This document shows positions 1 to 29,210 of a DNA stretch of 29,210 nucleotides, in pieces. Source of the stretch: a virus; IMG/VR virus record IMGVR_UViG_3300032093_000620, positions 1-29,210 of that record, one strand, 5' to 3'. Both the position numbers and the translations under genes were made by a program. The first letter of the stretch is position 1; every line of letters starts with the position of its first letter. A model generated the notes under the pieces. The model had not been told where the DNA came from. It made no database searches and saw only the letters and a program-made list of their open reading frames with translations.

Positions 1-102
1 GCGGTACCCGACCCATGTCGTCGCCCCGTGGCACGGTCATTCGCCGAAGGTCGCCGCCCAGCAGGCGTCCGCACGGGACAGCGTGCCCTCGCACGAAACG
101 AC

Positions 103-139
103 AGAACCCGCGGCAACCACTCGGGTTGCAGCGGGTTCT
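103..139. terminator. Strong imperfect hairpin upstream of the integrase
   Basis: The arms at 103-118 and 124-139 are complementary over 16 bp with one mismatch, around a 5-nt loop. No clean T-tract follows on either strand, so it is not a textbook intrinsic terminator. It may be a bidirectional terminator, an mRNA-end structure, or inverted integrase-binding sequence near an attachment site. The structure is directly visible; its role is inferred. Confidence 0.45.
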
Positions 140-190
140 TCGGAAATTACGCCGGTTCCCAGTGCCGGCCCGCGGCAGGATGCCGCGCAT

Positions 191-227
191 AAAAAAGCCC
201 GCCGGGGCCATGGATGGCCCGGCGGGC
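191..227 (-). terminator. Intrinsic terminator on the minus strand
   Basis: The arms at 197-209 and 216-227 form a roughly 12-bp GC-rich stem with one bulged G and a 6-nt loop. On the minus strand the stem is followed by six T residues (A-run at 191-196). This is the classic rho-independent layout for leftward transcription. It would stop read-through from the long leftward operon after it has passed antisense through the integrase gene. Confidence 0.7.
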
Positions 228-382
228 GTGAAATGGCGGGGACAGGATTGCCTCGGCCATGCACGGGAGAAACGGAATGAGCGCTGCAACAGGTACAGCC
301 GGTGCAACAGCTGCAACCCGACTTTCTTTCCGTCCAGAAATCCACAGCGAACGGATGCGTGCTACCTATGGGGGACGCAACC

Positions 383-1276
383 ATGCTTCTCTGCGAATTC
401 TTCACCAACGTGTACCGGCCGCTGCGTCTGCGGGGTAAGTCCGCAGCCAGCACGAGGCTCTACGGTTGTCTCTTTCGATCCTTCGATCGGTTCCTGCTGC
501 GGCGCGGAGAGGTATCGGATCTGGACGATCTAACGATCGCCGCGTACCTCGAGCGCCGTGCAGCTGCGGGCCTGTCGCCTTACACCGTCGAGCGTGAGCG
601 GTGCGGGCTGCTGGCCCTGGCCCGCCTGGCCCGCGAGCGCAACCTGCTGGCAACTATGCCGGCCTGCCCGCAGGCCGCACTGCCTGAGCGCGTGCCGCAG
701 GCCTGGACGGTGGAGCAGCTGCAGACGTTGATCGAGGCCGCGAGGCTCCAGCCAGGTCGCATAGGGGCCGTGGCGGCCTGCGACTTCTGGCCGGCCCTGT
801 TGCTCGTGCTCTACGAATCCGGCGAACGTATATCCGCGATCATGGACACACCGGCCGCAAACTACCGCCGGCCTCACCTGCTCGTGCCCGCGGAGTGCAG
901 GAAGGGGAAAAAGCGCGACCGCGTGTACCAGCTGTCGGCCGGCGTCTGCGACCTGCTCGACAGGCTGCGCCTTGACACTACTGGTCAAGGGCCGCTGTTC
1001 CCGTGGCCGCTGTCGCGAACGTACCTATGGGGCCGCATGAAACGAATGGTGAAGGGGGCCGGCCTGGGCGAGGGCCGCGGCTTTCGATTCCACGGCGTGA
1101 GGCGTGCGGCCCTGTCGCACTTCGCAGCTGCGGGTGGAGATGCCGCCGCGATGGCCGATCACGCCAGCCCGCGGACAACGGCCCGCTGGTACCTCGATCC
1201 CAGGATCACAGACCACGGCCCGCGGCCCTGCAACGTGCTTCCCAGAATCGACGCCAGGATCATGCCGCGGCAGTAG
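383..1276 (+). CDS. int: Tyrosine recombinase (phage integrase)
   Basis: Site-specific recombinase expected to integrate and excise the phage. Numbered from ATG 383 (297 aa), the tyrosine recombinase active site can be followed in order: Arg149 in ESGERISAI, Lys in the RKGKKRDR beta-hairpin near 173-177, His237 and Arg240 in FHGVRR, His260 in ADHAS, and nucleophile Tyr270 in RWYLDP. The N-terminal roughly 100 residues fit a SAM-like core-binding domain. I chose ATG 383 because GGGGGA lies 7 nt upstream; in-frame alternatives are ATG 368 and GTG 302. It is the only plus-strand gene and is convergent with the last tail gene, whose 3' end it overlaps by 17 bp. No excisionase is recognised next to it. 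Confidence 0.9.
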   Translation: MLLCEFFTNVYRPLRLRGKSAASTRLYGCLFRSFDRFLLRRGEVSDLDDLTIAAYLERRAAAGLSPYTVERERCGLLALARLARERNLLATMPACPQAALPERVPQAWTVEQLQTLIEAARLQPGRIGAVAACDFWPALLLVLYESGERISAIMDTPAANYRRPHLLVPAECRKGKKRDRVYQLSAGVCDLLDRLRLDTTGQGPLFPWPLSRTYLWGRMKRMVKGAGLGEGRGFRFHGVRRAALSHFAAAGGDAAAMADHASPRTTARWYLDPRITDHGPRPCNVLPRIDARIMPRQ

Positions 1277-1712
1277 CCCGCTTCGCGTTGGCGATAGCCC
1301 GCCGCACCAGCAGCCGGCCGGCCGCGTCGATGAACGGCAGGCCGCGTTTCGTGGCTTCCTCGCGGAGCCAGCCGACGATCTCGTCGAGGTGGTCGAGGCA
1401 CCACCCTGGGGCGCGGGCCTCCTCCTCATCCATCCGGCGGGCGCGGGCGTTGCACGAGCAATTCGACGTTGCCGTAATGCCGATCCGGCCGAGCAGCTTC
1501 TTCAACTCCGTGCCTGGGCCGCGGGTCGGGGGCGGGGGCGGAGCTTTCGCTGGCGTGAATCCAGGCTTCGCCTCGCGCGGATACGCCGGATGCTCGATAT
1601 CGACCGTGACCGTATCGCCGTCCTGGCTGACGATGCACGGGCGCACTTCGTCCAGCGTGTAGCCGCGTTCGCGGCAGCGGTTCAATAGGTGCTGCAAGCG
1701 ACAGGTGATCAT
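1260..1712 (-). CDS. Conserved phage protein with a CxC cysteine motif, last gene of the tail operon
   Basis: 150 aa, function unknown. The N-terminal part (RLQHLLNRCRERGYTLDEV, then a short strand-rich segment) looks like a small folded domain. A Pro-rich linker (PPPPPTRGPG) joins it to a C-terminal domain with NCSCNARARRMD, then GWCLDH and an Arg/Ala-rich helix. The Cys spacing CxC...C could bind metal or form disulfides. The start ATG 1712 overlaps the TGA of the Cys-rich gene upstream as ATGA, which indicates translational coupling. A longer in-frame reading to 1859 lies wholly inside the neighbour and is rejected. Position suggests a tail-tip or virion-associated role; that is inference. 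Confidence 0.75.
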   Translation of the reverse strand: MITCRLQHLLNRCRERGYTLDEVRPCIVSQDGDTVTVDIEHPAYPREAKPGFTPAKAPPPPPTRGPGTELKKLLGRIGITATSNCSCNARARRMDEEEARAPGWCLDHLDEIVGWLREEATKRGLPFIDAAGRLLVRRAIANAKRATAAA

Positions 1713-2731
1713 GGCAGCGGATTCGCCTCCGCAGCTATTCGGTTCGCGGAGCAGTCGAAAACCGGATCGCCCATCAGAGGCCCAGGGTCGACGTATTCCT
1801 CGCAACGCCGGTAGCCTTGCTTGCAGGGCGTGCCCTCGGGATACCGATCCGGCCCCCACGGCGGCGACGTGAATGGTAGCCCTTGCTCGATTGTCATCGA
1901 GAAGGAGTCGCCTTCCGTCTTGTAGAACCTCGTCACCGAATTCGGGTTAGCGGGGTCATCGCAGCCACCAGGCGGCGACCATTGCGGATAGTCCAGTGCA
2001 CCCTCTTCTTTAGCAAACTGCTGATTCGCGCAGTCCCACACGAATACCCGCTCACGCCACCGAATATGATTGCAGTCGCCGCCTGTTGTGGTGTATTCGA
2101 TCCATACGAAATAGGGCTTGCAGCCAAGTTTCTGCGGATACCCAGGCTTCCAGCGAAAACCGTATGGCCCGCTCGATACATACACCTCCTGAATCGCTCC
2201 GCTGGGCAGGTAGTTGAAAAAAGAGTTATAGCCATACTCCCACGGCCTTGGCGGACGTAACGAGCACGCAGACCCGCAGGACGAAAACCACTGCCCACCT
2301 GCCGCTTCGCAGTCCTCTTGCGTTGCGAGGTCAGTGAACTCCTCGCCCACTTGGCAGCATCCGACGGGAGGGGGGCACGTCTCGCCCCATTCGGATTCGC
2401 ATTGGCTTTTGTCAGCGAACGGGCCTTCTGCACCCTCCTTACAGTAGCCCGTCCATGCGTCGCAAACTGGGGTGTATCTACACGGCGACGGAACGCATCT
2501 GCCGCCGCAGCAGTAGCAGCCGTCGGGGCACGGGGTATCTTCGTCGCACTCACCAGAGCAGCACGTTTTCTCGGCGTCAATGCACTGACCATTGCAGCAC
2601 TTGCAGCCCTGCTCGCACGGATACCCCCACTCCTCGTCGCACCAACCGGAGCATCCGCAGCAGCAACCACCGCCGCCCGCGAGCGAGCCGCCCTTCGATA
2701 CGATCTTCCCGCCGGTGGAGTTGAGCGTCAT
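1709..2731 (-). CDS. Cys-rich tail-tip protein with planctomycete-like repeats
   Basis: 340 aa with 35 cysteines, 28 of them in the first about 160 residues. After an N-terminal MTLNSTGGKI stretch and a Gly-rich segment come a CCCGC cluster and three CCxGxC units (residues 45-50, 57-62 and 74-79). A GCC...C-x3-GGxW...C module follows at about 124-156 and resembles Cys repeats I know from planctomycete secreted proteins. The C-terminal 180 residues are Trp/Tyr/Pro-rich and probably beta-structured. ATG 2731 overlaps the preceding stop as ATGA; the upstream extension to 2770 is less likely. It probably sits at the tail tip and is disulfide-stabilised. Adhesion is plausible but unproven. Confidence 0.8.
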   Translation of the reverse strand: MTLNSTGGKIVSKGGSLAGGGGCCCGCSGWCDEEWGYPCEQGCKCCNGQCIDAEKTCCSGECDEDTPCPDGCYCCGGRCVPSPCRYTPVCDAWTGYCKEGAEGPFADKSQCESEWGETCPPPVGCCQVGEEFTDLATQEDCEAAGGQWFSSCGSACSLRPPRPWEYGYNSFFNYLPSGAIQEVYVSSGPYGFRWKPGYPQKLGCKPYFVWIEYTTTGGDCNHIRWRERVFVWDCANQQFAKEEGALDYPQWSPPGGCDDPANPNSVTRFYKTEGDSFSMTIEQGLPFTSPPWGPDRYPEGTPCKQGYRRCEEYVDPGPLMGDPVFDCSANRIAAEANPLP

Positions 2732-3237
2732 GGAGTCGGGCAGTCCTCGATGTCGATCCACTCCAGGCAACCGGACGAATGGCCCAACGCCTGCCGCTTG
2801 CCCATGCTGAATCCCTTGATCTTGTCCACCGGCGTGTTGCCGACCATATCAGTGCAGTCGCTATCGTCGGCCTTGCAGACCTCGATCAGATACCACGAAC
2901 CGTTTCCGGCCTTCGCCACCAGCACGAACGTATCGGCCTTGACGGTGCGAACCTTGTTGACGCACTTCTCTATCGTCTCGGCCGGATCGCTTTTCGATTC
3001 GCTCGGGGGCGTGCCAGCCTCCCATACTTCGAGGTCTGCAAGCGAGCCGACGGCCCACTCCTCTTTCGTTTTGCAGAGCCGAACCCTCCCGCCGGCCGGG
3101 AAGTTTCGGGCGAACTCCACCGGCTTTTCGCGGCGCGTTCCCTTCTCGTAATGCACGACGGCATTGGCGATACGCTGCGCGTCGCGGCGGGTGAATACGC
3201 CGGTCACGTTGTCGGCTCGGTTCGCTGATCGCGTCAC
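2728..3237 (-). CDS. Tail-tip region protein of unknown function
   Basis: 169 aa. The N-terminus (DNVTGVFTRRDAQRIANAVV) is a predicted helix. A mostly beta-strand region follows with GGRVRLCK, LEVWEAG and a hydrophobic strand TFVLVAKAGNGSWYLIEVC. Six cysteines are present. ATG 3237 overlaps the upstream TGA as ATGA and its own stop overlaps the Cys-rich gene the same way, so the three genes are probably made in linked amounts. No enzyme motif is visible. Location downstream of the tape measure and the next tail protein suggests a baseplate or tail-tip part. Confidence 0.75.
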   Translation of the reverse strand: MTRSANRADNVTGVFTRRDAQRIANAVVHYEKGTRREKPVEFARNFPAGGRVRLCKTKEEWAVGSLADLEVWEAGTPPSESKSDPAETIEKCVNKVRTVKADTFVLVAKAGNGSWYLIEVCKADDSDCTDMVGNTPVDKIKGFSMGKRQALGHSSGCLEWIDIEDCPTP

Positions 3238-4085
3238 GACAGCACTCCGAACACGGCGAAGCTGACCTCGTCGTACACCCTCGCCTTTTTCATGGTCGGC
3301 TCATCCTCGGGCAGCGCCAGGCCCAAAGAGCTCAGGGCAACCGGCTGGACTACCGGCTCGCCGTTCACCTTGATCACCTGCTTCTTGCCGTCACGAATCT
3401 CTTGCAGGCCGACGTCGGGGTACTCCTTGTCCCAGGTCGCGCGGCGAAAAGCGAAGTCCCATACCGTAGACCAATAGACCAGCGTGCGGCCGTCGTTGTT
3501 CTCCACCATTTTCGTGGCGCTCTGAAATGCGACCTTCCACGTGCGAGGGCCGTGGCCCATCCAAGGCTCGGAGTTCACCGCATTGCAGTGGGTTCCCGCG
3601 AGGTTCGTCCACGAAAGATCGCGGAAGCATCGCGTGAGCGTCAGCCGATACTCCGAATACTCCTGCTCCAATCCAGGGATCGGGTCTCTCGCGCTGTTCA
3701 GTATCGGCTGGCCGTCCACCGTGCGCAGGCAGGGGCCAGTCGTGATCGAGGCCGAAGCGCTCCAAACATCACCGGGAAAGCTGATGCTGCCAGGGGACTG
3801 CGGCGTGTTCTGCTGCTCGACGGTCGGCACGTAATAGCGAACCGTCAGCCTGTAGTGCAGGCCAGACTCGTCTGCGGCTTGGCAGTCGAATTCCTGGGCG
3901 ATGCAATCGGGATTGTCGGGATGCGGGTCGAGAAAACCTATGCCGGCTGCATGGATAATCTCGTTCGTGTCAACCGACGGGGCCGTGACTCGCACGAGAA
4001 ACGACCGCGTGTAGGTGAACGTCTCGCGGAACTTGCCGGAGACAGAGCGGCCATCCGGCACCTCGAATACGTCAACGACAGACAT
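3234..4085 (-). CDS. Putative distal tail/baseplate protein
   Basis: 283 aa, beta-rich, with no recognisable enzyme motif. It follows the tape measure gene directly (TGATG, one shared base), the place where siphophages usually encode the distal tail protein or first tail-tip subunit. Visible features are an N-terminal strand-rich domain (FTYTRSFLVRVTAP) and a middle segment with several Trp and Cys residues. A C-terminal part ends in ARVYDEVSFAVFGVL. Assignment rests on gene order; I cannot match the sequence to a specific distal tail family. Confidence 0.65.
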   Translation of the reverse strand: MSVVDVFEVPDGRSVSGKFRETFTYTRSFLVRVTAPSVDTNEIIHAAGIGFLDPHPDNPDCIAQEFDCQAADESGLHYRLTVRYYVPTVEQQNTPQSPGSISFPGDVWSASASITTGPCLRTVDGQPILNSARDPIPGLEQEYSEYRLTLTRCFRDLSWTNLAGTHCNAVNSEPWMGHGPRTWKVAFQSATKMVENNDGRTLVYWSTVWDFAFRRATWDKEYPDVGLQEIRDGKKQVIKVNGEPVVQPVALSSLGLALPEDEPTMKKARVYDEVSFAVFGVLS

Positions 4086-5503
4086 CAGCGACCTCCCGCT
4101 CCGACGATGTTGAATACCGCTTGCGGCACGCCGATCACCTTCCCCAGCTGCTGCGATATGTCACGCAGGAACGCCAGCGACTTCTCGGCCGTTGCGTTCT
4201 GCTTCTCAAGGTTGATCGCCGCATCCTCACGGGCTCCCTTGTTCTCCTTCGTGCTGGCCTCGGCCCTGGCTTGCCGCTCCTTGTAGGCCGCCTCCATTCG
4301 TGCGATTTCCTCGAGCGCCTTCGCAGCGAACTTCCCACCGGCCGATGGTGCGCCGGTCGCCTTCTCGCCGTCGCCAAAGATGTTCGCCCATGCTTTCTGT
4401 AGCAGCCCGCCCGCCTCGTCCTGCATCAGCTGAGCGCGGTCAATGCCAGCGTCGGCCACGCCTGCCTCTCGCAAATCCTTCGACGCCCCCGCCGCCAGCG
4501 AGCCGCCGAGCACGATGCCGGCCCCAGCCATTTCGCTCGCACCGTAGACCGCCTGGCCCACGCCCTTGATCCGCCGCCAGACCGAATCGAAGTTCGAGGC
4601 GGCATCCGTGAGGATCTGCGCGAACGTCATCGCACCATCGACCATCGTGCCAATCGTGGTGGCGATGATCTTCGAGAACTCCATCGCGACCGGCACCATG
4701 CCGCCCGCATCGGCCAGCCGCTTCAGCAAATCCTCGATCAGTCCCGTGACGGCGGGGGCGAAGGCCGCGACCACCTGCGTCTTGAATCCCTCGAAGGCGT
4801 CGGCAACGTCGCCGAAAGCGTTCTTCATCGCGATCACGTTTTGGCCCGATGCGGTATCGAGCGCCTTGCCGAACAGGTCTACCTCCTGGGCGGCGTCGCG
4901 GATCGCCTGACTGCCGGCCTCGAACAGCGGCCCCAGGTCTTTCCCTGTGCGGCCGAATATCTGCAAGGCCGCCGCAGTCCGCTCCGCTGGCGTAGGCAGC
5001 TTCGCGATCTGATCCACGATCCTCTCGAAGGCCTGCTCGGGGGCGAGCGCGGCCAGGTCAGACGCGGCCAGCCCGATCTTGTTGAACGCCGCGGCGGCAC
5101 CCTTCGAGCCTTCCTGCGCCTTGACGATCGCCACGCCCATCTTCTGCACCGCGTTCGTCACGGCCCCCTGGCTCACGCCAACCTCGTCGGCCGCCTCGGC
5201 CAGGGCCGCAAACGCTTCGAGCGGCACGCCGATCTTCGCCGCCATCCGAGCCTGCTCGGTGACAACGTCGGCGGTAGCCGTTGCGATGTTGGCGATACTG
5301 CGGGCCGCGTTGCTCGCACCCTGCACCATGCCGGCGAACAGCTGAGCGCCTTGCAGGCCGGCGATCAGATTCAGCTTTCCCTTGAGGCTATCGACGCTGG
5401 TCTGCACCTTTTGGAATTCAGCACGCGCGGTATTGCAGCCCGTCACCAGGCCGCCGGTAGAGGCCGTGAAGATCGCCGCGACTTTGCCTATCACCGTGCT
5501 CAC
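4085..5503 (-). CDS. Tail tape measure protein
   Basis: 472 aa. The long Ala-rich helical N-terminal two thirds has small hydrophobic patches (ARSIANIATATADVV) and a repeating phase around EQAFERIVDQIAKL, typical of tape measure proteins that set tail length and pass through the tube. Hydrophobic segments near 255-345 could be the membrane-active part. A charged coiled-coil segment (KALEEIARMEAAYKERQARAEA) lies near 395-425. GTG 5503 overlaps the chaperone T frame stop as GTGA. The length is short for the family; at about 0.15 nm per residue it would suggest a tail near 70 nm. It follows the G/GT chaperone genes, as in lambda. Confidence 0.88.
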   Translation of the reverse strand: MSTVIGKVAAIFTASTGGLVTGCNTARAEFQKVQTSVDSLKGKLNLIAGLQGAQLFAGMVQGASNAARSIANIATATADVVTEQARMAAKIGVPLEAFAALAEAADEVGVSQGAVTNAVQKMGVAIVKAQEGSKGAAAAFNKIGLAASDLAALAPEQAFERIVDQIAKLPTPAERTAAALQIFGRTGKDLGPLFEAGSQAIRDAAQEVDLFGKALDTASGQNVIAMKNAFGDVADAFEGFKTQVVAAFAPAVTGLIEDLLKRLADAGGMVPVAMEFSKIIATTIGTMVDGAMTFAQILTDAASNFDSVWRRIKGVGQAVYGASEMAGAGIVLGGSLAAGASKDLREAGVADAGIDRAQLMQDEAGGLLQKAWANIFGDGEKATGAPSAGGKFAAKALEEIARMEAAYKERQARAEASTKENKGAREDAAINLEKQNATAEKSLAFLRDISQQLGKVIGVPQAVFNIVGAGGR

Positions 5504-6176
5504 TTGATTCTCCCTTGTGCACGCAGCTGGGCGGCGAACGCCGGTATCTTCGCCAACTCCGCAATCACTTCATCCTCGGTCTGCACGGGCTCCTGCCAGT
5601 TAGGCATGAATCGAGACTCGCGATCTGGATCGAACTCCTCGCCCATGCCGCAGCGAATGAGCGTTGTCATCCTGCCGGCCCGCCGCCACTCGTCTCCGAA
5701 CGGCTCGCAATGCCAATAGCCCATCCACCTCCGCAGCTGGTCGAGGGTTATCTGTGCCGCCAACCGATCTACGTTCCACTCGCCTAGTTGCAGAGCCAGC
5801 CGGTAGAGGAAAAGAACCTCGGGGCTGGCCTCTATTTTTTTGCCTCGTCCTCCACCGCAGACTTCCGCAGCTGCATCACGTCCTCGACGCAGCGGTTGTA
5901 GATCGCCATCATCGTGGCCGGCGGCAGACGCAGCACTTCCTCGGGATCGCTCACGAGCGGCTTGTTGTCATCGTCCACCAGGCAGGCCGCGACCGTGCGA
6001 GCGATCACGCTGTCGGGAAGCAGGCTCCCCTCGTGCGCTCGCTGTTCCTGCACGATGCCGTACCAGACGCCGAAGGCGGGGCTGCGAAGCCGCACCACGC
6101 CCAGGCCTTCGACCTCGAACTCCGTCACGGCCCCGTGATCAAACTGGGCCACCAGCTGCTCGCGTCCAATCGCCAT
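5500..6176 (-). CDS. Tail assembly chaperone GT fusion by -1 programmed frameshift
   Basis: Ribosomes that slip -1 on the A7 run at 5841-5835 leave the 114-residue G frame after its last two lysines and continue in the T frame to the stop at 5502-5500. The product is about 225 aa. After the shift the sequence runs IEASPEVLFLYRLALQLG, then a region with GYWHCEPFGDEWRRAG. This pattern (LALxLGEW...EPFGDEWR) fits the T domain (DUF4035-like) of phage tail chaperones. In lambda the GT protein binds the tape measure while G coats it, and a fixed slip ratio is needed. The T frame has no good start of its own; its first possible one is TTG 5763. Confidence 0.85.
5832..6176 (-). CDS. Tail assembly chaperone G
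   Basis: 114 aa, the unshifted product of the chaperone gene, ending in EDEAKK just before a TAG stop. It begins MAIGREQLVAQFDHGAV, with FEVEGLGVVRLRSP and an alpha-helical C-terminal half. It lies between the tube-like genes and the tape measure, the usual place for a lambda G-type protein that keeps the tape measure soluble until the tube polymerises. The start ATG 6176 is 1 nt after the preceding stop. The codons GCA AAA AAA TAG form the frameshift site for the GT fusion. Confidence 0.85.
   Translation of the reverse strand: MAIGREQLVAQFDHGAVTEFEVEGLGVVRLRSPAFGVWYGIVQEQRAHEGSLLPDSVIARTVAACLVDDDNKPLVSDPEEVLRLPPATMMAIYNRCVEDVMQLRKSAVEDEAKK
5835..5841 (-). promoter_or_regulatory. A AAA AAA slippery heptamer for -1 frameshifting
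   Basis: On the gene strand the zero-frame codons read GCA AAA AAA TAG, so the heptamer A AAA AAA fits the X XXY YYZ rule exactly with the stop as next codon. A -1 slip re-enters the frame that encodes the T domain without any intervening stop. Slippery sites at this spot are a conserved hallmark of long-tailed phages. Confidence 0.88.
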
Positions 6177-6177
6177 A

Positions 6178-6549
6178 TCAAAACCCCGTCATCTTGAAGG
6201 TGAAAGTAGTCTCGGTCAGTTCGCCCACGCCGCCGATGATCGTGAAGTCGCGCAGGAAGGCGTTAGCGTTTGCCGCGGCCCCAGGCATCACGAATGACAA
6301 CACGGCGATTCGGCCACGGTCTAATCCGGTGAGGGCCGGCACGCCGATGCAGGTGAACGTGAATTCGGGCTGCATGATCGAAACAGGGTCGGCAATCATC
6401 ACGACGCGGGTATTGTTGCCGCTGCCCACGACAGGCGACTGCAGCGACGTGAACTCAATCACGCCGCCCGCAGGGTACGAAGCGCTCGAGCGGCGCAGCT
6501 TGCCAAGCCGCCTGCCGCCCCAGGTCACGACTGTTCCCTGCGCGTCCAC
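6178..6549 (-). CDS. Small tube-like tail protein
   Basis: 123 aa, almost wholly predicted beta-strand (for example GVIEFTSLQSPV, RVVMIADPVSI, ETTFTFKMTGF). It starts at GTG 6549 with GAGG 5 nt upstream. It lies directly after the better tube candidate and before the G/GT chaperones. Its size and strand pattern resemble the neighbour, and both open with a G-T-x-beta-G pattern, so it may be a second tube subunit, a tail-tube paralogue or a tube-capping protein. Function is inferred from order and fold-like appearance only. Confidence 0.65.
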   Translation of the reverse strand: MDAQGTVVTWGGRRLGKLRRSSASYPAGGVIEFTSLQSPVVGSGNNTRVVMIADPVSIMQPEFTFTCIGVPALTGLDRGRIAVLSFVMPGAAANANAFLRDFTIIGGVGELTETTFTFKMTGF

Positions 6550-6564
6550 GACAACCTCGCTTGC

Positions 6565-6906
6565 TCAGGTCGCGGACATTCGGAACTCAGCCGAGCCCGA
6601 AAGCAACTCGCCCACCTTCGCCTCGTTCTCCCACTTCGTGCAGAGAGCCTTGCCGCTGATGCCCAGGGAAAGGCACGAGATGGTGTGCGTGTCGGTCTGG
6701 TCGGGCCGCTGCGTCCCGTAGTACGTGCACGACACGGTATCGCCATCCACGAGCGGGGCCGGTTGGTAGGCCTTCATCGAACCGCTCGGCAGGTCGAGCG
6801 TCGATGCGTCGATCTCGTTCACGCTGCCGCTGCACTTCACGTTCGTGGCGAGAAACACCACGCCGTTGAACTCGAACGTCGTGCCTTGTGAATCGGGGAT
6901 TGGCAT
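6565..6906 (-). CDS. Major tail tube protein (putative)
   Basis: 113 aa, starting at ATG 6906 with GAGGAG 6 nt upstream; an in-frame TTG at 6912 is less likely. The opening MPIPDSQGTTFEFNGVVF and the segment NEIDASTLDLPSGS match the pattern of small siphophage tail tube subunits (DSxGTxFxFxG, then D-V/A-S-T-L-D). The rest is strand-rich and ends EFRMSAT. It sits between the tail completion gene and the chaperones, the usual place for the tube. It is likely the polymerising subunit of the tail. Confidence 0.75.
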   Translation of the reverse strand: MPIPDSQGTTFEFNGVVFLATNVKCSGSVNEIDASTLDLPSGSMKAYQPAPLVDGDTVSCTYYGTQRPDQTDTHTISCLSLGISGKALCTKWENEAKVGELLSGSAEFRMSAT

Positions 6907-6908
6907 CT

Positions 6909-7316
6909 TCAACTCCTCGGGTACTTCTCAATCCAGCGAACGGAAAACACCATCACGACCATGTACGTTGGCTTGTCGTGCCCCTCGAAGAACACGGGAT
7001 CGCCGTCGCGTTCATCCGTGAGGTCGACCCTCTCGATTAGAATCCCGCCCGCCTCACCCTTGAACGTATCGCAGGCCAGCCGCACGCGCTCGGCCAGTTC
7101 TTTCGCCTGGGTGTAGCCTTCCGCGTACAGTTCCACCTCGAAGGATGCGACCGGCGGCATACAAGCTGCACCGCCCATATGCCGCTCGCGATCGGTCTGC
7201 ATGCGCCGGTAGCAGGCAAACGGCACAGCCGCCCCCTCCGGCACGCTCACGGGCCAGGCCTTCAGGCCGGCCGCGGCCTCGACCGCAGACTTCAACCATG
7301 CTTCGGGATAGCTCAC
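6909..7316 (-). CDS. Tail completion/terminator protein (DUF3168-like)
   Basis: 135 aa. I chose GTG 7316 because GGAGG lies 5 nt upstream and the codon overlaps the preceding stop as GTGA; an in-frame GTG at 7328 is possible. The order helix (YPEAWLKSAVEAAAGL), strands with VPFACYRRM, then ASFEVELYAEGYTQAKELAERV and a final strand YMVVMVFSVRW fits the alpha/beta tail terminator proteins that cap the tail tube and join it to the head. Position just before the tube gene supports this. Confidence 0.75.
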   Translation of the reverse strand: MSYPEAWLKSAVEAAAGLKAWPVSVPEGAAVPFACYRRMQTDRERHMGGAACMPPVASFEVELYAEGYTQAKELAERVRLACDTFKGEAGGILIERVDLTDERDGDPVFFEGHDKPTYMVVMVFSVRWIEKYPRS

Positions 7317-7870
7317 CCTGGCCTCCACGTTCCGCCCTTCGAGTAGACCCGCGTCGGGTTGTAGCCCAGTTCCTTCGGTGCCTTCTCCAAGGCGTGCAGC
7401 ATCTCCTTGAGCAGCTGCGTTTTGACCGTGCCGGATATTTGCTTCGTGGCCCGCTCTGCCATCCGCCTGGGTTCGATGCCGCGGCTCGTGCCGAACTCGA
7501 GCCAGATCGCTTTCTTGCTCTCGGCCCCGTACTTGTAGCCCAGGGCCGCAAGCGCGATGCCGTCTGTATTGCGGCCCAGGTATTTCGCCTTGACCGTCAC
7601 GGCCTTTCTCAGAGCGCCATTGGTGCGGCGCATGCGGCCGGAGCCGGCGACGAACGCGCCTCGGGCGTCTCGCTTCGTGGCTCCGCGGGCATACGATGGT
7701 TTACCTCGTGGCGTGAGCGACTTCAGCACCTGCACGCCGTTCGAGGCCTTGATCGCCTTCTTCATGGCCGAAAGCAAATGCTTCTTCGCTATATGCCGCG
7801 GCAGCTTCTCGAATCGCTGGACTAGCGCGCCCAGGTCGCCGCGGGTTGCGTTCCAATCGAAAAAGATCAC
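7313..7870 (-). CDS. HK97 gp10-like head-tail/neck protein
   Basis: 185 aa, basic. The C-terminal half carries KKAIWLEFGTSRGIEPRRMAERA, close to the EFGT...RPxM pattern of HK97 gp10-like proteins that act in head-tail joining. The N-terminal helix (LGALVQRFEKLPRHIAKKHL) and a Lys/Arg-rich middle also fit that family. It starts at GTG 7870, overlapping the preceding stop as GTGA, and ends with GTGA overlap to the terminator gene. It is the third of four consecutive head-tail joining genes. Confidence 0.85.
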   Translation of the reverse strand: MIFFDWNATRGDLGALVQRFEKLPRHIAKKHLLSAMKKAIKASNGVQVLKSLTPRGKPSYARGATKRDARGAFVAGSGRMRRTNGALRKAVTVKAKYLGRNTDGIALAALGYKYGAESKKAIWLEFGTSRGIEPRRMAERATKQISGTVKTQLLKEMLHALEKAPKELGYNPTRVYSKGGTWRPG

Positions 7871-8199
7871 GTGACCTTTTCCTCGCAGGAAACTTCTTGA
7901 TACTCGCGATCGTTACGCTCGACCACGCTCGTGATGTAGAGCAGCCGGCCGCCGCGGGTGATCCACCGCAGCCGCATCTTGCCGCTCAGCCCCTCGATGA
8001 ACCGCAGCCGCACGAGGTGCGAGACGCTGCCGCCCAGCTGCTGCCGCAGCTGTTGCTCCGTGTAGGACACAGCTTCGATCGCGGCGCGGCGGCGGGCGAC
8101 CACCTCCCAGGTCTGGACGCTTTCGCCCAGGTCGTTCCGCACCTCGACGGGTTGCTCGACCGCAACAAGCTCGCGAAGGTCGCCGGCCGGAAGGCTCAT
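7867..8199 (-). CDS. Head closure/head-tail joining protein
   Basis: 110 aa. The opening AGDLRELVAVEQPVEVRNDLGESVQTWEVV and the later SHLVRLRFIEGLSGKMRLRW with a final strand-rich segment match the Phage_H_T_join (SPP1 gp16-like) family of small beta-barrel stopper proteins that close the filled head. The start ATG 8199 shares one base with the previous stop (TGATG). A longer in-frame reading to 8376 is only shadow sequence of the neighbouring gene. Confidence 0.82.
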   Translation of the reverse strand: MSLPAGDLRELVAVEQPVEVRNDLGESVQTWEVVARRRAAIEAVSYTEQQLRQQLGGSVSHLVRLRFIEGLSGKMRLRWITRGGRLLYITSVVERNDREYQEVSCEEKVT

Positions 8200-8870
8200 C
8201 AGAATCTCCCGCTCCAACTCTCGGCGGCCACCAGCGCGTCGAATCCCATCGGCAGCACGAAGGCAGAGCCGTCCGTCGTTACGGCCTCGCGATGCTTGTA
8301 GAGGTGTCCGACCATGAGCAGCAGGGCGTTCTTCAACGTCGCAGGCTGCGGGGCGGCCGGCGGCAGGCCGGCCCAATAGGTGATCGTCGCCGGCCCCCGC
8401 CAGCCGCGCCTCGGGATCAGCACGGCCGGCCGCTGGTCGGGATCGACCTCGAAGGCGGGGCCGGGGGCCGCGGCGCGACGGGATCGCCTCTCGACCGGCG
8501 GGTACGTCATCACCTCACCGTCCTCGGTCTCGACCGTGATCGGATGGTCGGCGTCTACCAGTAGCGGGGGATGCGGCAGCTGAATGCCGCGGTCGCTGCA
8601 ACAGCACGAGCAGCCGCGGCCCGCGTTCCCGCAGACCTTCGCGCGGTACTGCGTCGCCACCATCGTGATCCCCAGGCGGCTTTCGATGATGCGGCGGCCG
8701 GCGGATATGAGGCCTTGAACGTAGGCATCGTCCTCCGCGTTCTCGGGCAGAATCCGCAGATGCTCCTTCGCCTCGCTCAGCGTGACAGGCTCAACACGCG
8801 GGGGCGTCACCACGACAACGGATCGAGGCCGCGAGCTATCGGATCTGCGGGAGCCTGTCGAGTAGCACAT
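8199..8870 (-). CDS. Head-tail connector protein (gp6-like)
   Basis: 223 aa. The segment PVTLSEAKEHLRI, then DDAYVQGLISAGRRIIESRLGITMV, is typical of the helical gp6-like/phiE125 gp8 connectors that form a ring under the portal. The C-terminal part (ATLKNALLLMVGHLYKHREAV and DALVAAESW) fits the closing helices. I chose ATG 8870, which has GAGG 5 nt upstream. An unusual insert near residues 80-92 holds six cysteines (KVCGNAGRGCSCCCSDRG) that I do not expect in this family; they could make disulfides or bind metal. Confidence 0.85.
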   Translation of the reverse strand: MCYSTGSRRSDSSRPRSVVVVTPPRVEPVTLSEAKEHLRILPENAEDDAYVQGLISAGRRIIESRLGITMVATQYRAKVCGNAGRGCSCCCSDRGIQLPHPPLLVDADHPITVETEDGEVMTYPPVERRSRRAAAPGPAFEVDPDQRPAVLIPRRGWRGPATITYWAGLPPAAPQPATLKNALLLMVGHLYKHREAVTTDGSAFVLPMGFDALVAAESWSGRF

Positions 8871-8877
8871 TCACGCC

Positions 8878-9078
8878 TCACCGATCCGTTGAAGTCGCCC
8901 GCCTCACCTCGCGGGCCAAAACGCTTGCCTCGACCGTTCGAGGTCTCGCGAGTTCTTCCTGCCGGTCGATCTCCGCGATCCCCTGGCCCACGAGCAAGGC
9001 CGCCAGGTCATCGCTGACCTCGACGGCCTCACCCTTGCGATACGCTCGATAGGCCTTCTTGATTCTGACGCGCTTCAT
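8878..9078 (-). CDS. Small hypothetical protein next to the capsid gene
   Basis: 66 aa. It begins MKRVRIKKAYRAYRKGEAVEV, a basic strand-like segment, followed by DDLAALLVGQGIAEID, then a charged C-terminus. Similar short proteins often sit between the capsid and the gp6-like connector in siphophages and may be head-associated, but I do not recognise a family. ATG 9078 has a weak AGG-type ribosome-binding site. Its stop lies 7 nt before the connector start. Confidence 0.65.
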   Translation of the reverse strand: MKRVRIKKAYRAYRKGEAVEVSDDLAALLVGQGIAEIDRQEELARPRTVEASVLAREVRRATSTDR

Positions 9079-9091
9079 CTTGCCACCTGCG

Positions 9092-9126
9092 GGCGAGGGG
9101 CGGGCATCCGTGCCACGCCCCTCGCC
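9092..9126 (-). other. Perfect hairpin just downstream of the capsid gene
   Basis: Arms at 9092-9102 and 9116-9126 are perfectly complementary (11 bp), and the loop itself contains a 4-bp ggca/tgcc stem. No T-tract follows on the minus strand. It is 17 nt after the capsid stop and 14 nt before the next start. It may slow 3' decay of capsid mRNA or partly attenuate downstream genes. Confidence 0.5.
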
Positions 9127-9142
9127 TTCGCGTTGGCGACGC

Positions 9143-10366
9143 TTACTTCTTGAGCGCGGCGACGAACGACGGGCCGGTGGACGCGAGGCCGAAGCGCTGC
9201 GTGCCGACGAAAACCGTCTGGTCGTACTCGATCGCCCGCTCGCGGCTGGCGTTGATCGTCAGCCCGTTGCTGCGATCCACCACCATGCTCGCCTGCTTGA
9301 AGTCGCCGTAGATGCCGAGCACGTCATCGGGCAGCGACAGGCACTTGTAGACCGGCGCGCCGAAAATCTGCATCCGCATCGGAGCAGCAACGTCGTAGCC
9401 GATCGCGCTGGCCGCAGCCGCCTGCAACTGGCCCAGGCCGGCGGGCGACATGATCCAAACCGGAGCGACCGCGTAGGGATTGATCATGCTCACCACGTCG
9501 GCCAGGTTTGCGATCGTGACCTTCGGGGCGGCGGTGACGGTGTTCGTGATCTGCGGGAGCAGACCCGTGATGCCGGCACCGGAATCACCTTCGAGCCAAA
9601 GCTGGTCGATCTTCTTCGCGAAGGCATACGCGAACTTGGTCGCCACGAGCTGCGGGACGGACGTGAAGGCGTCCTCGAGCAGTTCGTTGGAAACCTGGGC
9701 ACGCGCACCCAACTTCTCGACGTTGATCGTCGTGCTGCTCGTCTTGATCAGCACCGGCTTGATCTCGCAGTTTTCGAGATACAGCTCGGCCTCGACGTTC
9801 TCGTCCGCACGCGGCACGGTCACGCGGTTGCTCGTGGTCGTGAGCCGCATCGCCACCTGCATGGCAATCGAGGTGTAGGACAGGATGCCCAGGATCGAAC
9901 GGTAGAACTCCTCGAAAACGAGTTCGCTGTTCCGGCCCAGGTAGGTCGGCAGACGCTCGCCGTGGGAGTTCGGCTCCTCGGTCGCACCGGTGAAGGCACC
10001 GCGCGTCTCACCGCGGGCGATCGACCGCAGCATGAGGCCGCACCGCTGGGCGACCTCCTCGGGCATATCGCCCTTGCCGTCCCACTTCTCGGGGGCCGGG
10101 ACGATGGCCGCGGCCGGGGCCGCGATCACGCCGCGCGGCTCGCTGTCGCCAATCGCCGCCTTCATGCTGGCGATCTTCGCGTTGATCGCGGTGCGGGCCT
10201 CGATCTCGGTTTTGATCTCGGCCGCACGGGCCGCGATCTTGTCGAGTTCGGCATTGGCCTGGACGGCCTGCTCCGAACCGGCCTCGACCTCGATGGCCGT
10301 CAGGTCGTTGAATCGCGCCTCGAGCGCGGCGGCCTCGTCTTGCAGTTTGCGGAGCAGCGTATCCAC
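9143..10366 (-). CDS. Major capsid protein, HK97 fold
   Basis: 407 aa, the length of a capsid precursor. Residues 1-75 are a charged coiled coil (LLRKLQDEAAALEARF...) of the delta/scaffold type that the protease removes. The remaining part reads as an HK97-fold core: ELVFEEFYRSILGILSYTS, PRADENVEAELY, ELLEDAFTSVPQLVATKFAYAFA, then FGAPVYKCLSLPDDVLGIYGDF and a final ERAIEYDQTVFVGTQRFG strand. It starts at GTG 10366 with AAGGAG 9 nt upstream. A GTTTCCCCGATAC leader motif lies just upstream. It is separated from the protease gene by a five-gene cassette, which is unusual. Confidence 0.93.
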   Translation of the reverse strand: MDTLLRKLQDEAAALEARFNDLTAIEVEAGSEQAVQANAELDKIAARAAEIKTEIEARTAINAKIASMKAAIGDSEPRGVIAAPAAAIVPAPEKWDGKGDMPEEVAQRCGLMLRSIARGETRGAFTGATEEPNSHGERLPTYLGRNSELVFEEFYRSILGILSYTSIAMQVAMRLTTTSNRVTVPRADENVEAELYLENCEIKPVLIKTSSTTINVEKLGARAQVSNELLEDAFTSVPQLVATKFAYAFAKKIDQLWLEGDSGAGITGLLPQITNTVTAAPKVTIANLADVVSMINPYAVAPVWIMSPAGLGQLQAAAASAIGYDVAAPMRMQIFGAPVYKCLSLPDDVLGIYGDFKQASMVVDRSNGLTINASRERAIEYDQTVFVGTQRFGLASTGPSFVAALKK

Positions 10367-10381
10367 AGCGGTGATCTCCTT

Positions 10382-10394
10382 GTATCGGGGAAAC
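10382..10394 (-). promoter_or_regulatory. Leader motif GTTTCCCCGATAC before the capsid gene
   Basis: On the gene strand the 13-mer ends 15 nt before the capsid start and directly abuts the AAGGAG ribosome-binding site. Near-identical elements occur before four early genes and, in a variant form, before terS. Role unknown. Confidence 0.5.
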
Positions 10395-10445
10395 GAACAC
10401 GCACCAGGCTACGCGGGACTGCGAAGGCCTTGAACGTCTGGCGCT

Positions 10446-11249
10446 CTACCGCAGAACAAATTTCCCGCCGGCCACGATCGCGTCGAACCGCTGCGACTGC
10501 CATTCGACAAAACCACGCAGCTGGTCGATCTCGGGGTACGTCGGGTCGAATCGCTCGACGGCCTTCACGAGCCAGCCGCAGTAGCGGGCCATCTCGCTCG
10601 CGTATCGCTCCGTCTCCTGCCGGTCGGCCTGGCCCGTCTGCCGGCGGGCGATCGTGCCGTGCACGTAGGCGTTCCACTCATCGAGCAGGTAAAGCGGCTC
10701 GCGATCCCAATCGACTCGCTGCCGCACGAGGTACAGATCGAAGACTTCGCCGCGTTCTCCGGCCGGTATCATCGCGGCCACCTGGCCGATCGTCACTCGC
10801 GGGTGGCGCTTGAACACCACCGCGCGGCCGTCGAGCAGGTACAGCCCGTATCCCCCGCCCGACACTACGCTCGTCATGCCGTGGGTTGCCTCGTGCGCCC
10901 AGGTCACCAGGTCGCCCGGCTCTGCCTCGTCTCGCCAGTAGAAGGGCCGCGGCACGCGGGCCAGCAGGTCTACCAGCACCGGCGGGCCGGCCACGGGGGC
11001 CGCCCGCACCTCGGGGGCCGCCCCCGTCACCAGGCCCGCAGGGTTGACCCGTGGCGGCTTTGGGGCCGCCGGGGGTATGGAGGGAGGGGCTGGGGGGCGT
11101 TCGGGCGTTATGGAGCGAATTTGGAGGCCTGGGGGCGTGTTGTCCCGATAGCGGGGAAACGCAGGGGGCCGCCCCAGCCAACCGGCCGGAGCGGCCCCCA
11201 GGAGCGCGACAATGGCGAAGGCGCAGGCGAGCGAGCGGTACAGAGACAC
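10446..11249 (-). CDS. Secreted HEATH-motif metallopeptidase-like protein
   Basis: 267 aa. The N-terminus (MSLYRSLACAFAIVALLGAAPAG) is a Sec-type signal peptide. Residues about 36-75 are a Pro-rich linker. The catalytic-type motif HEATH spans residues 119-123, and LLDEWNAY places Glu191 in the downstream helix where a gluzincin third zinc ligand would be expected. It starts at GTG 11249 with GAGG 6 nt upstream. The nearest genes upstream also encode exported or membrane proteins. It could cleave host envelope protein or assist lysis, or it could be a surface moron. Zinc-peptidase chemistry is inferred from the motif only. Confidence 0.72.
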   Translation of the reverse strand: MSLYRSLACAFAIVALLGAAPAGWLGRPPAFPRYRDNTPPGLQIRSITPERPPAPPSIPPAAPKPPRVNPAGLVTGAAPEVRAAPVAGPPVLVDLLARVPRPFYWRDEAEPGDLVTWAHEATHGMTSVVSGGGYGLYLLDGRAVVFKRHPRVTIGQVAAMIPAGERGEVFDLYLVRQRVDWDREPLYLLDEWNAYVHGTIARRQTGQADRQETERYASEMARYCGWLVKAVERFDPTYPEIDQLRGFVEWQSQRFDAIVAGGKFVLR

Positions 11250-11276
11250 GGGTTGCCTCGCTGCCCAGGCCGTGCG

Positions 11277-11717
11277 TCAGTTGCCGTAGGCTTGCGCCGC
11301 TGCCTCGTCGATCGCGGCCTGGCTCGCGGCCTCGCTCGACTTCACGGCCGCCCGCGTCGCCCGCCGGCTCTGCACAGCTGCGTGCTTCGCCGCTCGGGCC
11401 GCGCGGTTCGCGTTCCTGCGGGCGTCGAGCACGCTCACGCCACCACCAGGCAGAGGCTCGCCGGCCTGGCCCACCGACTGACCGCCGGGGCCACCGGCGA
11501 CCGGCTGGCCGTTCACGGTCACGTTGGCGTCCACGTTGGCGGGCGTCGAGGTCTCGACGCTCACGTCAACGTCTACGCTCGACGCCGGAACGACCTCGAC
11601 CACCGGAGCCGGGGCCGGCTTCTTCGTGCCGTGGCAGCTGCCGGCCTCGCAGTGGTTGGCGAACAGGCAGCCGGCGACGAACGCCCAGGCCCACACTGCA
11701 AAACGATGATCTCTCAT
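11277..11717 (-). CDS. Secreted alanine-rich protein of unknown function
   Basis: 146 aa. ATG 11717 is preferred because AAGGAG lies 6 nt upstream; another ATG at 11723 overlaps the spacer. Residues 1-26 form a signal peptide (FAVWAWAFVAGCLFA, cleavage likely near HCEAG). The middle is low-complexity and Val/Asp/Pro/Gly-rich. Residues about 95-146 are a long Ala/Arg helix (ARRNANRAARAAKHAAVQSRRA). No family is recognised. It lies between the CAP-domain and HEATH proteins and probably acts with them outside the cytoplasm. Confidence 0.65.
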   Translation of the reverse strand: MRDHRFAVWAWAFVAGCLFANHCEAGSCHGTKKPAPAPVVEVVPASSVDVDVSVETSTPANVDANVTVNGQPVAGGPGGQSVGQAGEPLPGGGVSVLDARRNANRAARAAKHAAVQSRRATRAAVKSSEAASQAAIDEAAAQAYGN

Positions 11718-11727
11718 TGGCATCTCC

Positions 11728-12198
11728 TTAGTTGAAAACCTGCGTCCAATACGGGCGACCGTTGGACGAATAAGCCAGCCCGACGCCGATTTCGTTGACG
11801 CTCGGACTCAGGATGTTCTTCCGGTGACCGGAGGAATTCATCCAAGTGCGAACTACCTCGCTCGGAGTCTGCTGGCCCATCGCGACGTTTTCGCGGTAGC
11901 CCATGCGACTGTGATACATGCGCGACCGTGAGGCTTGAACGTCCGACCAGCTGCGGGCATCCACCATGAGCCTGTCGCTCGGGGCCAGCGGCCGAAGCCC
12001 ACGACGCTGCCGCTCGATGTTCACGAGCCGCACGACCTCGTGCTCTTGGCTGCTGCCCACAAGGCGACGCACGACGGGGATCCGCTCGACAATCGGCGGC
12101 GCAGCCTCACAGGCCGGAGGGGCGCAGGCCTGCGGCCCGACCAGGGCGATCGCACCATAGGACAACAGCACTAGCGAAACAGTGGTTTTTGCGCGCAC
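11728..12198 (-). CDS. Secreted CAP/SCP-domain protein
   Basis: 156 aa, starting at GTG 12198 with GGAG 8 nt upstream; an in-frame reading up to 12795 is shadow sequence of the upstream genes. The N-terminus (TTVSLVLLSYGAIALVGPQACA) is a signal or lipoprotein-like peptide. The rest is a bacterial YkwD-type CAP domain. VVRLVNIERQRRGLRPL opens it, and MYHS (His96) and ENVA (Glu103) follow. Then come WMNSSGHRKNIL with His125, NEIGVG, and the terminal strand PYWTQVF. The CAP cavity residues are present. CAP proteins are rarely found in phages. Its gene overlaps the one-TM gene by 28 nt and lies in a cassette of exported proteins. It may bind lipid or envelope components, or help lysis. Confidence 0.82.
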   Translation of the reverse strand: MRAKTTVSLVLLSYGAIALVGPQACAPPACEAAPPIVERIPVVRRLVGSSQEHEVVRLVNIERQRRGLRPLAPSDRLMVDARSWSDVQASRSRMYHSRMGYRENVAMGQQTPSEVVRTWMNSSGHRKNILSPSVNEIGVGLAYSSNGRPYWTQVFN

Positions 12199-12470
12199 TT
12201 GTCTTGCTCCGCGGGGCGAGTGGCATCGCCGTACAGCACGGCGACAATCAGATCGCGGCAGATCACGGCCGCGTTCTTGTGTCCCTCTTTCTCCAGCCGG
12301 TTCTTCAGGTCGATCAGTTCGCCGGCCGTTCGCTTCTCGAAGTCGGTGCGGGCCGCAGCTGGGAACACGAGCGTGCCGACCCACAGGGCCAGCATCCGCT
12401 GAACATACGGAGCCACGAGCAACAGCACGCCGACCAACAGGATCGCGGTCTGTTGATTCACCCACTCCAT
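12171..12470 (-). CDS. Small membrane protein, holin-like candidate
   Basis: 99 aa, ATG 12470 with GAGG 6 nt upstream and TGATG coupling to the zinc-ribbon gene. Residues 8-37 are strongly hydrophobic (TAILLVGVLLLVAPYVQRML), giving one or possibly two short membrane segments. A charged C-terminal domain follows with a coiled-coil stretch (FEKRTAGELIDLKNRLEKEG). Single-TM size and location just upstream of a secreted protein cassette would suit a holin or spanin-like function, but no holin family is recognised. A longer in-frame reading to 12629 is shadow sequence. Confidence 0.65.
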   Translation of the reverse strand: MEWVNQQTAILLVGVLLLVAPYVQRMLALWVGTLVFPAAARTDFEKRTAGELIDLKNRLEKEGHKNAAVICRDLIVAVLYGDATRPAEQDKCAQKPLFR

Positions 12471-12643
12471 CACGCACCTCGTTTCTCTTGCAGCTGCCGC
12501 CGCCAGACCTCGGCCGCCCGCACGACGCGGGAGCTGCGCTGCCCGCAGCGGTGGCATCGCAGGTATTGAATCTGTGAGTCGCCGGCCCGCCGCGAGGTCT
12601 CGCAGCGCATGCGGCACCCGCAACGACACTCAGCCGGCTGCAT
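12470..12643 (-). CDS. Zinc-ribbon-like small protein
   Basis: 57 aa: MQPAECRCGCRMRC opens it, then a hydrophilic linker and LRCHRCGQRS, ending in a basic helix (AAEVWRRQLQEKRGA). The Cys pairs CxCGC/C and CxxC fit a zinc ribbon. The TGA stop overlaps the ATG of the membrane gene (TGATG), and the start lies 14 nt inside the protease gene end. Both overlaps argue for a real coupled gene. It could be a DNA/RNA-binding regulator of the following cassette; function unknown. Confidence 0.65.
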   Translation of the reverse strand: MQPAECRCGCRMRCETSRRAGDSQIQYLRCHRCGQRSSRVVRAAEVWRRQLQEKRGA

Positions 12644-13262
12644 GGGCCTTCAACCTCGCAAGGGCCAGGGACGCAGCCACCCGCGGGCTGCGGAGCGAAA
12701 GGCGAACGGCCTGGGCCTGGGCGGCCTTCCAGGCCTCGAACGAACGAACGGCAATGCTCGTCTGCGGGTAGGCCGGCACCGTGACTACGCTGCAATCGTA
12801 AAGGCCGCTCACCGCGCTGATCTTGCGGATCGAGTTGCCCCGCTCGTCCTTCTCGAACTCCTCATCCTTCGGATTCACGGTGAACGCGAAGGATGCCCCA
12901 GCAATATCGCCGCGACGTATCTGCAGACACAAATCACGAGCGAACTGCGTATCGGGCGGGTCGATCTCCATGAATAGACCCTTCTCGTCCTCACGCAGCG
13001 TCAGCGTCTTGTTGCGCGTGCGGCCGAGCACGTGGTCGCCGGAATGATTGAAGTTCGCAATGCAGTCGAGCTTCCGGTTCGCCAGCACCTTCGCGAAGCA
13101 GCCGGGGAGCAGAATCTCCCGAAAGCCTCCCAGGTCGTGGCTCGGCGAATTGAAGCGGGCACAGTAGCCGCGAATCATCAGCTTGCCCGCCTCGCGCTCC
13201 TCGACGCCCAGGCCTTCGTCGCCCAGGTCTGCGAAGCTGATAAATCGCCTCTCAAGTTCCAT
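12630..13262 (-). CDS. HK97-family prohead protease
   Basis: 210 aa. A maturation protease that cleaves the capsid scaffold domain inside the prohead. The diagnostic residues are His73 in NFNHSGDHVLGRT and Ser124 in GASFAF, with the family pattern GYCARFNSPS...FREILLPGCF upstream and SGLYDCSVVTVPAYPQT downstream. ATG 13262 overlaps the portal gene end by 11 nt. A basic, Ala-rich tail (residues about 175-210) follows the family core. Unlike most siphophages, it is not directly followed by the capsid gene. Confidence 0.92.
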   Translation of the reverse strand: MELERRFISFADLGDEGLGVEEREAGKLMIRGYCARFNSPSHDLGGFREILLPGCFAKVLANRKLDCIANFNHSGDHVLGRTRNKTLTLREDEKGLFMEIDPPDTQFARDLCLQIRRGDIAGASFAFTVNPKDEEFEKDERGNSIRKISAVSGLYDCSVVTVPAYPQTSIAVRSFEAWKAAQAQAVRLSLRSPRVAASLALARLKAHAAG

Positions 13263-14784
13263 CGCTCTCTCCCTTGTTTGCGGCCGGCTCGTCCTGCTGC
13301 GGCAGGGCCTGCGTCGGCGCGACCGCCACGCCAGCGATCACGCCCGCCACGATCCCGTCAATCTGCTGCGCGGTGAGTGTGGGGAAGGCCGCGGCGATGA
13401 TGGCCCGCGCCCCGTCCTTCGTGAGCAGCCCGCCCGATACGTTCGCCAGCACTTCGAGCAACGACGATATCTGCGCGCCGTTCAGAGGCTCCGCAGCTGC
13501 GGCCGCCTGGCCCGCCTCGAGCGCCGGCCCCGAATCGCCGACCGCCGGCACGCCGGCCGCCTTCGAGAGCGGCGACATATTCAGCTGCACGAAGTATTCG
13601 TCCGCGTTCGTGTCCTCGATCGCATCGTAGTCCTCGATGCGGCGAATGTCGTTCGGGCTCAGAGCGCCCAGCTGGAACAACGTATTGAAGTAAGACGCTC
13701 GCGCCTGGCTGTCGCCGCGGAGCAAACCGCGGGAGTCGATCTGCACGTACCACTCGTCGCCGTAGGTTGAGAGCAGCTGCCGGCGGATCGCTCCCTCGAT
13801 TCGCCGCTGCCACGGCGTCAACGTGAATTTCTGAGCGTTGAGCGATTCCTGCTCGACGTTGCTATATGTCCCGTGATCGAGTTGACCGATCATCGTCGGG
13901 CCGATGCGGAACGCGCGGGCCACCTCGGTCACGATCGCGTTCCGCAGTTCCATGTATTGCGAACCCTCGCGGCTCGCGGCGTCGATGATCTTCGCGGTCA
14001 CGCCGTTGGGCAGAACGGCCGCCTGGCCCGTGTTCTTCGTTCCGCCGAACACCCGCCGCCAGGTCGATCGCAACTTCTCCATCGCGCTCTCGGGGATCGG
14101 CTGCGATGTTTCAAGCAGGACATTCGGGCGGGCGTTGTTTTCCCAATAGGACATTGCGGCCTGGTCGAGCTGCTGCGCGAGACGAACCGACGCGCTGCAC
14201 AGCTGGGCCGGCACGAGCCCCACAAGGCCGTTGTCGCTCAAGCCTCGCAGGTGATAGATCTGCTCCGCGGAATAGACCGACTCCGAGCCGTTCGTCTGCC
14301 AGACTCGATACCTCACGCTCCCGTCGGTCGTGCGATCTACATTCACTCGCGATGGGTGGATCGGCCGCAGCTGCGTGGCGAAGCCTCGCTCGCCAGGCAC
14401 CACGAGGTCGAAGGCGTTGCCGTACAGCGCAGTGTGATAGACCTTCTGCTCCATCCACTCGAAATAAGACTGATAGGGATTCGGCTGCACGCAAAGCGTG
14501 CGGTATAGCGGGTGCGACTTGTCGCGACGCCGGCCGCCGTCGGGCGTCGCCTGGTAGAGGTGCATCGGCATCGACGCGACCGTCTCGGACAGGAACCGCA
14601 CGCAGGCAAAGATCGCCGTGACCGTCAGCGCGGCCTCGGGCGGCTGGCCCGCAAACGGGTCGCCGTCCACCCAGCGAATCGGCGGCAGCGGCCCCGTCTC
14701 GGTCTGGAAGCCGAACAGGTCGCGAACTTCCCAATCTTCGGATCGGCCTTCGGCAATCATGCGGCGGTGTCTCCGGCCGCTCAC
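13252..14784 (-). CDS. Portal protein, HK97 type
   Basis: 510 aa (starting GTG 14784; ATG 14760 gives 502). It forms the dodecameric ring through which DNA is packaged. Family hallmarks are ALTVTAIFACVRFLSETVASMP, MEQKVYHTALYGNAFDLV, RGLSDNGLVGLVP, and the C-terminal clip/stem pattern PTMIGQLDHGTYSNVEQESL with TLTPWQRRIEGAIRRQLL. After about residue 425 there is an extra Ala-rich C-terminal tail with AQQIDGIVAGVIAGVA that is longer than usual. The gene lies between TerL and the protease. Confidence 0.93.
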   Translation of the reverse strand: MSGRRHRRMIAEGRSEDWEVRDLFGFQTETGPLPPIRWVDGDPFAGQPPEAALTVTAIFACVRFLSETVASMPMHLYQATPDGGRRRDKSHPLYRTLCVQPNPYQSYFEWMEQKVYHTALYGNAFDLVVPGERGFATQLRPIHPSRVNVDRTTDGSVRYRVWQTNGSESVYSAEQIYHLRGLSDNGLVGLVPAQLCSASVRLAQQLDQAAMSYWENNARPNVLLETSQPIPESAMEKLRSTWRRVFGGTKNTGQAAVLPNGVTAKIIDAASREGSQYMELRNAIVTEVARAFRIGPTMIGQLDHGTYSNVEQESLNAQKFTLTPWQRRIEGAIRRQLLSTYGDEWYVQIDSRGLLRGDSQARASYFNTLFQLGALSPNDIRRIEDYDAIEDTNADEYFVQLNMSPLSKAAGVPAVGDSGPALEAGQAAAAAEPLNGAQISSLLEVLANVSGGLLTKDGARAIIAAAFPTLTAQQIDGIVAGVIAGVAVAPTQALPQQDEPAANKGESDGT

Positions 14785-14814
14785 GCTACCGCCAGGGGGC
14801 TGACCCTTGAACGT

Positions 14815-16419
14815 CTACAGTTCGATCAAATCCCAATTCGTCGCGGCCAGCTGGGCCGTCGATGCCAGCGACAGGGCCATCACGCAGGCCACCACGGCGT
14901 CAATACGCTCGGTCGATTTCTGCTTGCAGGGGGCTATGTTCCCGTTCGAGTCGGAGCGTATCACGCAGTTCGAGGCCGCCCAATTCAAAACGGGGTTATC
15001 GCCGTGGCGGATCTTCTTTTGGGCCACCAGGGTATCGAGCAGCTTCGTGGGGGCCGACATTGCCCCCAGGCCCATCGACATACCGACGGCCTGGATTCCG
15101 GCCTGCGTCAGATGCGTGTAGCTGCTGCCGGCGTTCCAGTTATCCATTGCCAGCTTTCGCAGCCGATGCCGTTCCGCGTACTCGATGATGTATTGCTCGA
15201 CCACCCCATAGTCGCAGCGGTTGCCTTCCGTGCCGATGATCCATCCCTCGCGAATCCATTGCAGATACGGCACTCGATCCTTTCGTTCGCGGGCTGCGGC
15301 CGTCTCGAGCGGGATGAAGCATTTCACGTCGAAGTCGTACACGCCTTCCTCGTCGGGGCCGAAACAAAAGGCCACCGCGGTTAGGTCTTGCGTGCTCGCC
15401 AGGTCAAGACCGCCGAAACACTCGCGGCCTTCGAGCGGCTCGCGGGGCGGGCTGCCGCAGGCGGCCCAGGCGTCGGGATGAAAGAATCTCGTGTCTGCGG
15501 TTGTCCAACAGTTGAGCCGATACCTGGCCCAGCTGTTCAGCTTCGCGCTCTGCGCCTTCGCCTCCATCGCGTCGGCCCGAAAGGCGTCGAGCGGGATCGT
15601 CACGCCCAGGCTCGGGTTCGCCTTGTGCCACGTATCTTCCGACCACCAATCATCATCGGGGCCGGCCCCGTACAGCTTGCCGAAGAATGTCGGGTTGCTT
15701 CGCGGGTTCGCCTGCACTCGCTCGGCATCCTGCCACCACTCCCAGGCCACCGACTTACCTCGTTCGTAGCCGGCCGTGCTGATCCCGATGAGCATCGGCT
15801 GCGATCGAGCAGAGCCAGCGTAGCGGAGCGCATCTAGCAGACGCCGGTCACGCATCGCGTGAATCTCGTCCGCGAGCACCGCATGGGCGTTGATGCCTTC
15901 GGCCCGCTGCGCGTCGCTCGACAGGACGGTGTACCGCGACTTGCTCCCGTGATGCACGAGCGTGTTCCGCGAGTCCACGATCTCGATCGCGTTCGCCAGG
16001 GCCGGCGACGATCGAACCATCGCGGCGGCCTCGCGGAAGATGATGCCCGCGCTCGAGCGGTCAGTCGCCACGCTCACGATCTCCGCACCAGGCTCGCCGT
16101 CTGCCACGAGGAAATACAACGCGAGCGCCGCGAGCAGCGTGCTCTTGCCATTCTTCTTCGGCGTGCCGATGAAGGCCGTGCGATACCTGCGGCGGCCCTC
16201 GTCATCCACCCAGCCGAACAGCGGTTCGAGTATGTCCCGCTTCTGCCACTCCATCAGCTGCATCGGCCGGCCGGCCCACTGGCGGCCTTTCGACATAACG
16301 CAAAACGTCTCGATGAACTCGATCACGCGATCGGCTCGGGCCTGGTCGAAGACGAAGCCAGGGACGGCCTCCGGCCTCGCGTTACCCGTGCTTCGCGAGG
16401 AACGCCTGGAGCGGGTCAT
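14815..16419 (-). CDS. terL: Terminase large subunit
   Basis: 534 aa ATPase/nuclease that cuts and packages DNA into the prohead. The ATPase domain shows Walker A GTPKKNGKST (residues 85-94) and Walker B VLADE (181-185). The RNase H-like nuclease domain shows GGLDLAS (Asp339), AMDN (Asp426) and RIDAVVA (Asp507). The layout and length match the HK97/Terminase_1 family. ATG 16419 overlaps the TerS gene by 38 nt; no better start is seen after the TerS stop. Confidence 0.95.
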   Translation of the reverse strand: MTRSRRSSRSTGNARPEAVPGFVFDQARADRVIEFIETFCVMSKGRQWAGRPMQLMEWQKRDILEPLFGWVDDEGRRRYRTAFIGTPKKNGKSTLLAALALYFLVADGEPGAEIVSVATDRSSAGIIFREAAAMVRSSPALANAIEIVDSRNTLVHHGSKSRYTVLSSDAQRAEGINAHAVLADEIHAMRDRRLLDALRYAGSARSQPMLIGISTAGYERGKSVAWEWWQDAERVQANPRSNPTFFGKLYGAGPDDDWWSEDTWHKANPSLGVTIPLDAFRADAMEAKAQSAKLNSWARYRLNCWTTADTRFFHPDAWAACGSPPREPLEGRECFGGLDLASTQDLTAVAFCFGPDEEGVYDFDVKCFIPLETAAARERKDRVPYLQWIREGWIIGTEGNRCDYGVVEQYIIEYAERHRLRKLAMDNWNAGSSYTHLTQAGIQAVGMSMGLGAMSAPTKLLDTLVAQKKIRHGDNPVLNWAASNCVIRSDSNGNIAPCKQKSTERIDAVVACVMALSLASTAQLAATNWDLIEL

Positions 16420-16864
16420 TCGCCTGTCCGTCCTGGGTTGATAGCCGCGCCCTGGCGGCCGGCGTCCCGCCGAACTCCTGGGCGATGCTCTGCAGAATCT
16501 TGTCGCACTTCGTCATGATCGTGAACGATGCCGCGACCTGGGCGTATCGCACGCGGCCGTTCTCGTCCTTCATCACCATCACGTCGCCGCCGCGAGCGCA
16601 GATATCTTGATGCCGCCGCCACTCCACCCAGGTCACGCAGTAGCGCACCAGGGCGTCTACGTCGCTGTTCCCCAGGATGCCCAGCGCTCGAAGCCTGGGA
16701 ACTAGGTCGTGCCACTTCTCCAGGGCATCGCCTGTCATCCACGCCGGCGGCTCGATGCCGGTCGTGATCGGCTGCGGCTCACGAGGGTTCGCAGGCCTCT
16801 TGCCTGGGTTGCCCCTCATGAGCCGCAGCTGCGTAGGTTCCTTCGGCCGTCCTCTCGTTGCCAT
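16382..16864 (-). CDS. terS: Terminase small subunit, P27 family
   Basis: 160 aa. It recognises the packaging site and loads the large subunit. MATRGRPKEPTQLRLMRGNPG, then PPAWMTGDALEKWHDLVPRL and a C-terminal helix-rich region match the P27-type small terminase (phage_terSmall). It is directly followed by terL with a 38-nt overlap. Start ATG 16864 has no clear ribosome-binding site. A variant leader motif GTTCTCCCGATT lies 16 nt upstream, at the site where the ribosome-binding region would be. Confidence 0.9.
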   Translation of the reverse strand: MATRGRPKEPTQLRLMRGNPGKRPANPREPQPITTGIEPPAWMTGDALEKWHDLVPRLRALGILGNSDVDALVRYCVTWVEWRRHQDICARGGDVMVMKDENGRVRYAQVAASFTIMTKCDKILQSIAQEFGGTPAARARLSTQDGQANDPLQAFLAKHG

Positions 16865-16880
16865 AACGTCGATGCTACAG

Positions 16881-16893
16881 CAATCGGGAGAAC
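16881..16893 (-). promoter_or_regulatory. Variant leader motif before terS
   Basis: The gene strand reads GTTCTCCCGATTG, differing at a few bases from the GTTTTCCCGATA motif seen upstream of early genes. It lies in the 42-nt gap between the small HTH gene and terS. The match is weaker than the others, so it may be coincidence. Confidence 0.3.
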
Positions 16894-16906
16894 ACGCAAA
16901 CCGTGG

Positions 16907-17116
16907 CTAGTCTGCCTTCGGCCGGCCGCGGCCCTCGGGGTTCCGCTCGAAGGCCGCCGCATCCTTGCGGTGCACGTACCAGACGCCTTCGATCTCGAAC
17001 CCTCTCACTTTGCCGGCCTTCGCCAGCGCTCGCATCCAATCCCGCGAGACGCCGGCCAGGCCCGCGGCCGTGCCGACGCTGGCCCACTCATCGGGCCGGA
17101 AATTACGGATCGTCAT
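16907..17116 (-). CDS. Small helix-turn-helix DNA-binding protein
   Basis: 69 aa, starting ATG 17116 in an ATGA overlap with the Gp37/Gp68-like gene. The segment WASVGTAAGLAGVSRDWMRALAKAGKVRGFEIEG reads as an excisionase/MerR-like helix-turn-helix with wing (GTAAxLxGVSxxxxRxLxKxGKVxG), and VWYVHRKDAAAFE fits the closing strand and helix. It may be a transcription regulator, an excisionase or a packaging cofactor. A longer reading to 17272 is shadow sequence. Confidence 0.72.
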   Translation of the reverse strand: MTIRNFRPDEWASVGTAAGLAGVSRDWMRALAKAGKVRGFEIEGVWYVHRKDAAAFERNPEGRGRPKAD

Positions 17117-17874
17117 GCGATCACCTTCCTCTCTACGCTGCGGGGCGTCGGGTACTCGCGAACGATTCGGCCGTCCAACTCGATGCCCATCTCGGTGCGG
17201 TAGCCGGCGCTCTGCTTGTGGAAAAACGCGGCTCCCGTCTCGCTGCACTTTCTGTGCATCGACCTGGCCCAATCCTTATCTTCGGCCCGATACCCCGGCC
17301 CGCTCTCGCCACCGTAGATCACCCAGTCGATGCCGGTGATATCGAGCGCCTCGAGCGAGCCCAGGGCCGGCTCGTAACTGATGAACCGCACCACCGCCGG
17401 AATGTCTCGCAGGTGGTCGACTCGCTCGGCCACCCTCATATCCTCGACGCTCGTGCCGAGCCAGACGTTGCGATACCCGCCCGATCCCCAATCCTTCGGC
17501 AGACACTCGCGGATGCGCTGCGGCCGCTTCGTGAGCATCTGCCAATCGAGCCACTCGCACGAGCGGATCGTATCCCACAGGCGCGGCCTGGTTGCCGCGG
17601 CCGTGGGATGATCCTCGGCCCAATCCATCATCGAGCCGCAGAACACGCGGCGGCGAACGCCGTCACGCTTCGCGGCGCGGTTCCAGGCGAGCACGTTCTG
17701 CCATACGCCCTTCGCCACCTGCCGCGGCTTGCCAGCGCCCCATACGTCCAGGCCCAGCTTGCCGCTCGCGATCTTCTCCGCGTAGCAGTTCCGGCATCCC
17801 TCCGAAACCTTCACGCAGCCAATCCAAAAGTTCGCAGTGTGATCCGTCCATGCAATCAGCGTCTCGTCGGCCAT
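17113..17874 (-). CDS. Phage Gp37/Gp68-family (DUF5131) protein
   Basis: 253 aa. The N-terminus matches the family signature: WTDHTANFWIGC, KVSEGCRNCYAEK, with Cys20, Cys27 and Cys30. Typical further elements are CGSMMDWAE, LTKRPQRI, NVWLGTSVED, FISYEPALG and IDWVIYGGESGPG. The Cys cluster and TIM-barrel-like repeats suggest a metal- or Fe-S-dependent enzyme distantly like radical SAM proteins, but the reaction is unknown. In other genomes the family often accompanies a three-Cys-motif partner protein (TcmP); I see none here. A ribosome-binding site AGGGAG lies 9 nt before the ATG. Confidence 0.88.
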   Translation of the reverse strand: MADETLIAWTDHTANFWIGCVKVSEGCRNCYAEKIASGKLGLDVWGAGKPRQVAKGVWQNVLAWNRAAKRDGVRRRVFCGSMMDWAEDHPTAAATRPRLWDTIRSCEWLDWQMLTKRPQRIRECLPKDWGSGGYRNVWLGTSVEDMRVAERVDHLRDIPAVVRFISYEPALGSLEALDITGIDWVIYGGESGPGYRAEDKDWARSMHRKCSETGAAFFHKQSAGYRTEMGIELDGRIVREYPTPRSVERKVIA

Positions 17875-17897
17875 TGTCGTGTTCTCCCTGTTGGTGG

Positions 17898-18050
17898 TTA
17901 GTTGCTCTCGCCCACAATCTCAATCACCCACTCCCACGGCCCCCTGTTCAGTATCACCTCGAACGAAAGCCCCTGGCGTGTGAGGTGCTTCGTGATCTCG
18001 GCCACCATCGCCGCCGCGCCCGCATAGTCCGGAATCCGAATCGTTTTCAT
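17898..18050 (-). CDS. Small hypothetical protein
   Basis: 50 aa from ATG 18050, with AGGAG 6 nt upstream, a near-ideal spacing. MKTIRIPDYAGAAAMVAEITKHL then QGLSFEVILNRG and PWEWVIEIVGES read as a small beta-alpha-beta fold. Strand-helix-strand composition and a good ribosome-binding site support a real gene. Function unknown. Confidence 0.65.
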   Translation of the reverse strand: MKTIRIPDYAGAAAMVAEITKHLTRQGLSFEVILNRGPWEWVIEIVGESN

Positions 18051-18091
18051 GGCTTGCTCCTGTTGAGTCCTCGATCCTCGATCCACGAGTC

Positions 18092-18116
18092 GCGGCCCCG
18101 TCACACTCGGGGCCGC
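18092..18116 (-). terminator. Perfect 9-bp hairpin after the H1-like gene
   Basis: Arms at 18092-18100 and 18108-18116 pair perfectly around a 7-nt loop. No T-tract follows on the minus strand. It lies between the stop of the 391-aa gene and the next start, so it may be a weak terminator or transcript-stabilising structure. A direct repeat of GGATCGA lies next to it. Confidence 0.4.
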
Positions 18117-18134
18117 TGGTCGCAGACCGCAGGA

Positions 18135-19310
18135 TCAGAGGCCGATCGCCTCGCCCATGATCTTCTTCAGCTGGGCGATGCCGCCGATCGGCTGGCCGGC
18201 CCGCTTCGCCTTCTCCCGCTTCTCGACCCGCTTGATCATCGCCTCGGCCTTCTTACGCTCGGCCTTCTTCGCGTCGATCGCCTTGAAGGTCTCGCGGGCC
18301 TGCTTCGAGATCGCACGCGACTCGGCCAGCTGGGCGTCGATCTTCTGGAGCATTTCGCTTTTCGCCTTCGGATGCTTCCACCCCTGGGCACGCCTGGTCT
18401 CCCAGGCCTTGCGAGCCGCGGCCTTCAGTCGAGCCATCCGCTCCTCGGGAGTCTCGGCCGTGGCGGCCGCCTTCTCCGCACGATGCACGGCGATCGAATC
18501 GCCAATCGCCTTGCCGAAGGCCGCACCACGCTTCGGCTTCGGGGCCGGCTCGTCGGCCGGCACCCTGCAAACGTCGGCCGTGAAGTTCTCGACCGCCTCG
18601 GCGCACCCCTGACCGCCCAGGATGCGGGCGTTCGGGTAGGCCTTCTTCGCCGCCGCGATCCCGTCGAACTCGGCCACGAAAAAGCCCTGCACCTTGACGA
18701 TCCAAAACTGCCGGCCCTTGTGATCCACGACGTTCTCGACCTCGAACTGGTGCGAGGTGTTTTTCAGCCCCTCGCGTTCGATGATCTCCTTCGCCACGAT
18801 GCTCGGCCGCTTCTTCGCCGGCGCGGCCTCCACCAGACCCGCCTTCACCGCGGCCTTCGTCAACTTCGCCGCCACGCGGGCCTTCGCGGCCGGCGGGCTG
18901 TCGGGAGCCTTCGCCGTCGCGGCCAACTTCTCCGCGGCCTTGACCGGCTTCTCGGCCACGCGGGCCGGGGCCTTCGCCTTCGTCACCTTCTTCGTCTCGA
19001 CCTTCTTCGACTTCGCCATGATCTCATCCTCCAATTGGAAACCATCACCACTCTCGCCCGCCGGCGCTCGCCGGCTGTCGGCTTGTTCGATTGCGGCCAC
19101 CGCCACCGCGGCGGCCTCGTCGCCATTCATCCAGGCCTGGCCCGCGAAGGGCCGGCCGTCCGTCACCACCTTGAACACCAGGGCCTTCGCATCGAACCGG
19201 CCCGCCACCTGGGAGCCGAAGGCGTAAGCGTGCACGCCCTCGCATCCGATCCACCGACATTCACCGCTCGCCATCGACCGCAGCACGCGGGCCACCTGCT
19301 CGACGTTCAT
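18135..19310 (-). CDS. Lysine/alanine-rich, histone H1-like DNA-binding protein (putative)
   Basis: 391 aa. Three parts can be seen: an N-terminal domain (about 1-97) of unknown type with WIGCEGVHAYAFGS, a Lys/Ala/Pro-rich H1-like segment (about 98-170, KVTKAKAPARVAEKPVKAAE) and a folded region (about 170-250) with NTSHQFEVENVVDHKGRQFW. The end is a highly charged helical tail with KAWETRRA at 301-308. ATG 19310 has GGAGG 8 nt upstream. A second in-frame ATG at 19019 (residue 98) also has GGAGG 8 nt upstream, so a shorter 294-aa form could be made. DNA binding is inferred from composition. Confidence 0.75.
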   Translation of the reverse strand: MNVEQVARVLRSMASGECRWIGCEGVHAYAFGSQVAGRFDAKALVFKVVTDGRPFAGQAWMNGDEAAAVAVAAIEQADSRRAPAGESGDGFQLEDEIMAKSKKVETKKVTKAKAPARVAEKPVKAAEKLAATAKAPDSPPAAKARVAAKLTKAAVKAGLVEAAPAKKRPSIVAKEIIEREGLKNTSHQFEVENVVDHKGRQFWIVKVQGFFVAEFDGIAAAKKAYPNARILGGQGCAEAVENFTADVCRVPADEPAPKPKRGAAFGKAIGDSIAVHRAEKAAATAETPEERMARLKAAARKAWETRRAQGWKHPKAKSEMLQKIDAQLAESRAISKQARETFKAIDAKKAERKKAEAMIKRVEKREKAKRAGQPIGGIAQLKKIMGEAIGL

Positions 19311-19313
19311 CGT

Positions 19314-19520
19314 TCAGACCTCCGCTCGCAGGCGACGCTCGCGAAGAGCCTCGGCCTGCTCGTCGCGCTCGATCCCCTCGCAGGCCGCGATCGCCTGGCC
19401 GAAGATCACCTGCCCGCCGGCCACCGGCGTTCCGGCCTTCTTCATCCTGGCCCGCAGGACGCTCGGGCTGACGCCCAGGGCCATCGCCGCCACCGCCACC
19501 GTCACGACTCGATCGAACAT
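19314..19520 (-). CDS. Small HTH-like regulator (putative)
   Basis: 68 aa from ATG 19520, with GGAGG 8 nt upstream. VAVAAMALGVSPSVLRARMKKAG could be a helix-turn-helix (AAxxLGVSxxxLRxxMKKxG), followed by GGQVIFGQAI and a charged helix. Its stop lies 3 nt before the next start. A GTTTTCCCGATA leader motif precedes it. Regulatory role inferred. Confidence 0.65.
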   Translation of the reverse strand: MFDRVVTVAVAAMALGVSPSVLRARMKKAGTPVAGGQVIFGQAIAACEGIERDEQAEALRERRLRAEV

Positions 19521-19535
19521 TGTCGGTTCCTCCAG

Positions 19536-19548
19536 CTATCGGGAAAAC
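19536..19548 (-). promoter_or_regulatory. Leader motif GTTTTCCCGATAG before the small HTH gene
   Basis: The element ends 15 nt before ATG 19520 and is followed within a few bases by the GGAGG ribosome-binding site. It lies in the 31-nt gap after the upstream gene, so it is in the mRNA of any read-through transcript. Confidence 0.5.
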
Positions 19549-19551
19549 GGG

Positions 19552-19827
19552 TCACTCGTCGAACAGGTTGAAGTCCAGGCCCAGGGCCGCGGCCTTCACG
19601 AACTCGCGGGCCTCGGCCTGCTTCTCGTCGGCCTGCCGGATGAACTCCCGTAGGCTCGCGATGTCGGCCGGCTCGCCGTGCACCAGCGCCCCGCCCAGCG
19701 ACCACTGGAACGTGAGCCGCTGGAACAGCAGCCGGTCGGTGGAATCACGGTCGGCCGTGCGGATGGTATCGAGCACGGCGTCGTGCTGCTTCCGTGTCAG
19801 GCAGGTGGTTTCGAGTTTGCGGAACAT
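19552..19827 (-). CDS. Small hypothetical early protein
   Basis: 91 aa, ATG 19827 with AAGGAG 9 nt upstream. MFRKLETTCLTRKQHDAVLDTI opens a helical protein; further helices are SLREFIRQADEKQAEAREFV. It ends in ALGLDFNLFDE, an acidic tail. It is the first gene after promoter module 1 and its leader carries the GTTTCCCCGATAC motif. No family is recognised; small size and position suggest an early regulatory role. Confidence 0.65.
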   Translation of the reverse strand: MFRKLETTCLTRKQHDAVLDTIRTADRDSTDRLLFQRLTFQWSLGGALVHGEPADIASLREFIRQADEKQAEAREFVKAAALGLDFNLFDE

Positions 19828-19845
19828 CGTTTCTTACTCCTTCAG

Positions 19846-19858
19846 GTATCGGGGAAAC
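19846..19858 (-). promoter_or_regulatory. Leader motif GTTTCCCCGATAC of promoter module 1
   Basis: The element lies about 12 nt downstream of the TATAAT box, so it would sit at or near the 5' end of the transcript. It ends 18 nt before ATG 19827 and just before the AAGGAG ribosome-binding site. Confidence 0.5.
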
Positions 19859-19869
19859 TGGTGATGCCT

Positions 19870-19898
19870 ATTATACGCAGCTGATGATAAAGGGTTCG
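19870..19898 (-). promoter_or_regulatory. Promoter module 1 (TATAAT with CGAACCCTTTATC block)
   Basis: A perfect TATAAT (19875-19870) is preceded by a conserved CGAACCCTTTATC (19898-19886). The 17-nt spacing would put CGAACC at -35, a poor match to TTGACA, which suggests that an activator or alternative sigma factor is needed. A second near-identical copy lies at 21255-21283. An A7 run lies further upstream. Leftward direction fits the gene at 19827. Confidence 0.65.
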
Positions 19899-20033
19899 CC
19901 GGGGGTTCGGAATTTTTTTGGGGGGCCTGGTTTGCCCCAGGAAGGGCGGGGAGCCGGGGGCGGCCCGCGGGAGGCCGGCCGGCCAGACGGCCCCCAGGGG
20001 GGCGGCCTGGGGCCGGCCGGCCCGCTGGGCCGG
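19899..20033. other. GC-rich gap after the clamp-loader-like gene
   Basis: The gap from the AAA+ stop to promoter module 1 has several overlapping GC-rich inverted repeats, such as GGCCCAGCGGGCC-type stems and a CCTGGGGCAAACCAGG hairpin (gene strand). A CCCCCCAAAAAAATT tract follows. It likely folds strongly and may terminate read-through before the promoter, but it has no T-tract on the gene strand. No gene is seen. Confidence 0.4.
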
Positions 20034-20789
20034 TCAGCCGGCGGCGGCCTCCCTGGCCCGTCGCGTCTCCCAGGCCTTTTGAGCCGCGGTCAGTTCGCCC
20101 TCGTCGTAGACCCGCGCGGCCACGGTCGGGGGCTCCGGCACCTCGCCCGTGGCCGCGAACCGGAAAGCCTGCTGCATCGCCAGCCGATAGTTGATCCGCC
20201 CGCCCTCGCGGCCGAAGGCCGACAGGTCGGCCGGGGCTTTCACCTTCTCGGCCTTCAAGACTTTCCGCACCAGGGCCGCGACCGCCTTCTCGCTTTCCTC
20301 GCCCTTCGCCTCGAACTTCACCACGTGGCAGCGCGACAGGAACCGGCCCGACAGATGCTCGACGCTGTTCGTCGTGAACACTACGGCCACCTTGCTCGGG
20401 AGGTTTTCGAGCACGTCGAGCCAGACTAGTTCGGCTTGCTTCGTCATCGCGTCGGCTTCGTTCACGATCGCAACCCGCCAACCGCTGCCGGTGAACGGCC
20501 GGAGCCGCAGCGTCGCAGCCATATCCTTGACGGCCTTCCCGTCCTGCTCACCGCTCGCGATTTCGAGCACGCCACCCAAAACGTCGTTCTCGATATCGCA
20601 TCCCAGGGCGCGGGCGATCGCCCAGGCGGCGGTAGTCTTGCCGACGCCGGATGATCCCGACAGCACGAGGGCTACCGGCTCGCCGGTCTCGGCCGCGGCG
20701 TCAACCGTGGCCTGGATGAATCGGACGGCGCGGGGCTGGCCCGCGATCTCGGTCAGCTTCGTCGGTTGATACTTGCGAGTGTATGACAT
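20034..20789 (-). CDS. Single-subunit clamp-loader-like AAA+ ATPase
   Basis: 251 aa. It shows Walker A GSSGVGKT (45-52), Walker B VAIVNEAD (106-113), sensor-1 TTN (139-141) and the clamp-loader SRC motif (152-154), which holds the arginine finger. The opening YTRKYQPTKLTEIAGQ matches the RFC/DnaX N-terminus (KYRPxxLxEIxGQ). Length covers the AAA+ core with only a short end, so the C-terminal collar domain seems reduced. The tail has KAWETRRA (238-245), shared with the H1-like protein. It may load a host or phage clamp or act in DNA handling. No polymerase is seen in the window. Confidence 0.87.
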   Translation of the reverse strand: MSYTRKYQPTKLTEIAGQPRAVRFIQATVDAAAETGEPVALVLSGSSGVGKTTAAWAIARALGCDIENDVLGGVLEIASGEQDGKAVKDMAATLRLRPFTGSGWRVAIVNEADAMTKQAELVWLDVLENLPSKVAVVFTTNSVEHLSGRFLSRCHVVKFEAKGEESEKAVAALVRKVLKAEKVKAPADLSAFGREGGRINYRLAMQQAFRFAATGEVPEPPTVAARVYDEGELTAAQKAWETRRAREAAAG

Positions 20790-20828
20790 TGCTTCGGCTT
20801 TCTGTGCTAGGGGAGGGGAGGTGTATCG

Positions 20829-20841
20829 GTATCGGGAAAAC
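20829..20841 (-). promoter_or_regulatory. Leader motif GTTTTCCCGATAC before the AAA+ gene
   Basis: The element begins at the last base of the upstream gene's TAG stop and ends 39 nt before ATG 20789, further than in the other copies. A purine-poor CCTCCCCTCCCC tract lies between it and the start. Confidence 0.45.
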
Positions 20842-21188
20842 TACTTCGTGACGTTGCGGGCGGTCTCGATCCCGTCGAGATACTCGGCCGGCTCGACCGG
20901 CTCGCAGCTGGGGGCCTGGTTGTTCGCGACGGCCCACAGCACCGTCAGCCGCTGGCCCAGGGCCTCGTACGCTTCGGCCTTCGTCATGCCCAGGAAGTCA
21001 AACATCGAGCCGGGACTGTGATGCCCGCCGGTCGACAGGTTGACCCAAAACACGCGGTAGGCTCGGCCGTACAGCTTGCTCCCCTTGTCCAGCCCCCAGC
21101 GGTGGCCGGCGGGCGGGCAGATGCCGGCCAGCTGGCAGGCGGCGGCGAAGGCCTCGAAGCGACGATTGAGCATCTCGGTCGTGATCAT
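20841..21188 (-). CDS. Conserved-looking phage protein of unknown function
   Basis: 115 aa, ATG 21188 with GGAG 8 nt upstream. Helical N-terminus (TEMLNRRFEAFAAACQLAG), then a strand-rich middle with LYGRAYRVFWVNLSTGGHHSPG, and a helix KAEAYEALGQRLTVLWAVA. The Gly/His turn and the aromatic strand suggest a compact alpha/beta fold. First gene after promoter module 2. Function unknown. Confidence 0.7.
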   Translation of the reverse strand: MITTEMLNRRFEAFAAACQLAGICPPAGHRWGLDKGSKLYGRAYRVFWVNLSTGGHHSPGSMFDFLGMTKAEAYEALGQRLTVLWAVANNQAPSCEPVEPAEYLDGIETARNVTK

Positions 21189-21201
21189 GGCAAGGCTCCA
21201 G

Positions 21202-21214
21202 GTATCGGGAAAAC
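21202..21214 (-). promoter_or_regulatory. Leader motif GTTTTCCCGATAC of promoter module 2
   Basis: The element ends 13 nt before ATG 21188 and directly precedes the CCTGGAG ribosome-binding region. It lies in the leader of module 2, after a perfect GCGGCC/GGCCGC hairpin. Confidence 0.5.
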
Positions 21215-21228
21215 TCGGTCAGTCGTTC

Positions 21229-21244
21229 GCGGCCTCGTGGCCGC
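21229..21244 (-). other. Perfect 6-bp hairpin in the leader of promoter module 2
   Basis: The sequence gcggcc-tcgt-ggccgc is a perfect inverted repeat with a 4-nt loop, starting a few bases after the predicted transcript start. It could stabilise the leader RNA or be an operator. Module 1 lacks it. Confidence 0.4.
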
Positions 21245-21254
21245 TTGATACCTG

Positions 21255-21283
21255 ATTATACGCAGCCGCGGATAAAGGGTTCG
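21255..21283 (-). promoter_or_regulatory. Promoter module 2 (TATAAT with CGAACCCTTTATC block)
   Basis: TATAAT (21260-21255) is preceded at the same spacing by the same CGAACCCTTTATC (21283-21271) as in module 1. The spacer end CTGCG is also shared. An AAAAAAATTTTT tract lies about 10 nt further upstream, which could act as an UP element. Leftward direction fits the gene at 21188. Confidence 0.65.
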
Positions 21284-21353
21284 ATCCCGGTCGAAAAATT
21301 TTTTTGGCCTGGGGATTCCGCGGGGAAACCAGGGTTCCCGCCGACCGGCCCCA

Positions 21354-21402
21354 GCCGGGGGCCGGGGGCCGGGGGCGGCCGGGGGCGGCCGGGGGCGGTC
21401 GC
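21354..21402. repeat. Short GC-rich tandem repeats (GGGGGCC / GGGGGCGGCC)
   Basis: Two GGGGGCC-type units are followed by three GGGGGCGG(C/T)C-type units in the 226-bp gap between the methyltransferase-like gene and the next gene. The tract could form hairpins or G-rich structures. The matching gap upstream of module 1 is also GC-rich but less regular. Confidence 0.55.
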
Positions 21403-21414
21403 CTGGTAGGGAGC

Positions 21415-21996
21415 CTATAGAGAGGTTCCGCGATCGACTCGCACGGCCAGGTATCGGGCGTGCGCTCCGGCCGTAGACTCGGCGGCATCGACCACTCGCC
21501 AGCCCCGCGACTCCATGCCCAGGAACGTCTGCACGGACAGCCGCACCAGTTCGGGCGTGAACACCGGCGACAGCGGCCAGTCTCTCGGGATGCCCAGCGT
21601 CTCGCGGATGCTATGCGAAAGCGCAGAGCCACCGCCCATCGTCACGAGGCCCAGCGTCAAGAAAACCGTTGTCGGCTCCTCGACGTTCGGCAGCAACCCG
21701 CACCAGTGCTCCCACGGCATCCCATACGTGTCGATGTCGATCACGTTCGCATTGAGTCCAGGCTGGCAAACCACCTTCCGCGAGTCGATACGCAGGCGGC
21801 CGTTCTTCGGCTTTACATCGACGCCCCAATACGTCGCCACGGGAAACTCTCGTCGCAGGTTGTCCCATATCACGCCGCTGCCCTGGCAACAATCGAACAC
21901 GCGAATGTCTCCGTCGGCGTGATGCTTCGAGAGCATATGCCGACGCAGCAGCAGCTTGCTCGCCAGATGAGCGTTATCCGTTTTCGTACTGGGCAT
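21415..21996 (-). CDS. Class I methyltransferase-like protein
   Basis: 193 aa. VFDCCQGSGVIWDNL (residues 33-47) fits motif I of SAM-binding Rossmann folds, and YWGVDVK puts Asp60 at the expected acidic position. NVIDIDTYGMPWEHW (about 84-98) is reminiscent of the D-x-DPYGxP segment of Trm1-type tRNA methyltransferases. It may modify nucleic acid, but no DPPY or catalytic Cys motif confirms the substrate. ATG 21996 overlaps the ParB-like gene by 23 nt, so the two are probably coupled. Confidence 0.7.
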   Translation of the reverse strand: MPSTKTDNAHLASKLLLRRHMLSKHHADGDIRVFDCCQGSGVIWDNLRREFPVATYWGVDVKPKNGRLRIDSRKVVCQPGLNANVIDIDTYGMPWEHWCGLLPNVEEPTTVFLTLGLVTMGGGSALSHSIRETLGIPRDWPLSPVFTPELVRLSVQTFLGMESRGWRVVDAAESTAGAHARYLAVRVDRGTSL

Positions 21997-22603
21997 CGTT
22001 TGCGACCGTCAACAGTGTGACGCCTTCGAGTTTCCCGATCTGCTCGAGCTGCGCGGCGATCTCGCCGTACCGCACGACCGGCAGGCCGATCAAGGCCCAG
22101 GCCATGCGCGGCGGCGGCCGCACTTCGAGGCCCAGCACCTTCGGGGCCTCGTCGGGCACGAGGCCCACGTCCGTCGCCAGCTGCTCATACATGGCCGCGA
22201 GCCCCTCGCTGCCTGTCTGCACACTGTGCAGCAACTCGCTCAGAGCGGTGGCGCTGGTCTCCGCGAGGGCGGCGATCGGATCGACCGACAGCAGCAGCTT
22301 GTTGGCCTCGGCCTCGGTAACGTCCAGCACGAGCACGGGCACCTCCTGCTCGGGCGTTGTCTCGGCTCGCATATGGCCGTCGATCAGCATCAGCGAACCG
22401 TCGGGCAACTCGCGGGCCAGGAGGGCGTCGGCGTATCCGACTTCCGACAGGATGCCTTGGAGCGCGGCCCGCTGCGACTGCGGATGCGTGCGCCAGTTCG
22501 AGGGGTTGGGTAGCAGGTCGCGAGCGCGGACGCGGCGCAGCTCCTTCACCCTGTCGCGGATGCCTGCGGCCGGCTCTGCCTGGGCCTCCTTACGCTTCGC
22601 CAT
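21974..22603 (-). CDS. ParB N-terminal domain protein
   Basis: 209 aa. The ParB/Srx-fold core is clear: LLPNPSNWRTHPQSQRAALQ, then a helix with a Gly turn, and LIDGHMRAE (residues 73-81). The C-terminal half has ANKLLLSVDPIAALAE, as in ParB-like phage proteins that pair with methyltransferases. CTP or nucleotide binding, or nuclease activity, is possible. It is not shown to be a partition protein, since no ParA is seen. ATG 22603 has GGGGG 6 nt upstream. It is the first gene downstream of the iteron-like region. Confidence 0.87.
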   Translation of the reverse strand: MAKRKEAQAEPAAGIRDRVKELRRVRARDLLPNPSNWRTHPQSQRAALQGILSEVGYADALLARELPDGSLMLIDGHMRAETTPEQEVPVLVLDVTEAEANKLLLSVDPIAALAETSATALSELLHSVQTGSEGLAAMYEQLATDVGLVPDEAPKVLGLEVRPPPRMAWALIGLPVVRYGEIAAQLEQIGKLEGVTLLTVANDAQYENG

Positions 22604-22852
22604 CCATCACCCCCTTCACTTTTTTGCGGAAACTTGCGCGTCGGCAGCCAGGGGGTTTCCGTAACACATGGTTTCGTGATGTTCCCCCCCCTCCCCCTTG
22701 CGAAAAACGTGCGTTTTCCGCGGTAAAACAGCGTTTTCTCGCACAACGCACATCACGACGTTTCTCGCGGGAGCCAACTCGTGGATAACTCGGCCCAAAA
22801 CACGCTTTTTTGAGCGTTTCGGCCACAAGCCTAGCGGATTCGGGGGATCAAG
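22604..22852. other. Gene-free region with iteron-like repeats; candidate origin or control region
   Basis: No convincing gene is seen. Repeats of GCGTTTTC/ACGTTTCTCGC type occur at 22711-22723, 22731-22742, 22758-22769 and 22813-22820. A palindrome AAAACGTGCGTTTT lies at 22704-22717, and a T/A-rich inverted pair near 22796-22820. TTATCCAC (gene strand, 22788-22781) matches 8 bases of the DnaA-box consensus. A C8-T-C5 tract lies at 22684-22697. These resemble a replication origin or a complex operator ahead of the early operon. Confidence 0.5.
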
Positions 22853-23155
22853 CTAGCGCAGGTGACAGCCGCGTCGGATCTGTTCCCCGCGGGTCTTCGC
22901 CCCGTGATGCTCGACACAAAGCGTCTGCAGGTTTGCCAGGTCATCTGTACCGCCGTCGTGCAGTGGCCGCACGTGATCCACCTGGGCCAGCTGGTCGCAC
23001 AGCCGGCCGCAGACGGCGCAGCGGTAGCCATCCCGAAGCAGGACGGCCTTTCGGATCGCAGCCCAGGCGAGCGAATGGTAGTGCGTGCGGTTGCGCTCGA
23101 GCTTGATTCGAGGCGGCCGGAATGATGGCGGGGAGTAGGGCACGGCGCGGCTCAC
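22853..23155 (-). CDS. HNH endonuclease
   Basis: 100 aa from GTG 23155, overlapping the propeller gene stop as GTGA. The HNH motif reads VLLRDGYRCAVCGRL, VDHVRPLHDGG and LANLQTLCVEHHGAKT, with the two CxxC/CxxH metal pairs and catalytic His in VDHV. Such nucleases often sit next to the terminase and assist cos cleavage. Here it lies about 6 kb upstream of terS, after the fibre genes. A longer reading to 23272 is shadow sequence. Confidence 0.9.
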   Translation of the reverse strand: MSRAVPYSPPSFRPPRIKLERNRTHYHSLAWAAIRKAVLLRDGYRCAVCGRLCDQLAQVDHVRPLHDGGTDDLANLQTLCVEHHGAKTRGEQIRRGCHLR

Positions 23156-24276
23156 GCGGGCTTGAGCGTGTGAATCGTGTTCGTTTGATCCACCACCACG
23201 AACACACCATTTCCGAAGGCGATGGAACGGTCGCCTGCGGTTCGCGCGAGCGGAAGCCCTGCGGCCTTCCACGTGATGCCGTCAGCGGACAGGTAACTCT
23301 CGTCGTAATCCACGAACAGAAAACTTCCACCGCCTGCCGCGATTCGCACGCGCTCCGTCCCGAACTCGGAGGCAGTCGGGAGGTTCCTCATCGTCCAACT
23401 CGCACCGCGGTTCGTTGACGTTGCCACCCGCCTGGCACTGCCGCGACCGACAACGCCAGCGGCAACCGTCGTTTCCTTGCTGTGAGCTACGCCCGACACT
23501 GAGAAAGCCGCGTCGGGCATTGTGCGCTGCGTCCACGTCATGCCATCCGTGCTTGTCTGCACCGTCTTGTTGCTCGTCGTGGCCCCGAGGCCGAGCGGCC
23601 CGCCCGCGTTGAACGGGCAAACCGCAACGTAGTTCGATCCGGTGTAGACGATGGACGAAAACACGCCCCCATATCGAACGCGCGCCAAGCCCTCATCCGC
23701 AGCCTGCCCGTCTGCCGTGCGGGTCACCTGCCACTGCTCGCCATCGGTTGACCGCAGGACGCACTGCCGTTGCGTGTTCAGGGTGGTGCCGCTGCTGCGG
23801 TGATTCATGCCGAGCAAGATTTGCCCTGGGCCGACGCACGAACACCACGCATCAAGGTGGTCGAATGGCGTTGCGGGAGCGGGGGCCGCGGGCGTCCAGT
23901 TGAGCCCGTCGCGGGAGTAGATCACTCCCTTTTCCGTCCAGACCATGAATCGGCCGTCGTGGAGAGCGAACACTTTTGGCGTGCGCGGCGCGTCGGGCCG
24001 CAACGGGTCGAGCGCGAGCGCGTACTCCTCGGGAAACTCGCCGCCCTTCCACGTCACGCCGTCCGTGCTGGTGGCATAGGAAGCGGTGATTCGGGGCGGC
24101 GGTTCCACGACGGTGCGCGCGCTGCCGACGGCAACGAATCGCCCTCCCGCGAACGCGACCGAATGATACCGAAAACTCGCTGGCCCCACGGCGGTCGATG
24201 CGGCTTCGCCTGGGGCGAGTTCCTGCTTCGCTGGGCCGACCGCTGGGCCGTAGGACAGCCACGTGCGGATGCTCAC
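23152..24276 (-). CDS. Asp-box beta-propeller tail protein
   Basis: 374 aa from GTG 24276. Six Asp-box-like motifs recur at about 60-residue intervals: STDGVTW, SRDGLNW, STDGEQW, STDGMTW, STNRGASW and SADGITW. Each ends a small beta-sheet blade with a G-x-FVAVG-like strand. The fold is a sialidase-type propeller. No full sialidase active-site Arg triad was identified. It follows the fibre genes and probably forms the receptor-binding or glycan-recognising tip. A 50-aa gene directly upstream overlaps it as GTGA. Confidence 0.82.
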   Translation of the reverse strand: MSIRTWLSYGPAVGPAKQELAPGEAASTAVGPASFRYHSVAFAGGRFVAVGSARTVVEPPPRITASYATSTDGVTWKGGEFPEEYALALDPLRPDAPRTPKVFALHDGRFMVWTEKGVIYSRDGLNWTPAAPAPATPFDHLDAWCSCVGPGQILLGMNHRSSGTTLNTQRQCVLRSTDGEQWQVTRTADGQAADEGLARVRYGGVFSSIVYTGSNYVAVCPFNAGGPLGLGATTSNKTVQTSTDGMTWTQRTMPDAAFSVSGVAHSKETTVAAGVVGRGSARRVATSTNRGASWTMRNLPTASEFGTERVRIAAGGGSFLFVDYDESYLSADGITWKAAGLPLARTAGDRSIAFGNGVFVVVDQTNTIHTLKPA

Positions 24277-24425
24277 TCGTCCACCTCTGGCGTCTCCACG
24301 ATTGGGGCTTCCATGCGCCGCATGGCCTCGTCGTAGGCCTCCTGCCGCTCCCGCATTTCGGCAGCGGCCTCCGAATTGGCCGCGAACATGAGGGCCATCA
24401 GTTCATCTTGCGTCGGCTCTATCAC
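24273..24425 (-). CDS. Small helical protein between fibre genes
   Basis: 50 aa from GTG 24425 with GGAG about 6 nt upstream. MIEPTQDELMALMFAANSEA then an acidic/Glu-rich helix (MRERQEAYDEAMRRME) ending in TPEVDE. Its stop overlaps the propeller gene start (GTGA). A short helical peptide upstream of a fibre-tip gene may be a fibre chaperone, but no family is recognised. Confidence 0.65.
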   Translation of the reverse strand: MIEPTQDELMALMFAANSEAAAEMRERQEAYDEAMRRMEAPIVETPEVDE

Positions 24426-24434
24426 GGGCGTCTC

Positions 24435-25727
24435 CTACGTTCCGGCAATGTCTCCGAACAGATACCAAGTATCCGTACCGGCCTTGAGCAGTCGGGCAGT
24501 CGTGAGCCGGCCGCGAAGCTGGGCAGTTGATCCAGAGCCGCCCGCCAGGACGCCGGTATTGTTGATCGGGTTATTCCACAACAGGGTAACCCCGAAACCT
24601 GCCATCACGGCGGTAGTGGTGGCGCTGGCATCCATGATTTCGATCACGGTGCCAATCGGGAACGGAGCCGCCGAGTTGGCAGGGATGATGAACGTGACGG
24701 TGCCACCCGTTGCCGTGTTCCCGTTCGTCACGATCTTTCCGGCGTCGGTTAGCTGGAGCGTGTAGTTCGCTGTCTTCACCTCGATGTTCAGCGGGCCGAC
24801 GGCGGTCGAGTTCAGCCCGCCCTGTGCGATGGTGGCCGACTCCGTGACCGAAAGCCGGTTCACGGTAGCGGTGCCGTCGCTTGTGAGCGTAAGCCCGCGA
24901 TTCGGCTGGGCAGACAGACCATCGTTCACCAGAAAACGCATCTGCGTCTGCACGCTCGGCTCGCCAGCGGTGGCCGTTTTCGTGGCCTGCGTGATAATCG
25001 TGCCCATCTGGGCACCGGTTCCGGCGGCGTTGACCGACACGAACCGCATTTCACCGATTACGTCGTTCGCCTGCGGGGGAAGCTGGGCGGCGAACGTGCC
25101 GCGGGTCTTTCGGAGCGTGAAGAACGGAGCTACCGCGTCGTTACTGTGCCGGTTGCACACTTGGCTCGCCACCGCACCGCCCTCGGATCGGACGGTGACG
25201 CCAGCCGAAACACCGGAAGCAGGCTGCACAAGAATGCTGCCGGTGAGCGTTCCGCCCGTGAGTGGCAGGTAGTCGCCGGTCACCGATCCACCGCCACCGC
25301 CATCGGTCACGGCAGGCGTGAAAATCTTCCCGTCCGTACCGAGCCGCGCGGTATTCCCAGGATCGGCCGAGATAAGCGAGTCGTTTTCCCATTCGCCATC
25401 CGCGCTTAGCACAAGCGTCTGGCCCGCCTTCGGCTGGCTGAGCGCTACGTCCTTCAGCGAGTTGAGCCCTGGCGTTGGCATCGCCAACCCGTTCGCACGG
25501 ATGCGGAGTTCGTTGTCCGCGTCGGGCGAGATCGGCGTATGCACGAGGTTGTCGGTGCCGAGCCTCGTCGCGTTGCGTGCGTTGCTCGACACGGCGGCCG
25601 GCCCAGGCGGGCCGGCCTCGCCGCGTTCGCCACGGTCACCAGGCGGGCCGTCTGGCCCCATCGGGCCAATCTCGCCTTGCAGCGATTGCCACTCCGTGCC
25701 CGTCCAGATCCGCACATCGCTCGCCAT
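24435..25727 (-). CDS. Tail fibre protein with collagen-like segment
   Basis: 430 aa from ATG 25727, GGAG 7 nt upstream. N-terminal MASDVRIWTGTEWQSLQG is followed by GEIGPMGPDGPPGDRGERG, a collagen-like GXY run. The long middle is Thr/Ala/Gly-rich with fibre-type repeats (NATRLGTDNLVHTPIS and NTARLGTDGKIFTPAV), and the C-terminus (FIIPANSAAPFPIGTVIEIM) looks like a trimeric fibre head. The N-terminal motif is shared with the next two fibre genes, suggesting a common docking element. Confidence 0.82.
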   Translation of the reverse strand: MASDVRIWTGTEWQSLQGEIGPMGPDGPPGDRGERGEAGPPGPAAVSSNARNATRLGTDNLVHTPISPDADNELRIRANGLAMPTPGLNSLKDVALSQPKAGQTLVLSADGEWENDSLISADPGNTARLGTDGKIFTPAVTDGGGGGSVTGDYLPLTGGTLTGSILVQPASGVSAGVTVRSEGGAVASQVCNRHSNDAVAPFFTLRKTRGTFAAQLPPQANDVIGEMRFVSVNAAGTGAQMGTIITQATKTATAGEPSVQTQMRFLVNDGLSAQPNRGLTLTSDGTATVNRLSVTESATIAQGGLNSTAVGPLNIEVKTANYTLQLTDAGKIVTNGNTATGGTVTFIIPANSAAPFPIGTVIEIMDASATTTAVMAGFGVTLLWNNPINNTGVLAGGSGSTAQLRGRLTTARLLKAGTDTWYLFGDIAGT

Positions 25728-25793
25728 GATCTCGCTCCGGTTTTGCGGGAGGGGCGCGGCCCGATTGCCGGCCCCCTGCTCGAGCAGCTGCGA

Positions 25794-26570
25794 CTACGGC
25801 ACAATCCAAAGAGCGCCCTTCAGAGCGCCGGCGGGCGTGGTCGCAGTGTCAAAGACTTGGAAATTCTGGCCCGCGTCGCCCTTCGCACCGGCAGGGATGC
25901 CGAACGCGAACACTGCGGCCGTTGCCGTTCCCGTATTGCTCACGGTCGGCGTTGCGCCGGCCGCCAGGCCCGTCACGGTTCCGACGGCGATCGTGGCCGC
26001 CGCACCAGGCGAGCCATCCGGCCCGGCTGGCCCTCGAAGCGGGCCGACGTTCACCCAGGCCGTGCCCGTCCACACCACGCCGTCGCCAATGGCCGCGGGG
26101 CCGACGCCGGAGGCCGGAGCGCCGGTGAGCGCGGCCGCCGATCCGAGAATGTAGAGATCATTCACGACAGGCGAGCCGGTCGGCGGGTAGGCCGTGGCCG
26201 TTCCCTTGATTACCGCAGCTGCACCCGTGTCGCCCTTCGGGCCGGCCGGAATCACGAAGTTGAACACAGCCGCGGAGGCCGTGCCGACGTTCGTCACCTG
26301 GGCCTGGGAGCCAGCTGCGCCGGTGGCCGTGGTGCCGACGCTGATCGTGGCGGCCTGGCCCGCGTCGCCTCGCGGAATCGTGAAGTTCAGCGTAGCGTCG
26401 TTGGGCGACGGGTTGCTGTCCGTGACGATCACAGTCGAGCCGGCGGCTCCGGTCGTGACCGTGCCAAGCGCGATGGTCGATTTCGCGCCCGCGGCTCCCG
26501 CGTCGCCCTTCGGGCCTTTGATCGAAACCCACTGCGTGCCGTCGAAAACTCTCACGTCTGATGCGGCCAT
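25794..26570 (-). CDS. Tail fibre protein with collagen-like and VTNxGT repeats
   Basis: 258 aa from ATG 26570 (GGAG 7 nt upstream). It opens with SDVRVFDGTQWVSIKG, then GPKGDAGAAG. Three repeats of roughly 45 residues share the pattern TxxxGTxTxGAAGxxAxVTN...NF/FxIPxGxKGDxG. An internal VVWTGTAWVNVGPLRGPAGPDG repeats the docking-plus-collagen pattern. The end is FQVFDTATTP. Collagen-like segments imply a trimeric rod. Its start is 4 nt after the previous stop. Confidence 0.82.
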   Translation of the reverse strand: MAASDVRVFDGTQWVSIKGPKGDAGAAGAKSTIALGTVTTGAAGSTVIVTDSNPSPNDATLNFTIPRGDAGQAATISVGTTATGAAGSQAQVTNVGTASAAVFNFVIPAGPKGDTGAAAVIKGTATAYPPTGSPVVNDLYILGSAAALTGAPASGVGPAAIGDGVVWTGTAWVNVGPLRGPAGPDGSPGAAATIAVGTVTGLAAGATPTVSNTGTATAAVFAFGIPAGAKGDAGQNFQVFDTATTPAGALKGALWIVP

Positions 26571-26574
26571 TTTC

Positions 26575-26835
26575 TCACTCCGTTTCTTCTCTGAGGGAAA
26601 CCACATTCGGGGGAACGTCTGGCGGCAGCTGCTCGAACTCGTCGGCGCGTTGAATCACGCCGTCGAATAGCCAAACATCGCCCTTGCGGATAGGCGTCGG
26701 CGGGGCCGGCTGCGGGCCGAATACCTCGACGCTCTGGCCGTCTGCCCCTGGCGGGCCAGCTGGGCCGACAGCACCACCGCCGCCGGAGCTGATCGGCTCC
26801 CACTTCGTTCCCGTCCAGTAGTAGAGCACGCTCAT
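26575..26835 (-). CDS. Short fibre-docking protein with collagen-like segment
   Basis: 86 aa from ATG 26835; an in-frame TTG at 26841 is less likely. MSVLYYWTGTKWEPISSGGGG, then GPAGPPGADGQ and DVWLFDGVIQRADEFEQLPP. It carries the WTGTxW motif of the neighbouring fibres and a short GXY run but no head domain. It may be an adaptor, a remnant of a longer fibre, or a modular piece that recombines with its neighbours. Confidence 0.68.
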   Translation of the reverse strand: MSVLYYWTGTKWEPISSGGGGAVGPAGPPGADGQSVEVFGPQPAPPTPIRKGDVWLFDGVIQRADEFEQLPPDVPPNVVSLREETE

Positions 26836-26837
26836 GG

Positions 26838-27485
26838 TCAATAGGCCGCCTTCCAGCGCAAGCCGCCGAATGATGCTTCGTTGATCGCGCCGGCCATCGT
26901 GATGCCGATATTCCTGTCGGTGGTGCCGACGTAGACGTAGGTGTACCGAGCAGCCACGCCAGCCTCGCGGGCCGCGATCACGTAGTTCGCAGTGGTTTCC
27001 GCGAGCGGGAAGTTCGCAGGCAGACGCAAGACCGTGAACGAGGTATTCGTGGTGCTGAACGTGCGGACGCCACGCAGTTCAACGAACCCGCCAAGGAGCC
27101 TCGCCTGCACCTGGTTCTGTGTGCCGCCCGTTCCGGTCAGGCAGTCCGTCCAATCAATATCCGGCGGCGGGGTCTTGGTGCCGCCGGCCAGCATCTTCTT
27201 CACCTCGTCCATCACCGACTGCTTGAAGTCTGCCAGGGCAGGGTCGTTGATACTTGCGGCGGTAGGAGGCGCGGTCGTTTCGATGGCCGCGATCCTGCCA
27301 GCAAGCACGCCCGCCTCGGTGATCACCGCATCGACACGCTTCGCCACAAAATCCAATTCGGGCCTCTCGACGTAGCCCGCCAGGTCAAGCGGGGGAGCCA
27401 TCTTGTTTTCCATGGCGTCCAACCGCCTGCCGACGATTTCAACGTCCTCCCTGGCCGCAAGACTTTCGAGGTTCGTGCTGCTCAT
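26838..27485 (-). CDS. Tail fibre/appendage protein with coiled-coil stem
   Basis: 215 aa from ATG 27485, sharing one base with the previous stop (TAATG). An N-terminal coiled-coil-like segment (LESLAAREDVEIVGRRLDAMENKM) leads to a stalk. The C-terminal domain (LLGGFVELRGVRTFSTTNTSF, then NFPLAETTANYVIAAREAG) is a beta-rich fibre head of the type seen in many phage fibres. The reading up to 27815 is shadow sequence. Linked to the next fibre gene by overlap. Confidence 0.78.
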   Translation of the reverse strand: MSSTNLESLAAREDVEIVGRRLDAMENKMAPPLDLAGYVERPELDFVAKRVDAVITEAGVLAGRIAAIETTAPPTAASINDPALADFKQSVMDEVKKMLAGGTKTPPPDIDWTDCLTGTGGTQNQVQARLLGGFVELRGVRTFSTTNTSFTVLRLPANFPLAETTANYVIAAREAGVAARYTYVYVGTTDRNIGITMAGAINEASFGGLRWKAAY

Positions 27486-28999
27486 TACTTGGCTCCTGGC
27501 AGGGTGAAGTCGAGGCAAACCTGCGACGCTGTGATCAGTCGGAATGAAACCTTGAGCGTGCCATCCGGTCGAACTTGCAGGGTCGCTATGCCGCCCGCCG
27601 TTCCTTGCATCGTCGGGACGGCGACCGCTCGAATCGTCGCGGGTATCATTTCGGCCGGCAGTCTGGCGAACACGACCGACGAATCGACGGCCGGCGGCGA
27701 TACGACTTCGGCCACGCCACGAAACTCGAGATTGTCGCCGTTCCATCGCACTTCCGCGGCAGGGTAGGCACCTGGGCCGTTTCGCCAGCCGGCTTCGAGC
27801 GTGAGCCGCTGCCACGGGGTCTTGTCCGCGACCTGGCCTTCGAGGTCTGACTTGTAGACAAGGAACTCGGCTCCCTTGTTCGTGACCAGCACAAGCCGGT
27901 CGCCATAGCCTTCGTTCGTGTCGCCGTAGGCCATCGACGCCTTCGGATCGACCAGGGAGCCGAATTGAATCGTGTTCAAGTTCAACCGGTCTGCGACGAT
28001 GATCTGCTGCTCGTTGTTCGCCATCGCGAACGCACTCAGGTCGTTCAGATACGCAACCGGAAACGTCTTGGTGCCGACTGCGACCGACAGGCGATTCTGC
28101 CCGCTGTTGTCCGAGACGAGCATCCGATGATTGTCGAGCGTGAGCGACTTCGCGGTGATCGCCTGGTCGGCGTCCTGCAACTTCGCGTACGCCGACAGGT
28201 CGGCGGCGGGGATGCGGGCGATCGTGTCATCGACGTATTGCTCGGTCGCGTAGCCGTCGAGGCTGGGCGGCGCGACCATATCGGCCTGCTTCACGAACAG
28301 GCCATCGACCTCCTGCTTCGTGTACCGCTCCGCGAAGGCCGTGGTCGCGTTCGTGACGATCTCCGTCCGCAGCTCCTCGAGCGCGTCGGTTGTCGCGTAC
28401 CCGCCCAGGTCGATCGTGCCGCCGGTCGCCACGTTCGCGAGGGCCGCATCGACTTCGGCCTTGCGGTACGTGTCATCGAGCTTCGCGCATGCGTCGAGTT
28501 CGGACAGGTATGCGTACGGCAGCGGGGTCTTGCCGTCAATCGACAGCCCGAGCCGCGGCCCCTCGTTTGGCACGATTTGGGTGTAGAGCAGATTGACCTT
28601 TTCGCCCTTGCCGCCCAGTTCCTCAAACTGGACGCCCACGACCTCCACTCGCCTCGCCTTGATCGTCTGGTCGGGGTTCGTCTGGTCGGCCTTCACGCTC
28701 ACCGCCGCTTCCACTTCCGGCTTAGTCGCCAAGCCCGACAGGTCGGCAGGGGCTACGCCGGCCATCGCCGCAGCGATCGCGGCGTCGACTTCCGCCTTCG
28801 TGTAGACCGTGGCAACCTGGCCGTCCACGTAAGCCGTTGTCGCGTAGGCCGACAGGTCAACGGTGCCGCCGCCGCCAACCTGAATACTCGCGAGCAGGGC
28901 GTCTACTTCCAGATCGGTGTAGACGCCTACGATGCCCTTCGGCACGGCGATCGCGGTCGGCTCGGTGGTGATCGGATTCGGCCTAGTCGGTGCGGGCAT
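27485..28999 (-). CDS. Long tail fibre protein with YTKAEVDA repeats
   Basis: 504 aa from ATG 28999. Repeats of the type YTxxEVDA/YATTxYVDG (for example VYTKAEVDAAIAAAM, YTKQEVDGLFVK, YATEQYVDDTIA) recur across the first two thirds and alternate with LSAYAxL segments, forming a trimeric shaft. The C-terminal domain starts near WQRLTLEAGWRNGPG, then AEVRWNGDNLEFRGVAEVV, a common fibre head pattern. It is probably the main side or tip fibre. Confidence 0.82.
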   Translation of the reverse strand: MPAPTRPNPITTEPTAIAVPKGIVGVYTDLEVDALLASIQVGGGGTVDLSAYATTAYVDGQVATVYTKAEVDAAIAAAMAGVAPADLSGLATKPEVEAAVSVKADQTNPDQTIKARRVEVVGVQFEELGGKGEKVNLLYTQIVPNEGPRLGLSIDGKTPLPYAYLSELDACAKLDDTYRKAEVDAALANVATGGTIDLGGYATTDALEELRTEIVTNATTAFAERYTKQEVDGLFVKQADMVAPPSLDGYATEQYVDDTIARIPAADLSAYAKLQDADQAITAKSLTLDNHRMLVSDNSGQNRLSVAVGTKTFPVAYLNDLSAFAMANNEQQIIVADRLNLNTIQFGSLVDPKASMAYGDTNEGYGDRLVLVTNKGAEFLVYKSDLEGQVADKTPWQRLTLEAGWRNGPGAYPAAEVRWNGDNLEFRGVAEVVSPPAVDSSVVFARLPAEMIPATIRAVAVPTMQGTAGGIATLQVRPDGTLKVSFRLITASQVCLDFTLPGAK

Positions 29000-29002
29000 T
29001 GT

Positions 29003-29210
29003 TCACTCCTCGATGAGCGCGATCAGATAGCGTTTTCCGTCGACCACTACGGGAAGCCCGCCGACGATCGGCGGGCGGGTAATGGTCAATCCGTCGGGCG
29101 ACAGGCCGATAGGCTGGCCGCCGCTGTTGGTGATGGCTGGCGTCGCGTATGCGATCGGGGTCGCGTCCGTGAAACCACCGGCCGGCCCGCCGTTCGCGGC
29201 GTTCACGAGC
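29003..29210 (-). CDS. C-terminal part of a gene continuing beyond the window
   Basis: The frame is open to the right edge (about 68 aa visible, C-terminal end at 29003). It reads LVNAANGGPAGGFTDATPIA, PPIVGGLPVVVDGKRYLIAL and a short acidic end. The next gene starts 3 nt downstream. The sequence is Gly/Ala/Pro-rich, as in structural or fibre-associated proteins. An internal GTG start at 29206 is possible, but a partial gene is more likely. Confidence 0.6.
   Translation of the reverse strand, partial: LVNAANGGPAGGFTDATPIAYATPAITNSGGQPIGLSPDGLTITRPPIVGGLPVVVDGKRYLIALIEE

Follow-up and report, generated by a model that had tools for sequence, protein, structure and literature searches.

Gene content and layout of the locus

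The window analysed here is a linear IMG/VR record of 29,210 bases. Its late genes follow one another on the minus strand, beginning with the two terminase genes (small, then large) and continuing with portal, prohead protease, cassette, capsid, connectors, and tail. In HK97-type head modules, the protease and capsid genes are adjacent as a rule. In the clade of the window this adjacency is broken by a cassette of 2.2 kb (Table 1). A sequence-only reading had described five genes in this interval, and the open reading frames (ORFs), together with the Pfam matches of the bordering genes, place all of them there on the minus strand.

The cassette forms an uninterrupted array from 12643 to 10446, with overlaps between the protease gene and ZR, ZR and TM1, and TM1 and CAP, and with small gaps downstream of CAP. 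As its genes overlap or almost abut, they are probably co-transcribed and translationally coupled. They are regarded as genuine genes and not chance ORFs, because homologues occur in the same order in several phages and pN/pS ranges from 0.31 to 0.78 across all five, similar to portal and capsid and with ALA being the loosest. These values indicate that purifying selection acts on each of the five. Hydrophobic N-terminal segments are present on TM1, CAP, ALA, and HEATH (KD19 up to 2.0) and support export or anchoring of these four proteins.

Two further genes of the window can be mentioned. A DUF5131 protein (PF07505, E=1.7e-63) is encoded at 17113-17874, just upstream of the terminase genes, and an integrase-like gene at 302-1276 on the plus strand (phrog_1, E=3.7e-20) suggests a temperate phage.

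Table 1. Coordinates of the cassette and its borders in the window, and of HEATH genes located among DNA-metabolism genes in other records.
Feature	Position	Strand	Description
Prohead serine protease (Peptidase_S78), upstream border	12630..13262	-	PF04586 E=1.6e-43; phrog_80
ZR	12470..12643	-	57-aa zinc-ribbon peptide, CxC...CxxC
TM1	12171..12470	-	99 aa, single membrane helix
CAP	11728..12198	-	156 aa, PF00188 E=5.7e-17; phrog_16914
ALA	11277..11723	-	148-aa Ala-rich protein, predicted export
HEATH	10446..11249	-	HExxH domain; outside every Pfam family
HK97-type major capsid protein, downstream border	9143..10366	-	PF05065 E=6.9e-30
HEATH between ResIII helicase and HNH nuclease	L106:6750-7672; L108; L115; L125		

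Conservation between protease and capsid

To avoid selection bias, relatives of the window were sampled by their terminase (at least 47% identity) and not by the cassette. Phages were counted when a contig spanned the interval from protease to capsid, yielding seven relatives and, with the window, a set of eight. HEATH lies in the interval in all eight, the complete TM1-CAP-ALA-HEATH block is found in seven, and the protease and capsid genes are adjacent in none. The best relatives, 3300044611_001394, 3300034283_002812, 3300033571_019660, and 3300044615_001326, all show this gene order. Individual members can be missing: the interval of L134 contains ZR, a short exported protein with a DCHG motif, and HEATH, without TM1 and CAP, and ZR is absent in L005. 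In the distant L146 (37% terminase identity), the protease and capsid genes overlap, which is the usual arrangement. Since this distant phage has overlapping genes and the clade never has them adjacent, insertion of the cassette is most simply read as derived. As sampled, the insertion is fixed in the window clade. The conserved order that the earlier reading had proposed to look for in relatives is thus present, and its alternative of a moron is disfavoured by the constant, not sporadic, presence of HEATH at the locus.

Distribution in more distant phages

An alignment-based search with CAP retrieved 140 viral relatives. In the close group, with 30 non-redundant loci, TM1 is located immediately upstream of CAP in 21, ALA immediately downstream in about 20 (a count that takes in L018 and L019, added by eye), and HEATH at a distance of at most 2.5 kb from CAP in 15. 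The TM1-CAP-ALA block also occurs in podovirus-like phages whose capsid, portal, and terminase are unrelated; here HEATH is found on either side or elsewhere. Given the many podovirus-like carriers with unrelated head genes, the block is passed on in one piece from one head-gene background to another. A third arrangement lacks TM1 and has CAP ahead of the scaffold gene, with HEATH encoded elsewhere in the genome.

Genome-wide, HEATH was detected in 16 of 19 records with a cassette-type CAP and in 0 of 15 with a more distant CAP (Fisher p=4e-7, kinship ignored). The records are of mixed completeness, one of the positives being the window itself, and the three HEATH-less records are 21-43 kb long. 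A ResIII-type helicase gene and an HNH nuclease gene flank HEATH in podovirus-like relatives, and this position is seen in G005, G007, G009, and G013; L106 has a small hydrophobic ORF immediately upstream of HEATH. The large contigs L110-L113 (77-162 kb) encode a HEATH relative as well; of these, L110 and L111 were searched for a cassette-type CAP, with a negative result.

ZR and TM1

The cysteines C6, C8, C30, and C33 of ZR are invariant in three phages. ZR, for which no family match was obtained, has homologues in L134, L135, L136, and L140 and is present in most HK97-type relatives; it was not seen in podovirus-like relatives.

TM1 has no Pfam or PHROG match. An alignment of 24 sequences displays one N-terminal membrane helix followed by two predicted helices, and AlphaFold2 places helices at residues 4-36, 41-63, and 66-82 with low confidence (pLDDT 65). 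The part after the membrane helix is likely cytoplasmic. TM1 is missing in G007, G008, G009, and G013 and is therefore no indispensable holin. Several TM1 proteins carry short QxxLF-like C-terminal tails (KPLFR, SSLFGK, KSLFQ, NALFGK), which by eye resemble a sliding-clamp-binding motif; they were noted at 12171-12190 of the window and in the homologues L024, L043, L054, L058, and L061.

CAP

With 63.1 bits against a cut-off of 21.1, CAP is by its sequence a true member of PF00188. Among the central-cavity residues, the two His and the Glu (H96, E103, and H125) are invariant in 29/29 homologues; the fourth cavity position, E114, is Glu in just 15 of the 29. For CAP domains, lipid or sterol binding is better known than wall cleavage (PMC4921858). 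CAP proteins of Bacillus phages are already known (PMC4541274). The LysM-YkwD-type CAP proteins of the Bacillus megaterium phages Slash, Stahl, Staley, and Stills are likewise phage-encoded, possess the His pair and Glu, and are secreted, as is predicted for the cassette CAP. They share about 36% identity with the cassette CAP but carry LysM. Conventional lysis genes, a holin and endolysins, are present in Stills (PMC4541274). HEATH was absent from the one 80-kb Bacillus-phage-like record tested.

ALA

The length of ALA is variable. Its homologues keep an export segment and a C-terminal region that is basic and Ala-rich, and most of them also have the 'CHG' motif. In the alignment, the motif reads 'AG[SND]CHG' and is located close to the predicted mature N-terminus; the C-terminus is basic and helical, with a net charge of +4 over the last 60 residues. 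A lipoprotein was rejected as the preferred assignment: the Cys is conserved, but by eye the flanking upstream residues form no lipobox in most homologues. The same observation, no conserved lipobox visible by eye in the ALA alignment, applies to a comparison with spanins. A role as scaffolding protein was also discarded, as the PHROG match (E=0.006) was judged compositional because ALA homologues have N-terminal export segments.

Phage disruptins are cationic lysis peptides that disrupt the outer membrane. ALA resembles them in design only, namely in predicted export and a basic helical C-terminus; it is longer and has an export segment and the conserved CHG motif.

HEATH

HEATH consists of an N-terminal hydrophobic membrane or export segment, a Pro-rich linker modelled with low confidence, and a compact domain. 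Twelve residues (H119, E120, H123, Y137, A158, Y173, W181, E191, Y195, G198, E219, and L244) are invariant in an alignment of 27 members with identities down to about 27%. None of 25 members matched a Pfam family. The AlphaFold2 model has a mean pLDDT of 84, with about 88-99 per block for residues 81-260, and puts the HExxH motif in the helix of residues 114-129 and E191 in that of residues 187-205. HEATH is thus a candidate zinc peptidase whose family is missing from Pfam, and E191 as third ligand would fit the expected pattern. An invariant HExxH on a helix and a downstream Glu on a second helix are shared with gluzincin-type metallopeptidases; HEATH differs from these in having no Pfam, PDB sequence, or fold match.

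Searches with the model of HEATH against PDB and viral structure libraries returned no Foldseek match at E<=0.001, the best VIA match (Z 5.6) was to unrelated helical proteins, and a comparison with PDB sequences gave unrelated chance matches only. A weak or missing structure match does not amount to a new fold. Nearly identical N-terminal anchors (MERGPVVRYLPLFLFG...) are joined to catalytic domains of two subfamilies, one in L030:8036-8803 and L035:5430-6197, the other in L031:2271-3011 and L034:8031-8771. These sequences look like the outcome of a recombination that exchanged the domain. Neither the HEATH family, nor the cassette, nor its link with phages in which no endolysin is recognised was found in the libraries searched.

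Search for conventional lysis genes

The earlier reading had noted that no classical endolysin is visible in the window, and the window ORFs that were scanned gave no endolysin domain. The window being a linear record of 29 kb, absence from it alone proves little. The search was extended to relatives, of which G006 (61,391 bases) is probably complete, as it has a direct terminal repeat of 127 bases. A Pfam scan of its 195 ORFs identified 28 families, none of them a peptidoglycan hydrolase or holin, and CAP is the sole one of these that also belongs to the cassette. The 62.8-kb G009 has 20 Pfam families, including CAP and no endolysin or holin. A recognised endolysin elsewhere in the fuller genomes, as the earlier reading had suggested looking for, is therefore not seen in these two most complete relatives, G006 with its terminal repeats and the 63-kb G009. 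For G001, the best 25 of 31 Pfam families include no endolysin or holin.

Five endolysin families (Phage_lysozyme, Amidase_2, SLT, Peptidase_M15_4, and NLPC_P60) were looked for in all six frames of 13 records, and none of them was detected. For Amidase_2, 15 unrelated CAP phages gave no match either; it is thus non-discriminating, so that absences of single families carry little weight. These phages may still encode an endolysin of an unknown family. The 37-kb G001 (L122, L123) encodes amidoligase, glutamine amidotransferase, sulfotransferase, and glycosyltransferase domains, which are possible surface-modification genes.

Host

The idea of a planctomycete host gains support from one gene. 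Beside its tail genes, G006 encodes a DUF1559 protein (L118:15384-16394) with a prepilin-type N-terminus and an N-terminal methylation motif. According to published accounts, DUF1559 is apparently restricted to Planctomycetes (PMC10632474), or exclusive to the PVC superphylum (PMC4807772). As a general host marker DUF1559 failed, being found in 1/13 records; the suggested host is based on a single gene of a single relative. An alignment search of genome contigs with HEATH and terminase revealed no relative and no prophage. In Planctopirus limnophila, most murein synthesis genes are non-essential and a diderm envelope is supported (PMC10632474); a murein-directed endolysin could hence be dispensable there.

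Proposed function and alternatives

As no cell-wall lysis enzyme is recognisable, the cassette may break or change a planctomycete-type host envelope in an unconventional way. It is tentatively proposed, at a little short of even confidence, to be a non-canonical lysis or envelope-breaching module. In tailed phages of planctomycete-type diderm hosts, a late, exported, envelope-attacking cassette would replace the missing endolysin-holin-spanin set. TM1 in the inner membrane would control or permit release. HEATH would be held by its N-terminal segment, reach outward on its Pro-rich tether, and act as a zinc peptidase that cuts an envelope component, either a structural protein or a peptide cross-link. 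In the periplasm, CAP might bind or hydrolyse lipids, and ALA, as a secreted basic helical protein, might perturb the outer membrane.

The holin-endolysin-spanin cassette of the lambda type is also a small multigene set that combines an inner-membrane protein with exported envelope-active candidates, and on the proposed reading there would be one candidate per envelope layer in both. The cassette differs in having no peptidoglycan-hydrolase domain and no recognised holin or spanin, with CAP and the HExxH family instead, and in its position between protease and capsid.

Early or constitutive envelope remodelling is an unlikely alternative but has several observations in its favour. Here, exported HEATH and CAP would modify proteins or lipids of the cell surface in the course of infection or lysogeny and thereby confer superinfection exclusion or mask receptors. 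A temperate lifestyle is suggested by integrase-like genes in the window and in G006, and PHROGs places phage CAP proteins under moron/host takeover. In several relatives, HEATH lies within the DNA-metabolism cluster; the position between helicase and HNH nuclease genes makes early expression likely, which favours remodelling or superinfection exclusion. The T7 lysozyme gene is also located among early or middle genes, so this location is not decisive against lysis. Against remodelling, the cassette is embedded in the late head operon of the window clade, and its fixation in 8/8 clade members and co-retention across three head-gene arrangements fit a core function better than a moron.

Periplasmic host takeover appears rather improbable. 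In that case, HEATH would break down proteins of the host envelope, for instance to release nutrients or block a defence, with CAP and ALA as accessories, and lysis would be left to other, unrecognised genes. These genomes contain numerous genes without assignment, and a shared host type explains the co-occurrence as well as joint function does. The tight TM1-CAP-ALA order across unrelated phages suggests a single joint function instead.

Still less probable is a virion or entry function, with the proteins on or with the particle aiding envelope penetration at infection. In three architectures, a capsid, scaffold, or decoration gene of the head is found near CAP, but N-terminal export or anchor segments on four of the five proteins and the distance of HEATH from structural genes in several relatives argue against it. 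That these are ordinary hypothetical genes placed between protease and capsid by happenstance, with no joint function, is very improbable and largely refuted already: some relatives do without single members (L134 without TM1 and CAP, L005 without ZR), but the clade-conserved order, recurrence beside unrelated head genes, and purifying selection speak against it.

A more far-reaching form of the lysis reading must be considered doubtful. According to it, phage lineages would have abandoned lysis by murein hydrolases for a protein- and membrane-directed attack on an envelope with little or dispensable peptidoglycan, carried out by a tethered zinc peptidase of a new family, CAP, and an exported cationic helical protein.

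Phage exit from planctomycete cells seems undescribed, as nothing relevant emerged when full texts were searched for named phages of planctomycetes. In phages that lack recognised endolysins, a portable and conserved group of exported proteins provides concrete genes to test. Furthermore, the new HExxH family could serve as a useful envelope-active enzyme.
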